DNA of 64,000 nt from Candidatus Kutchimonas denitrificans (GTDB lineage Bacteria > Gemmatimonadota > Gemmatimonadetes > Palauibacterales > KS3-K002). Of the stretch, positions 1 to 64,000 are shown piece after piece. The notes below the pieces were generated by a model. It saw nothing but the letters and a program-made list of their open reading frames with translations. It was not told the DNA's origin and did no database searches. Numbering within the stretch: the first letter of the stretch is position 1; the number at the start of each line of letters is the position of its first letter. The stretch spans positions 1-64,000 of the forward strand of contig JAACAK010000036.1 in assembly GCA_011774835.1 (NCBI GenBank). Direction: 5' to 3'. Position numbers and translations under genes: made by a program.

Positions 1-62
1 AAGGGGCGACTGCCGCGGGGTCATCCCTCACCGCATACCGACGCACCGCATACCGCTCACCG
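1..62. repeat. CACCGCATACCG word-repeat fragment (family C), intergenic
   Basis: CACCGCATACCGACGCACCGCATACCG direct repeat; shares a GTGCGTCGGTATGC(G/A)GTG core (reverse complement) with the element at ~39.06 kb. Confidence 0.6.
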
Positions 63-1184
63 TCACCATCCGATCTCCGCGTCCTCCAGGACCCGGAGAA
101 CATTGCCGCCCAGGATGGCCAGCACCTGGTCGTCGGTGTAGCCCCGGCGGACCAGCTCGGCGGTGATGGCGGGATAGCCTGACACATCGTCGAGACCCTC
201 GGGCACCTTCGAGGTCCCGTCGAAGTCCGAGCCGAGACCGACGTGCTTCACGCCGGCGACCCGTACGATGTGATCGACGTGATCGACGACGTGGGCTACC
301 GTCCCCCGGGGGATGGGCCGGCTGGCGAAATGGGCGCGCCACTCCCGCTCGATCGCCGCATCGTCGTCGCCGTGCCGGGCCCGGAGCTGCCGCTCGAGGT
401 CGAACATGTCCCGGACCACGTCGGCCGCCTCCGGCACGACGAACCCGGAAAAGAAGACCACCATAACCAGACCACCGCTTTCTGCCACCCGACGGAGGAC
501 GTCGTCCGGGACGTTGCGCGGATGGTCGTTGATCGCGCGGGCGCCGCTGTGCGAGGCGATGACGGGCCCCCGGCTGACGCGGAGCACGTGGTCCATGGTG
601 GCGTCCGAGACGTGCGAGATGTCGACCAGCATCCCCAGCCGGTTCATCTCGCGGACCACCTCCACGCCGAACCCGGTCAGGCCGCCGTGGCGGGCGGCAT
701 CGGTCGCCGAGTCGGCCCAATCGGTGGTGCCCGAATGGGTCAGCGTCAGGTAGCGCACGCCGAGCTCCGCGAACTGCTGGAGCACATCGAGGGAGTTGTC
801 GAGGGCGTGGCCGCCCTCGACGGCGGCCAGGATGGCGATGCGGCCCGCGCCGGCGATCCGCCGGACGTCTTCGGCGGTCCGCGCCAGCTCCAGCTCCGGA
901 TAGAGGTCGGCGATACGATGAATCAGCTCGATCTGCTCGAGGGCGATCGGCGCCGCACCGCGGCCCTCGTAGCTCGACGGCACGTAGGCGGCCAGGAACT
1001 GGGCCGAGATGCCACCCTCACGCAACCGGGGGATGTCGGTATGGCCTTCTTGCTGGCGGACCGCCAGGTCGAACGACTCCAGGCTCGACCCATGGAGCGC
1101 CCGCAACCGGTACGGCAAGTCGTTGTGGCCATCGATGACGATGGCCCGCGCGTGCAGGGCGGCGGCCCGATCCCGGTCCGTCAG
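63..1184 (-). CDS. Membrane dipeptidase, peptidase M19 family
   Basis: EGGHAL, LTLTHSG, GLTGFG, DISHVSD, ASHSGARAINDHPRNVPDD, GLGSDFDG motifs. N-terminal DGHNDLPYR Zn-site motif lies upstream of the TTG start in the track; start extended to a CTG with AAGGAG SD. Confidence 0.9.
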   Translation of the reverse strand: MTDRDRAAALHARAIVIDGHNDLPYRLRALHGSSLESFDLAVRQQEGHTDIPRLREGGISAQFLAAYVPSSYEGRGAAPIALEQIELIHRIADLYPELELARTAEDVRRIAGAGRIAILAAVEGGHALDNSLDVLQQFAELGVRYLTLTHSGTTDWADSATDAARHGGLTGFGVEVVREMNRLGMLVDISHVSDATMDHVLRVSRGPVIASHSGARAINDHPRNVPDDVLRRVAESGGLVMVVFFSGFVVPEAADVVRDMFDLERQLRARHGDDDAAIEREWRAHFASRPIPRGTVAHVVDHVDHIVRVAGVKHVGLGSDFDGTSKVPEGLDDVSGYPAITAELVRRGYTDDQVLAILGGNVLRVLEDAEIGW

Positions 1185-2503
1185 CCGACCGTCTCCTTGA
1201 TCAGCCGGTCGAACTCCTCCGCCCTATCCACGGCCAGATCGTACTTGACCCGCACGATCGGCTTGTCGATGTCGATCAGGCGGCCGAGGTCGATGGGGGT
1301 GCCGACGGCGACCACGTCGGCGTCCGATCTGCGAATCGTCTCCGACAGCTCGCGGATCTGCTCCTCGCCGTAGCCCATGGCGGGCAGCACCGGTCCGGTC
1401 GTGGTGTATCTGGCGAACGTTTCCACGATCGAGCCGACGGCGAACGGGCGCGGATCGACCAGCTCGGCGGCGCCGCTCTGTTTGGCGGCCAGGCTGGCCG
1501 CGCCCAGCGACAGCTCGCCGTGGGTCAGGCTCGGTCCGTCCTCCACCGCCAGGACCCGCTTCCCCTTCAGGGCCGCCGGATCGTCCACGGTGAGGGGCGA
1601 CTCGCCGTCGAACACGACGGCACCCGGGTTCGCCTCGGCGATGTTGCGCCTCACGATATCGATGTCCTCGGGCTTCGCGGTACCGATCTTGTTGATGATG
1701 ATCGCATCGGCCACGCGCAGGTTCGCCTCGCCCGGGTGGTACCCGATCTCGTGCCCGGGACGGTGCGGATCGGCGACGACGATGTGGAGGTTCGGTCGGT
1801 AGAACGGCAGGTCGTTGTTGCCGCCGTCCCAGAGGACCACGTCGGCCTCCTTCTCGGCCTGGCGCAGGATCGCCTCGTAGTCGACGCCGGCGTAGACCAC
1901 CGAGCCGCGGGCGATGTGGGGCTCGTACTCCTCACGCTCTTCGATGGTCACGTCGTACCTGTCGAGGTCGTCGTAGCTCTCGAAGCGCTGAACCCGCTGG
2001 GCGACCAGGTCGCCGTAGGGCATCGGGTGCCGCACGACGACGGGCCTGTGGCCGAACTCGCGCAACCGCTCGACCACGTAGCGAGTCGTCTGACTCTTGC
2101 CGGCGCCGGTCCGTACGGCGCAGACGGCGATAACCGGTCGCTCCGACTCGAGCATGATCTGACGCGGTCCCAGCAGCTGGAACGCCGCGCCGGCGGCCAG
2201 GACACGGCTGGCCATGTGCATGACGTAGGCGTGGGAGATGTCGGAGTACGAGAAGACGCAGAGATCCACCCGCTCGCGCTCGACGATCTCTTCCAGCTCC
2301 TCTTCGGGGACGATCGGGATGCCCTCGGGGTAATCCGGCCCGGCGATCTCCGCCGGATAGACACGACCCTCGATGTTGGGGATCTGGGTGGCGGTGAAGG
2401 CGACGACACGGTTGTCCCGGTTGCCGCGGAAGAAGGTATTGAAGTCATGAAAGTCGCGCCCGGCAGCGCCCAGGATCACGACGCGAGTCGGTTCGTTTGA
2501 CAT
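1181..2503 (-). CDS. Cyclic 2,3-diphosphoglycerate synthetase-like / GTPase-like protein
   Basis: N-term RVVILGAAGRDFHDFNTFFR, P-loop-like RTGAGKSQTTR, DGGNNDLPFYRP; resembles the CPGS family. Start taken at MSNEPTR. Confidence 0.8.
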   Translation of the reverse strand: MSNEPTRVVILGAAGRDFHDFNTFFRGNRDNRVVAFTATQIPNIEGRVYPAEIAGPDYPEGIPIVPEEELEEIVERERVDLCVFSYSDISHAYVMHMASRVLAAGAAFQLLGPRQIMLESERPVIAVCAVRTGAGKSQTTRYVVERLREFGHRPVVVRHPMPYGDLVAQRVQRFESYDDLDRYDVTIEEREEYEPHIARGSVVYAGVDYEAILRQAEKEADVVLWDGGNNDLPFYRPNLHIVVADPHRPGHEIGYHPGEANLRVADAIIINKIGTAKPEDIDIVRRNIAEANPGAVVFDGESPLTVDDPAALKGKRVLAVEDGPSLTHGELSLGAASLAAKQSGAAELVDPRPFAVGSIVETFARYTTTGPVLPAMGYGEEQIRELSETIRRSDADVVAVGTPIDLGRLIDIDKPIVRVKYDLAVDRAEEFDRLIKETVG

Positions 2504-2592
2504 GGTTCCTCTGTTCTGTCCTGTAGTTGTTCTCCGCGGGCCCGGGGTCATCGGCCGGCGTCGCCGCGATGGGCCACGGCTAATTCGTAGTT

Positions 2593-3270
2593 TCAGTCAA
2601 GCTTCTCCAGCCAGTCGACCAGCTCGGTCAGGTCGGCGACCGTGTGGAGAGGGCCACCCTGCTGGGGTGCCCCTTCCGCCTTTCGATTGACCCAGACGGC
2701 CGGAATGCCGAGCTCGACCGCCGGACCGATGTCGTGGAAGTAACTCTGTGCGGCGTGCAACAATCGGGCCGCACCGCCCGCCCGCGCCAGCGCGGCGCGC
2801 AAGTGAGCGGGCGCCGGCTTGTAGCTTCGAACTCGCTCGGCCGTGATCGTCCAGTCGAAGTCGACTCCGATCCGGCTGATGCTACCGCGAAGCAGATCGT
2901 CATCGACGTTGGAGAGAATGGCGATGGCGAAGCGAGACTTCAAGCGCTCGAGTGCCGGCCGGGTGTCGGGGAAGACGGGCCAATCGGGGAGCGATTCGGC
3001 CAGGAAGCCGGCGCGCTCGGGCTCCAGGGGCCAACCGAGGCGCCGCGCCACGCCCAGCGCGGTGGCGGCCAACACCTCGCGGTAGGGACGGTACTCCTCG
3101 GACTGGACCTGCGGCTCGATCTCGTGATAAGCGGCGATGATCGAGCCGTCGTCGAGCTCGACGCCATCGGCCGCGGCGGCCCGGAGAAAGGCGTCACGGA
3201 TGCCCGTCTCCCAGTCGACCAGCGTGCCGTAGCAGTCGAAGCTGACCGTTTCCCACGGAGGTGCCGTCAC
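2593..3270 (-). CDS. Haloacid dehalogenase type II / HAD hydrolase
   Basis: SFDCYGTLVDWETG, ILSNVDDDLL, RSYKPAPAHL motifs. Confidence 0.9.
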   Translation of the reverse strand: MTAPPWETVSFDCYGTLVDWETGIRDAFLRAAAADGVELDDGSIIAAYHEIEPQVQSEEYRPYREVLAATALGVARRLGWPLEPERAGFLAESLPDWPVFPDTRPALERLKSRFAIAILSNVDDDLLRGSISRIGVDFDWTITAERVRSYKPAPAHLRAALARAGGAARLLHAAQSYFHDIGPAVELGIPAVWVNRKAEGAPQQGGPLHTVADLTELVDWLEKLD

Positions 3271-3274
3271 CCGC

Positions 3275-4480
3275 TCAGGCTCCGTATTTGGTCAGCCGTC
3301 CGGCATGAGCCAGCGCCAGCGGCATGAGATCGTCGGAGCGGCAGATACCCAGGCCACCTCGCAGACAATGGGACTCGCCGAACCGCTCGACGCCGTCGCG
3401 GCGGGCCGTCTTCGACCAGAGCAGCACGGGGACCGGGTGCCAGCTGTGGCTGCGCAGGGCGGCGGGAGTGGAGTGATCGCCGGTGACGAGCACGACGTCC
3501 GGATCCAGTGCCATGATGCGCGGCAGATGGCCATCGATCTCCTCGATCACCTTCACCTTGCGATCGAAATCGCCATCCTCGCCTGCCTTGTCGGTATCCT
3601 TGACGTGGACGAAAACGAAGTCGTGGTCGTCCCACACGTTCTCGAGGGCGGAGAGCAGCTCGTCGCGGCCGGGACCGACCTCGACGCTGTCCATGCCCAC
3701 CAGCCGAGCCACGCCCCGATACATCGGGTACTGGGCCACGGCGACGGCGCGCAGGCCGAAGACCGCAGGAAATAGCGGCCAGTCGGGCCGACGGGCGAGG
3801 CCGCGCAGCAGCACCATGTTGGCCGGCTCGTGATCTTTCAGCCGCTTTCGTGCCTCGTTCACCCACGTCTCGACTCGCCCGGCCGTATCGCGCGCTTCGG
3901 CGCCCTCGGCCACGACATCGAGGGGTGGTACGCCTTCGCGGCCCGGATCGGTGTCGGCGACACCTTCCACCAGCTCCGGCCCACGGAGCACCAGGAGGAA
4001 CCGGTGCTCGCGGACCGGCTCGACGAACACCTCCACGCCGGGAAGATCGATCCCCCGCAGCTCGGCGCAGAGCTCGGCCGCCTTCTCGGTGGATATCCGC
4101 CCGGCCCGCCGGTCGGTGATGACGCCGGCCGCGTCCACCGTGCAGAAGTTGCCACGGGCGGCGAGATCCTCCGGTTCCAGCTCGAACCCGACACCCAGCG
4201 CTTCCAACACCCCGCGCCCGATCTGGTAACGGATCGGGTCGTAGCCGAACAGGCCGATGTGGCCAGGGCCGCTGCCGGGTGTGATGCCGGGGGCCACCGG
4301 CTGGTGCAGTCCGGTCACCCCCTCGGCTGCCAGCCGGTCCAGGTTCGGGGTCTTCGCTGCCTCCAGCTCGGTGGGGCCGCCCGGTTCCACCGGCAAGCCT
4401 CCCACCCCATCCAGCACCAGCAGCAGGATCTTCGTCTCCGCGCTTGCCAGAATGCCCTGGATCAGTTCCAGGTCAGCCAT
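3275..4480 (-). CDS. apgM: 2,3-bisphosphoglycerate-independent phosphoglycerate mutase, archaeal type
   Basis: LLLVLDGVGGLP, GITPGSGPGHIGLFGYDP, VHVKDTDKAGEDGD, TGDHSTPAALRSHSWHPVP. Confidence 0.9.
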   Translation of the reverse strand: MADLELIQGILASAETKILLLVLDGVGGLPVEPGGPTELEAAKTPNLDRLAAEGVTGLHQPVAPGITPGSGPGHIGLFGYDPIRYQIGRGVLEALGVGFELEPEDLAARGNFCTVDAAGVITDRRAGRISTEKAAELCAELRGIDLPGVEVFVEPVREHRFLLVLRGPELVEGVADTDPGREGVPPLDVVAEGAEARDTAGRVETWVNEARKRLKDHEPANMVLLRGLARRPDWPLFPAVFGLRAVAVAQYPMYRGVARLVGMDSVEVGPGRDELLSALENVWDDHDFVFVHVKDTDKAGEDGDFDRKVKVIEEIDGHLPRIMALDPDVVLVTGDHSTPAALRSHSWHPVPVLLWSKTARRDGVERFGESHCLRGGLGICRSDDLMPLALAHAGRLTKYGA

Positions 4481-4505
4481 CTGTCGCCCTCCGCCTCCTC
4501 CGGGA

Positions 4506-6026
4506 TCATTCGATGAGCATCGCCGCGGCCAGGGTTTCGATCCCTTGCCACAAGTTGCCGAGCCGCAGGTTCTCGTTCGGGCTGTGCTGGTTGTTGTCGT
4601 GATTCACGATCGGCACGCCCACCGTCGGGATGCCCAGCCCGTCGGTGAACTGATAGAGCGGCACGCTGCCTCCCAGAGTCGGCAGCTTCACCACGCTCAC
4701 GCCGGTGTGGCCCTCCACCGCCGCGACCAGCTCCCGCGCTACCGGCAGGTCCATCGGGGTCCGGAACGCGGGGTATCCGTCGGACGTGGTCACCTTCGCC
4801 AGCCGCTCGTGCCGCCGGCGCATGTCGCGGTCCGGGTCCTCGGAGACGATGTGGTAGCCCCGTTCCTCGATGTGCCGGATCAGGCGTCGGAGCTGCTCCT
4901 GGGGGTCGATCGCCTCCACCAGGCGCAAGTCGATGCTGGCGATCGCCACGTCGGGTACGATGGTCCGCGCCTCTTCGCCCACCCAGCCGGAGCGCAACCC
5001 GCGGATGTTCAGCGACGGCTGGTTGATCGCCAGCAGCCGCGGCTCATCGATCTCCGGCTCCGGGATGCCGAACTCCATCATCTGTTGCTGGTCGTCGTTC
5101 GGCGCCGCCGCGATCGCCGCTAGCTCCCGCTCGCTCAGCGGCACCACATCGTCATAGAAGCCATCCACCAGCACCCGGCCCGTCGCCGGATCCTTCATCG
5201 TCGCCAGCAACTGCGCCAGGCGCAGCGCCGGGTTGGGCGCCCAGTTCCCGTAGTGCCCGCTGTGCAGCGGCCGCAGCGGCCCGTAGACCGTGATCTCGGC
5301 TCCCACGATGCCCCGGGCACCGAAGTAAAGAGTCGGGAGACCCGACGGATCGGCGGGTCCATCGGCGCTCACCACCAGATCCGCGGCCAGCAGGTCGCCG
5401 TAGCGCTGCACCGCGTAGCCCAGGTGCGGCGAGCCCGCCTCCTCGTCGCCCTCGAAGATGAACTTCAGGTTGGCCCGCGGCTCGCGCCCGGAGGCGCGCA
5501 GCGCGTCCAGCGCGACCATCATCGCCACGATCGGCGACTTGTCGTCGGAAGCCGAGCGCGCGAACAGCCGCCAGTCGGGGTCTAACGCACCATCGGCGGG
5601 CATGGCCATCGGCTCGCCGCCGACTGCCAACGACCCGTCGCGGAGGATCGGCTCGAACGGAGCGTGGCCGACCCAGCGGTCGGGGTCCACTGGCTGGCCA
5701 TCGTAGTGGGCGTAAAAGAGGACCGTGTGCCGGGCGCCGGGGACGTTGAGCTGGCCGTAGACGTAGGGGACGCCGGGGGTCTCCAGCACCCGGGCCGCGA
5801 TCCCGCGCCGCTCCATCATCTCGATCAGCGCGTCGACGTTGCGGCGCATGTCGGATTGATAGGCGACGTTCGGGATGCGGAGGAAGTCGACGAGCTCCTG
5901 GACGATCGCGGCCTCGTTCGCCTGCCTGTAGGAGCGGACCGCGCGGATGGCATCGGACTGGGCATGGGCCTCGGCGCCGGCCAGGGAGAGGGCGAGGATC
6001 GTAACGACTATTGGGGTCCGCTTCAT
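4506..6026 (-). CDS. M20 family dipeptidase, probably exported
   Basis: Signal-like N-term; YAHYDGQPVD, FEGDEEAGSPH, GGSVPLYQFTD metal/dimer motifs. Confidence 0.9.
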   Translation of the reverse strand: MKRTPIVVTILALSLAGAEAHAQSDAIRAVRSYRQANEAAIVQELVDFLRIPNVAYQSDMRRNVDALIEMMERRGIAARVLETPGVPYVYGQLNVPGARHTVLFYAHYDGQPVDPDRWVGHAPFEPILRDGSLAVGGEPMAMPADGALDPDWRLFARSASDDKSPIVAMMVALDALRASGREPRANLKFIFEGDEEAGSPHLGYAVQRYGDLLAADLVVSADGPADPSGLPTLYFGARGIVGAEITVYGPLRPLHSGHYGNWAPNPALRLAQLLATMKDPATGRVLVDGFYDDVVPLSERELAAIAAAPNDDQQQMMEFGIPEPEIDEPRLLAINQPSLNIRGLRSGWVGEEARTIVPDVAIASIDLRLVEAIDPQEQLRRLIRHIEERGYHIVSEDPDRDMRRRHERLAKVTTSDGYPAFRTPMDLPVARELVAAVEGHTGVSVVKLPTLGGSVPLYQFTDGLGIPTVGVPIVNHDNNQHSPNENLRLGNLWQGIETLAAAMLIE

Positions 6027-6051
6027 TTAGCCTCCATCGGGGTAGGCACGG

Positions 6052-6253
6052 GTGAACGTCGAACATCCAACATCCGACATCCAACATCCAGAGGGCTCGG
6101 CGCTGGCGCGTCTCGAATGTTCGAACATCGAAGCACCGAACATCGAACGATGAGCGTCGTCCGCCGCTCGATGTTCGGCGTTCGATCTCTGCGGTTCAAC
6201 GTTCGGCCGTGCCTTCAATGTCGAATGTTCCATGCTGGATGTTCAACGTTCAC
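6052..6253. repeat. ~200-bp imperfect palindromic word-repeat element (family A, GAACATC words)
   Basis: GTGAACGTCGAACATCCAACATCC at left versus reverse complement GTGAACGTTGAACATCCAGCATGG at right; inner 11-bp arms CCGAACATCGA (6136-6146)/TCGATGTTCGG (6168-6178). Confidence 0.85.
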
Positions 6254-6693
6254 TCGCCCGTTCTCGATGCCGGCACGACCTCCACCACATCGCCCACCCG
6301 CACACGGCCCCCGTGTTTCACCCACGCCAGCACGCCACGCCGACCGCGGATCTCCTCCTGCAGGCCGTCGCGGATCTCGTCCATCAGGTCGCACGGGCGG
6401 CAGGGTCCCGTGATCCAGAGCTCGACCTCGGAGCCCAGCCGCAGACGCGTGTCGACCGGAAGGCCGGCCAGGTCGATGCCCCGGGTCGTCACGTTCTCCT
6501 TCACCACGCCCGGCGCCAGACCCAGGGCTTCCAGCGTCTCTTCCTCTAGCAGCAGCACCTGGCGTCGGCTGCCGGCGCGAGCGTGCCGGCACCCTTCGAG
6601 GCCGAGGTCGGCGATGAATCGGGCCGGATCCACAGACCGCATCGGGATGCCGTGCCCCGGACAGATTTGCAATGAGGTGATGCTGCCGGCCAT
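6250..6693 (-). CDS. MOSC domain-containing protein
   Basis: GLEGCRHA, NVTTRGIDL, GPCRPCDLMDEIRDGLQ motifs of MOSC proteins. Confidence 0.85.
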   Translation of the reverse strand: MAGSITSLQICPGHGIPMRSVDPARFIADLGLEGCRHARAGSRRQVLLLEEETLEALGLAPGVVKENVTTRGIDLAGLPVDTRLRLGSEVELWITGPCRPCDLMDEIRDGLQEEIRGRRGVLAWVKHGGRVRVGDVVEVVPASRTGE

Positions 6694-6776
6694 GCTGGAC
6701 AGGGCCGCCTCCTCCGCTGATCGGGAGTTCGATTCGAGGATCGGGGCCTAAACTAGCGGGCCCGGGGTGGTTGGGG

Positions 6777-7583
6777 CTAGAGACGCAGCGTGGCGTCTAT
6801 GAAGAGGGGTGCGAGTCGCTCCAGCTCGGCGACCGGGAGGTCGCCGACCAGGGCGTGCCGATGCTCTTCATCCCACCAGGTGGCGACGCCGAGACCGCGG
6901 GCCCGTCCCAGCGCGAAGGGCGGGTCCGTCACGCTATCGTCCACCATACGGACATCCACACGATTGCCGCGTCGCGTGACGGGCCGATCCTGGGGGACCA
7001 AGTAGTAGGAGAAGCTCCGGTCACCGGCGGCGTACTCCACCACGCCCCCGCGTCGACCGTTCATCAGGCAGATCGTGGCGCGCTGCAGCTCGTAGCCCGG
7101 CACCACCGGCGGCGGCAATGCGACCCCCAGCTCGCGGGCGAAGAAGGCCGACACCTCCTGCGGATCGCCGCTCACCAGCGCTTCCTGCTCCACCACGCGG
7201 CGCAGGTAGTCCTCGGCGAAGGCGGTGGCGGAGGGCATCGCGCCTTGCCCACCCCACCAGTAGATGGCCGCCCCCACGACGGTTCCCACCGCCAGAGCGC
7301 CGGCCACCGTCGGCCAGCGGCCGAATCGGAAGCGACGCCGCGGACCGGGCGAACCCGCTCGCTCGCGGGCCAGGGCCGTATAGAGACGCTCCCTCAGCTC
7401 GGCGGGCGCCGGCTCGCGAGGCACGGACTCCCGGATCAGGCGGGCGAGGCGCCGGTCGGCCTCCAGGAAATGCCCGCAATCGGGGCAATCCTCGGCATGT
7501 TCGAGCGCAGCTTCCAACTCGCTGTCGCTCACCCGCAGGACATCGGCGGGCCATAACACTCGCTTCACTTCGGTACAGTCCAT
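6777..7583 (-). CDS. Putative membrane-bound zinc-binding anti-sigma factor
   Basis: N-term MDC...HAEDCPDCGHF (HxxxCxxC), one TM segment, overlaps the sigma factor gene. Confidence 0.75.
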   Translation of the reverse strand: MDCTEVKRVLWPADVLRVSDSELEAALEHAEDCPDCGHFLEADRRLARLIRESVPREPAPAELRERLYTALARERAGSPGPRRRFRFGRWPTVAGALAVGTVVGAAIYWWGGQGAMPSATAFAEDYLRRVVEQEALVSGDPQEVSAFFARELGVALPPPVVPGYELQRATICLMNGRRGGVVEYAAGDRSFSYYLVPQDRPVTRRGNRVDVRMVDDSVTDPPFALGRARGLGVATWWDEEHRHALVGDLPVAELERLAPLFIDATLRL

Positions 7584-8161
7584 TATGCTTCCGCGCCTCC
7601 CGCTGTTCGCTCACTCAACGCGCGTCCCGCCGCCTGGCTCAACATGAGCCGCGCCCGGTAATGGCGGTCTCGCGCCTCCTCTTCCGGAACGCCCACCATC
7701 TCCCCCACGATCCCATGCCGCAATCTCTCGACATCCGCCAGCCACAGGATGAGCCGGTCCCCGTCGTCCAGCAGGCTCCAAACCCGACCGATCCAGTTGC
7801 GCAGCAGTCGGTAGCCCGGCGTCCCCGGGTCCGGGAACGGTTCGAATTCCCTGCCGGCCGTCGCGTACAGGATCTCCTCACCTGGAGCGGTGGCAGGGGC
7901 CAGCGGGTCGCGCCCCAAGCGTCGCTCGCTCTGCAGGTAGGTCGAAACCAGAGCCCCCAACATCGTCCGTCGGAAGTCCTGATCCCGAGCGCGCCGATAC
8001 TCATGAAACGCCCGGATCGAGGCCTGCTGCAGCAACTCCTCGGCCCGCCGGGCGTCCTGTGTAAAACAGAGCGCCGCCGAATACAGATCGTCGAGATGCA
8101 GCCCGATCAGCTCTTCGAAGGTCTGTCCCATGGCGCCATCCGCCGGTTGCGGTCCTGCCAC
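7583..8161 (-). CDS. ECF-like RNA polymerase sigma factor
   Basis: Region 2-like LHLDDLYSAALCFTQDARRAEELLQQASIRAFHEY; divergent region 4; followed by the anti-sigma gene. Confidence 0.7.
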   Translation of the reverse strand: MAGPQPADGAMGQTFEELIGLHLDDLYSAALCFTQDARRAEELLQQASIRAFHEYRRARDQDFRRTMLGALVSTYLQSERRLGRDPLAPATAPGEEILYATAGREFEPFPDPGTPGYRLLRNWIGRVWSLLDDGDRLILWLADVERLRHGIVGEMVGVPEEEARDRHYRARLMLSQAAGRALSERTAGGAEA

Positions 8162-8222
8162 GGGGATCCCGGGAACCCCGCGGCTTCCGGGTACAGAAAC
8201 AAATCAGGTGCCGACGGGTTCC

Positions 8223-8268
8223 CGGGGGAGTTGGGGGGGTTGGGGGGGTGGGGAGTTGGGAGTGGGGA
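8223..8268 (+). other. G-quadruplex-forming G-tract
   Basis: GGGGGAGTTGGGGGGGTTGGGGGGGTGGGGAGTTGGGAGTGGGG: more than four G-runs with 1-4 nt loops. Confidence 0.8.
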
Positions 8269-8413
8269 GTTGGACGTTGGGCGTTGGACCTTGGACATTC
8301 ACACCTGGGAGCTGGACATCGGAGATCGGGCTGAGGGAAGGTTCAAGTCTCAAGGTGAATTCTCAATGAGAATTTTCCAGTGCTCAACGTCCAGTGTTCA
8401 ATATCCAAGTTCC
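8262..8413. repeat. GTTGGAC word-repeat with inverted counterpart
   Basis: GTTGGACGTTGGGCGTTGGACCTTGGAC on the left; CAACGTCCAGTGTTCAATATCCAAG on the right gives a complementary arm. Confidence 0.6.
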
Positions 8414-8444
8414 TGAAAAGAAGCGGGGCGCCCGAAGGCGCCCC
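8414..8444 (-). terminator. Rho-independent terminator of nrdJ
   Basis: GGGGCGCC-TTCG-GGCGCCCC perfect stem (minus strand) followed by CTTCTTTTC. Confidence 0.85.
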
Positions 8445-8482
8445 GGTTGAGTTAGCCGAACCTGGGAAAGATTGGGGGGATA

Positions 8483-11104
8483 CTACCCACACTCCGAATA
8501 ACCGCATGCTGTACACTTCATGCAGCCTTCGGCGAACTGCAGCGAGAAGCCGCAGTCCGGACAAGTCTCGATCAGGGCCTTGATGTCACGGCCGAAATGC
8601 TTCGCCGGGTCGTCGAACGCCGCTCGCTTCGCGATCTTCGGCTTCTCCGCCGTCTGCGTGCCGCCGTTCCCTTTACGGCCCGTTTCCGGGTCCCGGAGCG
8701 GCAGATGTTGCTGCTCGCCTTCCTTCTCGGCCAGGTACTCTTCGATCGCCTGCGCCACGGCGTCCGGCATCGAGAGGATCTTCTTCGCCCCGAAGCCCAC
8801 GGCGCGGTCGCACGAGATGCCGCGGATCTGCTTGCTGATCGTGGTCAGCGGCACGCCGCTGCGCAGCGCCAGCGAGATGAGCCGGCTGATCGCCTCGGCG
8901 TCGGCCATCGCGGCACCGCCCGCCTTCCCCAGCGTCGTGAACACCTCGAACGGCCGGCCCTTCTCGTCCTCGTTGATGGTGACGTAGAGCGTGCCCAGGG
9001 GCGACATCATCTTCCGCGTGACGCCGCGCAGAGTGTCGGGCCGCTCCCGAACGAACGGCTTGCCCATCAGCTCGCCCTGCTTCGCCGACAGCTCGCGCTT
9101 GAGCCGCTCGTTCTCCTTCGCTAGCTTGTTCAGTTCGGCACGGAGCTCCTCGAGCTCGCGTGTCAGATGCTCACTGGCGAGCTCGGCCTCGGAGGCGACT
9201 CCAGCATCCCCTGCCACATCTTCGCCCTTCCGCCCAACCTCCGAGACCGAGCTCATCGTTTCTGGCTTTCCGTGTGCCTTCACGACCGACTCCGCCGTCT
9301 TGCCCGCTGACAGCACCTGGCCTTCGCGGGAGCCGTCGCGGTATACCGTGACACCCTTGCAGCCCAGCTGGTGGGCGAGCTCGTAGATCGAGCGCACGTA
9401 GTCGGGGCTGGCGTCCTGCGGGAAATTGCACGTCTTGGAGATCGCGCTGTCCACGTACTTCTGGAACGCCGCCTGCATCCTGACGTGCTCTTCGGGCGTG
9501 ACGTCGTGCGCCGTGACGAACACCCGCTGCGCATCCTCGGGCACTTCGTCGAAATGTATGTGGCCCTCGCACGCGATCCGCTCCATAAGTTGATCCGAGT
9601 ACCACCCCTGCCGACGTGCGAGGGCCACAAAATCTTGATTCACATCGGGCATCAGCGTGCCCGCCTGGTTGCGCATGAACGCCACCGCGAACAGCGGCTC
9701 GATGCCGCCGGAGCAGTCGGCGATGATCGAGATGGTGCCGGTGGGCGCCACCGTCGTCAGGTTGCAGTTGCGGAGCGGCCGTTCCGGGCGGATCCGTTCG
9801 CCGTCCCCACCGCGGGCGCAGCTGGCGTCGGGACCCCAGATCGAGCGCTCCCACTCCGGGAAGACGCCGCGCGAGATCGCCAGCTGCTCCGAGCGCACCT
9901 TGGCCTCTTCATCCACAAAGCCCATGACGCGCTCCGCCAGCTCCAGCGACTCCTCGGAGCCGTAAGCGATGCCCAGCCGCACCAGCATGTCGGCCCACCC
10001 CATCACGCCGAGGCCGATGCGCCGGATCTGCTCCGCCAGATCGGTGATCTCCGGCAGCGGGTACCGGTTGGCGTCGATCACGTTGTCGAGGAAATGGGTC
10101 GAGGCGTGCACCGCGGCGCGCAGCGCATCCCAATCGATGTCGGTCTGACCCTCGCCGACGAACGCGCCCACGTTCACCGAGCCCAGGTTGCAGACGTCGA
10201 ACGGCAGCAGCGGCTGCTCGCCGCACGGGTTCGTCGCCTCGTACGAGCCCAGGTGCGGGACCGGGTTGTACCGGTTCGCCCGATCGACGAAGAACACGCC
10301 CGGCTCGCCGTTCTGCCAGGCGCCCTCGACGATGCGGTCAAACACCTCCCGCGCCCGCAGCCGCCCCACGACCTCGCCCTTCCGCGGGCTCACCAGGTCA
10401 TACTCCTCGTCCAGCTCCACCGCCCGCATGAACGCGTCGGTGACCGCCACCGAGATGTTGAAGTTGTTCACCCGGCTGCTCTCTCGCTTGCACGAGATGA
10501 ACTTGAGAATGTCGGGATGGTCGACCCGCAGGATCCCCATGTTCGCCCCGCGCCGCGTACCGCCCTGCTTCACCGCCTCCGTCGAGGCGTCGTAGACCTC
10601 CATGAACGAAACGGGTCCGGAGGCGACACCCATCGTCGACCGCACCACATCCCCACTGGGCCGGAGCCGCGAAAACCCGAACCCGGTGCCACCTCCGGAC
10701 TGATGTATCAGCGCCATGTTCCGCAGCGTCGTGTAGATCCCTTCCAGCGAATCCTCCACGGGCAGCACGAAACAGGCGGACAGCTGGCCCAGCGGACGGC
10801 CGGCGTTCATCAACGTCGGCGAATTCGGCATGAACTGCCCGCCGGCCATTATGTGATAGAACCGCTCCGCTGATTCCTGCGCCTCCGCTCCGCTCGCTCC
10901 GTACTCCAGATCCACCGCCGCGATCGTCCGCGCCACCCGCCAGAACAGCTCCCGCGGCGTCTCCACCGGGCGCAGCTCGTCGTCCTTCACCAGATACCGG
11001 CGCTCCAATACGGTCAGCGCGTTCTCGGTCAGGTCAGGGTCCGGAAGATCCGGCGGCGGCGCCACCGGCAAGGCCGTCGCCTTGCGCATGGCGATCGTCG
11101 TCAT
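8483..11104 (-). CDS. nrdJ: Vitamin B12-dependent (class II) ribonucleotide reductase
   Basis: ACFVLPVEDSLEGIY, GGGTGFGFSRLRP, NPCGEQPLLPFDVCNLGSVN, C-term DUF3320-like/Zn region CPDCGFSLQFAEGCMKCTACGYSECG; start at MTTIAMRK. Confidence 0.95.
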   Translation of the reverse strand: MTTIAMRKATALPVAPPPDLPDPDLTENALTVLERRYLVKDDELRPVETPRELFWRVARTIAAVDLEYGASGAEAQESAERFYHIMAGGQFMPNSPTLMNAGRPLGQLSACFVLPVEDSLEGIYTTLRNMALIHQSGGGTGFGFSRLRPSGDVVRSTMGVASGPVSFMEVYDASTEAVKQGGTRRGANMGILRVDHPDILKFISCKRESSRVNNFNISVAVTDAFMRAVELDEEYDLVSPRKGEVVGRLRAREVFDRIVEGAWQNGEPGVFFVDRANRYNPVPHLGSYEATNPCGEQPLLPFDVCNLGSVNVGAFVGEGQTDIDWDALRAAVHASTHFLDNVIDANRYPLPEITDLAEQIRRIGLGVMGWADMLVRLGIAYGSEESLELAERVMGFVDEEAKVRSEQLAISRGVFPEWERSIWGPDASCARGGDGERIRPERPLRNCNLTTVAPTGTISIIADCSGGIEPLFAVAFMRNQAGTLMPDVNQDFVALARRQGWYSDQLMERIACEGHIHFDEVPEDAQRVFVTAHDVTPEEHVRMQAAFQKYVDSAISKTCNFPQDASPDYVRSIYELAHQLGCKGVTVYRDGSREGQVLSAGKTAESVVKAHGKPETMSSVSEVGRKGEDVAGDAGVASEAELASEHLTRELEELRAELNKLAKENERLKRELSAKQGELMGKPFVRERPDTLRGVTRKMMSPLGTLYVTINEDEKGRPFEVFTTLGKAGGAAMADAEAISRLISLALRSGVPLTTISKQIRGISCDRAVGFGAKKILSMPDAVAQAIEEYLAEKEGEQQHLPLRDPETGRKGNGGTQTAEKPKIAKRAAFDDPAKHFGRDIKALIETCPDCGFSLQFAEGCMKCTACGYSECG

Positions 11105-11321
11105 CGGTTGATGGCTCTGGAACTCGGTTCGCTCGGTCTGCAATGGTCTCTCGAGTGGCTCGTGGGCGAATGAATGAAAACGTGAAGCGCCAGCGCGCCA
11201 GGCGCGCCTCTCTGACCTACATGCTTTCGGCTTGATTCCGTTCCCGGTTCGGCCTCCCAAGTGCGGCGGGGGGAGGAGGCCCGGCACCCCAAAACGACCC
11301 AGCCCGTCATCCCTCCGGGCC

Positions 11322-11368
11322 CACAACATATGGTGCCTTGCTCGACTGCGAAACCCAAAATATAGCGC
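11322..11368 (-). promoter_or_regulatory. Pair of NrdR-box-like sites at the nrdJ promoter
   Basis: GCACCATATGTTGTG and GCGCTATATTTTGGG on the minus strand, 32 bp apart between matching positions. Confidence 0.6.
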
Positions 11369-11385
11369 TGGCGCCCCAATGTCAA
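11357..11385 (-). promoter_or_regulatory. Sigma70-like promoter of nrdJ
   Basis: TTGACA (11380-11385) - 17 bp - TATTTT (11357-11362) on the minus strand. Confidence 0.65.
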
Positions 11386-11392
11386 GCGGTGG

Positions 11393-11482
11393 GAATCGCT
11401 TCATTCATGGGGAATCTCGGGAAGATAGGGAATGGGATTCGGGGATTCGACATTCCCACCCTCCCACCTTCCCTCCCCCATC
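11393..11482. repeat. Family B word-repeat, truncated copy
   Basis: GGGAATCTCGGGAAGATAGGGAATGGGATTCGGGGATTCGACATTCCCACCC; same GGGATTCGGGGATTC words as at 12.1, 45.0 and 48.9 kb. Confidence 0.6.
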
Positions 11483-11987
11483 AAGCCGAAGCGTAGTCTC
11501 CGGCCTTATGCGCCCGAGCGAGCTCGCGGTAGTCGCGGATCGTGCGGGCGATGCGCTGGCGCAGCTCGTCGTCGACGGGGCGTACGACCTTCGCGGGCAC
11601 GCCTATGACGAGGGAGCCAGCGGGCACGCGGGTGCCCTCGGTGATCAGCGCGCCGGCAGCGATGACCGAGCCGGTCTCGATGACGGCGCCGCTGAGAACG
11701 ATGGATCCCATGCCGATGAGGCAGTCGTCTTCGACAACGCAACCGTGGAGGAGGCAGCGGTGGCCGACGCCGACCCGAGCGCCGATGCGGGTGGGCAGTC
11801 CGGGATCGATATGGATGACCGAGGAGTCCTGGATGTTCGTCGCTTCGCCGATGTGGATCGGCTCGATATCGCCACGCACGACAGTGCCGTACCAGATGCT
11901 GGCCTGGCGCTCGACGGTGACGCGACCGATGACGGTGGCGCCCGGCGCGATGAACGCGTCGGGATGAATATCGGGACGGTGAACCAT
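11481..11987 (-). CDS. Gamma carbonic anhydrase family protein (left-handed beta-helix)
   Basis: FIAPGATVIGRVTVERQASIWYGTVVRGD...IGEATNIQDSSVIHID...VGHRCLLHGC...IGMGSIVLSGAVI. Confidence 0.92.
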   Translation of the reverse strand: MVHRPDIHPDAFIAPGATVIGRVTVERQASIWYGTVVRGDIEPIHIGEATNIQDSSVIHIDPGLPTRIGARVGVGHRCLLHGCVVEDDCLIGMGSIVLSGAVIETGSVIAAGALITEGTRVPAGSLVIGVPAKVVRPVDDELRQRIARTIRDYRELARAHKAGDYASA

Positions 11988-12003
11988 TTCAAACTCCGTG
12001 GTT

Positions 12004-12280
12004 ACGGTTGGGAATCGCGAAATGGGGATTACTGGGGATTAGAGAGCTCGGGATTCTGATATTGGGAAGATCGAGTTCTCTCCGAATCGTTGAGGTCGAT
12101 TCGGGGATTCGGTGTTTCGGGGATTCGGGGACATAGGATTTCACTCCACTTTGCCGTCCATGCCGATTCCCACCTCCCCGAGCCCCCGAATCCCCGACTC
12201 TCCGAATCCGCTTCGGCAATTCGGGGAGAACTGGAACTTCCCTCAATCAGAATCCCGAAATCCAACTTCCCAACCCACAC
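12004..12280. repeat. Family B element: two inverted copies forming a long imperfect palindrome
   Basis: GGGATTCTGAT..GGGAAG.TC.AGTTCTC(T/C)CCGAAT-N11-ATTCGG on both strands; CCGAAT-N11-ATTCGG hairpins at 12082-12104 and 12202-12224. Confidence 0.85.
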
Positions 12281-12281
12281 T

Positions 12282-15185
12282 CTAGAAGGCCAGGCCGGTG
12301 GCGAGGTAGGGTTCCGGGTCGCCGACCGCGCGGTCGAACGGCTGGGCGTACCCGAAGCGGAAGCGGAAGACCGCGTTGTAGTTGACGGCGAGATCGATGG
12401 AGAGCTCGGCGCCGGCAGAGGCGAGGACGTCGATGGCGTCGGCGTCGAACCAGGCGGAGCCGGCGTCGAGAAAGAAGCTCATCGAGACCCGGTCGAGGAA
12501 GAGGGGCCAGAGGCCGTAGCCGCGCCCGACGAGGAGGAGCGGAAAACGATACTCCAGGCTCGCCGCCGCGATCCGGTCGCCGACCTGCACGTTCTCGGGA
12601 TAGCCGCGGAGTCCGTAAGTCTCGCCGTGACCGATGGCGAGGCCGAAGCCGAGATTCAGCGGCCGCGCCAGCAGTCCTCCGAGCTCGAAGATCTCCGCGC
12701 CGCGGTCGCGGCCGTAGCTGGTCCCGAGGTCGAGGCGACCGGCCAGAACGTGATGGGCGAACCCGAACACGGGAAACGAGATGAAGCCGCGCCAGGCGAG
12801 CTCGGCGGAAGCCTCCCAACGGTCGAAGTCATCGGCCAGCCGCTGGTGCGAGAGCAGGAGCGAGGCGCTCCAGCCGTTCTCCGGGCTCACCGACCGGGGG
12901 TAGCTCCGGGCGGTGGAGAAGCCGATGCCGAGCAGGGCCTCGAGATCGGTGAACGTCGAATCGGTGAGTTGCACGCCGCCCGTCGGCTCGAAGCGCAGAA
13001 ACTGCACGCCGAAGCCGGGTGAAATCCTGAACGAACTCCGCTGCCGCGGGCGCAGGAAGTCCGCGGTGACGATCACGTTTCGCTCACGCTCGACCGTGGT
13101 GAAGAGCGTCCCGTCGGCGGTCCGCAGGTTCTCGTCCCAGCTCTGGATGGCAGTGAGACCGAGGACCGGGTCCCCCAAACCGGCATACCGGTAGGCGGCC
13201 TGCCACTCCACCTTTTCCAGGCCGATACGCCATCCGGCGAACAGCGTGTAGCTGTGTCGCCGGATGTCATCGGTGCCGGTGACGACGGCGCCCAACAGAT
13301 CGCCCTCGAGCCCGTCGCTCAAAGCGAGGAACGGGGTCCAGGCCTTGGGCCACAGCGACGGGAACGGCGAGTAGCCATGGACCTCCCCGCCAGGGGAAGG
13401 CCCGGCTCCAGGCGGCGGCCCCAGCCGTTCCCGGCGCTCCCGCTCTCCCGGCCCCGCTTCCAACCAGGTGGCCGGCTCGAATGACCGGCGCTCGACCCGC
13501 AAACCGTCCGGATAGAGCGCGACGAAAGCCAGCCAACGACCGTCCGGTGACACGGCCGGATCGCTCGCACCCATCGGCGCGCGGGTCACGCGCCAGGCGC
13601 GGGGAGGCGTGCCGCCATCCGCGGCGAGCTCCCGAGCCCACTCGACCGCCAGTATGTCGTACGAGCCGTAGCGATCCGACGCCCACAGCAGGTACCGCCC
13701 ATCCGGTGACCAGGCGGGGGTGATGTCGCCGGCACTGTCCCGGGTGATCCGCCGAACCGTGCAGCCGTCGCGGTCGATCACCACCAGATCCAGGACCGCG
13801 CCCGACTGCCAGCGCTCCGCGGCGATATAGCGACCATCGGGAGACCAGCGGGGGTGCTCCCAGTTGACGTCCGGAACGAACCCGGTGATGGGCCGCAGGG
13901 TCAGGGTCTCCAGATCGAGCTCGACCAGCCGGTTCGTCCCGTTTCCGGTCTGCACGGCGACCAGCGATCCGCCGTCGGGCGCCAGATCGGGGGACGAGAG
14001 ACGGGCGCCCGCGGTGAGCCGCTCTTCATGCCCGCTGGCCAGATCGATGCGGTAGAGGTCGCTGTAGATGGTGTAGCGGTCGACGAACTCCACCTGGCTG
14101 TGGTAGACGGCGGAGCCGTCCGGCGCCCAGCTGACGCCCCCGGGACCGTTACGCCTCCGGCGCAATACCGTGGCGCCGCTGGCCGCATCGACGACCACGA
14201 CCGCCGGGTCGTCGCGGGGGGTGATGGCGCTGAAGGCGATCAGGCGGCCGTCCGGCGCGAAGCGAGGCGCCGACAGGGACCAGGCTTGGCCGCTCAGCGG
14301 TCGGGCGGCCTCCGCATCGTCAGACGTTGCCGCCGCCTCCGCGAGACGGGCCCGCCAGTCGTTCCAGCTCCCGGTCAGGCTCTGGCCGTAGAGCGAGCCG
14401 GAAGCCCAGTTCAGCGTATAGGGGAGTCGCCGGGCGCCCTTCTTCGCCAGCAGGGCCACCACGCTGTCGCCGTGCTCGGCCGCCATAGCGCGCAGGTAGA
14501 GGCCGCCGTAGGCGTAAGGGGTGCTGGCCGCCGGAAACGTGGGCTTGATGCCGTTGGCGGCGTCGACGGGTCGGAGCTCGTCGGCTCGGGCGTCGTTCCG
14601 CACCCAGCTGTTGAACGTACTCCCGTAGGCGCGGCCGACGCCGGTGAGCCGGGATTCGTAATACGTCGCCAGCCCTTCGATCACCCACCGCGGCTGATAG
14701 AAGGCGGGGAAGAAGGTGGGCTGGCGGCCGAACACGAAGCGGCCGATCGACCAGATGCCCGCCGCGCGATCGAGGTGGAAGATGTGGGTGAGCTCGTGGG
14801 CCATCGCCACGTCCACCCAATCGCTCTCGTAATAGTTCAGCTGCCGCGTCGCGATCTGTGGTGCGGCGATGAGCACGATCCGATTGGACGGCAGGGGCGT
14901 GGCCGACGCGTTCGGCCGATCGGTATGGTCGGTGACGACCAGCGCTACCCGGCTCCTTGGCGCCCGAACGAAATGCTCGGCCAGAGTGCCGTAAGCCCAC
15001 TCGGCGCTCGCCGCCGCCCGACGGGCGAACGGCTCCATCCCCTCCGGAAAGACGACCCGGAAGTGCTCGGTCTCGAACTGCAGGTAGCTGGCGTCGGGTG
15101 GTACCTGGGAACGGGCTGTCGTCGCGCCGATGACGAGAAGCGACGCGACAGCCGCCAGCCGCGAGGTGCGGCGCGCCGGGCTCAC
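12282..15185 (-). CDS. Peptidase-MA-like domain + TolB/PD40 propeller + C-terminal outer-membrane beta-barrel
   Basis: Signal peptide; AHELTHIFHLDRA (HExxH); repeated SPDGR.. propeller units; aromatic/Gly-rich barrel C-term ending YLATGLAF. Confidence 0.8.
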   Translation of the reverse strand: MSPARRTSRLAAVASLLVIGATTARSQVPPDASYLQFETEHFRVVFPEGMEPFARRAAASAEWAYGTLAEHFVRAPRSRVALVVTDHTDRPNASATPLPSNRIVLIAAPQIATRQLNYYESDWVDVAMAHELTHIFHLDRAAGIWSIGRFVFGRQPTFFPAFYQPRWVIEGLATYYESRLTGVGRAYGSTFNSWVRNDARADELRPVDAANGIKPTFPAASTPYAYGGLYLRAMAAEHGDSVVALLAKKGARRLPYTLNWASGSLYGQSLTGSWNDWRARLAEAAATSDDAEAARPLSGQAWSLSAPRFAPDGRLIAFSAITPRDDPAVVVVDAASGATVLRRRRNGPGGVSWAPDGSAVYHSQVEFVDRYTIYSDLYRIDLASGHEERLTAGARLSSPDLAPDGGSLVAVQTGNGTNRLVELDLETLTLRPITGFVPDVNWEHPRWSPDGRYIAAERWQSGAVLDLVVIDRDGCTVRRITRDSAGDITPAWSPDGRYLLWASDRYGSYDILAVEWARELAADGGTPPRAWRVTRAPMGASDPAVSPDGRWLAFVALYPDGLRVERRSFEPATWLEAGPGERERRERLGPPPGAGPSPGGEVHGYSPFPSLWPKAWTPFLALSDGLEGDLLGAVVTGTDDIRRHSYTLFAGWRIGLEKVEWQAAYRYAGLGDPVLGLTAIQSWDENLRTADGTLFTTVERERNVIVTADFLRPRQRSSFRISPGFGVQFLRFEPTGGVQLTDSTFTDLEALLGIGFSTARSYPRSVSPENGWSASLLLSHQRLADDFDRWEASAELAWRGFISFPVFGFAHHVLAGRLDLGTSYGRDRGAEIFELGGLLARPLNLGFGLAIGHGETYGLRGYPENVQVGDRIAAASLEYRFPLLLVGRGYGLWPLFLDRVSMSFFLDAGSAWFDADAIDVLASAGAELSIDLAVNYNAVFRFRFGYAQPFDRAVGDPEPYLATGLAF

Positions 15186-17188
15186 TCGATCCTCCCGAGC
15201 GCGAACTCGCGCAGCCCGCTGAGTACGCCCCGGGCGTAGGCCTCCTGGTACGAGGGTTCCCGGAGGGCCGCCTCCTGGGCCGGGATCATCATGAAGGCGC
15301 CCTCGGTCAGGGCCGCCGGTATCCAGGTCGGTCGCGCCAGCGCCAGGCTCGCCCGGCCGATCCCCAGGTCGCCGAGCCCCAGCGATTCCAGCAACCCTCG
15401 TTGCAGCGCCCGCGCCAGGTCCCGGGCCTGCGGGTGGAAGTAGTAAACGCTGGTCCCGTGATTCTCGAACGGGTTCACGCCGTCCGGCAGCGCGTTGTTG
15501 TGGATCGAGACCAGCAGATGCGCGTCGAGCAGCTCGGCCAACCGGGTCCGATCATAAAGCCTCACCGCCTCCCGGTCGGCGCGGGTCAGCACGACCCGAG
15601 CGCCCTCCGCTTCCAGCAAGCGCTTGAGCCGGAACGCGACGGCCAGGTTGGCGTCGGCCTCGTACAGCCGGGTCGGACCCGTCGCGCCGCCCGGCGGGTG
15701 ACCGGGATCGACGGCGATCCGCAGGCCGGCCAGCGGCCGATCCGGATCGATCGCCGGCGGTTTCCGAACCTCGAGGACGAGACCGCCGTCGTGATAGCGC
15801 GCGCGGTAGCCCCACGGGCGACCGGCCAGCTCCAGGTGAAGGACGTAGCGGTCATCGGTCGGCTGCTCCCAGCGTGCCCCGCGAAGGAACCGATCGGCAG
15901 GTCCATAGCGGAGCCAGTCGGTGTTCGAATAGGCGCCGTACAGGATGAGCGCGAGGCGACGCCCGTCGACCTGGACGTGGTAAGGGACCGGTTCGCTCAC
16001 CGCCAGGTTCACCCGGATGCGGTCGGCGGCGGCTTCCAGCCGCACCGTGCCAACCTCCGCCAACGCGACGCGCGCCGGGTTCGGACGCGGGGCCAGCTCG
16101 TCCAGGGCGACCCAGGCCTCGGTCAGAGCGTCGAGGCTCAGGCGCACCGATCCGTTCCGGCGCCCACTCACCCGGGCCTGGACACCGTCGTTCCACATCC
16201 ACAGCGTGGTCGCCCCCGGCTCCGCCCGTCCCACGACGAACCCGTCGCGTCCCACCGCCGACGGCTCCTCTCGCAGCTCGACCACGGGTCCCCGGCCCCG
16301 TTCCGACATGATCCAGAGATCGAGTGGCAACGGGGTTCGCGCCGTGTCGCCCTCGAACGCGACCTCGAGGATCGCGCACCCGGGGGACACGGGGGGCACA
16401 TCTCTCGGCGCGTCGTTCCCGGCAACGGCCGCGAGGAGCGTGTCCTCCGGGATCGGCTGCGGAGGTGGCGCACAGGCCGGAGGCACGCCCGAGAAATCGA
16501 CGGCGACCGGCGACAGCGAGGGAACGAGCCGGCCACGGCCCAGCGGTTCATCGGCATGGAGCACGCCTCGGTAGACCCCGGACCCGGCCCGTGGCTCGCC
16601 GGCGCGATCCCGAGGCACCGTGCCGAAGATCCAGTTGGGATCCGCGGGACCGGCACCGTCGGTCGCGTCGAGGGGGATCGAATCGCCGTTCGGCATCCGC
16701 AGCCAGACCCGGGCACCCGGCGTCGCCCCGGCCGTCACCTCCAGGGCCTCGCCGGACCTCACCCACCACGCGCCCCGGGGCGCGACGGAAGTCTCGACGA
16801 TCGTCGCCGAGTCCGACAGGGCCGGGCCGCCGCCCGGCCGCCGGATGGTGCGGACCGCGCGAGCCTCTTCGCCGTCCAGCGAGGCGACCAGCCGGTACTC
16901 GGCCACGGTGTCGACGGCGCTGCCCGGCACCGGCAACCACGCCAGGAAGGCGCCGTTGGGCTCCACATCGACGGGATGGCCGTCGATGGTCAGCCGCGCC
17001 CGACCGTTCCCGACCGAGCCGAAGATGAAGTTGCTGTCCGGCGCCGAGACGAGCGCCGAGTCACGGGGATAAACGACGTCTATGGCGAGGGGCCCGCGTC
17101 GCGGCACGATGGGCGGCGGACCGCCGCGCCCCGGCGCCCGCGTCCCACACCCCGCCAACGCGAGCGCCAGGGCCGCCGCGGCACACAT
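15182..17188 (-). CDS. N-acetylmuramoyl-L-alanine amidase (Amidase_3), predicted lipoprotein
   Basis: Lipobox-like LALAGCG; IAVDPGHPPGGATGPTRLYEADANLAVAFRLKRLLEAEGARVVLTR; VSIHNNALPDG; EGAFMMIP. Confidence 0.88.
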   Translation of the reverse strand: MCAAAALALALAGCGTRAPGRGGPPPIVPRRGPLAIDVVYPRDSALVSAPDSNFIFGSVGNGRARLTIDGHPVDVEPNGAFLAWLPVPGSAVDTVAEYRLVASLDGEEARAVRTIRRPGGGPALSDSATIVETSVAPRGAWWVRSGEALEVTAGATPGARVWLRMPNGDSIPLDATDGAGPADPNWIFGTVPRDRAGEPRAGSGVYRGVLHADEPLGRGRLVPSLSPVAVDFSGVPPACAPPPQPIPEDTLLAAVAGNDAPRDVPPVSPGCAILEVAFEGDTARTPLPLDLWIMSERGRGPVVELREEPSAVGRDGFVVGRAEPGATTLWMWNDGVQARVSGRRNGSVRLSLDALTEAWVALDELAPRPNPARVALAEVGTVRLEAAADRIRVNLAVSEPVPYHVQVDGRRLALILYGAYSNTDWLRYGPADRFLRGARWEQPTDDRYVLHLELAGRPWGYRARYHDGGLVLEVRKPPAIDPDRPLAGLRIAVDPGHPPGGATGPTRLYEADANLAVAFRLKRLLEAEGARVVLTRADREAVRLYDRTRLAELLDAHLLVSIHNNALPDGVNPFENHGTSVYYFHPQARDLARALQRGLLESLGLGDLGIGRASLALARPTWIPAALTEGAFMMIPAQEAALREPSYQEAYARGVLSGLREFALGRIE

Positions 17189-17293
17189 GCGAAGGGTACG
17201 TCCGTCGGCCCGCCCAGCTACCAGATTCGCCTCCGTTCCGTTGCGATCGTGCCGAATGTTAGGCCGGGCCGCACGACCGGTCAAAGGAACCCA

Positions 17294-19030
17294 TCACGCC
17301 AGGCCGACATCGCTGCGGACACCCTTCAGCCAGCGCAGCACGACGCTCGCCGCCGCGGCCGCCGCCAGGGCCAGCAGCGCGTTCCGCCAGTCGGCCAGCA
17401 CCGCCGAGCCGACCCCGAACAGCAGCGCGAACAGCAGCACGATCCCCGCGATGCCGGAGGCGACATCGCTCCCCAGGTTCTGCAGCGGCTCCAGCCCGGT
17501 CCGCTCCCGCTGCCGGCGCCAGCCGGGGCCGCCCGGGCGGGTCCGCCGGTAGAACTCGGCCAGGGTCTCCTCCGACTCCGGTCGCGTCAAGAACATCGCC
17601 GGGATCCAGATCGCGGCGGAGCCGAAGGCGGTGACCGCCAGCCGGACGCCGAACTCCATCCCCTCGAAGGTCGGCAGATAAGAGAGCAGCGCGATCCCCA
17701 TCCCGGCCAGCATCGCCGCCAGCTCGGCCCAGGCGTTCACCCGCCACCAGAACCAGCGCAGGATCAGCACGGCGCCCGGTCCGGTCCCGATGGCGATCAT
17801 GAAGCGGAAGACGGTGCCGATGTCGTCGGCGAAGAAGGCGGCCACCCCGGCGAGCCCGACGATCACCACCGACGCCAGGCGGCCGACCAGGACCCGCTCC
17901 GTGTCGCCCGCCTCCGGGTGAGCCCAGCGCAGGTAGAGATCGTTCACCACGTAGCTGGCGCCCCAGTTGATCTGCGTGGAAACCGTCGACATGAAGGCGG
18001 CCAAAAACGAGGCGACCACCAGGCCCAGCAGGCCGGCGGGCAGGTAATCGAGCATCAGCTCGATATAGCCGATCTCGGGATCGGCGAGGCCCGGGTAGAG
18101 GATCAAGGCGATGAGGCCGACGACGATCCACGGCCAGGTGCGGACGACGTAATGCAGGATGTTGAACAGCCAGGCGGCCTTCTGCGCGTCGCGCTCCGTC
18201 TTCGACGAGATGAAGCGCTGGATGAACTGGCCGCCGCCGTCGGAGTTGCGGAACGCCCACCACTGGATCCCGATGTAGGCGAGGAAGGTGGTCATCGACA
18301 GCTGGGCGACATCGGACCAGGGCATGAAGTCGAGCCGGTCACCCAGCCCCCGCTCGACCAGCGTGATCTTCAGGCCGCCGATCCCGCCGACGTCGGGCAG
18401 CGCGAAGCCGACGACGAGCAGCGCACCGAGCAGGGCCAGAACGAACTGGACGAAGTCGGTGGCCACCACCCCCCAGAGCCCGGCCAGACCGGCATAGACC
18501 AGCACGATCACCGAGATCCCGAACACGATCCAGAGGCGCGGCTCGCCCGGCAGGGCGCCCAGCGGCCCCGCGATGTCCAGCGCCTCGATCACCTTGCGCA
18601 TCGCCAGCATGGCGTAGCCCATCCCGATGCAGTTGATGGGCACGGCGAAGATGAAGGCGCGCACTCCGCGCAGCAGCGCCGCCGGCCTGCCGCCGTAGCG
18701 CAGCTCGGTGAGCTCGATGTCCGTGTAGATCTCGGCGCGGCGCCACAGCCGGGCGAAGAGGTAGATCATCAGCACGTGGGTGATGGCGAACGCCCACCAC
18801 TCCCAGTTGCCGGCGATCCCGCGGCGGGCGACCAGGCCCGTCACGTAGAGCGGCGTGTCGACGCTGAAGGTGGTGGCCGCCATCGAGGTGCCGGCCAGCC
18901 ACCACGGCAGAGCCCGGCCCCCGACGAAGAAATCGGCAAAGCTCTTCGCCCCCCGGCGCGAGAACCAGATGCCAACCAGGAGGGTGCCGGCCAGGTAGGC
19001 GCCGACCACGAGCCAGTCGACGGTGATCAC
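17294..19030 (-). CDS. Sodium:solute symporter family protein (SSS)
   Basis: ~14 hydrophobic segments; FADFFVGGRALPWWLAGTSMAATTFSVDTPLYVTG; ASFLAAFMSTVSTQINWGASYVVNDLY. Confidence 0.93.
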   Translation of the reverse strand: MITVDWLVVGAYLAGTLLVGIWFSRRGAKSFADFFVGGRALPWWLAGTSMAATTFSVDTPLYVTGLVARRGIAGNWEWWAFAITHVLMIYLFARLWRRAEIYTDIELTELRYGGRPAALLRGVRAFIFAVPINCIGMGYAMLAMRKVIEALDIAGPLGALPGEPRLWIVFGISVIVLVYAGLAGLWGVVATDFVQFVLALLGALLVVGFALPDVGGIGGLKITLVERGLGDRLDFMPWSDVAQLSMTTFLAYIGIQWWAFRNSDGGGQFIQRFISSKTERDAQKAAWLFNILHYVVRTWPWIVVGLIALILYPGLADPEIGYIELMLDYLPAGLLGLVVASFLAAFMSTVSTQINWGASYVVNDLYLRWAHPEAGDTERVLVGRLASVVIVGLAGVAAFFADDIGTVFRFMIAIGTGPGAVLILRWFWWRVNAWAELAAMLAGMGIALLSYLPTFEGMEFGVRLAVTAFGSAAIWIPAMFLTRPESEETLAEFYRRTRPGGPGWRRQRERTGLEPLQNLGSDVASGIAGIVLLFALLFGVGSAVLADWRNALLALAAAAAASVVLRWLKGVRSDVGLA

Positions 19031-20490
19031 TCGTCCACCGACCTCACCAGGCGCTCCGCCACCGCCTCCTGCATGAGCGGGTCTCCGTTCCAGCCGCAGA
19101 GGACGCGAGCCGCCGAGGGGAATCGATCCGCCAGGCGCGGATGTCCGAACAGGACGAGCGTGGCGTCCAGCTCCCGGTCCAGCAGACGGGCCAGCCGGGC
19201 CGCGGTGGATGACGCCAGGCCGGCGCGCCCTTTCCAGCCCCTCACATCGGCGAAGGCGGCGATCAGCTCGGTGGCCGGGCGCCGGTCATCCTCGCCGAGC
19301 ACCTCGACGCCCCGTTCGGTCAGCGCCCGGGCCAGCGCGCCCCGATCGACGGCGGTCGTTCCCGGTCCGGCGCCGGTGGCCGGGGTGCTCTCCCGGTCGT
19401 CGTCGACCACGAGCAGCCGTGTCCGGTCGCCCGGATGCAGGACCGGCATCGACCCGCGCAGCTGGCAGACCGCGGCGGCCGCCATGTCGAGCGCCTGATC
19501 GTAGCTGGGCGTGGGGACCATGTCGTCCGGCGGGAGCTGAGCCTGCTCCGCCGCCGCCTGGATGCGGCGGATGGCAGACGCCAGCCGATCCTCGGAGAGC
19601 GTTCCGTCGCTCAGCGCCTCGTTGAGGGCGACGACCGTGGCCTCCGGGGATGGTGGATAGAGCACGACGTCGCAGCCGACCCGGATCGCCTCCACCGACG
19701 CCTGGGCCGGCGTGTACCCGAGGGCGGAGACGGCTTCCATGATCATGGCGTCGGTGACGACCAGGCCGCCGAACCCGAGCCGCCGCCGGAGCAGGCCGAC
19801 GAGAGCGTACGACAGGCTGGCCGGCCGGCCCGACGGGTCGAAGGCGGGATAGGCGACGTGGGCCATCATGATCGAGCGCACGCCCACATCGATGGCCGCT
19901 CGGAACGGGGTGAGGTCCGCATCCAGCTCGTCGCGGGACGCGTCGACGACCGGGAGCTCGGCGTGGGAGTCCGCCGTGGTGCGGCCATGCCCGGGAAAGT
20001 GCTTCGCGCACGCGTGCACGCCCTCGCCCTGCAGCGCCAGGATCCAGCCTCGCACCTGGTCGGCCACCGACAGGGCGCCGGAGCCGAAGCTCCGGGTTCC
20101 CACGATCGGGTTCGCCGGCTCGATGTCGAGATCGGCCACCGGCCCCAGCACCCACCCGATCCCGGCCGACGCCGCTTCCTGCGCGGTCATCCGGGCGGCC
20201 TCGATCAGCGCCGAATCGTCGAGACCCGCCAGCGCGGCCGGCGGGGGAAGCGGCGTCGCCTCGCTGAACTGCTGCCCCGCGCCGCGCTCCAGGTCGGCAG
20301 CGAACAGCAGCGGCCGGCCGGCGTGCTGGTTGGCCCGCGCGACCAGCTTCGCCATCCCGCTGACGCGGCCGCCGAACACCACGAAGCCGCCCACACCCAG
20401 CTCCACGGCGCTCCGCGCCTCGGCCCACACCGCCTCCAGCTCGCGCTCGCGCCAGCGGATCACCGGGAAGACGACGCGCGCCGGGTTCAT
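19027..20490 (-). CDS. Glycoside hydrolase family 3, NagZ-like beta-N-acetylhexosaminidase
   Basis: GPVADLDIEPANPIVGTRSFGS, CAKHFPGHGRTTADSHAELPVVD, GLVVTDAMIMEAV; start MNPARVVF overlaps the anmK stop. Confidence 0.88.
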   Translation of the reverse strand: MNPARVVFPVIRWRERELEAVWAEARSAVELGVGGFVVFGGRVSGMAKLVARANQHAGRPLLFAADLERGAGQQFSEATPLPPPAALAGLDDSALIEAARMTAQEAASAGIGWVLGPVADLDIEPANPIVGTRSFGSGALSVADQVRGWILALQGEGVHACAKHFPGHGRTTADSHAELPVVDASRDELDADLTPFRAAIDVGVRSIMMAHVAYPAFDPSGRPASLSYALVGLLRRRLGFGGLVVTDAMIMEAVSALGYTPAQASVEAIRVGCDVVLYPPSPEATVVALNEALSDGTLSEDRLASAIRRIQAAAEQAQLPPDDMVPTPSYDQALDMAAAAVCQLRGSMPVLHPGDRTRLLVVDDDRESTPATGAGPGTTAVDRGALARALTERGVEVLGEDDRRPATELIAAFADVRGWKGRAGLASSTAARLARLLDRELDATLVLFGHPRLADRFPSAARVLCGWNGDPLMQEAVAERLVRSVDE

Positions 20491-21641
20491 GGCGGCGTCA
20501 GCTTGCCGAGCAGGCGCGGGCCCGCGGCGCCCGTCACCGACGGCAGGTTGCCGGGCAGGCCTGCCTGGAACAGGTGGGCGAGGATGGCGAAAGCCGCCGC
20601 TTCCTTGGCGTCGGGGTCCCACCCGAGGGCCGACAGGTCGGTGACGGGGATGGGGGCGAGCCGCTCGGCCAGCATTTGCATGAGCGCCGGGTTGCGGGCG
20701 CCGCCTCCAGAGACGATGCACTCGGCCGGGACCGCATGGTCGGGAAGCAAGGTGCCGTACGCGTCGGCGATGGAGTGGGCGGTCAGGGCGGTGGCGGTGG
20801 TGACCAGGTCGTCGTCGGCGAGGCCGAGCTGCCGACCTTCCGAGATGAACGCGATCGTGTACGCCTCGCCGAACGCCTCGCGCCCCGTGGATTTCGGCGG
20901 CCGCCGACGGAAGAACGGATCGTCGAGGAGGTCAGCCAGCAGTTCCGGACCCACGCGCCCGCGCCGCGCCCGTTTGCCGTCCACATCCAACCGCTCATCG
21001 CCGCCGCTCACCGCCCGCACCACCTCGTCGATCACCATCACGCCGGGTCCCGTATCGAACGCGATCACCTCGGCCGCCGCGGCCGCCGGCGGCAACACGC
21101 TCACGTTGGCGATGCCGCCGATGTTCTGCAGCGCCCGCCAGCTCGTCGGCGCCGAAAAGAGAAGCTGGTCAACGAGGGGGACCAGCGGCGCGCCGTGGCC
21201 ACCCGCCGCCACGTCCCGGGCCCGAAAGTCGGAGATCACGGGCACACCCAAACGCTCGGCGATGACCGCCGGCTCGCCCAGCTGGAGCGTGGCGCCCGAC
21301 CGGTCGCCCTCCGGGGGCTCGTGCCAGATCGTGTGGCCGTGGCTGCCCACCGCGGCGAGGTCAGCGGCATCGAAGTCCGCTTCGTCGAGCAGTCGTTCCG
21401 CCGCTACGGCGTGCCAGTCGCCCAGGCTAACGTTGAGTCGGCAGAGCTCCGCGGTGCCTCCGGCCAGCCCTTCCCGGATGGCGCGCCGCTGTTCGGGCTC
21501 GTAGGCCACCGATAGGAAGGCCTCGAGACGCGCCCCCAGCACCTCGTCGCGCCGGTCCACCTCCACCAGCGCCACGTCGACCCCGTCCAGCGAGGTCCCC
21601 GACATGAGCCCCAAGTAGTAGCCATGACTCGTACGCGACAT
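20487..21641 (-). CDS. anmK: Anhydro-N-acetylmuramic acid kinase
   Basis: GLMSGTSLDGVD, GSHGHTIWHEP, QLGEPAVIAERLGVPVISDFRARDVAAGGHGAPLVP, NIGGIANVSVLP, DTGPGVMVID. Confidence 0.95.
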   Translation of the reverse strand: MSRTSHGYYLGLMSGTSLDGVDVALVEVDRRDEVLGARLEAFLSVAYEPEQRRAIREGLAGGTAELCRLNVSLGDWHAVAAERLLDEADFDAADLAAVGSHGHTIWHEPPEGDRSGATLQLGEPAVIAERLGVPVISDFRARDVAAGGHGAPLVPLVDQLLFSAPTSWRALQNIGGIANVSVLPPAAAAAEVIAFDTGPGVMVIDEVVRAVSGGDERLDVDGKRARRGRVGPELLADLLDDPFFRRRPPKSTGREAFGEAYTIAFISEGRQLGLADDDLVTTATALTAHSIADAYGTLLPDHAVPAECIVSGGGARNPALMQMLAERLAPIPVTDLSALGWDPDAKEAAAFAILAHLFQAGLPGNLPSVTGAAGPRLLGKLTPP

Positions 21642-21645
21642 GAGC

Positions 21646-23079
21646 TCAGTCCGCCAATAGCCGGCGGATCGCCTGCAGGTGGTGATCGTCGTGACGGACC
21701 ACGTGGCGCAGCAGCTGGTAGACGGTGATCGAGCCGTGCGCCTCGTGCCGGCCGACCCGGGCGAAGGTTTCGAGCGGTGCCGTCTCCAGGCGCCGGGCCA
21801 GTGACCCGCGACCGTCGTCCAACCGGCGCAGCAGCTCCGACACCGGCGTCTCCCGAGCCGCCGTATCCGCGACCTTTCGATTCTCCCGCTCGTCGTCCCG
21901 GTCCGCGATGACCGGATCGTCCCGTTCCACCATCGCCTTCAGCCGCAGCGCCACCAACCTGTCGCAGTCGATCAGGTGCTCGATGTGCTCCTTCACGCAC
22001 CAGGCCCCGTCGCGGGGCCGCCGCCGCAGCTTCGCGTCCTCGGCGTCGGCGACCAGTCCGGCCAGCCGACCCGGCAGCTGGCGGAGGAGCGCCTGTAGAT
22101 GCTCCAGCGCCTCGGGATCCGGCGGCGCGGCCGGGTACGGCGCGTAGGGGCTGTCGCCCGATCGCTCCGCCTCGGCGGTATCGAGGGCGACCGACACGAA
22201 GCCGGCGGCCTCGGAGAGACCCAGCTCGGCCAGCTCGCGGCCGATGCCGGCCAGCCCCATCACGATCGCCGTCTTCACCGACCCGCCCGCCTCTTCGACG
22301 AGCCCGGCCGCCTCGTCGGCGCCGCACCCGGTGGCCGCCATCACGATGCGCCGGCTGCGGTCGATCAGCTTCTCGCTCATCGCCTGAAGATCGACCATCA
22401 GGTTGCCGTAGACCTTGCCCAGGCGAATCATCGCGCCGGTGGTGATCGTGTTGAGCACCAGCTTGGTCGCCGTGCCCGCCTTCATCCGGGTCGAGCCCGC
22501 GATGACCTCGGGGCCCACCAGCGGCACGATGCAGACGTCCACCCAACGGCGCATCTCATCGCCCGGCTCGGTGCAACAGAGAAACCCGGTGTGCGCTCCT
22601 CGCTCCGACGCCCGTGCCAGCGCGCCGCGCACGTACGGCGTGGTGCTCGAGGTGGCGATGCCGAAGACGAAGTCCTTCGACCCGACCTCCCGGTCGTCGA
22701 TGTCCGCCGCGCCGTCCTCCGGTCGATCCTCGGCGCCCTCCTGGCTCCGCACCAGTGCCGCGTAACCGCCGGCGATCACGCCCTGCACCAGCTCGGGGTC
22801 GACACCGAACGTCGGTGGACACTCCGTCGCATCCAGCACGCCCAGGCGACCACTCGTCCCCGCGCCCACGTAGATCAGCCGGCCGCCGCGCCTGAAGCTT
22901 TCCACCGCCAGCTCCATCGCCCGCGCGATGTTCTCGCGCTCCGCATGCACGGCCGCCGGCACGGTCCCATCCTCGACCGCGATCAGGTCGACGATCTCCA
23001 GCGGCGTCGCCCGGTCGATCGCGGCGGTCCTGGGGTTGCGATGCTCGGTGAGCCTGGGGTCGAACAGATCGTCGGTCAT
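21646..23079 (-). CDS. murQ: N-acetylmuramic acid 6-phosphate etherase fused to a C-terminal DinB-like domain
   Basis: LTEHRNPRTAAID, YVGAGTSGRLGVLDATECPPTFG, GIATSSTTPYVRGAL, EVIAGSTRMKAGTATKLVLN; C-term WCVKEHIEHLIDCDR...HGSITVYQLLRHVVRHDDHHLQAI DinB-type His motif. Confidence 0.92.
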   Translation of the reverse strand: MTDDLFDPRLTEHRNPRTAAIDRATPLEIVDLIAVEDGTVPAAVHAERENIARAMELAVESFRRGGRLIYVGAGTSGRLGVLDATECPPTFGVDPELVQGVIAGGYAALVRSQEGAEDRPEDGAADIDDREVGSKDFVFGIATSSTTPYVRGALARASERGAHTGFLCCTEPGDEMRRWVDVCIVPLVGPEVIAGSTRMKAGTATKLVLNTITTGAMIRLGKVYGNLMVDLQAMSEKLIDRSRRIVMAATGCGADEAAGLVEEAGGSVKTAIVMGLAGIGRELAELGLSEAAGFVSVALDTAEAERSGDSPYAPYPAAPPDPEALEHLQALLRQLPGRLAGLVADAEDAKLRRRPRDGAWCVKEHIEHLIDCDRLVALRLKAMVERDDPVIADRDDERENRKVADTAARETPVSELLRRLDDGRGSLARRLETAPLETFARVGRHEAHGSITVYQLLRHVVRHDDHHLQAIRRLLAD

Positions 23080-23251
23080 CTCGGTCTCGGGCGTGGCGAC
23101 AAACGTTCTTTGAACAACAGGTTCGAAGGTAGCGGCGGCGCCCCGTGCGGCAAACCCCGCGCCCCGGCCGTCGCCCCGGGGCGCCGAGGGTTGTGAAAAG
23201 GGTCGAGCCCGATCTAAGCTTCGAGGTTCGACGCAGACCGCCAGGAGGAGA

Positions 23252-24430
23252 ATGACACTACTCGAGAAGGCCCGGGCCATCGGCCCCGAACTCGTCAAGA
23301 CGCGGCGCGACATCCATGCGCACCCGGAGCTGTCGTTCCAGGAGAACCGGACCGCGGGCCTGGTGGCCGATCGCCTGCGCAAGCTGGGCTATGACGTTCG
23401 GACCGGGATCGCGGTCACGGGGTGCATCGGCGAGCTGGTCACGGGACCCGGCCGCACGGTGGCGCTCCGCGCCGACATGGACGCCCTGCCGATACAGGAG
23501 GCGAACGAAGTCCCGTACCGCTCGCAGCGCGACGGGGTCATGCACGCCTGCGGGCACGACGCACACGTAGCCTGCCTGCTGGGCGCGGCGCGTCTGCTGG
23601 CCGAGGCGGCATCGCGGGGCGAGCTGCCGAAGGGCCGGATCCGGCTGCTCTTCCAACCGTCGGAGGAAACGACCGATGCGGAGAACAAGAGCGGCGCCCG
23701 GCGCCTGATCGAGGAGGGCGCGATGGAGGGGGTGGACGCGGTCATCGGCCTCCACGTGGCCGCCGAAGCGCCGGTGGGTGAGGTGCTGCTCCGCGAGGGG
23801 CTGATGATGGCCGGCAACGACACGCTCCGCGGGGTGGTCGAGGGCGTGGGGGCTCACGCCGCCCTTCCTCACGAAGGCCTCGATGCGGTCCTGCTGGCCG
23901 CGCACGTCGTGCAGGCCGCACACTCCATCGTGTCGCGTCGCATCGACCCGCTCGCGTCCGCGGTCATCACGTTCGGCAAGATCGAAGGCGGCACCGCGGA
24001 GAACATCGTGGCGAGCGCCGTCCACCTCGAGGGGACACTGCGCTATTTCGAGCGCGACGTGCGCCAGCGGCTGCACGCGGAGCTGCGGCGCGCTTTCGCC
24101 GTGGCCGACGCCCTCGGCGGAACCGGGCGGCTCGAGATCAGCGAGGGGTATCCGCCGCTGGTCAACGACGGCGACCTGACCGCCCTCGTCCGAGCCGCCG
24201 CCTCGGAGATCGGCGAGCCGAGCGTCGCCAGCGCGGACATGATCATGGGGGCCGAGGACTTCGCCTTCCTCGGTCAGGAGGCGCCCGGGTGCTTCTTCTG
24301 GCTCGGCGCCGGCATCGACGACGACCCCAGGAACCACCACTCGCCACGCTTCGACATCGACGAGCGCTGCCTGCCGGTGGGCGCCGCAGTGCTGGCCGCC
24401 GCGGCGGGCAAGGTACTGGTCGAGCCGTGA
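23252..24430 (+). CDS. M20 family amidohydrolase (N-acyl-amino-acid amidohydrolase/hippurate hydrolase-like)
   Basis: RRDIHAHPELSFQE, ALRADMDALPIQE, MHACGHDAHVACLLGAA, MGAEDFAF. Confidence 0.93.
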   Translation: MTLLEKARAIGPELVKTRRDIHAHPELSFQENRTAGLVADRLRKLGYDVRTGIAVTGCIGELVTGPGRTVALRADMDALPIQEANEVPYRSQRDGVMHACGHDAHVACLLGAARLLAEAASRGELPKGRIRLLFQPSEETTDAENKSGARRLIEEGAMEGVDAVIGLHVAAEAPVGEVLLREGLMMAGNDTLRGVVEGVGAHAALPHEGLDAVLLAAHVVQAAHSIVSRRIDPLASAVITFGKIEGGTAENIVASAVHLEGTLRYFERDVRQRLHAELRRAFAVADALGGTGRLEISEGYPPLVNDGDLTALVRAAASEIGEPSVASADMIMGAEDFAFLGQEAPGCFFWLGAGIDDDPRNHHSPRFDIDERCLPVGAAVLAAAAGKVLVEP

Positions 24431-25104
24431 GCACGACCGCGCCGACCTCGTTGCGCCGTCGAGTACGGGCGCTGAACCGGCGACTGGAGAAGGAGTACGG
24501 GTCGCCGGAGAAGCCACGCATCGATCCACTCGACGAGCTGATGCTGACCATCCTCAGCCAGAACACATCGGACACGAACCGGGACAGCGCGCACGAGTCG
24601 CTGCGCCGCCGGTTCGACGATTGGGACGAGGTGCGAACCGCGCCGCGTGGCGAGCTGGAAGACGCCATCAAGTCGGCGGGCCTCTGGCAACAGAAGGCGC
24701 GGACGATGCAGGAGACGCTCGAGGCGCTGCACGCCGAACGGGGCGAGCTCGACCTCTCGCAGCTGAACGAGATGTCGGATGAGGAGGCCATCGACTACCT
24801 GACCGGCTTTCGCGGCGTCGGCGTGAAGACCGCTGCCTGCGTCCTCTGTTTCGCGCTGGGCCGACCGTACATGCCCGTGGACACGCACGTTCACCGCACG
24901 ACGCGCCGCCTGGGCCTGATACCGGAGGACGCCAGCGCCGTGCAGGCGCACTCCATCCTCAACGACGATTCGGTCGTGCCGCCGGAGCTGCGCTTCGCGT
25001 TTCACATTCAGCTGATTCGCCACGGACGGGCCGTCTGTCGCGCCGGCCGGCCCGATTGCGAATCGTGCGTCATCGAAGACCTCTGCCCCAAGATCGGAGT
25101 CTAA
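24427..25104 (+). CDS. nth: Endonuclease III-like DNA glycosylase
   Basis: DELMLTILSQNTSDTNRD, LTGFRGVGVKTAACVLCFALGRPYMPVDTHVHR (HhH and catalytic D), C-terminal C-x-x-C cluster; GTG start overlaps the upstream stop. Confidence 0.9.
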   Translation: MSTTAPTSLRRRVRALNRRLEKEYGSPEKPRIDPLDELMLTILSQNTSDTNRDSAHESLRRRFDDWDEVRTAPRGELEDAIKSAGLWQQKARTMQETLEALHAERGELDLSQLNEMSDEEAIDYLTGFRGVGVKTAACVLCFALGRPYMPVDTHVHRTTRRLGLIPEDASAVQAHSILNDDSVVPPELRFAFHIQLIRHGRAVCRAGRPDCESCVIEDLCPKIGV

Positions 25105-25120
25105 CCCCGTGGAGGGACAC

Positions 25121-26896
25121 ATGAGCTTCCGACACGTTGGCCGCAGCTTCGCCGTGCTGGGTCTGCTGCTTTCCGCCCCCATCGGATGCACCGTACCGCC
25201 CCAGGGTGGGCCCGCGGTCACCGACACCGGGACGCGGATCAACTTCCCGTTCGACTGGGAGTTCCGTGGCCACGAGCCGATCGGCGTGGGCACGCAGGGC
25301 ATGGTGGTCACCGCCGACCAGCGGGCCACGCAGGTGGGTCGGGACATTCTGCAGGCCGGCGGCAACGCGGTCGATGCCGCCGTGGCCGTGGGCTTCGCTC
25401 TGGCGGTGGTCATGCCGACCGCCGGCAACATCGGCGGCGGCGGCTTCGCCGTGCTTCGAACGGGGGACGGCGCGACCGCGGCGCTGGACTTTCGCGAGAC
25501 GGCACCCGCCCTCATCACGCCCCAGCATTTCCTCGATGTCGAGGGGATACCGACCAACGAGTCCCGAGCCGGGCATCTGGCGGTTGGCGTTCCCGGGACG
25601 GTCGCGGGCCTGTACGAGCTGCATCGCCGCTACGGCAGCATGTCGTGGCGTGATCTTCTGGCCCCCGCCATCGACCTGGCGGAGAACGGCTTCACCGTGA
25701 CGGCGGCGCTGCACGAGGCCCTGAAGGGAAAGGAAAGCACGCTGACCCAGTACGGCGCCACCCGGCAGGTCTTCTTTCCCGGCGGCGAGGCGCCGCGCGT
25801 GGGGTCGCAGTTCAGGCAGCCGATGCTGGCGAGGACGCTGCAGGAAATCGCCTCCGAGGGCGCGGCAGCGTTTTATCGTGGGGCGATCGCCGAGCTGATC
25901 GCGCAGGAGATGCAGCGGGGTGGCGGCCTGATCCGTAGAGACGACCTGCTGGCCTACGAGGCGAAGTGGCGTGACCCCGTGACATTCGATTACCGGGGCC
26001 ACACGATCATCTCGATGCCACCGCCCTCCTCGGGCGGCGTGACGATGGCAGAAGCGCTGAACATCGTGGAGGGCTACGACCTGCGAGGACTGGGCTTCAA
26101 TTCGCCCGAGTCGATCCACCTGCTGGTCGAGGCCTTTCGGCGCGCCTTCGCCGATCGCAACTACTACCTCGGGGACCCCGACTTCGTCGACATGCCGATC
26201 GAGCGGCTGACGAGCGACGAGTACGCGCTGGGGCAGCGGGCCAGCATATCGCGCAACCGGGCGTCGAACTCCGAGTCGTTCAACCGGGTGCCGGTTCTCC
26301 GGGAAGGCGCCAACACGACGCACTACTCGATCGTCGATGGCGCGGGCAACGCGATCGCATTGACCTATACACTGAACCTCAGCTTCGGGTCGGGCATCGT
26401 GGTCCCGCGGGCCGGGTTCTTCCTCAACAACGAGATCGACGATTTCACGATCCGCGCCGGCTACCCGAACTACTTCGGCCTGATCCAGAGCGACGCCAAC
26501 CTGGTCGCTCCGGGGAAGCGGCCGCTCTCGTCGATGACGCCGACCATCGTGCTCCGACCGACCGGGGAGCTACTGATGGTCCTCGGCTCGCCCGGCGGCG
26601 CGAAGATCATCACCGCCGTGACCCAGAACATCGTCAACGTCATCGATTTCGGCATGGACGCCCGCATCGCGGTCGACGCCCCCCGCGTGCATCACCAGCT
26701 GTTGCCCGATGAGCTGCTGTACGAGATGAACGGGCTCGACACTCAGACGCGCGCCGTGCTGCTGGGGATGGGGCACCTGGTCGTTCCCAGCGATTCGTAC
26801 ATCGGTGGGGTCGAGCTCATCATCCGGGGCCCCGACGGAACCCTGTACGGCGCCGCCGACCCGCGTAGAGAGGATGGAAGAGCGCTTGGCTTCTGA
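25121..26896 (+). CDS. ggt: Gamma-glutamyltransferase
   Basis: GGNAVDAAVAVGFALAVVMPTAGNIGGGGFAV, MPPPSSGGVTMAEALNI, NTTHYSIVDGAGNAIALTYTLNLSFGSG (Thr nucleophile), GSPGGAKIITAV; lipoprotein-like N-term. Confidence 0.95.
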   Translation: MSFRHVGRSFAVLGLLLSAPIGCTVPPQGGPAVTDTGTRINFPFDWEFRGHEPIGVGTQGMVVTADQRATQVGRDILQAGGNAVDAAVAVGFALAVVMPTAGNIGGGGFAVLRTGDGATAALDFRETAPALITPQHFLDVEGIPTNESRAGHLAVGVPGTVAGLYELHRRYGSMSWRDLLAPAIDLAENGFTVTAALHEALKGKESTLTQYGATRQVFFPGGEAPRVGSQFRQPMLARTLQEIASEGAAAFYRGAIAELIAQEMQRGGGLIRRDDLLAYEAKWRDPVTFDYRGHTIISMPPPSSGGVTMAEALNIVEGYDLRGLGFNSPESIHLLVEAFRRAFADRNYYLGDPDFVDMPIERLTSDEYALGQRASISRNRASNSESFNRVPVLREGANTTHYSIVDGAGNAIALTYTLNLSFGSGIVVPRAGFFLNNEIDDFTIRAGYPNYFGLIQSDANLVAPGKRPLSSMTPTIVLRPTGELLMVLGSPGGAKIITAVTQNIVNVIDFGMDARIAVDAPRVHHQLLPDELLYEMNGLDTQTRAVLLGMGHLVVPSDSYIGGVELIIRGPDGTLYGAADPRREDGRALGF

Positions 26897-26911
26897 TACC
26901 GGACGGCTGCC

Positions 26912-28693
26912 GTGCTGAAGCAGCTCGCGCCCCTGCTGCCGTACGCGCGCCGCTATCGGCACCGCATCGCCATCGGCCTGACCCTGGTGGTGTTCAGCAA
27001 CGTCTTTTCCCTCGCCTGGCCGTACCTGGTCAAGCTGGGGATCGACGACCTGGAAGGCGGCACGACCGCGGCCCGGTTGGCCGGCTACGCCGCGGCGATC
27101 GTCGGCTTCTCGCTGGTCGGTGGCATCGGCCGGTATTTCATGCGCCAGTTGCTCAACGGGATGAGCCGCCGGGTCGAGAACGACCTGCGCGACGACTACT
27201 TCGAACACCTGCTCCGGCTGGCGCCCGACTTCTATTCGCGTGTCCCCACGGGCGAGTTGATGAGCCGGGCCACCAACGACATCCCGGCGGTCCGCATGGT
27301 GATCGGCCCGGCGATCATGTACCTGGTCAACACGACGGTCGTCTCGGCCATCGCCCTGACCATGCTGGTGCTGATCGATCTGCGGCTCACCCTGCTGGCC
27401 ATCCTGCCGCTGGCCGTCGTGCCACCGCTGACGATCTACTTCGGGCGCGAGATTCACAAGCGGTTCGAGGCGATCCAGGCGCAGTTCGGGCGCATCTCGA
27501 CGATGGCGCAGGAGAACCTGGCGGGCTCGCGCATCGTCCGCGCCTATGTTCAGGAGGAGGCGCAGGCGGACGACTTCGCCGACCTCAATCGCGACTACCT
27601 GAACCGCAACATGCGGCTGGCGAAGGTGTGGGGGCTCTTCCACCCGACGCTCATGCTGCTCACCGGCCTGGGCGGCGTGATCGTTCTGGGGCTGGGCGGT
27701 CGCGACGTGATCACGGGTCGCATCACCGTCGGCGACTTCGTCGCTTTCGTCTTCTACCTGATGCAGTTGATCTGGCCGATGATCGCCCTGGGATGGGTGA
27801 TCAACCTGTTCGAGCGGGGTGCCGCCTCGATGGGCCGTATACAGGAGGTGATGTCCGACGAACCGTCGATTCGCGACGCCGAACGGCCCTCGCCGATCAC
27901 CGATCCCCGGGGCGCCATCGAGTTCCAGGGCGTCTGGTTCCGCTACCCGGGCGGCGACCGCTACGTCCTGCGGGACATCTCGTTCCGCGTCGAGCCCGGC
28001 CAGACGCTGGCCATCGTCGGACGCACCGGGTCGGGCAAGAGCTCCATCGTTCGCCTCATCCCCCGGCTGTTCGACCCGGACCGCGGCACCATCCTGCTGG
28101 ACGACGTCCCGATCGACCAGATCCCGCTGGAGCAGCTGCGTGGGCTGATCGCGATCGTCCCGCAGGAGCCGTTCCTGTTCTCGGAGACTCTGGGCGCCAA
28201 CATCGAGTTCGGCAGCCAGAACGGCGACGAGCCCGCCCGCACGGAAGCGGCGGCGCAGATCGCCCAGCTGGCCGACGCGATCGAAGATTTCCCCAGGGGC
28301 TACGAGACCCAGCTGGGTGAGCGCGGCATCAATCTCTCCGGCGGCCAGAAGCAGCGGGCCACTCTGGCACGCGCGCTGGTGCGCCAAGCTCCCGTGCTCA
28401 TCCTCGACGATGCGCTCTCCTCGGTGGACACGCACACCGAGGCCGCGATCCTCGACGGACTCGAGGAGGTCTTTCGGCGGCACACCAGCATCATCGTTTC
28501 GCACCGGGTCACCGCGGTCAAAGACGCCGACCGGATCCTCGTGGTGGAAGATGGCACCATCGTGGAGCGCGGCACACATGCAGAACTGCTCCAGGCCGGT
28601 GGCATCTACGCCCGGCTGCTGAGGCGACAGCTGTTGGAGGAGAGTCTCGAAATCGAGGACGGCGGCAGCCTGGCCGGCAGCGCCCGGCCATGA
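26912..28693 (+). CDS. ABC exporter, fused permease and ATPase (MdlB/MsbA-like)
   Basis: Six-TM domain; Walker A GRTGSGKSS, signature INLSGGQKQRATLARAL, Walker B VLILDDALSSVD. Confidence 0.95.
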   Translation: MLKQLAPLLPYARRYRHRIAIGLTLVVFSNVFSLAWPYLVKLGIDDLEGGTTAARLAGYAAAIVGFSLVGGIGRYFMRQLLNGMSRRVENDLRDDYFEHLLRLAPDFYSRVPTGELMSRATNDIPAVRMVIGPAIMYLVNTTVVSAIALTMLVLIDLRLTLLAILPLAVVPPLTIYFGREIHKRFEAIQAQFGRISTMAQENLAGSRIVRAYVQEEAQADDFADLNRDYLNRNMRLAKVWGLFHPTLMLLTGLGGVIVLGLGGRDVITGRITVGDFVAFVFYLMQLIWPMIALGWVINLFERGAASMGRIQEVMSDEPSIRDAERPSPITDPRGAIEFQGVWFRYPGGDRYVLRDISFRVEPGQTLAIVGRTGSGKSSIVRLIPRLFDPDRGTILLDDVPIDQIPLEQLRGLIAIVPQEPFLFSETLGANIEFGSQNGDEPARTEAAAQIAQLADAIEDFPRGYETQLGERGINLSGGQKQRATLARALVRQAPVLILDDALSSVDTHTEAAILDGLEEVFRRHTSIIVSHRVTAVKDADRILVVEDGTIVERGTHAELLQAGGIYARLLRRQLLEESLEIEDGGSLAGSARP

Positions 28694-28715
28694 GCCTGAC
28701 CGACCGGACGACGCG

Positions 28716-29159
28716 ATGCTGACGAGAATACTCGCCCTCAAGTCCGTGGGAGTTCCGGTGAGCATCGTCCGGCTGCTGAGGATGTGGCTGCGCAAATCGC
28801 TGACCGAGGACCTGGCTCACGCCCTGATGATCAACCACAAGGCCGGGGTGAACTGGCCGGTCGACGAGCTCGAGACCCACGCCGTCGCCGGAGGGAACGT
28901 CAAGGACGTGGTGACCGCGGCGGCCGGACTACATGCGATCGGCGCCGACTACACGCGCCGCAAGCTACTGGACATCGACCTGATCCTGGGACGGGCACCC
29001 GAGCTGGTCATCGCCTTCGCCGAGGCGCACCGGGACACGCCGGACCTCACCTTCGACGCCTTCGCGGACCGCCATCTGCAGGACGAGGATTTCATCCGGT
29101 CGGTTCGATCCCAGGCGCAGAAACCTCCCGGCGCGCCGCCCCCGGCCACTTCGGGCTGA
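28716..29159 (+). CDS. FloA-like linker-region protein lacking the SPFH domain
   Basis: SIVRLLRMWLRKSLTEDLAHALMINHKAGVNWPVDELETHAVAGGNVKDVVTAA...IDL resembles the FloA segment HKAGLN..LESHYLAGGNVDRVVNAL...IDL. Confidence 0.6.
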   Translation: MLTRILALKSVGVPVSIVRLLRMWLRKSLTEDLAHALMINHKAGVNWPVDELETHAVAGGNVKDVVTAAAGLHAIGADYTRRKLLDIDLILGRAPELVIAFAEAHRDTPDLTFDAFADRHLQDEDFIRSVRSQAQKPPGAPPPATSG

Positions 29160-29186
29160 CCCGACGACGCGGGCGGACATCACGTC

Positions 29187-29627
29187 ATGGAATACGAATA
29201 CAGTATCGAGATCGATCGGGGTGTCGAGGACGTCTTCGCCTACATGCAGGACATCGAGCGGGAAGCGGAGTGGCAGCCGAACCTGCGAGAGGCGGTCCAG
29301 CGACCGCCGGGCGAGCCGGCGGTGGGCACCGAGCGGCGCTACGTGAGCGAGTTCCTGGGAAAGACTTTCCGCAACGTCTACGTCTTCACCGGGTACGAGC
29401 CGAATCGCCGGGTGGCGTACGAGAGCACTCCCGAGTCCGATACCCGCGCCAGCGGCATGATCACCTGGGAGTCTCTGAACGGGGGGACACGGGTCACGAT
29501 GCGGGTTTCCGTACAGCCGGGCGGCCTGCTCCGCTTCGTCCCCCGCTCGCTCATCGCCTCCGTCGGCGAGCGCGAGCTGGCCCACGCCCTCGCACGGGTG
29601 AAAGCAAACCTGGAAAATCCCACCTGA
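29187..29627 (+). CDS. SRPBCC family (polyketide cyclase/dehydrase-like) protein
   Basis: DRGVEDVFAYMQDIEREAEWQPNLREAVQ...GTERRYVSEFLGK...TRVTMRVSVQPGG. Confidence 0.85.
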   Translation: MEYEYSIEIDRGVEDVFAYMQDIEREAEWQPNLREAVQRPPGEPAVGTERRYVSEFLGKTFRNVYVFTGYEPNRRVAYESTPESDTRASGMITWESLNGGTRVTMRVSVQPGGLLRFVPRSLIASVGERELAHALARVKANLENPT

Positions 29628-29936
29628 GCGCGTGCCCCGGCGGCCTTCCGCCGTGTCCAGCCTCCGAACACCGTATGAAATTTACACAGCCGGGGATGAA
29701 CCGCGGGCCCCGCGCCGGATCCCGGGTGTGGAATCCGGTGGAGAGGGCGGGACGTGTACAGAATTCGTACGGTAAAGCGGCGGGACGGGGCCGGGCCGAT
29801 CGCCGTAAGAAACCAGCCGACAATCAGTTAGAGAATCCACCCCTTCCGGCATGCCTCCTGCCACGGGGATGGCGAGCCCGTCGGGGCCGGAGACGCCGGC
29901 ACCGAGAAAGGAACCGCCAGACAAAGGAGCAGAGCC

Positions 29937-30332
29937 GTGCTCAGGGTTGCAGGAAGAACGATCGCTCGGGCGGAGCGCCTCAAAGCTCTGCTGGGAGAAG
30001 AGGCGGACCTGGCGACGCTTTCGTCCCGCTGGTTCTTCGCCGAGACGCGGCGACGCGGGCTCAGCCGGTCGCTGCGGTTGGCGCGGTTGCGGGCGTGGCT
30101 CGTGCGGGGGGTGCAGGTGACGGCTCTGGGGCTGGCGATCTGCCTGGGAGCGGTGGTGGGATCGGGCGTCCTGACGGCCGAGGGCCGACACTATCGGCAG
30201 CAGATCAGCGCGCTGGAGGCCTCGACGCGCACGTTCACGGTGCCGGAGGTGGCGGGCCATCCGGGAGCCGTCGGGGCTCTGGAGCGCCGTCATCTGATCC
30301 GGCAGTTTGTCGCCCTCGACGGAGCCAACTAG
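29937..30332 (+). CDS. Hypothetical membrane protein
   Basis: Single TM VTALGLAICLGAVVGSGVLTA; GTG start, AAAGGAG upstream. Confidence 0.5.
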   Translation: MLRVAGRTIARAERLKALLGEEADLATLSSRWFFAETRRRGLSRSLRLARLRAWLVRGVQVTALGLAICLGAVVGSGVLTAEGRHYRQQISALEASTRTFTVPEVAGHPGAVGALERRHLIRQFVALDGAN

Positions 30333-30359
30333 TCCGGACGCCTCACGGATCTGTCTCGT

Positions 30360-31730
30360 TTATTTGTCATCGGCCTCGAGACCCGCGCGCTCGAGGCCGT
30401 ACTTGTTGAGCTTGGAATGGAGGGTGGCGCGAGAGATGCCAAGCACCTTTGCGGTTCGGGTCCGGTTGCCCTTCAGGTGAAGCAAGGTGCGCTTGATATG
30501 ACGCTTCTCCATCTCCTCCATGCTGACCAGAGCGACTTGTCCCGTCCCACGAACGTCGGTGGCGCCGATTATCTCGGGAGGGAGGTGGGCCGGCTGTAAG
30601 ACATCGACCGCGCCGGCGACGATGCGGGCACGCTCGAGCACGTTGCGCAGCTCACGTACATTGCCCGGCCAGCGGTACCGCGTCAGCGCCGCGAGGGCCT
30701 CGGATCCGATCGAGCGGGGACCACGGGGAAATTCACGCATCAGCTCGTCGAAGAGGCGGTGGCTCAGCTCGACGATGTCGTCGAGACTCCGCTCGCGCAG
30801 GGGCGGCAAAGCGATCGGCATCACGTTCAGCCGATAGAAGAGGTCCTCGCGAAAATCGCCCTTGCTCACCGCCTGCGGCAGGTCCCGATTCGATGCGGCG
30901 CAGACCCGAACATCCACGTTGATCTCACGCGTTCCGCCGATCCGCCGGAATGAACGGGACTCGAGCATCTTGAGCAGCTTGGGTTGAAGGCTGAGCTCGA
31001 GGTCACCGACCTCATCGAGGAATATGGTTCCACCATCCGCCACCTCGAGCATCCCGCGTTTCATGTTCTTGGCATCGGTGAATGCGCCCTTCTGGTGGCC
31101 GAACAGCTCGCTCTCGAGGAAAGTACCCGTGAGCGTTGAGCAGTTGATCTCGACGAACGGCGCGTCTGCCCGGGGCGAGAGACGATGGATCCGCTCCGCC
31201 AGCCACCCTTTGCCCGTCCCACTTTCGCCGAGCAACAGGACGGTGGTTCGCTCGGCCTCGGCCACACGCTTCACCTTCGCGGCCAGCTCCCGCATTCGCT
31301 TCGACGTGCCGAGGCCCGCCAGTGGCCTTTCGTCGTCGATCTCGGTCATGCGGCTCCGGAATCGCTTCAGCCTCGCCTTCTCCAGAGCCCGCTCGACCAC
31401 GGCGTCGAGGTGCGCCAGGTCCACCGGCTTCGTCAGGAAGTTCTCGGCGCCCGATTTGACCGCGTGAACCGCCGTTTCTATGTCGCCGTGGGCCGTCAGG
31501 AGGATGACCGTCCCCCCTCTCGAATGCAGAGCCTGCAGCACGTCGAGCCCCGAGCGATCCGGCAGCTTGAGGTCAAGAACGGTCACGTCCGGGCGGTGGA
31601 TCTCGTATAGCTGCAGCCCTTCCTCAGCGGTGAGGGCGCTGAAGACCTCGAGCCTGGCGCGCTCGAAGTAGCGAGCGAGCGCGCTGACGACCGACGGATC
31701 GTCGTCTATCAACAAGACCGACCCGTTCAC
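30360..31730 (-). CDS. Sigma54-dependent response regulator (NtrC family)
   Basis: REC LLIDDDPSV..LDLKLPDRSG; AAA+ GESGTGKGWLAERIH, GHQKGAFTDA, GGTIFLDEVGDL; Fis-type HTH. Confidence 0.93.
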   Translation of the reverse strand: MNGSVLLIDDDPSVVSALARYFERARLEVFSALTAEEGLQLYEIHRPDVTVLDLKLPDRSGLDVLQALHSRGGTVILLTAHGDIETAVHAVKSGAENFLTKPVDLAHLDAVVERALEKARLKRFRSRMTEIDDERPLAGLGTSKRMRELAAKVKRVAEAERTTVLLLGESGTGKGWLAERIHRLSPRADAPFVEINCSTLTGTFLESELFGHQKGAFTDAKNMKRGMLEVADGGTIFLDEVGDLELSLQPKLLKMLESRSFRRIGGTREINVDVRVCAASNRDLPQAVSKGDFREDLFYRLNVMPIALPPLRERSLDDIVELSHRLFDELMREFPRGPRSIGSEALAALTRYRWPGNVRELRNVLERARIVAGAVDVLQPAHLPPEIIGATDVRGTGQVALVSMEEMEKRHIKRTLLHLKGNRTRTAKVLGISRATLHSKLNKYGLERAGLEADDK

Positions 31731-34700
31731 GTTGTGCGTTCCGCCTGGAGCACTTCGGCGACCTTCCGAAGCAGGGCTTTGTTGCAGAAGGGCTTGGACA
31801 GGAAGGGCACTCCGGAACGCAGCAGGTCGCTCTCGAGGGTCTTCTCGCTGTAGCCGGAGACGAAGATGATCCGCGTTCGTGGGCTGAGACGCGCCACACG
31901 CTGAGCCAACTGCTCACCATCCAGGTCGGGCATGACCAGGTCCGTGATCATCAGATCGATGGCGGCGTCACACCGCTCGATGAGATCCAGCGCCTGGAGT
32001 GGCCCTTCAGCCTCGAACGTCCGGTACCCGGCATCGCCGAGCACTCGGCAGGCGGCGATCCTCACCGAGTCATCGTCGTCGACAACGAGTACCGACTCTC
32101 CGTGGGATGCCTTCAGCTCGGGTTCCCGCGTAAAGGCCACCCCGGGTTCGGAGGTTTCGCTGACCCGAGGCAGGTAGATTCTGAACGTCGTGCCGCGGCC
32201 CGGCTCGCTGTAGACCCGGATGAAACCGCCACTCTGCTTCACGATTCCATACGCGGTCGAGAGCCCCAGCCCGGTCCCTTTGCCCTTCGGCTTCGTAGTG
32301 AAGAACGGCTCGAAGATCCGCGTCCGGGTGTCGGTGTCCATCCCCGTACCCGTATCGGTCATTGCCAGCAACACGTGAGGCCCGCTACACGCCAGGTCCT
32401 GGCTGCCCGCTTCCGCCTCTTCGACTTCGGTATTGGACGTCTCAATGATCAGCTTTCCCCCTTCCGGCATCGCGTCGCGCGCGTTCACCGCGAGGTTCAC
32501 GACGACCTGCTCGAGCTGGCCCCGATCGATACGGACCCGTCCAAGATCGCGAGCCAGCGACAGCTCCAGTTCCACCTCATCGCCGATCAAGCGGCCGATC
32601 AGCTGGGTTACGCCGTCGATCGTCACACTCAGGTCCACCAGCTCCGGCTGAAGAACTTGTCGGCGGCTGAAAGTGAGCAATTGCCGGGTGAGCGCCGCCG
32701 CCCGGCCACCCGCTGCCTTGATCTCTTCGGCCAGCACCGTCGGCTGACCCGCAGCCTCCAGGTCACCCACAAGCATCTCGCTGTTGGCTATGATGGCAGT
32801 GAGCACATTATTGAAGTCGTGCGCGACACCACCGGCCAGCTGACCCAACGCCTCCATCTTCTGAGCCTGTCTGAGCTGCTCTTCGAGCTCGGCCTCCCGT
32901 GTGACGTCGCGAGCGACGCTGACGTAGTTGACCACGCGCCCGGCCACGTCGCGGACTGGGGCGATCGTGCCTTCCTGTTGAAACAGCGATCCGTCTTTCC
33001 GTCGGTTCTGGAGACGTCCGGCCCAAACCTCACCGCGCAGCAGCGTGTCCCACAGCTCCCGGTAGAACTCCGGCTCGTGGCGACCGCTGGACAGGATGCG
33101 CGGGTTCTTGCCCAACACCTCGTCCGGACTGTATCCGGTGACTCGCTCGAACGCCGGGTTCACGTACTGGATGATCCCCTCGACATCGGTCACCACGATC
33201 GCTTCGGCACCCTGCTCGACCACGGTGGCCAACAGCCTCCGCGCCTGCTCCGCCGCCTTCTCCTCGGTGATGTTCACCATGAGACCGATGATCTCGGTCT
33301 CCCCACCGGCGGTGGCGAGCGGCGCCGCCCATAGGGTGAGATCGATCTGGCTGCCATCGCGGCGCTGACGCTGGGTTTCGATCCCCGAAATCAGGTCGCC
33401 CCGCAGAACGCGCTGTCGAAGCTCGTGGAACTCCAACTCCCGTGCCGGGGAGACGAATGGAGCAAGCTTCCCCAGCACCTCTGACTCCGACCATCCGAAC
33501 ATCCGCTCCGCCGCCGGGTTCCAGCTGGTCACCCGACCCTGGTCGTCGAGGGAGACCACCGCTAACGGGGCCGCATCGATCACCGCGCGAAGCTTCGCGT
33601 TCGCCGCCGCCAGCTCTTCCTGCGCCCGCATGCGTCCGGTGATGTCGAGAAGGGCCCCCTGGTAGTATTTGATTCTCCCCTCCCGTCCTCTGACCGCGCG
33701 GCAACTGTCCCGCGCCCAGATTCGGCCGCCATCGAAGCGGCGCAACTCCACCTCGTAATCGGTCACGACGCCGTCGTCGCTCACCCGCTCGAGCCATGGC
33801 AGCCGCTCGTCCGGCTCGGCGTAAAACTCCGAAGCGTTCCGAGACAGCAGAGTCTCCCGGTCCGGGTAGCCGAGCAGGTCCACCAACCCCTGGTTCGCAT
33901 CCAGTACTCGGCCCGACGGCGTCGATCGATAGAGACCCACGGGAACGCCATCGAACAGGTGGCGGTAGCGAATCTCGGCCTCCTCCAGGGACCGAAACCG
34001 CAGGTCGCGCTCGACCGCCTCCTGCTTCGCCGGGTCCAGCTCACCAAACCCCTGCAGCTCCGCCGGCTCGCTGTCTGCCATCGCGCTGCTTACCCGGTTG
34101 CCGCCGGATTCACGGGCCCGCCTCAGTCCGTCCCTGGCCGCTGCCAGCAGGTCCTCCCTTCCATCCATCCAGGGAGCATACGCGGCGACCCCGGCACTCA
34201 CTGTGCAGGAGATCCCATCGCCCACGTCCAGTTTGGCGACCGCGTCACGAACGCGGTCCGCGTGCACCCAGGCCCCATCGAGATCTTCCCCCGAGAGGAT
34301 CGTCAAGAACCGCGCGCTCTCGTAGCGACCCGCCACATCCATGCGCCGAAGCTGGGCGCTCAAACAAGTACCGACTCGACGCAACAACTCGTCGCCCACC
34401 CGGCGACCATGCCGCTCGTTGTGCCTCCGCAATTCGTCCACCCGGAACAGGACGATGCCCAGAGGGCGGCCGCGCCGCGCTGCCTCCAGCTCCTTCCCCA
34501 GCACGAAATCCAACAGCCGCCGGTTCGGCATACCGGTGAGAGGATCACTGTAGGCGAGGAACAGCGCCTGGTTTCGCTCACGATGGAGCGCCTCGGTCAC
34601 CAGTCCGATCCCGAGCCCGGCGCCCACCAGAATCACCGATGTGAAGAATAGAAGGACCCAGTCGACCGTGGCGGGAAGTAGCCATTCGGCCGCCAGTTCA

Positions 34701-34927
34701 ACGGCCAGCAGAACCACCGCGCCGCCCGAGAGCACCTGCAGCGCACCGGTCCACCCGCGGTAGTAGGCCAGCGCGAAGGCAGGGATCAGAATGAGAAGCC
34801 AGGAGAGCGCATCGTAACCGGCCAATATGGTCGGGTGCGAAAGGCTGCCCCAGATCGCCGTCCCCAGCGCCATGGCGCTGTAGACGAGGGCCCGCAACGG
34901 CACCCGTTTCCGCGTGCCGGGAATCAT
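31727..34927 (-). CDS. Hybrid sensor histidine kinase: TM, degenerate GGDEF, PAS x3, HisKA, HATPase, REC
   Basis: DPLTGMPNRRLLD; PAS/PAC repeats; GGVAHDFNNVLTAI H-box; TGTGMD, GTGLGLSTAYGIV; C-term REC VLVVDDDDSV..ITDLVMPDLDG; 4-bp overlap with the NtrC gene. Confidence 0.9.
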   Translation of the reverse strand: MIPGTRKRVPLRALVYSAMALGTAIWGSLSHPTILAGYDALSWLLILIPAFALAYYRGWTGALQVLSGGAVVLLAVELAAEWLLPATVDWVLLFFTSVILVGAGLGIGLVTEALHRERNQALFLAYSDPLTGMPNRRLLDFVLGKELEAARRGRPLGIVLFRVDELRRHNERHGRRVGDELLRRVGTCLSAQLRRMDVAGRYESARFLTILSGEDLDGAWVHADRVRDAVAKLDVGDGISCTVSAGVAAYAPWMDGREDLLAAARDGLRRARESGGNRVSSAMADSEPAELQGFGELDPAKQEAVERDLRFRSLEEAEIRYRHLFDGVPVGLYRSTPSGRVLDANQGLVDLLGYPDRETLLSRNASEFYAEPDERLPWLERVSDDGVVTDYEVELRRFDGGRIWARDSCRAVRGREGRIKYYQGALLDITGRMRAQEELAAANAKLRAVIDAAPLAVVSLDDQGRVTSWNPAAERMFGWSESEVLGKLAPFVSPARELEFHELRQRVLRGDLISGIETQRQRRDGSQIDLTLWAAPLATAGGETEIIGLMVNITEEKAAEQARRLLATVVEQGAEAIVVTDVEGIIQYVNPAFERVTGYSPDEVLGKNPRILSSGRHEPEFYRELWDTLLRGEVWAGRLQNRRKDGSLFQQEGTIAPVRDVAGRVVNYVSVARDVTREAELEEQLRQAQKMEALGQLAGGVAHDFNNVLTAIIANSEMLVGDLEAAGQPTVLAEEIKAAGGRAAALTRQLLTFSRRQVLQPELVDLSVTIDGVTQLIGRLIGDEVELELSLARDLGRVRIDRGQLEQVVVNLAVNARDAMPEGGKLIIETSNTEVEEAEAGSQDLACSGPHVLLAMTDTGTGMDTDTRTRIFEPFFTTKPKGKGTGLGLSTAYGIVKQSGGFIRVYSEPGRGTTFRIYLPRVSETSEPGVAFTREPELKASHGESVLVVDDDDSVRIAACRVLGDAGYRTFEAEGPLQALDLIERCDAAIDLMITDLVMPDLDGEQLAQRVARLSPRTRIIFVSGYSEKTLESDLLRSGVPFLSKPFCNKALLRKVAEVLQAERTT

Positions 34928-35118
34928 CACCTCACCCGCGCCGCCGACCCCTGCTCCGGCGACATCCCTCTCCTCAAACATCTCCGGTCGTGCGAGAATC
35001 CACCAAACCTCTACGTTCAACGGTTACCGAGGCTACACGAAGCCGCTGATCGCCTACAACCTAGTTGTTCTTACAACAATAGGCAAGCACGACACGGCCG
35101 AGCCGCAGAGCACTCGAT

Positions 35119-35535
35119 TCAGGGACGCGTCAGCTCGTTGATCCGCTCGACGCGACGCTTCATCTGACGATCGATTTCGCTCCGGCGCCGGAAACCGGAA
35201 TCGGGGGACATTCGACCGTCCCGTACCTCATCAGACAGGCGGAGCAGTTCCCCGGTGTCACGGGTGAGGGCCACGAGCTCATCGGTGGCCTGCCGGTAGG
35301 CGTGACCTCCGGTATCGAAGCGGGTGGCCTCCTTCACGCGCTCGCGGATCGTTTCGGCGGGAACCCGGGCCAGGGCCACCACCCAAACGGCCCAAAGGAC
35401 GGGAAGGGCCGAAGCGATCGACGCGACCAGGCGAACGATCGGATGCTCGATGCCGAGGACGGCAACACAAAAAAGTGTATAAGCGACGACGATGACGATA
35501 TGAGCGAGCTGAAAGAGCGTGCGCGTGACCGCCAT
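35119..35535 (-). CDS. Hypothetical membrane protein with C-terminal helical region
   Basis: Two TM segments then a charged helical tail; start MAVTRTLFQ. Confidence 0.5.
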   Translation of the reverse strand: MAVTRTLFQLAHIVIVVAYTLFCVAVLGIEHPIVRLVASIASALPVLWAVWVVALARVPAETIRERVKEATRFDTGGHAYRQATDELVALTRDTGELLRLSDEVRDGRMSPDSGFRRRSEIDRQMKRRVERINELTRP

Positions 35536-35756
35536 GGAACCCTCGCCGGTTGGGATCTCGAAATCTGGATGTGGCAGCGAGCGCCGGCGATCGTCGAATT
35601 CCGCGACCGAATGGTTTAGGCAGGGCTTCGTTTCCGGCCCGGCGACGCCGGCAGTCCCGGCACGATGGGGAGCCAGGACGGCGTTGACAACCGAGAGGCC
35701 GAGTTCGCAGGCCGATTGGATATGCTGACCAGTATCTGGACACCGGCAAGATTCCA

Positions 35757-35790
35757 GGCGGCCCCTCTGCACGACCGCCAGGGGGCCGCC
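35757..35790 (-). terminator. Terminator-like hairpin 3' of the ADOP permease
   Basis: GGCGGCCCC...GGGGCCGCC 9-bp stem, weak T-tract. Confidence 0.45.
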
Positions 35791-35803
35791 CGGTCCTCGC
35801 CGA

Positions 35804-38197
35804 TTACTCGACCCGGAGCGCCTCGACCGGGCTGACCCGTGTGGCCCGTCGGGCCGGTAGGTACGTGGCGGCGATGCCGGCGACGAACAGAGCCAGGGCC
35901 GCGGCCCCGTAGGTCAGCGGTTCGAAGGCGTCGATGCCGTACAGGAAGAACGACAGCCCGCGGGCCATGAGAAAAGCGACCCCCAGCCCCAAGGCGATGC
36001 CCGCCACGGCCAGCCAGGTGCCCTGACGGAGAACCATGTTGATGACATTGCGGTTCTGGGCGCCGAGGGCCATGCGGATGCCCATCTCCTGGCGCCGCTG
36101 GGAGACCGAGTACGCCATCACACCGTAGACCCCGGCCAGCGAGAGGATGAGGGCGATGACGGCGACGACGCTCATGATCTTGGCCATGATCGTGTCGCCC
36201 CCCAACGATTCGTCGATGATCTCTTTCAGCGGCCGCATGTTGTACGCCGGGATGTTGGGATCGATGGCTCGGATCTCGGCGCGTACCGACTCGACCAGCG
36301 TCGCGAGCGGCACCTCCGCCTCGACCGCGTAACCCAGGGCGTGGTCGTCGTCCTGGTAAGCGGAGAAGTAGACCATCGGCCGGTCGGTCAGCGACACGCT
36401 GGCGATCTGCGCGTCCGCGGCGACACCGACGATCTCGGCGCTGAAGGTGTAAAAGACGAGCTCGCGGCCCAGCGGATCACCATCCGGCCAGTGCCGCTCT
36501 GCCATGGTCTCGCTGATGACCACGACCGGACGTGTCCCCGGCCGGTCCCTCTCCTCGATCCCCCGGCCCCGTAGGATGGGGATGTCCAGCGCCTGGAAGT
36601 AACCCGGCGTCACGTCCAGCCAGTCGGTGACCTTGCGGTCCAGGTCGCTGTTGATGTCGTCCCCGGGGAGAGAATAGTAGGTGCCGCTGTTCCCCTGCGA
36701 TGGGAGGATGGTCGTCCCGCCCACCCCGATGACTCCCGGCAACGAAGCGACCCGCGCTTCCAATTCCTCGTGGAAAGCGACGACCGACAGGGTGTCCGGA
36801 TACTCCTCCTGCGGCAGCGCGACCCGGAGAGCGAGGATGTCGCTCTCGTCGAAGCCTCGATCCGCCAGCCGCACGTTGATGAACGCCTGGACCAGCAGGG
36901 CCGATGACACCAGCAAGGCCAACGCCAACGACACCTCGCCGACGACCAGCGCCTTCCGCAACCGAACTCCTTGGACCGCCGTGCCGCCACGGCCGCCCTC
37001 CTTCAGCGACTCCACCGTGTTGGATCGGAGGCTCTGCAGGACCGGCGCGAGGCCGACCAGCACGGCGCTCAGCATGGCAACCGCGGCTGTGAACAGCAGA
37101 ACTCTCGTGTCGAGCCCGATCTCGTTTACGCGAGGGAACCAGGCCGGCATCAGCGAGACCAGCCAGCGGATGCCGAAGACTGACAAGATCAAACCGAGGG
37201 CACCACCGACGAAGGCGAGGATCAGCGCCTCGGTCAGAAACTGCCGGGCGATGCGCAGACGACCCGCGCCCAGCGCCGTCCGCACCGCCACCTCACGCTC
37301 GCGACCGGCAGCGTGGGTCAGCAACAGGTTCGCGACGTTCGCGCAGGCGATCAAGAGGAGGAACAGCACCGCGATGGTCGAGATGGTCGTCCCGACCTGA
37401 AAGCCCTCGTTGAAGATCTCTTCGTGCAGCGTGATGATCCTGCCGCCGTTGCCGGCGTTCGTCTCCGGATACTCGGCGGCCAGCTGGGCCGCGATCCGCT
37501 CGGCCTCGTCCTGCGCCTGCTCCCAGGCGTAACCGTCCTTCAACCGGGCCAGCACGTCTATGTAGTGGCTGTTGCGGTACTCGTCGCCGCTGATCGCCAG
37601 GGGGACCCACACGTCGTCGCTTACATCCCCGAACCAGAACCCCTCAGGCATGACCCCAACGACGGTGTGGGGCTCGCTGTCCAGAAGGATGTCCGTGCCC
37701 AAGATGTCCGGGTCACCCCCGAACCGGCGCTGCCACAGCCCATGGCTGATCACCGCGACCCGGTGCTGCCCGACGACCTCCTCGTCCCGGGTGAAGCCAC
37801 GGCCCAGGGCGGGCTGCACTCCCAGCACCCGGAAGAAGTTCGAGCTCAGTTGCTGGCCGCCCACCCGTTCCGGGCGTTCGCCCACCGCCAGGTTGAACGC
37901 GGCGCCGTCCCAGCCGGCCACCGCGAGGGTCTGGCTGCGCTCCCGCAAATCGACGAAGTCGGGGATCGAGAACTCGACCTCGTTCCAGCCGCGCTCGCGG
38001 TTGGTCGTATAGACGATGTGGAGGTCGTTCGACTCGGGGTAGGGCAACGGACGCAGCATGAAGACATCGACGGCGCTGAAGATCGTCGTGTTGGCCGCGA
38101 TGCCGACGGCGAGCGAAAAAACGGCGATCGCGATCAAGAGGCCGCCACGACGCAGGGTCCGCACGCCGTACTTCAAATCCTGCCAGATCCTTTCCAC
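35804..38197 (-). CDS. ABC transporter permease, ADOP type (MacB_PCD/FtsX)
   Basis: WQDLKYGVRTLRRG..., FFRVLGVQPALGRGFT, two FtsX four-TM blocks, LPARRATRVSPVEALRVE C-term. Confidence 0.93.
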   Translation of the reverse strand: MERIWQDLKYGVRTLRRGGLLIAIAVFSLAVGIAANTTIFSAVDVFMLRPLPYPESNDLHIVYTTNRERGWNEVEFSIPDFVDLRERSQTLAVAGWDGAAFNLAVGERPERVGGQQLSSNFFRVLGVQPALGRGFTRDEEVVGQHRVAVISHGLWQRRFGGDPDILGTDILLDSEPHTVVGVMPEGFWFGDVSDDVWVPLAISGDEYRNSHYIDVLARLKDGYAWEQAQDEAERIAAQLAAEYPETNAGNGGRIITLHEEIFNEGFQVGTTISTIAVLFLLLIACANVANLLLTHAAGREREVAVRTALGAGRLRIARQFLTEALILAFVGGALGLILSVFGIRWLVSLMPAWFPRVNEIGLDTRVLLFTAAVAMLSAVLVGLAPVLQSLRSNTVESLKEGGRGGTAVQGVRLRKALVVGEVSLALALLVSSALLVQAFINVRLADRGFDESDILALRVALPQEEYPDTLSVVAFHEELEARVASLPGVIGVGGTTILPSQGNSGTYYSLPGDDINSDLDRKVTDWLDVTPGYFQALDIPILRGRGIEERDRPGTRPVVVISETMAERHWPDGDPLGRELVFYTFSAEIVGVAADAQIASVSLTDRPMVYFSAYQDDDHALGYAVEAEVPLATLVESVRAEIRAIDPNIPAYNMRPLKEIIDESLGGDTIMAKIMSVVAVIALILSLAGVYGVMAYSVSQRRQEMGIRMALGAQNRNVINMVLRQGTWLAVAGIALGLGVAFLMARGLSFFLYGIDAFEPLTYGAAALALFVAGIAATYLPARRATRVSPVEALRVE

Positions 38198-38280
38198 GCC
38201 ACCCCTCCAGGTCGGGTCCGAGCCCTCAGGTCATGACAGATACTACGGGACCGGCAGCCGGGTGGGTTTCACCGTGTCGG

Positions 38281-39021
38281 TTAGATCCGCTCAAGGAGGA
38301 ACTCGGGAGTGAACTTGATCAGCCAGCCGGCCAGCACGGTGAACTTGCCGGTCAGCAGGAGCGCGCCGACCACGATCAGCAGCACGCCGGCGACCCATTC
38401 GACGTAGCGGATATAGCGGCGGAACTTCTGGAACCAGCCCAAGAACGCGGTCAACGCCACGGCGCTGAGGACGAAGGGGATCGCCAGGCCCAGCGAATAG
38501 ACGAACAGCAGGCCGACCCCTTCATACAGGTTCGCCCGGGTGGCCGCCAGGGTCAGGATCGCCCCCAGTATCGGGCCGATGCAGGGCACCCAGCCGGCGC
38601 CGAAGGCGGCGCCCACCGCCATCGTCCCCACATACCCCACCGGCTTGTTCTGGAACTGGTACCGCTTCTCCCGGCTCAGCGCCGGGATGGGGATCCATCC
38701 CAGCAGCAGGAGTCCGAACAGGATGATGATCACGCCGCCGACCCGGGCGATGATGTCCTGGTACTGGCGAAGCAGCTGGCCGATCGCGGTGGCGGAAGCG
38801 CCCATCAATAGGAAGATCAGGGTGAAGCCAGCGACGAAAAGCAGCGAGTGAATCAGCGCCACCCGCTTCACGTCCTCCCCGCCCTGCTCCAGCTCTTCCA
38901 TCCCCAGGCCGGTGATGAACGAGACGTAGGAGGGGACCAGGGGCAGGACGCAGGGGCTGAGGAAGGACAGCAGCCCGGCGAACAGGGCGACGAAGATACC
39001 GATCGAGGTTCCGTCCTGCAT
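38281..39021 (-). CDS. ccdA: Cytochrome c biogenesis protein CcdA
   Basis: GLLSFLSPCVLPLVPSYVSFITG and GAGWVPCIGPILGAILTLA conserved Cys motifs. Confidence 0.93.
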   Translation of the reverse strand: MQDGTSIGIFVALFAGLLSFLSPCVLPLVPSYVSFITGLGMEELEQGGEDVKRVALIHSLLFVAGFTLIFLLMGASATAIGQLLRQYQDIIARVGGVIIILFGLLLLGWIPIPALSREKRYQFQNKPVGYVGTMAVGAAFGAGWVPCIGPILGAILTLAATRANLYEGVGLLFVYSLGLAIPFVLSAVALTAFLGWFQKFRRYIRYVEWVAGVLLIVVGALLLTGKFTVLAGWLIKFTPEFLLERI

Positions 39022-39180
39022 TTCAGTATGCGCTCTGCGATTCGGTGTGCGGTGTGCCGTGCGTCGGTATGCAGTGGTTGTGCGCCGGTGAACCCCCACC
39101 GCCTACCGGCGCGCCGAACACCGCATACCGAATCCCTCCGCACACTGCACACCGGGTGTCTGTCACTGCGCTCCTCCGCT
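39022..39180. repeat. Family C palindromic word-repeat (CGGTATGCGGTG words)
   Basis: Left CGATTCGGTGTGCGGTGTGCCGTGCGTCGGTATGCAGTG versus reverse complement of right arm GGATTCGGTATGCGGTGTTCGGCGCGCCGGTAGGCGGTG. Confidence 0.75.
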
Positions 39181-40065
39181 CACTGAACAATAGCCGATCA
39201 TCTTATATATCAGCTTCGCCACCAAGAAATCGGGTGCCACGAGGCCGGGCAGCGGCGCCAGCTCGACCACATCGGCCCCCACGACCTTCTTCTCGGCGAA
39301 CACCCGGCGCAACAACGTCATCGCCTGACCCCAGGTTCCGCCGCCCGGCTCGGGCGTCCCCGTGGACGGCATGAACGCGGGATCGAAGAAATCGACGTCG
39401 AACGTCACGTAGACGTTCTCCGAGTCCAGCGCCGCCAGCGCCCGGTCGACCCAGCTGTCATCTCGGTCCCCGGCGAGCTCTTCAGCGTAGATCATGGTGA
39501 GGCCCCGCTCGTCGATCAGCCGCTTCTCCTCCACATCGATGGCCCGAATGCCGACCCCCACCGGCCGGACACGGTCCACCACACGTCGCATCACGCACGC
39601 GTGGCTCCAACGGGTCCCGTGGAAGCGGTCGCGCAGATCGGCGTGGGCATCGAACTGGAGTATGGCCAGCTCGTCGCCCAGCCGGTCGGCCCAGTACAGG
39701 ATCGGGACCTGGGTGATCGTGTGCTCGCCGCCCAGCGCGATGACGAGCCGGTCACCGTCCGCCGCTTCGGCGTATCGCTCGCGCAGTTCGCCGAGGGCGG
39801 CTTCCGGGCCGGCCGCGGTCAGCTCCAACGTCGGGTGAGTGTGGATGCCGATGCGGTACGGCTCGCGGTCGAGCTCGTGGTCGTACAGCTCGACGTGGCG
39901 CGATGCCCGCAGGATCGCTTCGGGGCCGTGGCGCGTGCCGGCCATATACGATGTCGTCGCCTCGTACGGAACGGGCAGCAGCGCCGCGGCGGCGCGCTCC
40001 AGCGCCGTGTGCTCTTCGCCCAGGCCGAGAAAGGAGTACGGGTCCTCCCAGGAATAGTCGGACAT
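39163..40065 (-). CDS. speB: Agmatinase
   Basis: ALGGEHTIT, LQFDAHADLRD, VYVTFDVDFFDPAFMPSTGTPEPGG Mn-binding motifs. Confidence 0.93.
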   Translation of the reverse strand: MSDYSWEDPYSFLGLGEEHTALERAAAALLPVPYEATTSYMAGTRHGPEAILRASRHVELYDHELDREPYRIGIHTHPTLELTAAGPEAALGELRERYAEAADGDRLVIALGGEHTITQVPILYWADRLGDELAILQFDAHADLRDRFHGTRWSHACVMRRVVDRVRPVGVGIRAIDVEEKRLIDERGLTMIYAEELAGDRDDSWVDRALAALDSENVYVTFDVDFFDPAFMPSTGTPEPGGGTWGQAMTLLRRVFAEKKVVGADVVELAPLPGLVAPDFLVAKLIYKMIGYCSVSGGAQ

Positions 40066-40072
40066 CGGCGGC

Positions 40073-40633
40073 TCAGGGAAGCAGCACGGCGGCGGTGACC
40101 ACGCTCACCCACTTGCCGTCTTCGGGACCCTCGGCGGTCTGGGTGATGTTGCTCGTTCTCACGATCTTGCCCGACAGCTGCCATTGGGCACGCTGCTCGT
40201 CCCACGCCGTGTCCGGATCGAACGGCACGTCGAGTATCGTCGCCAGCATGCTCGCGGCGAGGTCCTCCGCGTAGTCGCCCGCCGTGCGCTCGTTCTGACC
40301 GTACTCGTGGTGCTCCGACAGGTAGCCGAACTGGTTGGGATCTTTGGGGATCGCCACACCGATGCTCGACGCGATCAGACGGCTGGGCTCGTTGGTGTCG
40401 AGCCGCGACATGACGGCGAACGTGATCTGGCCGGGCGTCAGCTGCTCGAGGCCGTCCGCTCGCTCGATCAGCTCGCAGTGCGGCGGAAAGATCGAGGAGA
40501 CGTTGACCAGGTTGTAGCGGGCGATGTTGGCGTCCCGCAAGGCCATCTCGAAGGCGGACAGACGCTCGCGATGAACACCGACGCCGCGGGTCAGGAAGAT
40601 CTGGGTCGGGACAAAGGGGCTCGAACCTGGCAC
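40073..40633 (-). CDS. pdaD: Pyruvoyl-dependent arginine decarboxylase
   Basis: FLTRGVGVHRERLSAFEMALRDANIARYNLVNVSSIFPP with Ser-Ser processing site; start moved to GTG preceded by GGAGGA and 7 nt. Confidence 0.93.
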   Translation of the reverse strand: MPGSSPFVPTQIFLTRGVGVHRERLSAFEMALRDANIARYNLVNVSSIFPPHCELIERADGLEQLTPGQITFAVMSRLDTNEPSRLIASSIGVAIPKDPNQFGYLSEHHEYGQNERTAGDYAEDLAASMLATILDVPFDPDTAWDEQRAQWQLSGKIVRTSNITQTAEGPEDGKWVSVVTAAVLLP

Positions 40634-40648
40634 AGAGCCGTCCTCCAT

Positions 40649-40683
40649 GAAAAGACGCGGCCCCGCGTTTTCGCGGTGCCGCG
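40649..40683 (-). terminator. Intrinsic terminator hairpin immediately upstream of the pdaD SD
   Basis: CGCGGCACCGCG-AAAA-CGCGGGGCCGCG (one mismatch in 12) followed by TCTTTTC. Confidence 0.8.
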
Positions 40684-40773
40684 CCTACTACGGGATCATC
40701 GCGCCCGTCCGGGCCTCGCTCGACGGGCGGGCACGGCGGCTATTTCAGAGAGACTTTGATCCAACTCGGGCGA

Positions 40774-41211
40774 TCAGTTCTGGCAATCCGGGCAGTACCC
40801 GATGAGCTCGAGGCGATAGTCGAGAATCTCGAATCCCTCTTCGCTGTCGAGCCCGCGGATCAGATCCGAATCGTGAGCGCCGACCACGTCCCGCACCTTG
40901 CCGCACCGGAGGCAACGGACGTGATCGTGATCGTCGGTGCGTCCGTCGTAGCGCGCCGAACCGCCGCCCAGCGGCAGCTTGCGGGCGACGCCCGACTCGA
41001 CGAACGCCTCCAGCGCCTTGTAGACCGTCGCCAGGCTGATGTCCGGCAGGACCTCACGCACCTGGGTGAAGATCTCGTCGGCGGTGGGGTGCGTCGTCAC
41101 GCCTTTTAGATAATGATAGATCGCCGCACGCTGCGCGGTGTGACGGTGGCCGCTGGCCTCGAGTGCCGAGCGCAGCCTCTCCTCTGTGGTACCCTCTGGT
41201 AGGGCTCGCAT
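40774..41211 (-). CDS. Fur/PerR family transcriptional regulator
   Basis: GHRHTAQRAAIYHYLKG, HPTADEIFTQVREVLPDISLATVYKALEAFVE, DDHDHVRCLRCGKV, CPDCQN. Confidence 0.93.
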   Translation of the reverse strand: MRALPEGTTEERLRSALEASGHRHTAQRAAIYHYLKGVTTHPTADEIFTQVREVLPDISLATVYKALEAFVESGVARKLPLGGGSARYDGRTDDHDHVRCLRCGKVRDVVGAHDSDLIRGLDSEEGFEILDYRLELIGYCPDCQN

Positions 41212-41223
41212 TCGTTCTATTCT

Positions 41224-41818
41224 CTATAGGGATTGCGGTTGCTGATGGTCCGGGGCATCGTCAAAGACCGACGACTCGATAATAGTACTGAAACTTATTT
41301 CTCGCTTCAACGCACTGTCAACTTGCGCCGTTCCCAGCGCGACACCCCGCTTCACACCGTTTCCGTTACCCCCACCGTTGCCATTGCCGCGGCCGTTCCC
41401 GTCGGCGAAGCGGGCCACTGCCTCCGCCCACGCCTCCGGGGCGCCGCCGACCTCGATGATCTCGGGCGTCCCCGCGTCGGCCAGGCGGCCGAGCAGCCGA
41501 TCCGGGATGTCGGACAGCCAGCGCTGCGGTGCGGTCCCTTGTTCCCTGACCCGCTGCACCCAGCGAACTTCGTCGCTGTCCGGGTCGGTGAACTCGGCAT
41601 CCATCTGGGCGGTGAGAATTCGGCGACGCTCCTCGTCACCGTCGAAGCAGACCAGGACCACGAACTCGCTGGTGATCTCGCGGTTGGGAAGCGGTGGGAA
41701 GACCCACAGCTCGTCGATCTTCGCGGTCGGGATTCGGCTGGCTATGGCCTGGAGTCGCGCATCGAGGGGCAGGGCCCGATCCGACCGGGAGCCCCGGTTC
41801 ATCCCCTTCAGCAACATA
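41224..41818 (-). CDS. Conserved hypothetical protein with Gly-Asn repeat tail
   Basis: ORF directly upstream of fur; IDELWVFPPLPNREITSEFVVLVCFDGDEERRRILTA; GNGRGNGNGGGNGNG; start uncertain. Confidence 0.55.
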
Positions 41819-42044
41819 CGACGCCTGGAACCATTCCTACTCGAGTTCTTGCGTTGCCTGTTCACGTACCTCCCCCTCCCTGCCCACAACCCAGGCACCA
41901 AGGAGCTACCACCGGGTCGTCCCTCGGGCGAGTCGCCCACCCCGTCTGGGCCTAACTCCCGCTGGCAGACCGATATACGGCCTGAAACCAACCCGTCTAA
42001 CTGCTAAGAAAATAAAGATCTTAGGGCCGTTGCGAAAGTGGCGG

Positions 42045-43097
42045 TCAGCGATCCCGCGCCACGGCCGCCCGGCAGGCCGCCAGGACCTCGTCGACCACCG
42101 CGTCCAGCTCGCCCGACATCGTCGCTCCGGCGGCCTTGGCGTGGCCACCACCGCCGAACGCGCGAGCCAGGGCCGCCACGTCGGTGGGGCCGGTGGAGCG
42201 AAACGAGACCTTGATCGTGCCGCCGTTCATCTGCCGAAACAAGATGGCGACCTCGGTGCCCTGGAGGTTCCGGAGGTGATCGATCACCTCTTCGTACTCG
42301 TCCAGCGCGCCGAAGGCGCCGGCCACCGACGCGTCGAGAACGGCCCAGGTGAGGCCCAGCTCCTCGTCGTGCTGCAACCGCTCCAACGCGGCGCGCAGCG
42401 TGCCCAGCTCGGCCCGGCTCAGGTTCGCGTACAGCGGCTTGTAGAGCGCCTCTGGATCGACGCCGGCCTCGAGCAGGACGGCGGCCAGCCGGTGCGTGCG
42501 CGCCGTCGTGTTCGAATAGCGGAACGATCCGGTGTCGGTCACCAGCCCCACGTAGAGCGTCGTGGCCGTGGCCGAACTGATCGGAGCCGCGGTCTGCGTC
42601 AGCACGTCATAGATCAGCTCGGCGGTGGCGGCGGCGTTCGGGTCGATCAGCTCCAGGTCACTCTCGATGCGAGCCGAGGTGACGCCGTGGTGGTCGATCA
42701 CCACAGTCCGCTCCGGCGCAAAGAGCGGCTCGAACTCGCCCAGCCGATCGGGCTGCGACGCGTCGACCACCAGCTGGAGGTCAGCCTCCTGCAGCGCCTT
42801 CCGGCCCGCGTCGTCCGGCCCCAGCGGCTCAGCGCCAGGGGGCAGCAGGAACCGGAAGCGCTCGGGCAGCGGCGTGGCGGCCAGCAGGTGAACGTCCTTG
42901 CCCTGGCCCTGGGGACCGAAATGGTGAGCGAGCGCGCAGGCCGAGCCCCAGCCGTCGCCGTCGCCCCCCACGTGGGTGGAGACCGCCAGCGACCGGGCGT
43001 CCTCGAGGCGCTCGGCGATCCGGCGAGCCGCTGTCAGCCGGTGTGGAGGCGTGGCCGCGCCGGTCATCTCTGCCGGGCTGGAGCCGGGGCCCCTCAT
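42045..43097 (-). CDS. DHH/DHHA1 phosphoesterase (NrnA-like oligoribonuclease/pAp phosphatase)
   Basis: THVGGDGDGWGSACAL, VVDASQPDR, VVIDHHGVTS, GLVTDTGSFRYSNT, FGGGGHAKAAGATM. Confidence 0.92.
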   Translation of the reverse strand: MRGPGSSPAEMTGAATPPHRLTAARRIAERLEDARSLAVSTHVGGDGDGWGSACALAHHFGPQGQGKDVHLLAATPLPERFRFLLPPGAEPLGPDDAGRKALQEADLQLVVDASQPDRLGEFEPLFAPERTVVIDHHGVTSARIESDLELIDPNAAATAELIYDVLTQTAAPISSATATTLYVGLVTDTGSFRYSNTTARTHRLAAVLLEAGVDPEALYKPLYANLSRAELGTLRAALERLQHDEELGLTWAVLDASVAGAFGALDEYEEVIDHLRNLQGTEVAILFRQMNGGTIKVSFRSTGPTDVAALARAFGGGGHAKAAGATMSGELDAVVDEVLAACRAAVARDR

Positions 43098-44845
43098 CTC
43101 TCCGCCCGTCTGCGGCGCCGCTCCTCCCTGAGCCGCCGGTGGACCTCGCGGTTCTCGATCCACGGCTTCCGCGCGAAGTAGCTCTTCGTCTCCAACGCGA
43201 CCTTGCCGGAGAGCAGAAGCAGCGCCAGCAGGTTGGGGAGGATGACGATCCCGAGGAACACGTCGCCCAGCGTCCAGACCACCGCGAGAGTGAGTATGGC
43301 GCCGACGAAGTGCATCGTCACGAAAGCGAACTTGTAGGGGAGCACGGCCTGGTGCCCGAACAGATAGTTGGCGCAGCGATCGCCGTAATAGCTCCAGGCG
43401 ATCGCCGTCGATATGGCGAACAGGAAGACGCTGAGCACCACGATGAACTTGCCCCACTCACCGGGTAGGCCGCGCTGGAAGGCGAGCATGGTCAGCGGCG
43501 CGCCGCTCTCGACGGCGTTGCCGTAGAGCGACGTGATCCGGGTCCCGTCGACCGCGATCGCGATATCGCCCTCTGTGTCGATGACGCCGTCGAACGGTTG
43601 CGTCTGCTCCGCATCCAGATAGAGGGCTTCGACCGGCACCTCGTGCCAGGCGAGCCGAGCGGCGCCGGCGCCGCTCTCGACGTAGCGGCCGGCCTCGATG
43701 CGGATCTCGGTCTCGGTCTCGAGATCGCGATAGCCGCCCTCGGCGCGTCCCACCATGTACGAGATGTCGCCGCGATCGAGGGTGATCTCGGTGGGGATCG
43801 TCGCGTTCCAGACCCCCGTCATGATGATGACCAGGCCGGTCATCGTGCAGATGACGATCGTGTCGATGAACGGCTCGAGCAGCGCCACCACGCCCTCGGA
43901 GACCGGCTCGTCGGTCTTGGCGGCGGCGTGGGCGATGGGCGCCGAGCCCTGGCCCGCCTCGTTCGAGAACAGCCCGCGCTTCACCCCCCACATCATGGTC
44001 AGCAAGAAGATGCCGGTCCCGGAGCCTGCCACACTGGCCGTCGGGTTGAACGCTTCCCGGAAGATGAGCCCGAACGTGGGGATCACCCGGTCGGCGTTCA
44101 TCAGGATGATGGTGAGGGCGCCCAACACGTAGATCGCGGCCATGGTGGGTGCCAGCACCCCGGTGACCCTGCCGATCCGGGTGATGCCGCCGATCACCAC
44201 CAACGCCACCACGGTGGCGGTGATCAGCCCGCTCACCCAGACCGGCACGCTGAACGTCGTGTTCAGGGTATCGGCCACCGTGTTCGCCTGGATGGCGTTC
44301 CCGGTGAGGAAGGCGGTAGTGCCCAGCAGGGTGGCGAAGAAGATGGCGAGGGGCCGCCAGGCGAGCCCGAGGCCCCGCTCGATGTAGTACATCGGTCCGC
44401 CGGAAACCGTCCCCTCCCACTTGTAGGGGTCCAGGTCCTTCTCCACGTCACGGTAGCGCTGCGCCAGCGTCACCTCGGAATACTTGGTCGCCATCCCGAC
44501 CAGCGCGGTGATCCACATCCAGAAGAGCGCGCCGGGGCCGCCCCAGTGGATGGCCAGCGCCACGCCGGCGATGTTGCCGATCCCCACGGTGGCCGACAGC
44601 GCCGTGGTCAGCGCCTGGAAGTGGGAGACATCCCCGGGCTCCGCCGGGTCATCGTAGATCCCCGAAGTCACCGCGAAGCCGTGGCCCAGCTCCCGGAGCT
44701 GGAGGAAGCCCAGCCGCACCGTGAGGAAGAGCCCGGTGCCCAGCAGGGCGATCACGACCCACGGGATCTCCTGGTCGCCGACGGGAATCCCCCGGTCCCA
44801 GATGTACGCGGACAACGTGTTGACGATGTTCTCGAGGAAGTCCAT
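43094..44845 (-). CDS. Alanine/glycine:cation symporter (AGCS) with ~95-aa insertion
   Basis: SATVGIGNIAGVALAIHWGGPGALFWMWITALVGMATKYSEVTLAQRYR, GVKRGLFSNEAGQGSAPIAHAAAKTDEPV, AWSYYGDRCANYLFG. Confidence 0.93.
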   Translation of the reverse strand: MDFLENIVNTLSAYIWDRGIPVGDQEIPWVVIALLGTGLFLTVRLGFLQLRELGHGFAVTSGIYDDPAEPGDVSHFQALTTALSATVGIGNIAGVALAIHWGGPGALFWMWITALVGMATKYSEVTLAQRYRDVEKDLDPYKWEGTVSGGPMYYIERGLGLAWRPLAIFFATLLGTTAFLTGNAIQANTVADTLNTTFSVPVWVSGLITATVVALVVIGGITRIGRVTGVLAPTMAAIYVLGALTIILMNADRVIPTFGLIFREAFNPTASVAGSGTGIFLLTMMWGVKRGLFSNEAGQGSAPIAHAAAKTDEPVSEGVVALLEPFIDTIVICTMTGLVIIMTGVWNATIPTEITLDRGDISYMVGRAEGGYRDLETETEIRIEAGRYVESGAGAARLAWHEVPVEALYLDAEQTQPFDGVIDTEGDIAIAVDGTRITSLYGNAVESGAPLTMLAFQRGLPGEWGKFIVVLSVFLFAISTAIAWSYYGDRCANYLFGHQAVLPYKFAFVTMHFVGAILTLAVVWTLGDVFLGIVILPNLLALLLLSGKVALETKSYFARKPWIENREVHRRLREERRRRRAER

Positions 44846-44890
44846 ATGCGCGCGCCGTTGGAGTGACGAGGCAAGATTCAGGGTCGCGCT

Positions 44891-44919
44891 AGACTAGGCG
44901 CCGACTCCGATGGTGTCAA
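44891..44919 (-). promoter_or_regulatory. Promoter of the AGCS gene
   Basis: TTGACA (44914-44919) - 17 bp - TAGTCT (44891-44896) on the minus strand. Confidence 0.5.
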
Positions 44920-44945
44920 GCAATCGGAGGTTGGAATCGTCAATC

Positions 44946-45124
44946 ACTGAATCCGGGATTCTGCGGTCGGGATCCTGATTTGGGGAATGTTCAGCTCTCT
45001 CCGAATTGTCCAAGCTGATTCGGGGACTCGGGAATTTGGGATTCCGGGATTCGGGGAGACAGGGAAGTGCAGGCAACTTGCCAAGCAAACCCAGTTCCTT
45101 TTTCCCGGAATCCCCGATTCCCAA
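44946..45124. repeat. Family B palindromic word-repeat element
   Basis: CCGAAT-N11-ATTCGG at 45001-45023 plus CCGGGATTCGGGGAGACAGGGAAG(T/C)GCAGG(C/A)AACTTGCCAAG block at 45044-45085. Confidence 0.85.
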
Positions 45125-45763
45125 CTAGTGAGGGACGAACTTGGCCAGTGTCGACGCCAGATGGACCAGATAGCTGGAGGAGCGGCCCACGACCCGACCT
45201 TGACGGAGGGCGGCCAGGAAGTCTTCCCGGTCGGTGAAGTCGGGCACTTCGATCACCCCGCGACCGATCTCGCGCAGCGTGTGGGCGTCGGACCCGGCGC
45301 CGCCAGGCAGTCCTCGCTCCTCGGCCCAGTCCCGGGCCCGCCGGTTCGCCTCTTCGCGGTGGACGCGGGCGTTGAAGATCTCGATGACATCGACGTGGGT
45401 GGCGATCGCCTCGAGGACCTCGGGGCCGGTCCCCTTGCCGCCGGCGAAGGGGTGAGGGACGTAGACCAGGCCGCCCTGCTCGTGGATCGCCTCGACCGTC
45501 TCCAGCGCCGAGGTGCCCCGGGGGATCTTCTCCGACAGGAAGAGGCCGCTTACGTCAACGCCCTCGGCGGTCTTCACCTCCTCGCCGACGATGACCAAGT
45601 CGGGTGCCAGGTCCCGGACCCGGAGCGCGCCCTCGATCTCGTTGTGGTCGGTGACGGCGATCCGGTCCAGCCCGCGGGCCCGGGCGGTGGTCACCACGTC
45701 GGTGTAACTGCTCAGACAATCGTGGGAGGCACGGGTGTGGATGTGGAGGTCGAGTCGCAGCAC
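45125..45763 (-). CDS. PHP domain metal-dependent phosphoesterase
   Basis: RLDLHIHTRASHDCLSS, AVTDHNEIEG, GSDAHTLREIG. Confidence 0.9.
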   Translation of the reverse strand: MLRLDLHIHTRASHDCLSSYTDVVTTARARGLDRIAVTDHNEIEGALRVRDLAPDLVIVGEEVKTAEGVDVSGLFLSEKIPRGTSALETVEAIHEQGGLVYVPHPFAGGKGTGPEVLEAIATHVDVIEIFNARVHREEANRRARDWAEERGLPGGAGSDAHTLREIGRGVIEVPDFTDREDFLAALRQGRVVGRSSSYLVHLASTLAKFVPH

Positions 45764-45765
45764 GG

Positions 45766-46374
45766 TCAGGCCGCCTGGCTCAGCTTCTCGATCTCTTTCC
45801 AGGTCTCCCAGGCGCGGCGCTCGAGCGTGGTGATATCCGAATCGTTGTCGAGGACCAGGTCGGCACGCTCGCGTTTCTCTGCCGCGGCCATCTGCGAGTC
45901 GGCCACGGCCCGCGCCTCTTCGGGGCTGAGTCCTCGCTTGCTCACCAGGCGCTGGACCCGCACCTCGAGCGGCGCGTCGACGACGAGGACCAGGTCGAAC
46001 CGGGATTCCATGTCCGATTCGTAGAGCAGGGGGACGACACCGATGACGATGCGGTCGCCGCGGGCCTCCGCCTCGGCGAGGAGTTCGCCGTAGCGGGTCC
46101 GGATGGCCGGGTGGAGGATGTCCTCGAGCTTCCAGCGCAGCTCGGGATCGGCGAACACGATCCGCCGCAGCGCCGCCCGGTCGATCGTACCGTCCTCTGA
46201 CAGCACGTCATCGCCGAACGTCTCGTGGATGCGCTCCAGCGCCGGGCTACCCGGCTGGACGACTTCACGGGCCAGGACGTCGGTGTCGATCACCGTGGCG
46301 CCCCAACCGGCGAACAGCGAGACGACCGTCGATTTGCCGGCGCCCACGTTCCCCGTCAGACCCACGTGCAGCAT
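45766..46374 (-). CDS. coaE: Dephospho-CoA kinase
   Basis: LHVGLTGNVGAGKSTV, DTDVLAREVVQPGSPAL, VVPLLYESDM. Confidence 0.95.
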   Translation of the reverse strand: MLHVGLTGNVGAGKSTVVSLFAGWGATVIDTDVLAREVVQPGSPALERIHETFGDDVLSEDGTIDRAALRRIVFADPELRWKLEDILHPAIRTRYGELLAEAEARGDRIVIGVVPLLYESDMESRFDLVLVVDAPLEVRVQRLVSKRGLSPEEARAVADSQMAAAEKRERADLVLDNDSDITTLERRAWETWKEIEKLSQAA

Positions 46375-46394
46375 GTCGGTGTTCTTTCTGTGTG

Positions 46395-47471
46395 TCAGCC
46401 GCCGCTGGTGGCGGTGGTGGAGAGGAGCGCGCCGCCCACCTCGTCCTCGACGCCGAGCTCCTTGATGAAGCGGTTAACGAGCTCCTCGCTCTTCAGCCGC
46501 GCATCCTCCGCCGACAGGTGACCGATCGGCACGCGGGCGCCGGCCATCATGCCGTGACCGCCGGCGACGCCGTCGCTCCGGACCACGCGGCGCAACAGCT
46601 GACCGGCCTGCGCATCGCGGGAGGATGTGCGAATCGAGATCAGGATGCTGTCTTCGAACAGGCCGATACAGAACGCCCACTTCGCGCCCTCGAAGCGCAG
46701 GAAGAAATCGGCCAGCTCGGCGACCAGGTCAGGATAGTCCAGCTTGCCGACGTACGAGATCAATACGGGACCGCGGGTCCGGGCGCGCTCCAGCGCGCGA
46801 TGCAGCGATTGGAAGTAGGCCCGAGGCAGGTCTGGATAGCGGATCCGCGAGATCAGTTCCCGGTCGGCGCCGGGATAAAGCTTGAGGCTCGCCTCGATAT
46901 CCGCGTCACCCGCTTCGCGTCCCAGATCCTGGGTCTCCGACTGGATGCCGTAGAATAGCGCCGTCGCCACCCTCCCCTTCAGCGGTATGCCGGCCGCCTC
47001 GAGATACTGAGTCATGATCGTACAGCTCGAGCCGCACTGGGTCCGGACGTCCCAGAAACGGGCGCGCCGCGTCTCGTCGCGGATCGGATGGTGGTCGATG
47101 ACGACCGCCGCCTCGCGGTCCTCGGGTAGCGAGTTGTTGCCGGTCCCCGGCTGCGTATCGACCAGGGCGATCCGGTCCACGTCCTCGAACTTCACCGCCC
47201 AGGTGGGCGTGATCGGCAGCCCCAGCTCGTGCACCATCGTCCGGTTCTCCGCCCGGCCGACGAACCCACCGAAGGCGATCCGCGCGGAGGTGTCGTCGAA
47301 GGTCTCGACCAGTCGGTAGAGAGCGAAGGCGCTGGCCAGCGCGTCGGGATCGGGGTTGTCGTGAGTGAGGATCAGCAGCCGGTCGCCGCCCTCCAGCGCC
47401 GCCCTCAGCTCGTCGAGCTGCGCTTCGGTCCCACAGCTGGAGCGTTTGTCGTTCTTCTTCTTCGTCGCCAT
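46395..47471 (-). CDS. DHH family phosphoesterase
   Basis: LILTHDNPDPDALASAFAL, ALVDTQPGTGN, VVIDHHPIRD, GIQSETQDLG. Confidence 0.9.
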   Translation of the reverse strand: MATKKKNDKRSSCGTEAQLDELRAALEGGDRLLILTHDNPDPDALASAFALYRLVETFDDTSARIAFGGFVGRAENRTMVHELGLPITPTWAVKFEDVDRIALVDTQPGTGNNSLPEDREAAVVIDHHPIRDETRRARFWDVRTQCGSSCTIMTQYLEAAGIPLKGRVATALFYGIQSETQDLGREAGDADIEASLKLYPGADRELISRIRYPDLPRAYFQSLHRALERARTRGPVLISYVGKLDYPDLVAELADFFLRFEGAKWAFCIGLFEDSILISIRTSSRDAQAGQLLRRVVRSDGVAGGHGMMAGARVPIGHLSAEDARLKSEELVNRFIKELGVEDEVGGALLSTTATSGG

Positions 47472-47486
47472 CGCTCGCACCGTCGC

Positions 47487-47654
47487 TCAATCCGAGCAAT
47501 CGCCCAGGGGGTAAGGGTGTCCGCAGTTGGTACAGTGTCCCGCCTTGCAACCGCGCGGCCGATCGGCAACCCGCTGTCCACAATGCAGACAGCGGCCCTC
47601 GCGTTCCGCGAGCGCCGGGTCACGTCGCTCCGACCGCTCTTTCAGCCGCTCCAA
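47487..47654 (-). CDS. 55-aa zinc-ribbon protein (TTG start), absent from the ORF track
   Basis: Translation MERLKERSERRDPALAEREGRCLHCGQRVADRPRGCKAGHCTNCGHPYPLGDCSD; AGGGAG SD 7 nt upstream of TTG; start lies inside the end of the MBL gene. Confidence 0.75.
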   Translation of the reverse strand: MERLKERSERRDPALAEREGRCLHCGQRVADRPRGCKAGHCTNCGHPYPLGDCSD

Positions 47655-48283
47655 CCGAAGGCTCCCTTCAGGAAGGGGTTCGAGGCCCGTTCCCGGCCCA
47701 CCGTGGTTTCCGGCCCGTGACCCGAGTACAGCACCGTTTCGTCCGTGAGGGTCAGCAGCTTCTCCCGAATCGAGTCCATCAACGTGGCGAGGTCACCGCC
47801 CGGCAGGTCCGTGCGGCCGATCGATCCGGCGAACATGCAATCGCCCACCAGCGCGAAACCGTTTCCCACCAGGCAGACGTGGCCGGGTGAATGACCCGGT
47901 GTGTGACGCACCTCGAGCCTGGTCTCTCCGATCTTCAACTCCTGACCCTCCTCCAGCGGCCCGTCCGGCTCCGGCGGTTCCTCGATCTGCAGACCGAAGG
48001 ACCGCGCTTGCTCGGGCGCCGCCCGATAAAGCGGCAGGTCCGCCGGGTGAAGAAAAACGGGCGCCCCGGTTCGCCGCTTCGCCTCGGCCACGCCACCGAC
48101 GTGGTCGAGGTGAGCGTGGGTGAGCAGGATGGATTCCACGACCGCCCCCTCCTGCGCCGCCGCCGCCAGCAGCCGCTCCGCCTCGCCACCCGGATCGACC
48201 ACGGCACACTTCTGCGTCGTCTCGCAGATGGCGAGGTACGCGTTGGCCTGAAGCGGCCCCACCGGGTAGCCGATGACCTTCAC
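47642..48283 (-). CDS. MBL-fold metallo-hydrolase (glyoxalase II-like)
   Basis: LLTHAHLDHVGGVAE, TPGHSPGHVCLV, LVGDCMFAGSIGRTDLPGGD, YSGHGPETTVGRE; GTG start after GGAGGT. Confidence 0.93.
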   Translation of the reverse strand: MKVIGYPVGPLQANAYLAICETTQKCAVVDPGGEAERLLAAAAQEGAVVESILLTHAHLDHVGGVAEAKRRTGAPVFLHPADLPLYRAAPEQARSFGLQIEEPPEPDGPLEEGQELKIGETRLEVRHTPGHSPGHVCLVGNGFALVGDCMFAGSIGRTDLPGGDLATLMDSIREKLLTLTDETVLYSGHGPETTVGRERASNPFLKGAFGWSG

Positions 48284-48338
48284 TCCGACCTCCGAACCCG
48301 AGATTTGAAGATGAAAGATAAGCCGTTCGTGGGTACAC

Positions 48339-48371
48339 AAAAAGCGAGGCCCGCTTCTCTGCGGGCCCCGC
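48339..48371 (-). terminator. Rho-independent terminator of the HesB/IscA gene
   Basis: GCGGGGCCCGC-AGAGAA-GCGGGCCTCGC then TTTTT on the minus strand. Confidence 0.85.
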
Positions 48372-48392
48372 GGTGACCGGATCGGACCCGGC

Positions 48393-48737
48393 TCAGACGG
48401 CGAAAGAAGAGCCGCAACCGCAACCGCCGGAGGCGTTGGGATTGCTGAACGTGAAGCCCGAGCCCTGGAACGAGCTGTGATAGCCGATCTGGGTGCCCTT
48501 CAGGTACTGCATGCTGAACGGATCCACGAACAGCCGAATCCCCTCGGACTCGAAGATCTCGTCGTCCTCGCGGGCCTGCTCCTCGAGGTTCAGCCCGTAC
48601 TGGAAACCGGAGCAGCCGCCCGGCAGCACGCTGACCCGCAACCCCGCCGCGTCGAGCGACAGTCTCTCTTCGGCGATGAACTGTCGAGCCTTCTCGGCGG
48701 CCTCTGGCGTCAAAACGATCGTCGTTACGGTTTCCAT
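48393..48737 (-). CDS. HesB/IscA family iron-sulfur cluster insertion protein (ErpA-like)
   Basis: LRVSVLPGGCSGFQYGL, C-term NASGGCGCGSSF. Confidence 0.93.
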   Translation of the reverse strand: METVTTIVLTPEAAEKARQFIAEERLSLDAAGLRVSVLPGGCSGFQYGLNLEEQAREDDEIFESEGIRLFVDPFSMQYLKGTQIGYHSSFQGSGFTFSNPNASGGCGCGSSFAV

Positions 48738-48881
48738 CCTGTCTATCCCTATCGACTCCGAGCGCGTCTGAATCCCGCGCCTGGCACTTTCAAATTGTAC
48801 GGTATCCGGACGCAGGCGCCCTACGTTCCGTGCTTAATGGATAACCAGAGAGGGGGCCCAAAATCAATACTCTTTATTGGC

Positions 48882-49001
48882 TGGGATTTGCGGAGTCCGG
48901 GATTCGGCGATTCGGGGAAATGGGGACGGGGTGCGCTTGGCAAGTTTCCTGCGCTTCCCTGTCTCCCCGAATCCCGGAATCTCCGAATCCCATTCCAATC
49001 C
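48882..49001. repeat. Family B palindromic word-repeat element, inverted relative to the 45-kb copy
   Basis: 48936-48977 is the reverse complement of 45044-45085 with 40/42 matches by eye. Confidence 0.85.
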
Positions 49002-49005
49002 CGAC

Positions 49006-49974
49006 TCAAGCTGTCGCCGTGGCCTCGGCCTCCTTCAGCTCCGTCAGATACTTCTCGGCGGCGATCACGGCGGTCGTGGCGTCGCCCACCGCGGTGGTGA
49101 TCTGGCGGGTGAGCTGGGCCCGGACGTCACCGGCCACGAAGAGCCCCGGAATCGAGGTCCGCATGTCCCGGTCGGTGATCAGGTAGCCGCCGGCATCGTG
49201 CTCGGCGTGGTCTTCGAGCAGGCCGGTGTTGGGCAAGAAGCCGATGAACACGAAGAGGCCGGTGGCGTCGAGGCGGCTCTCCTCGTCGGTGCGGACGTTG
49301 CGCAGCCGGAGCCCGTTCATCCCCTTTTCGTCGCCGAGCACCTCCTCGACCACGGTGTCCCAGATGATCTCGATCTTGGGGTTCTCGAACACCCGATTCT
49401 GCAGGATCTTCTGGGCCCTGAGCTCGTCACGCCGGTGGATCAGATACAGCTTGTCGACGTAGCGGGTGAGGAAGTCGGCCTCCTCGGTCGCCGCGTCGCC
49501 GCCGCCGGCCACGGCGATCGTCTCGCCCTTGAAGAACGCCCCGTCACAGATCGCGCAATAGCTCACGCCGCGGCCGGAATACTCGACCTCGCCCGGCACC
49601 TCGAGCTTGTTCGGCGTACCACCCGCCGTCAGGATGACGGCCCGAGCGATGTACACGTCGTCGCCTTCGGTCGTCACCCGGAAGTCCCCGTTCTCCAGCT
49701 TCTTGATCGCTTGGACCGCCGCCGTCTGGATCTCGAGCCCGAATTTCTGGGCGTGCTTGGTCATCAGTTCCGCTAGCTCGCGACCATCGATCTCGGGCAA
49801 GCCCGGATAGTCGTCGATCAACTCGGTGTTGAGTAGCTGGCCGCCCGGAAGGCCGCGCTCGAGCAGCACCGTGTCGAGCTCGGTCCGCTTGGCGTAGAGA
49901 CCCGCGGTGAGGCCGGCCGGGCCGCCCCCAACGATGACCAGCTCGACTTTTCTCTCGCTGCCTGTCTCCGCCAT
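49006..49974 (-). CDS. trxB: Thioredoxin reductase
   Basis: VIVGGGPAGLTAGLYAKR, SYCAICDGAFFKG (redox CxxC), GGGDAATEEADFLT, GLFVAGDVRAQLTRQITTAVGD. Confidence 0.95.
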   Translation of the reverse strand: MAETGSERKVELVIVGGGPAGLTAGLYAKRTELDTVLLERGLPGGQLLNTELIDDYPGLPEIDGRELAELMTKHAQKFGLEIQTAAVQAIKKLENGDFRVTTEGDDVYIARAVILTAGGTPNKLEVPGEVEYSGRGVSYCAICDGAFFKGETIAVAGGGDAATEEADFLTRYVDKLYLIHRRDELRAQKILQNRVFENPKIEIIWDTVVEEVLGDEKGMNGLRLRNVRTDEESRLDATGLFVFIGFLPNTGLLEDHAEHDAGGYLITDRDMRTSIPGLFVAGDVRAQLTRQITTAVGDATTAVIAAEKYLTELKEAEATATA

Positions 49975-50020
49975 CTTGCGTCTTCCCCTCCTGATCATCT
50001 GATCGACTCATCGCCGCGGG

Positions 50021-50860
50021 TCACGCCAGAGCCGCGACGCGCAGTCTGTCGTACCACTCGAACGGCACCGGCTGTGAAGCCAGTTGGCCGCGTCGGCTAT
50101 CGTGCGGCCCGTGCCAATCGGAGCCGCCGGTCTCCAGCAGGTCCAGCTCGGCGGCCAGACCCTGCAACCTGGCGATCTCGGCAGGCCCGTGGTCCGGGTG
50201 GAGGATCTCGAGCCCGTCGAGACCCGCCGCGACCAGCTCCCGGATCGCCTCATCCCCATGAGTCTTGCCTCCGTGGGCGAGGACCGCCAGACCACCGGCA
50301 CCGTGGATGAGGCGGATCGCCTCCGCCGGCGCGATTCGCCGGGTGGGGACGTAGGCGGGCTGCCCCACCGCCAGGAAGCGGTTGAACGCCTCGGCGTAGC
50401 TCTTTACCCAACCGCCCGCCACCAGTGCCCGGGCCACGTGCGGTCGCGCGAGCAGCCCCTCGTGGGAGGCCTGCGCTTCGACCTCTTCGAGCGACAGACC
50501 GATCCCCAGCGCGTTGAGCTTCTCGGCCATCCTGGCCGCGCGACGCGTCCGACTGGATCGGGCTTCGCTGAGGTGCTCCTCCAGCTCACGGTCCCCCGAG
50601 TCCACGTAGTAGCCGAGGATGTGCGTCGTTCCCGACTCGTCGTAGGCCGAGAACTCTATCCCGGGAACGAACGGGAGACCCAGCTCCTCGGCGCGCGCTC
50701 GCGCTTCGCCGATCCCCGCCAGCGTATCGTGATCGGTGAGCGCCACCGCCGCCAGGCCCGCCGCCCGCGCGGCCTCCATCGCCTCCGCCGGTTCGGCCAG
50801 CCCATCGGAACGCCGCGAGTGGACGTGCAGGTCCACGCGCGCCTCGGCTTCACCCGCCAC
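50021..50860 (-). CDS. PHP domain-containing protein (RNase AM/YciV-like)
   Basis: RVDLHVHSRRSDGLAEP, ALTDHDTLAGI, VPGIEFSAYDESGTTHILGYYVD, LAHGGKTHGD, GGSDWHGPHD. Confidence 0.92.
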   Translation of the reverse strand: MAGEAEARVDLHVHSRRSDGLAEPAEAMEAARAAGLAAVALTDHDTLAGIGEARARAEELGLPFVPGIEFSAYDESGTTHILGYYVDSGDRELEEHLSEARSSRTRRAARMAEKLNALGIGLSLEEVEAQASHEGLLARPHVARALVAGGWVKSYAEAFNRFLAVGQPAYVPTRRIAPAEAIRLIHGAGGLAVLAHGGKTHGDEAIRELVAAGLDGLEILHPDHGPAEIARLQGLAAELDLLETGGSDWHGPHDSRRGQLASQPVPFEWYDRLRVAALA

Positions 50861-51021
50861 GCTCTGTCTCCGGCTCGCTCACGTACTCCTCAACCTGCCT
50901 CTACACCTGAAGGTTCCAACTGGAAGCCCACGGGACGACCGCGACCCCCCTCGAGCCCTGGCCGGGCGCAAAGCTATCGAGCCCCCCGGGCAGGGTCAAC
51001 GCGGCGAACGGCGAAATCGCA

Positions 51022-51062
51022 TTGACACTCGGCTTCAGGTTGTGAAATTTAGCCTGGACAAA
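51022..51062 (+). promoter_or_regulatory. Putative promoter/operator of the DtxR-family regulator gene
   Basis: TTGACA at 51022-51027; imperfect dyad TTTAGCC-T-GGACAAA at 51048-51062 just upstream of the ATG. Confidence 0.35.
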
Positions 51063-51066
51063 AACC

Positions 51067-51822
51067 ATGCGCACTCCCGACGACCCCAGACTTTCCGGCG
51101 CCAAGCGCCCACCGGAATCCGCCAGCGGCGACCGTTCCCGGGCCGTCGAGGATTACCTCAAGGCGATCTGCATGCTGCAGAGCGAGGGGGCTCCGGTCAG
51201 CACGTCGGCGTTGGCGCAGCAGCTCGATCGGTCGCCGGCATCGGTGACCAACATGGTGAAGGGGCTGGCCGAGCGCGGGCTGGTGGAGCACGAGCCGTAT
51301 CGCGGCGTGAAGCTGAGCGCCGCGGGCGAGCGGGAGGCCCTGCGGATCATCCGCCGGCATCGGGTGATCGAGGCGTACCTGATCCAGAGATTGGGCTACG
51401 CCTGGGACGAGGTGCACGCGGAGGCGGAGCGGCTCGAACACGCGGCATCCGATGAGCTGGTGGAGCGGATGGCGGCGTCCCTCGGCCATCCCGAGATGGA
51501 CCCCCACGGCTCGCCGATCCCGACGGCGGATGGCGAGCTGGCGGAACGGCGCCACCCGACGCTGGACACGCTGACGGCCGGCACCCGAGCGATCGTCCGG
51601 GAGGTGAGCGACGCCGACGAGGGCCGGCTGCGCTATCTCGCGGAGCTGGGGATGTACCCAGGCACCGGGGTCGAGGTGCTGGAGCATGAACCGTTCGAGG
51701 GTCCGATCCGGATCCGCATAGACGGGGAAGAGCGAGTCCTGGGCCGAAGCCTCGCAGAGGTCGTGAGGGTCGAGCCGCAAGAGGATGAACCGGAGAGTGG
51801 CACGGAGGGAGAGGCCACCTGA
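51067..51822 (+). CDS. DtxR/MntR family metal-dependent regulator with C-terminal FeoA-like domain
   Basis: AVEDYLKAICMLQSEGAPVSTSALAQQLDRSPASVTNMVKGLAERGLVEHEPYRGVKLSAAGE; LGMYPGTGVEVLEHEPFEGPIRIRI. Confidence 0.93.
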   Translation: MRTPDDPRLSGAKRPPESASGDRSRAVEDYLKAICMLQSEGAPVSTSALAQQLDRSPASVTNMVKGLAERGLVEHEPYRGVKLSAAGEREALRIIRRHRVIEAYLIQRLGYAWDEVHAEAERLEHAASDELVERMAASLGHPEMDPHGSPIPTADGELAERRHPTLDTLTAGTRAIVREVSDADEGRLRYLAELGMYPGTGVEVLEHEPFEGPIRIRIDGEERVLGRSLAEVVRVEPQEDEPESGTEGEAT

Positions 51823-51842
51823 CCAGAAACGAGCCGCAAGTC

Positions 51843-52118
51843 ATGGCACAAGTGAAGATCGACGCCGACGTTTGGGAGGTGCGCCTGGGCCAGGAGCGTC
51901 CCCGGCCGGGCTATCGACTGGTGCTGTTCTTTTCGCAGCCCACCGGGCAGCGGCCCTATCGGGTGACCGAGGTCCCCGAAGACCGCTATGGGTCGCAGGA
52001 TGACATCGACCAGCTGTCGAAGAAAGAGCTGACCGAGCTCTTCAAGCAGAGCACGTCTCTCGACATCCCGGTGTACCGCTCCGACGAGGTCGAGGACGTC
52101 GTGATGAAGAAGAAGTAA
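51843..52118 (+). CDS. Small conserved hypothetical protein
   Basis: 91-aa ORF 20 bp after the regulator, VRLGQERPRPGYRLVLFFSQPTGQRPYRVTEVPEDRY. Confidence 0.65.
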   Translation: MAQVKIDADVWEVRLGQERPRPGYRLVLFFSQPTGQRPYRVTEVPEDRYGSQDDIDQLSKKELTELFKQSTSLDIPVYRSDEVEDVVMKKK

Positions 52119-52133
52119 CAATTTTCTGCGGTC

Positions 52134-53210
52134 TCAGCCCGGAACGAAGCTGTCGTCCGCGCGGAGCGTTCGTATCGTCGTCGCGATCAGCTGCGCCGCC
52201 CGGTCCAGGTCGTCGAGCGACACCATCTCGTTGGGCGAGTGCATGTAGCGGTTCGGCACCGACACCAGCGCCGTAGCGATACCCAACCGTGTGGTGAAGA
52301 TCGAGTCGGCATCGGTGCTCGTGCGACTCGGCGTCGCCTCGATGGAGAACGGGATCTTCTCCCGCTCCGCCGTTTCCACCAGCCGCTCGAACAGCACCGG
52401 GTTCACCGCCGAGCCGCGGCTCAAGACCGGACCGCCACCCACCCGGTGGTCGCCATGACCCTTCTTCTCGGCGCCCGGATGATCCGTCGCGTGCGTCACG
52501 TCGATCACGATCGCCACCTGCGGATCCAGGCCGTACGCCCCGGGCCGAGCACCGCCGCCCACGCCGAACCCGATCTCCTCCTGCGCCGTCGCTGTCGCCA
52601 CCACGTGCGCGGTCGGCCGGTCTTCCGCCAGCCGTCGCAGCGCTTCCAGCGCGATCAGCGCACCCATCCGATTGTCCACGCTGCGCGACACGATCCGATC
52701 GTTGGGCAGCTCGATCACGTCCGCTCTCAGCACCGCGGCGTCGCCGACCCGAACCCGCCCGCGGGCGCCCTTCCCGTCCCGGGCTCCGATGTCGATCCAC
52801 AGGTCCTTGATCTTCGACGCCTTGTCCCGGTCGCCTTTTTCCTGCAGGTGGATCGCTTTCTTGCCGATCACGCCGGGAATCGTCCCGTCACGGGCCAGGA
52901 TCTCGACCCGCTGGCCGACGACGATCTCGGGGTCCCAGCCGCCGATCGGGGAGAAGTAGAGGAACCCGTCATCATCGATGTGATTGATCATCAGGCCGAT
53001 CTCATCGACGTGCCCGGCGAGCATGACTCGCGGCTCGGCGTCCCGGTTGATCGCGGCGAAACTGTTGCCGTTGACGTCCGCCCAGACTTCGTCGGCGAAC
53101 GCCTTCGCCTCTTCGCGCCAGGCGCGGGCGGGCGACGATTCGTATCCCGAGGGCCCCGCCAGTGACAGGAGACGCTTGAAGAACTCTACCGACGTCGGGT
53201 TTAGCGCCAT
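52134..53210 (-). CDS. M42 family metallopeptidase
   Basis: MLAGHVDEIGLMINHIDDDGFL, RSVDNRMGALIALEALR, TAQEEIGFGV, IDVTHATDHPG, SIEATPSRTSTDADSI. Confidence 0.92.
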   Translation of the reverse strand: MALNPTSVEFFKRLLSLAGPSGYESSPARAWREEAKAFADEVWADVNGNSFAAINRDAEPRVMLAGHVDEIGLMINHIDDDGFLYFSPIGGWDPEIVVGQRVEILARDGTIPGVIGKKAIHLQEKGDRDKASKIKDLWIDIGARDGKGARGRVRVGDAAVLRADVIELPNDRIVSRSVDNRMGALIALEALRRLAEDRPTAHVVATATAQEEIGFGVGGGARPGAYGLDPQVAIVIDVTHATDHPGAEKKGHGDHRVGGGPVLSRGSAVNPVLFERLVETAEREKIPFSIEATPSRTSTDADSIFTTRLGIATALVSVPNRYMHSPNEMVSLDDLDRAAQLIATTIRTLRADDSFVPG

Positions 53211-54553
53211 CCGTCAGATCCAGTTTGGGATTGACTCGATGATGTACGCGGCGACCCGGCGGACTCGATCTTCGCCACCGCCAGTTCGCCGTCCTTCATG
53301 ACGAAAACCACACGGCTCAACGCTTCGATGTCGGCGAGCGGATCGCCGCGGACCGCGATGATGTCGGCGCGACGGCCGGGCTGCAGCGTGCCCAGATCGT
53401 CGGCGAGGCCGAGCAGGTCGGCCGCGCCAGCGGTCGCCGACACGACCGCCGCCAGCGGCTCCATCCCGTTCTCCACCATGAGCGCGAACTCCTTCGCGTT
53501 GGTCCCGTGTGGAAAGACCCCGGCGTCGGTGCCGAAGGCGATCCGAACGCCGCTCTCCACCGCCAACCGAAAAGACCGTCGCATGATCGGCGCGATGTAG
53601 AGCGCTTTCTCGGCGCGCAGCCCGGTGAGCACGCCGTTCTGCGCCTGCCGCTCCACAGCGTAGCCCGCCATCAGCGTCGGCACCAGATAGGTGCCCCGTT
53701 CCTTCATCAGCTCGAGGGCCTCCCGGTCGAGTATCGAGCCGTGCTCGATCGACGCCACCCCGGCACGGACCGCCGCCTTGATCCCCTCGGTCCCGTGAGC
53801 GTGGGCCGCCACTTTCCGCTCCAGCTTGGCCGCCTCCTCGACCATCACGCTCAGCTCCGCCTCGCTGTACTGCTGCACGCCCACGGCGTCGCCCTCCGAC
53901 AGAACGCCGCCCGTCGCGCACGTCTTGATCAGGTCCGCGCCGTACTTGATCTGATAGCGCACAGCGGCGCGGACCTGATCGACGCCGTCGGCGATCCCCC
54001 GTGAGATCGCCGGCTCGAACGTACCGGGGACGTAACCGTTCACGTCGCAGTGGCCGCCGGTGATGCCCAGCGCGTGGGCGGCGACCAGGATCCGCGGCCC
54101 CGGCACCACTTCCTGTTCGATCATGTCGCGCAGCGCCACATCGCTGAAGTCGCGCGCCCCGACGTTTCTTACCGTCGTGAAGCCCGCCTCCAACGTGAGA
54201 CGGGCGTTGCGGACCCCGCGGATCGCGTCCTCCTGCGGCAGGTCACGCACCGCCGCGTCCTGCCAATTCCCCTCGCCGATGTAGCGGCCGGTCAGGTGGA
54301 CGTGCGAATCGATTAGGCCGGGCAGCACGGTGAAGTCGCGGAGATCGACGACGCGGGCCGCACCGAGCTCGGCGGACGCATCCACGATGTCGGCGATGCG
54401 TCCCCCCTCGACGACGATCACGACATCGGGACGCGGCGCGGCGCCGGTGCCGTCGATCATCGTGCCGGCCCGGATCGCGATCCGCTCCTGACCCGTCGCG
54501 ACCGAAACGCAAAGGGCGAGAAGCGTTACGGTAAGGCTCACGAGACGCCGCAT
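53201..54553 (-). CDS. Exported amidohydrolase family protein (imidazolonepropionase-like)
   Basis: Signal peptide; LPGLIDSHVHLTGRY, AHAHGTEGIKAAVRAGVASIEHGS, IAFGTDAGVFPHGTN, LGTLQPGRRADIIAV. Confidence 0.92.
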   Translation of the reverse strand: MRRLVSLTVTLLALCVSVATGQERIAIRAGTMIDGTGAAPRPDVVIVVEGGRIADIVDASAELGAARVVDLRDFTVLPGLIDSHVHLTGRYIGEGNWQDAAVRDLPQEDAIRGVRNARLTLEAGFTTVRNVGARDFSDVALRDMIEQEVVPGPRILVAAHALGITGGHCDVNGYVPGTFEPAISRGIADGVDQVRAAVRYQIKYGADLIKTCATGGVLSEGDAVGVQQYSEAELSVMVEEAAKLERKVAAHAHGTEGIKAAVRAGVASIEHGSILDREALELMKERGTYLVPTLMAGYAVERQAQNGVLTGLRAEKALYIAPIMRRSFRLAVESGVRIAFGTDAGVFPHGTNAKEFALMVENGMEPLAAVVSATAGAADLLGLADDLGTLQPGRRADIIAVRGDPLADIEALSRVVFVMKDGELAVAKIESAGSPRTSSSQSQTGSDGWR

Positions 54554-54583
54554 CGTTCCCTCCTCGAACCTGGATCTCACGGC

Positions 54584-55768
54584 TCAGTCATAATAGGGTG
54601 CCGGGCGCTGTCCGGCATCCTCGGGCGGCTCGGCGTAGACGTCCTCGAGCGCCTCGTCCGGCCGCGGCATGTTCTCCCGACTGGCCAGCGCCTCTTCCGC
54701 CGCCTCCTCCACCTCGGCCACCACCGACGCCTCGCAATCCGCCAACCGCTCACGGTTCGAGCTCTCCGCCGCGCCGGGGTCCACGCGAGCGCCGCTGTTC
54801 AGATCCAACGAGCAGCCGACGAGCCACTCCTCGAAACAGCCGATCGGGTCGCGCCGGCCCCAATACGCGAACGTGTCGTCGCTAAAGAGCTGGCGTGCCT
54901 CCGCCTCGTCGTGGGTGGCGTGTCCGCCCATCCGGAAGGTCTCGGCGGCGAGGAAGACCGGGCCCACGCCCGAGCGACAGCGCTCCGCCGCCCAGCGGGT
55001 GGCCGCGTAGGCATCCAGAACGTGGTTGCCATCGAACGAAGCGGCGGCCGCACCGTAAAGGCGACCCCAATCGGCGAAGCCATCCGCCGCATGGTGTTGC
55101 TCGAGATGCGTTCCCAGCGCCACCTGATTGTTCTGGATGATGTAGATGACGGGCAGCCGTCGGACGGCCGCCAGGTTGAACGCCTCGTGCACACTACCGG
55201 TCTTGGTCGCGCCGTCGCCCACCCAGGTGAGGGCGAGCCGCCTGGCTCGCCGCATCCTGAAAGCCAGGCCATAACCGGCGATCACCGGAGCCAGACCGCT
55301 CACCATGCTGATCGGCGCCACCACGCCGTGGGCCCGCGAGCCGATGTGGAGATCGCGACCGCGCGACGGCGAGTCGGCGCTGGCCAGGTAGCCGCGGAAC
55401 ATGTCGCTCAACGGCATCCCCATCTCGTGGCAGGCGCCGGCGTTGCGGATCATCGGGCCGACCACATCGCTTTCCGGGCCGCTCCGCTCGAGCGCATGCA
55501 CCGGGCCTATGGTCGTCGCCTCCTCTCCGGTCCCCAGCCAGGCCTTGGAGATCACGCCCTGGCGGACCCAGCGCTTCAGCGAGATGTCGTGAAGCCGAAA
55601 ACGGAGCAGCCCCCGGTACAGGTCCAGCAGGCGCCCTGCGTCGAGCTCCTCCACGTAGCCGCGACGGGTCGGATCGCGCTCGATCTTCTCCCGATACTCG
55701 CGCATCACGTCGGGATCGGGGGACCAGTCGACGTACTCGGGCGGTTCGAATGCCGGATAGCGTTTCAT
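54584..55768 (-). CDS. Thiamine-dependent 2-oxoacid dehydrogenase E1 alpha subunit
   Basis: GTGEEATTIGPVHAL, GYGLAFRMRR, WVGDGATKTGSVHEAFNLAAV (ThDP motif), FRMGGHATHDEAEA. Confidence 0.9.
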   Translation of the reverse strand: MKRYPAFEPPEYVDWSPDPDVMREYREKIERDPTRRGYVEELDAGRLLDLYRGLLRFRLHDISLKRWVRQGVISKAWLGTGEEATTIGPVHALERSGPESDVVGPMIRNAGACHEMGMPLSDMFRGYLASADSPSRGRDLHIGSRAHGVVAPISMVSGLAPVIAGYGLAFRMRRARRLALTWVGDGATKTGSVHEAFNLAAVRRLPVIYIIQNNQVALGTHLEQHHAADGFADWGRLYGAAAASFDGNHVLDAYAATRWAAERCRSGVGPVFLAAETFRMGGHATHDEAEARQLFSDDTFAYWGRRDPIGCFEEWLVGCSLDLNSGARVDPGAAESSNRERLADCEASVVAEVEEAAEEALASRENMPRPDEALEDVYAEPPEDAGQRPAPYYD

Positions 55769-55836
55769 GGATCAGCCGGCGGGAGCTCGCGAACTCGGTG
55801 TCGGATCGGGTCGCGGTGAAAGCCTTTCCAGGTCGC

Positions 55837-56028
55837 TCACGCCGGGTTCGCGGCTCGGATCTCGACCAGGTCCGCCGATTCCACGACCTGTCCGGGGAAC
55901 CTCTCCGCGGTGCGGGTCAGCGCCTCGCGGATGTCGGGCGCTTCGATCTCGAAGACCTCGTAGCCCGCGGCTCCGTCACTGCGGTGGCGGATCGTGACCC
56001 GATATAGTTCGGCGCTCTCAGCGTTCAT
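55837..56028 (-). CDS. Small hypothetical protein
   Basis: 63-aa ORF, YRVTIRHRSDGAAGYEVFEIEAPDIREALTRTAERFPG. Confidence 0.5.
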   Translation of the reverse strand: MNAESAELYRVTIRHRSDGAAGYEVFEIEAPDIREALTRTAERFPGQVVESADLVEIRAANPA

Positions 56029-56134
56029 GGCCTGGCGTCCGTGTGCGATTCCCGGAGCGGACCGCGCATCACGGTCCTCCGCTATGACCCCGGCGGCGCG
56101 GACTGCGGGTTCGACCGCCGCCAGGTCGGCGAGC

Positions 56135-56422
56135 TCAGCCGCGACTCTCCTCCTCCAGGATCGCCTTGAAGATCTTGCGCTGAAGCTCCGGCGGCGCCTT
56201 GGTCCTCCCCTGCTGCTTCAAGAATCGCAGGAAAGCCGCCTCGAAGTTGTAGCGCGGATAGCAACGCTGGCACTTCTCGAGGTGCCCGCGGATCCGCTCG
56301 ATCTTCTCGTCGTCCAGCTCGCCGTCTATGTACTCGTAAAGCTGCGCCATCACCTCGGCACAGTCGATGCCCCCGGGCGACGGCATCATCTTCCCCACCA
56401 GTGACTGCCAGAGCCCCGTCAT
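56135..56422 (-). CDS. RsrA-like zinc-binding anti-sigma factor
   Basis: DCAEVMAQLYEYIDGELDDEKIERIRGHLEKCQRC (C..HxxxCxxC); overlaps the sigma gene stop. Confidence 0.88.
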   Translation of the reverse strand: MTGLWQSLVGKMMPSPGGIDCAEVMAQLYEYIDGELDDEKIERIRGHLEKCQRCYPRYNFEAAFLRFLKQQGRTKAPPELQRKIFKAILEEESRG

Positions 56423-56976
56423 GATCGGATGTATCCCATCTCCAAGGCGTAATCGTACAGCCGCTGCTGCAGACGGCGGCGACCACGGAAAAGGCGGGAT
56501 TTCACCGTGCCCACCGGCAGATCAAGTATCTCAGCGATCTCCGCGTAGCTCAAGCCCTCAACATCGCTCAGTACGACCGGCAATCTGAACTCCTCGGGCA
56601 AGTCCTGGATCGCGCGCTTCACTTCTTCGTCCACGATGAAACGAAAGAACGTTCCCTCGGGATCCCGGTCCTTGATCGCCTCGAACACGTTGATTTCCTG
56701 CACTGCCTCGAACTCGACCTTGCTCGGTCGCCGGCTCTCACGACGGAACTGGTTGATGAACGTGTTGCGCAAAATCGTCACGAGCCACGCCCGGCAATTC
56801 GTGCCGGGCTCGTACTTGTCCCACGACCGGTACGCTTTCGTCACCGTGTCCTGCACCAAGTCCTCGGCGTCCGACGCGTTGCCGGTTAGCCGCAGCGCGA
56901 CGTTGTAGAGCGTGTCGAGGTGGACCAGCGCCTCGCGCTCAAAATGCTCCCGTTTGGAGGCCGGCTGTCGAGACAT
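56419..56976 (-). CDS. ECF RNA polymerase sigma factor (SigR/RpoE-like)
   Basis: LVHLDTLYNVALRLTGNASDAEDLVQDTVTKAYRSWDKYEPGTNCRAWLVTILRNTFIN; SYAEIAEILDLPVGTVKSRLFRGRRRLQ. Confidence 0.95.
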   Translation of the reverse strand: MSRQPASKREHFEREALVHLDTLYNVALRLTGNASDAEDLVQDTVTKAYRSWDKYEPGTNCRAWLVTILRNTFINQFRRESRRPSKVEFEAVQEINVFEAIKDRDPEGTFFRFIVDEEVKRAIQDLPEEFRLPVVLSDVEGLSYAEIAEILDLPVGTVKSRLFRGRRRLQQRLYDYALEMGYIRS

Positions 56977-57407
56977 CTTCCCCTAGATGGTTGGTTTCGG
57001 CACACGACCCGCTATCTAACCGCCCGGTCGCCGTTAGGCAACGGCGGTGGCAGCCGACGACGGGCGCCGCCCCGGCGGCCGGGGCGCGTGACTCGTGGCA
57101 ATGTCTGTTCGCTAGACACCGATTCTTCGCCAGCCTCCGGATTTTGGCTTTTGTGACTCGGTTCGGCATTGGGATTCGGTGACACTCTATTCTGTGAAGG
57201 TCTTATCAACTATGTTGTGGCAGAACTCACGGTCCACGCTTGTGTCCGTGCGAGTTCCACGTTAGGATGGGTATTATTAGCCAGTAGCTATGAAAGCGGC
57301 GATCCGGCGATCAGTGGACCGGCACCGCCGTACTGCAATCTGGCAACTCTCCCGCGTCGCGGGCCGGCCCCGAGTTGCCAGGCCACGTCACCACGAGGAG
57401 GGATACG

Positions 57408-58109
57408 ATGCGATTTGGTCAGCGCCCGATGGGAGTGCTGAAGAGTCTGACGCTCTCCCAGCTCGATGACCTGAAAGCAGTCGGGTCCGTGCGCAATTAC
57501 CGGAAGAACGAGAGCATATTCGAACTCGGACAGCCCACCGATGCCATTTACTTCGTGATGCGGGGCCGGGTGCGGCTGCGCGACCGGGACTGGGAGGGTC
57601 GCGACATCACGGTGACGTTCGCGGCCGAGGGTGAAGCCTTCGGCTTCGAAGCGCTGGCAGGAACGCCGCGACGCGTGGTTTCAGCCACCGCCGCCGAGTC
57701 GAGCGAGCTTCTCTCTATCTCGACCGGAGCCCTGACCGACATACTGGCGCGGGATGACATCCTCACTCGCCATCTGTTGCGTGAATCGGCAGCGCTGATG
57801 ATCCATATGCAGGAGCGGATCAAGATGCTGGCGTTTCTGGACGTGCCGTCTCGATTGGCGGGCACCATACTGTGGCTGGCGGATCGCTACGGCCAGCGCA
57901 ACGAGGCGGGTCTCGAGGTCCCCTATTGGTTCACGCATCAGGAGATGGCAGACCTAATCGGCTCGACACGCGAAACCGTCACCACGGTGCTGGCGGACTT
58001 CAAGCGCTCCGGCCTGATCGACAGCCGCAATCATCACTTTGTCGTGCTCGATCGCCCGGCGGTGGTCAATCGAATCCGGTTGCCGGAGTTCGGCGCGAAG
58101 GTTGAGTAG
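57408..58109 (+). CDS. Crp/Fnr family transcriptional regulator
   Basis: cNMP-fold IFELGQPTDAIYFVMRGRVRL; HTH FTHQEMADLIGSTRETVTTVLADFKRSGLI. Confidence 0.93.
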   Translation: MRFGQRPMGVLKSLTLSQLDDLKAVGSVRNYRKNESIFELGQPTDAIYFVMRGRVRLRDRDWEGRDITVTFAAEGEAFGFEALAGTPRRVVSATAAESSELLSISTGALTDILARDDILTRHLLRESAALMIHMQERIKMLAFLDVPSRLAGTILWLADRYGQRNEAGLEVPYWFTHQEMADLIGSTRETVTTVLADFKRSGLIDSRNHHFVVLDRPAVVNRIRLPEFGAKVE

Positions 58110-58932
58110 CGGCGCGGACCGGCTGGAGCTCCGGCACGCGGTCGAAAGACACTACGATTCGCTGGCGTTTCTCTACCGGCTCTTTTGGGGCGAGCACGTC
58201 CACCACGGGCTGTGGCCAGTGCGTGGCGGCTCGCCCAAGGACGCTCAGGTTCGCCTGGTATCGCATCTGGCCCAGCGCGCCGGGATCGCCGGCGGCGAGC
58301 GCGTGCTCGACGTTGGTTGCGGCTACGGTGCGGCCGCGCGCTGGCTCGCTGCCAACCACGAATGCTGTGTCATCGGCATCACGATCAGCCGGGCTCAGGC
58401 CCGGCAGGCGCGGCGGCGCAATCGCCGCGATGGTCGAGATGACGCGGTAGCGATCATTCGCGGCGACGCCGCCGCGCTCCCCGTCTGCGAGCGCCGCTTC
58501 GATATCGTCTGGGTGATCGAGTGCCTCGAGCATCTGGCGGAAAAGGGGGAATTCATCCGGCGGGCCACCCGGACCCTGGTCCCCGGTGGCCGGCTGGCCC
58601 TCTGCAGCTGGCAAGACGGCGGCCGCGGCGACGGGCTGGTCGAGGCGGTCTGCGACGCGTTCCTCTGTCCTTCGCTGGCGACGGCGGCGGAATACCGCGC
58701 CTGGTGCGAGACGGCGGGTCTCGAGATCCGCTGTCAGGAAGACCTTACGGCCAGGGTGCTGGATACCTGGAAGGTTCTGGTGCGTCGCGTCAGCCGGCCG
58801 TGGGCGCGGCCGCTGCGCTGGCTGGTGGGGCACGACGTCCGCCGTTTCGTCGACGGTTTTCCGATCATCGCCCGGGCCTACGAGACCGGGGCGATGACCT
58901 ATGGTCTGCTGGTCGCTCGACAGCCGGCGTGA
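58102..58932 (+). CDS. SAM-dependent methyltransferase (tocopherol/cyclopropane-type class I)
   Basis: HYDSLAFLYRLFWGEHVHHGLW, ERVLDVGCGYGAAARWLA, GITISRAQA; overlaps the crp stop (TTGAGTAG). Confidence 0.88.
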   Translation: MSSGADRLELRHAVERHYDSLAFLYRLFWGEHVHHGLWPVRGGSPKDAQVRLVSHLAQRAGIAGGERVLDVGCGYGAAARWLAANHECCVIGITISRAQARQARRRNRRDGRDDAVAIIRGDAAALPVCERRFDIVWVIECLEHLAEKGEFIRRATRTLVPGGRLALCSWQDGGRGDGLVEAVCDAFLCPSLATAAEYRAWCETAGLEIRCQEDLTARVLDTWKVLVRRVSRPWARPLRWLVGHDVRRFVDGFPIIARAYETGAMTYGLLVARQPA

Positions 58933-58978
58933 ACTCGGGATCTCCGAGCGCACCCCTCTTCATGAGCAACACCCTCGT

Positions 58979-59407
58979 TCACGGCAAGCCGCGAACCCGC
59001 CCCTGATAAACCACCCGGCCACCGGGGCCTTCCCGTAGCTCGAAGCTCGTGGTGATGCCGTCGTACTCTATGTGGCCCCGGTACCTGGGCCCGCAGCGTA
59101 CCCGCAGGTTCAGGACGACGGGCCGCTTGTCGAACCGCTTCATATAGTAGTTGCGAAGCCGCAGCATCCCCAACAACCCGACGGCCCGACACTCGGCTTC
59201 GCTGGAAACTTCGACCAGATAATCCAACTCGCCGCTCGGGCCGCCCATACTGGTACCCAGCGATGGCCAGCTGAAGCGCGCCGTATCCACGGCGGCCAAG
59301 TCGTCTTGTGTAACATCGAAAGGAAGCTGGGCCCGCGCCGCGGCCGGTTCGAAAAGCAGGATGGGTGCGATCAGCGCGAGGGCTTTGAGCCGAAGTCGTC
59401 CGTTCAC
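58979..59407 (-). CDS. Exported hypothetical protein
   Basis: GTG start, signal peptide ALALIAPILLFEPAAARAQ; KRPVVLNLRVRCGPRYRGHIEYDG. Confidence 0.55.
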   Translation of the reverse strand: MNGRLRLKALALIAPILLFEPAAARAQLPFDVTQDDLAAVDTARFSWPSLGTSMGGPSGELDYLVEVSSEAECRAVGLLGMLRLRNYYMKRFDKRPVVLNLRVRCGPRYRGHIEYDGITTSFELREGPGGRVVYQGRVRGLP

Positions 59408-59532
59408 CTGATCCTCACTCTGCCGGTGGGGGGTCCAAGTGCCGGAACCTAGCACGATCGGGGGAGCGATGGCAGGGGGCGGGTGGGGGCCGGTGGGGCG
59501 GGGGTTTCTGGGGCGGATCGACCGTGCGGTCT

Positions 59533-59766
59533 TCAGCCGTCGCCGTTTCCGTGTCCTTTGATCTCGGCGATCACATCCTCCAGCAGCTTCCCAGCCCGCG
59601 AAATGCTCTCGCCGTTCAGTTTTCCACTGCGCACGAACGCGGCATCGGCGGCTGCCGCATTCAGGTTTCGATATGCCTCCAGCGTTCGGCGTGCCAGCTC
59701 GCGCAGCCGCTGCCCTTCCTGTCTCATGCGGTTCTTCTGCACCTCGTGCTCCTTCTCGTTAAGCAT
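59533..59766 (-). CDS. Small hypothetical protein
   Basis: 77-aa ORF overlapping the stop of the gene upstream of it; charged helical. Confidence 0.5.
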   Translation of the reverse strand: MLNEKEHEVQKNRMRQEGQRLRELARRTLEAYRNLNAAAADAAFVRSGKLNGESISRAGKLLEDVIAEIKGHGNGDG

Positions 59767-60724
59767 CTACACCCCACGCCGCGGCGACCTGCGCCGTTCC
59801 CGCAGCCCGGGCCTGATTGAGAGCACGGCTGGCCGCGGCGAGCAGCAGTTCGGGACAGGCCTGGACCTGGCCGTTGCGGCCCTCGATGCCCGCAACGCCC
59901 GCACTGAACGTCACCGGCGAGCTCCCCTCCAGGTGCTTCGATAGGCCCAGCGCGGTGAATCGTTCGGCGAATCGCACGGCGCCGCGTGGAGGTGTGTGCG
60001 GCGCGAGCACCATGAACTTCAGCGGTTCCAGATGGCCGACGATGTCGGAGTTACGTGTCGAGTGATGCAGTGCGAGCGAGAACTTGCGGCCCGCATCCAG
60101 CATGATCGCCGCGTCGTCGTCGCTGCCGTTCAGCGACTGGTCGGACGCGAACAGCACGCAGGAGAGCGGGTCGTTCATGCGTTGGGCCAGCGCCGCCAGC
60201 TCCCGCAGTCGCCGCTTCATCCCCAGCGACGTGTAATGGCCGGTCTCCACATCCACCAGCAAACCCGATTGCAGCCCATCGACATCCCGCTTGAGCCAGA
60301 CCCATGTGCCCAGCTTGGCCACCAGCTCACCCGAGTCGATCGGGAACTCGAACAGGTCCCAGAAGCCGTCCTCGTACGCCGCCAGACGAGATTCGTAAGA
60401 CATGGTCGAGTCGCAGACGCCGATCACCGGCATCGCCGCGCGGCGCTGCAACGCCCGGAGCTCACGGCTGACATCGAGCCGCGCCGACACCGGTATGCGC
60501 AGATCGTACAACACCGCGTCAACGCGACGGTCCGACAGAAACCCGGAGAGCGACGTCGGCCGCGGCCGCGCGCTCAGACGATAGCGGTCGCCTCGAAGCA
60601 GCGCATCCAGAGAGCTGATCAAGGACTCGTCCGTCGAGAACAGCGTGACGGCCGCGGGAACGCGCGGCGATGGCGAGCCTGCGGCATCGAGCGGCTGTCG
60701 ACCCTGAACGCTTCCCATGACCAT
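59759..60724 (-). CDS. Pseudo-receiver plus degenerate GGDEF-like domain protein
   Basis: VTLFSTDESLISSL...VDAVLYDLRIPVSARLDVSRELRALQ; later PVTFSAGVAGIEG...LLAAASRALNQARAAG typical of GGDEF C-terminal part. Confidence 0.65.
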   Translation of the reverse strand: MVMGSVQGRQPLDAAGSPSPRVPAAVTLFSTDESLISSLDALLRGDRYRLSARPRPTSLSGFLSDRRVDAVLYDLRIPVSARLDVSRELRALQRRAAMPVIGVCDSTMSYESRLAAYEDGFWDLFEFPIDSGELVAKLGTWVWLKRDVDGLQSGLLVDVETGHYTSLGMKRRLRELAALAQRMNDPLSCVLFASDQSLNGSDDDAAIMLDAGRKFSLALHHSTRNSDIVGHLEPLKFMVLAPHTPPRGAVRFAERFTALGLSKHLEGSSPVTFSAGVAGIEGRNGQVQACPELLLAAASRALNQARAAGTAQVAAAWGVDA

Positions 60725-60928
60725 CGTTCGTCTCCCTGAGGCAGCGGGATGAGGACCGATGGGTCGGGCTGCAAGAGGTGAGCCCGGCGACCGGCCCGTC
60801 GAGCCGGCCCCGTAAGTAGCCTCTGTTCGGAGGCTTAGATGAGAGGCGGAGAGGCACGCCCTCGTCGACGGCCGGCAATTCCTGCCGTCGCGATGCAAAG
60901 ATTTCTCTTTCTGAAAGAAGCTATGGGC

Positions 60929-61210
60929 TCAACCGGCCTGTCCCCTGGCCTGGTCGAAGATCGGTCGCAACGCTGCTTGCCAGCGACCCGCCAGCTCCTC
61001 GTCATCCGGGTCGTCCAGGTAAGCGTCCACCAGGTCCACGTCGAGCTCTGCGTGGGTGAACGGGTGCGAATGGACTCGCAGCTTCCAGCTCTCCCCCGGT
61101 TCGGCGTCCGCGGCGGGCGCCCGCGGCGTGACGTTCCAGTAGCCGCCCCAGCCGCGGAAGGTGTCCATCACGGCGTCGCGCACCTTCTTGCTCCGATCAT
61201 CCATCCGCAA
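60929..61210 (-). CDS. Hypothetical protein
   Basis: 93-aa ORF 7 bp from the b561-like gene, same strand. Confidence 0.5.
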   Translation of the reverse strand: MRMDDRSKKVRDAVMDTFRGWGGYWNVTPRAPAADAEPGESWKLRVHSHPFTHAELDVDLVDAYLDDPDDEELAGRWQAALRPIFDQARGQAG

Positions 61211-61216
61211 ACCTCT

Positions 61217-61750
61217 TCATCGTTTGCCGGCCATGATCTCGGCACCCGAGTCCGCATCGACTCCGTCGCCTGGTTCGCTCGCTCCCCAGCGCACGCCGAT
61301 GCGGCTTCGCCGCTCGAGACCGTTCCGCGCTGCACGCTCCCGCATCGCCAACTGGTGGGCCGCCAGCCCCAGAAGGAAGAGCCCGCTGGTCACGATGTGT
61401 AGCACGGCCACGAATCGGAGCCACCCCGGAGCGGTGACGACCTGGATCAGATAACCGCTCGCTACCATCGGAATGCTCACCAGAGCGGTGACGATTCCAC
61501 TGCGGCGCCCGCGTGGCAAGCCCTCCCGGTAGTGCGCCCAGATGTGTCGAAACGTGATCATGCCCAGAGCGAAGATCAGCGCCGGCGCCGCCAGGATATG
61601 GGCCTTGAGGAACAGCGGCTGAAGCGGGTGGTTCACCACCGACCAGGGGTCGTCGGAAGTCAGCAGGTACTTCGTCCAGAGCAACCCGATTCCGGTGAGC
61701 CCCGTCAGGAAGGCCGTGCCGAAAACCGCCCACTTCTCGAATCGGCTCAT
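61217..61750 (-). CDS. Four-TM b-type cytochrome-like membrane protein (DUF4405/b561-like)
   Basis: Four TM helices with His pairs: LFLKAHILAAPALIFALGMITFRHIWAHY and AVLHIVTSGLFLLGLAAHQL. Confidence 0.65.
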   Translation of the reverse strand: MSRFEKWAVFGTAFLTGLTGIGLLWTKYLLTSDDPWSVVNHPLQPLFLKAHILAAPALIFALGMITFRHIWAHYREGLPRGRRSGIVTALVSIPMVASGYLIQVVTAPGWLRFVAVLHIVTSGLFLLGLAAHQLAMRERAARNGLERRSRIGVRWGASEPGDGVDADSGAEIMAGKR

Positions 61751-62349
61751 CGCCCCTCCCGCTCCAACCGTATCTCCTGCCCTTCCGGACCGGCGGCGTC
61801 GAGGGGATCGATCACCTGGTGAAGGGCGAGGACGCGACGCGACGCGCCGGTGATCGCCCTCGAGGTCAGTGTGGCCCCCGTCATGTTCACGATCGATCCC
61901 TTCACCGAAAGCTCATCGCTCAGCCGACGGCCCACGATCTGCTGTAGCCAGCTCGTGGGTACGAGGTACTCGGGCGGCTCCTTGAAGGCGAGGATCTCGA
62001 TCCGCTCGATGCGCGCCTCGGGAGTCACGACGATCATCAGCACTTCGGGAAGGGTGCGAACCCGGTGGGCATCGAAGTAGGCCACACCCAGCGGCCGCCC
62101 CTCGAGCGTTCCCACGTAGTACGTTACCACGCGGCCTTCGATCTGCACTTCCTCACCCGCGAGCTCCCGGGCGCGTCCCAGGTCGGCGTCGCTGAGAAAC
62201 GCCGTCCGCCGCTCGATCTCCGCCGGCTCCGGGAAGGCGACGCGTAGCGCGTCCTCCTGTGTGAGATGCACCTGCGCCTCCGCCGACCCGGCGCACGCCA
62301 CGACGAGGGCTGAGAGAACGACGGACCTGCCGAAATCCGGACCCGTCAT
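61747..62349 (-). CDS. Exported FMN-binding domain protein, predicted flavinylation target
   Basis: Signal peptide; SIVNMTGATLTSRAIT (TGAT-x-T flavinylation motif); IVVTPEARIERIEILAFKEPPEY. Confidence 0.85.
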   Translation of the reverse strand: MTGPDFGRSVVLSALVVACAGSAEAQVHLTQEDALRVAFPEPAEIERRTAFLSDADLGRARELAGEEVQIEGRVVTYYVGTLEGRPLGVAYFDAHRVRTLPEVLMIVVTPEARIERIEILAFKEPPEYLVPTSWLQQIVGRRLSDELSVKGSIVNMTGATLTSRAITGASRRVLALHQVIDPLDAAGPEGQEIRLEREGR

Positions 62350-62350
62350 C

Positions 62351-63718
62351 TCAGAACATGTAGCCCAGGTTCACGTTGAACTGGTCCACCCCGGTATCCG
62401 CCTCGTTCTTCCTGATCTGGTAATCCGCCTTCACGACGATGTTCGGGATCGGGAACCAGGCGGCCCCCAGCGTGACGATCTGCTGGTCGTTGGCGGGGTT
62501 CGCGGAAAAGCCCGTCGGGACCCGGTCCTGCGTGTTCACCTGCTCGTAGCGTACGTAAGGCAACAGCCGCTGCCCCGTGCGCACGCTGCGCAGTAGGTCG
62601 TAACCACCCTCCAGATACCAGCCGATCAGCCGCTCGCCCACCGACGCGTTGCCGGTAAAGCCCTGCGCCTGGTTGATCTCCTCCACGTCGCTCACATCGG
62701 CCAGCGCCGCCAGCCCCCGCAGCCAGATCCCCCGGGCCCGGTACTGGGCGTGGCCTTCCCAGATGACCGTACGGGCATCGATGGTCGAACCGTCAATGGG
62801 AGACACCGCGCCCTGGCCCGAATTGCCCAGGTACACCGAGCTGCCGACCAGCAGCCCGAGGATACCCTCGAAGTCGACCCGGGCGACGGCGGCGAAATCC
62901 TCGGCCAGGGCCTTCGACCCCTTCTGCCGACCGCCCCGGAGCCCGGCCGCGCTGAAACCCGTGGCGTCCAGGCCATTCACCAGGTAGGCCCGATAGGAGA
63001 AGCCCTCCGCGCCACCAAAGAGCCCGACGCCGTTCTCGCGCCACGTGCTCGGTATGATGGCCCGTTCGGTCAGGGGCCGCTCGCTCCCCAGAAAGATCGG
63101 TGGCTCGTGGAGCTCGTTGAGCAGGCCCATCGGCACCAGCAGCAGACCGGCGCGGGCGCCCAGCGGCTCCGAGAACAGCCAGTCGATGTAGGCGAACTCC
63201 ACCGACACCGAACCATCTCCGCCGGTCGAGGCGTGCTCGAGCTCGATCTCCGAGTTGAACAGGAAGTCGCCGCCGAACTTGTACCCCACGTAGAACACGG
63301 CTCGCAGCGCGTCGAGCTGGTCCGTCGCCCCCGACGTCGAACCGTCTTCCCGCTCGGAAGCGAAGTTCTCGTACAGCAGCTCGCCGTAGCCGCCGATCGA
63401 CACGCCCTGGCCCGCCCGGTACACCCTGGATGCGGCGGGCCCGAGGCCGTAGAGGCCGCTGTCGGCCGGGACCACGACCTCCTGTCCCAGCTTGAGCTCC
63501 TCGATCTCGCGGGTGATCGCCTCGATCTGCATACGCAGCCGCGCGATCGCCGCGCTATCCTGCCCCTCCAGCTGTTGTCTGATCAGCTCGACCTGCCGCT
63601 CCAGCTCCCTCAGCCGCTCTTCCATATCCCGTTCCTGCGCCACCGCAGCCGTCGCCGTCAGCAGCACCGCCAGCAGCAGCGATGGCAGCGCCCTGCCGCA
63701 GATCCCGAACCTGTTCAC
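62351..63718 (-). CDS. Outer-membrane porin-like protein with N-terminal coiled coil
   Basis: Signal peptide, MEERLRELERQVELIRQQLEG coiled coil, barrel strands, terminal FNVNLGYMF. Confidence 0.85.
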   Translation of the reverse strand: MNRFGICGRALPSLLLAVLLTATAAVAQERDMEERLRELERQVELIRQQLEGQDSAAIARLRMQIEAITREIEELKLGQEVVVPADSGLYGLGPAASRVYRAGQGVSIGGYGELLYENFASEREDGSTSGATDQLDALRAVFYVGYKFGGDFLFNSEIELEHASTGGDGSVSVEFAYIDWLFSEPLGARAGLLLVPMGLLNELHEPPIFLGSERPLTERAIIPSTWRENGVGLFGGAEGFSYRAYLVNGLDATGFSAAGLRGGRQKGSKALAEDFAAVARVDFEGILGLLVGSSVYLGNSGQGAVSPIDGSTIDARTVIWEGHAQYRARGIWLRGLAALADVSDVEEINQAQGFTGNASVGERLIGWYLEGGYDLLRSVRTGQRLLPYVRYEQVNTQDRVPTGFSANPANDQQIVTLGAAWFPIPNIVVKADYQIRKNEADTGVDQFNVNLGYMF

Positions 63719-64000
63719 CCTCTATCCTCGTTTCCGTTTAACAGCCATCGTTCCATGGCCGGGTTCCAGCGCGCCGTCAGTCGCCCGTCCAACTCGTGCA
63801 ACACCAGCACGCCGATTTCATCCAGCGATTCGGCCCACCGCAGTCCCGCCTCGGGCCCCAGGACGAAGACCGCCGTGGAGACCAGATCCGCGACCATCGG
63901 GTCGGCGGCGACGACCGTCGCGCTCCCCCAGGCGGGGACCGGCCGCCCGCTCCGCGGATCGAGGATGTGACCGAAACGCTGGCCATCCACTTCGACGAAC
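63715..64000 (-). CDS. apbE: FAD:protein FMN transferase ApbE (C-terminal part; truncated by window end)
   Basis: GQRFGHILDPRSGRPVPAWGSATVVAADPMVADLVSTAVFVLGPEAGL. Confidence 0.9.
   Translation of the reverse strand, partial: FVEVDGQRFGHILDPRSGRPVPAWGSATVVAADPMVADLVSTAVFVLGPEAGLRWAESLDEIGVLVLHELDGRLTARWNPAMERWLLNGNEDRG

Follow-up and report, generated by a model that had tools for sequence, protein, structure and literature searches.

Near 12 kb in the window, the 64,000-nucleotide stretch of Candidatus Kutchimonas denitrificans DNA analysed here, two inverted copies of a CCGAAT-N11-ATTCGG core face each other between two genes, and this raises the question of whether the repeat that carries them is kept for the structure of an RNA or is one copy of an element that has spread through the genome. 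The sequence-only reading had proposed three copies of such a unit, two at 12 kb and one at 45 kb, and all three were recovered, as arms at 12043-12128 (+), 12178-12263 (-) and 44962-45047 (+). The homology that it had outlined around the cores is real, but the unit is larger than was drawn, a single element filling about 12008-12276. The homology of spurious ORFs that it had also cited restates the homology of the DNA and provides nothing independent. The features concerned are as follows.

12008..12276, no strand: complete family-B element without a gene, made up of a loop between two inverted arms (direct sequence reading)
12043..12128, plus strand: left arm of the 12-kb element, an 86-nt unit (covariance model R1, 99.7 bits, E 1.7e-23)
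12082..12104, plus strand: CCGAAT-N11-ATTCGG core of the left arm (sequence reading, core pattern search)
12129..12177, no strand: loop separating the arms, with copy-specific sequence (comparison of loops)
12178..12263, minus strand: right arm of the 12-kb element, an inverted copy of the 86-nt unit (covariance model R1, 99.0 bits, E 2.6e-23)
12202..12224, minus strand: CCGAAT-N11-ATTCGG core of the right arm (sequence reading, core pattern search)
44936..45124, no strand: second family-B element (inverted arms 45030-45049 / 45103-45122)
44962..45047, plus strand: arm of the 45-kb element (covariance model R1, 77.4 bits, E 9.3e-18)
48882..48992, no strand: array-only relative with inverted GGGATTCGG..GATTCGGGGAA arms and no hairpin core

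The element at 12 kb occupies the whole gap between the minus-strand ORFs 11481-11987 and 12282-15185, with 5 nt separating its right edge from a stop codon (12282-12284), and inverted-repeat analysis describes it as a near-complete inverted repeat (12048-12138 / 12168-12258) whose left arm follows the pattern GGAGGTCGGGATTCTGATTT..GGGAAG.TCGAGTTCTCTCCGAAT-N11-ATTCGG(GGATTCGG)n. The second element immediately adjoins a stop codon (45125-45127) at its right edge, and its right half has shrunk to a GATTCGGG-type array that lacks the core; the array at 48882-48992 is 84% complementary to this 45-kb array.

Genome-wide copy counts were derived from searches. A covariance model of the 86-position arm, built from aligned copies, identified 71 arms in the 3.76-Mb genome (assembly 86.6% complete), most with E <1e-14, and gave no match in the eight relatives searched. 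The search that the sequence-only reading had suggested thus bears out a dispersed 86-nt unit with long flanking homology, and further copies, the lack of which was to count against it, bring the total to 71 arms. The core pattern TCTCYCCGAAT-N(9-13)-ATTCGG gave 33 exact matches in the genome, against none for the reversed control pattern. No exact core was found in 39 relatives or in collections of genome contigs and viral contigs, from which this genome and its near relatives are possibly absent, and, as far as sampled, the family-B arms are confined to the Ca. Kutchimonas denitrificans genome. The 71 arms group into 46 clusters, 21 with a single arm and 25 with two, and in every one of the 25 pairs the arms converge (plus, then minus), with no divergent or same-direction pair. 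The starts of paired arms are 115-142 nt apart; the two exceptions are the gene-bearing pair, at 503 nt, and a weak pair whose arms overlap. A complete element measures about 270 bp and consists of two inverted arms flanking a loop, mostly of about 30-55 nt as measured between model ends, whose sequence varies from copy to copy. Reading inward, each arm runs GGGAAT.., GGAGGTCGGGATTCTGATTT.GGGAAG.TCGAGT, TCTCTCCGAAT-TGTCGAAGCGG-ATTCGG, a few GGATTCGG units and then GGAGGTGGGAAGTG or GGAAAGACGAAGTG; its inner part is an 8-nt tandem array, and a 60-nt non-tandem part that includes the core is conserved in the 71 dispersed copies. A facing stop codon lies within 40 nt at 49 of 92 cluster sides, compared with 16 of 240 control sides (ORFs of at least 120 codons).

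The two types of inner arm end, GGAGGTGGGAAGTG and GGAAAGACGAAGTG, are seen at family-B loops such as L188, L189 and L205. The former resembles a Shine-Dalgarno sequence followed by a GTG start, and an element often has one end of each type, as if these were relics of a gene start and a gene end.

The sequence-only reading had seen in the constant 11-nt spacer of differing sequence a sign of selection for structure. The length is indeed constant (33 of 33 matches, though the pattern permitted 9-13), but the sequence is not free, several positions being at least 87% conserved in the arm consensus. The 12-kb element folds into one long hairpin of -136.4 kcal/mol, against -84.6 +/- 4.7 for shuffled sequences (z = -11), in which each core pairs with the opposite arm and not with itself; such a fold is what any inverted repeat would give. 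Among 71 distinct arms there is no base pair of the 9-bp core hairpin that is altered on both sides, and pairing stands at 93.6%, compared with 93.3% when partners are shuffled. Furthermore, the two arms within one element resemble each other no more closely than arms taken from different elements do (0.766 versus 0.744, permutation p = 0.59), so that there is no compensation in the long stem either. Given that compensatory changes are found neither in the hairpin nor between arms, an RNA structure under selection was rejected, and this part of the earlier reading is not supported. The arms fit a conserved sequence, serving as a unit of recognition or of copying, and not conserved base pairing.

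The key fact lies outside the window, where an IVP gene stands between the arms of one copy. This pair (C123:141777/142280) is 503 nt apart and encloses an intact gene with profile matches to PF05635 and TIGR02436, the 23S-rRNA-intervening-sequence protein (IVP); it is the only gene between the arms, its start directly abutting the inner edge of one arm and its stop the opposite arm. IVP is a four-helix bundle related to Avd, with a homologous fold (PMC10053308). The relatives of known structure that were matched, PDB 2GSC and 2RLD, are four-helix bundles, and 2GSC (Xcc0516) is, by its title as cited in PMC3936711, an assembly of five of them.

Six IVP (PF05635) genes are present in the genome, one of them interrupted by an internal stop, and every one is flanked by inverted short-unit arms; there are six different repeats, one per gene, the five further genes each lying between arms of a repeat other than family B. 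The arm family F32, that of IVP gene L032, has 44 arms in the genome against none for the control, and exactly one of its 12 close convergent pairs brackets L032. Gene-less copies of at least two IVP arm families occur genome-wide, and copies related to the F32, F35 and F36 arms are present in the window. The gene with the internal stop, L031, contains a TGA and is apparently broken.

Several of these relatives can be placed within the window. Positions 29-80 and 39023-39145 are gene-less F32 copies built of GCGGTATGCGGTGCGTCGGT units, 6049-6256 is a long palindrome of CATCGAACATCCAACAT-type units that matches the arms of IVP gene L036, and 8337-8410 is a short-unit repeat that matches an arm of IVP gene L035 and has a terminator-like GC hairpin behind it.

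The same layout is found at IVP loci of many phyla. Loci drawn from relatives, and others obtained by scanning species genomes, include Proteobacteria, Bacteroidota, Planctomycetota, Chloroflexota, CPR, Clostridia, Methanophagales archaea and others, and the occurrence of the gene is scattered (11 of 60 relatives' genomes). Inverted repeats with z > 5 flank 60% of the 101 testable IVP genes and none of 329 same-size control intervals within the same loci (Fisher 1e-45), the median score being 18 at IVP genes and 10 at controls. A tandem period of 7, 14 or 8 is present in 82 of 213 IVP flanks compared with 5 of 220 control flanks, the units being mostly of 7-8 nt. Arms were not detectable at about 40% of the loci; however, Xanthomonas vasicola L063 scored low in the first flank test despite GGGAATC arms that are plain by eye, and the 60% is therefore probably a lower bound. 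The IVP gene of X. vasicola and of Rhodanobacter is placed, with GGGAATC-type arms, between accB and accC (identified from flanking sequence, not annotation), and that of a Nostoc edaphicum plasmid has GGGAGTA arms and nrd genes on either side. When GGGAATC was searched as a strict palindromic pattern, X. vasicola yielded two inverted pairs and Rhodanobacter yielded none, a pattern too strict for counting copies; the Xanthomonas copy numbers given below are those of PMC4692102. Rfam searches returned no known RNA family at the 12-kb element or elsewhere in the window and no match in 16 IVP loci, and this candidate was rejected.

Three of the loci (L063, L064 and L065) carry an Xcc0516-type IVP gene, flanked by inverted GGGAATC-type arms, between accB and accC, a position conserved in Xanthomonadaceae. 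On cyanobacterial plasmids (L144, L145) Calothrix and Nostoc share one gene order: a tyrosine recombinase gene, the IVP gene and then two hypothetical genes. Inverted TCAGTTN-type units, the reverse complement of TAACTGA-like heptamers, stand beside the IVP genes of L104 and L108.

Comparison of two sister species (G001, a single-contig genome that also carries IVP elements, and G006) indicates that gene-bearing and gene-less copies alike differ in presence. At L060, an IVP gene with arms, matched flanks are separated by 685 bp in one species and 82 bp in the other, and at the gene-less L238 by 159 bp and 59 bp; each of these differences may reflect either insertion or loss. The two genomes are only about 77-85% identical, so that no clean junction or target-site duplication can be read. 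Loci may also share nothing beyond the element: L051 resembles L050 and L055 over the gene and arms alone, and two IVP loci of G054 have gene and arms in common and no flank beyond them. Elsewhere in G001 the L051 arm is matched many more times, and several of these matches form inverted pairs. The gene itself is under purifying selection (dN/dS about 0.15-0.22), and similarity of arms tracks similarity of proteins (Mantel rho 0.33, p 0.001). Two IVP loci occupy the same position in both sister species, which, together with the conserved accB-accC copy of Xanthomonadaceae, suggests that movement is slow.

Taken together, it is probable that the family-B repeats are non-autonomous copies, lacking the gene, of a small mobile element whose autonomous form is an IVP gene between inverted arms of 7-8-nt units. 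The mobility, and the part of the protein in it, are inferred. The IVP protein would recognise arms belonging to its own family, in the form of either DNA or RNA, and would let them be copied to new sites both in cis and in trans, the gene-less copies included. We know of no catalytic site in IVP, so that replication or repair enzymes of the host would have to supply the chemistry. Elements may lie just behind stop codons because they are tolerated there or because they insert at the 3' ends of mRNAs, and once inserted the long hairpin may serve as a terminator or 3' stabiliser. Two points weigh against such an element: the copy-specific loops of gene-less elements are not explained by plain copying of whole elements, and a four-helix bundle without known catalytic site is an unusual agent of mobility.

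Given the stop codons close to about half of the cluster sides and the very stable fold at 12 kb, it could be argued that these are hairpins owned by the host, terminators or 3' stabilisers of mRNA multiplied for their usefulness, with the IVP gene a chance passenger in one loop. This is unlikely: neither the hairpin nor the arms of one element covary, and a random passenger would not give each IVP gene its own matching arm family, nor the repetition of this pattern in many phyla. A different objection takes IVP for a host or defence factor that binds dispersed repeats as a regulon, neither gene nor repeat moving. While purifying selection on the gene, and its place in some operons of fixed content or in cas loci (PMC3936711), would be expected of such a factor, its scattered presence in relatives and the presence or absence of elements at orthologous sites would not, and we regard this as very unlikely.

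A REPIN-RAYT type system would have an equal layout, that is, inverted palindromic pairs between genes and a single gene flanked by those repeats, and its transposase gene could lie in the part of this genome that is not assembled. However, a search with PF01797 (Y1_Tnp) found none in the assembled 86.6%, the arm consensus has no GTAG or CGTC tag and the gene that the arms do flank encodes IVP, which makes this reading highly improbable. The most improbable of the readings weighed here dispenses with an element altogether and derives the repeats from decaying simple sequence, GATTCGGG-type arrays having arisen by slippage and become palindromic via template switching. The 8-nt array of the inner arm and the lack of special likeness between the arms of one element are in keeping with it, but slippage does not account for the conserved 60-nt non-tandem part and core, for every close pair being convergent or for orthologous sites without the element.

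The IVP element inferred here resembles several known systems. Its ORF and inverted ends make family B a variant of the intervening sequences of rRNA, and in layout it works like REPIN-RAYT without the transposase; it was assigned to neither because a feature that defines each was looked for and not found. Intervening sequences of 23S rRNA with an S23/IVP ORF are described from Leptospira and Coxiella (Ralph and McClelland 1993; PMC4990558). Like the C123 copy they have an IVP-family ORF between terminal inverted repeats, and they share the few-hundred-base length, the sporadic spread and the existence of copies without the ORF. Their transcript is cut out by RNase III. The copies checked here, in contrast, are intergenic and not within rRNA, as judged by Rfam in the window and 16 IVP loci, and have arms of short family-specific units and tens of gene-less copies per genome. 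REPINs and their RAYT (TnpA_REP; PMC3116915, PMC2817692) likewise consist of inverted palindromic units that enclose, in pairs, a variable middle part and are placed between genes, and of one gene flanked by such units. They differ in their Y1 (HUH) transposase, the flanked gene here encoding a four-helix bundle, and in the GTAG or CGTC tag at the hairpin foot of RAYT-type REPs (PMC3733652). Identity with RAYT-type REPs was rejected, no Y1 transposase having been found in the assembled 86.6% of the genome. MITEs, too, are short and gene-less and share terminal inverted repeats with a gene-bearing parent, as is the case here, but the parent of family B carries only the IVP gene and no transposase, and no target-site duplication was recognised at sister-species junctions that are too diverged for it.

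Avd works together with a reverse transcriptase in diversity-generating retroelements. IVP has a homologous fold (PMC10053308), and the L032 protein matches PF22296 (bAvd) with a score below cut-off. No reverse transcriptase (PF00078) was found in either this genome (G000) or G001, however, and a retroelement partner for IVP was rejected.

A further likeness is to short repeats for which no source has been named. The GGGNATC heptamers of Xanthomonas and Nostoc are G-rich and intergenic, lie close behind the upstream ORF and often form convergent pairs, 70-75 of them in Xanthomonas; their description mentions neither the IVP family nor any general link to mobile elements (Rehm 2015, PMC4692102). 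Family B shares with these G4 repeats the layout of tandem, G-rich short intergenic units in convergent pairs, whereas its unit is mostly of 8 nt (GATTCGGG) and is joined to a 60-nt core-bearing part. The arms at the IVP genes of X. vasicola, Rhodanobacter and Nostoc belong to the kinds of repeat described by Rehm et al. The TAACTGA repeats of Beggiatoaceae are also 7-nt intergenic units of unexplained origin, though mostly direct repeats; a repeat-binding protein was considered for them as a possible mobile element and no protein was named (MacGregor 2015, PMC4679880). The TCAGTTN units of L104 and L108 offer a lead to their origin. No description of a link between IVP and repeats was found in the portion of the openly accessible IVP-family literature covered.

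This raises the possibility, which we hold to be evenly balanced, that IVP genes with inverted short-repeat arms form a widespread class of prokaryotic mobile elements, the gene-less copies of which are the source of many unexplained 7-8-nt repeats (GGGAATC in Xanthomonas, the heptamers of Nostoc, TAACTGA and others). The evidence ties the IVP/S23 protein, a puzzle since 1993, to heptamer repeats of Xanthomonas, cyanobacteria and Beggiatoaceae that have had no agreed origin. If this is true, IVP genes in odd places would be insertions and not parts of the systems in which they lie, be it between cmr3 and cmr2 of a cas locus, as reported in PMC3936711, between accB and accC of Xanthomonadaceae or among the nrd genes of a Nostoc plasmid.
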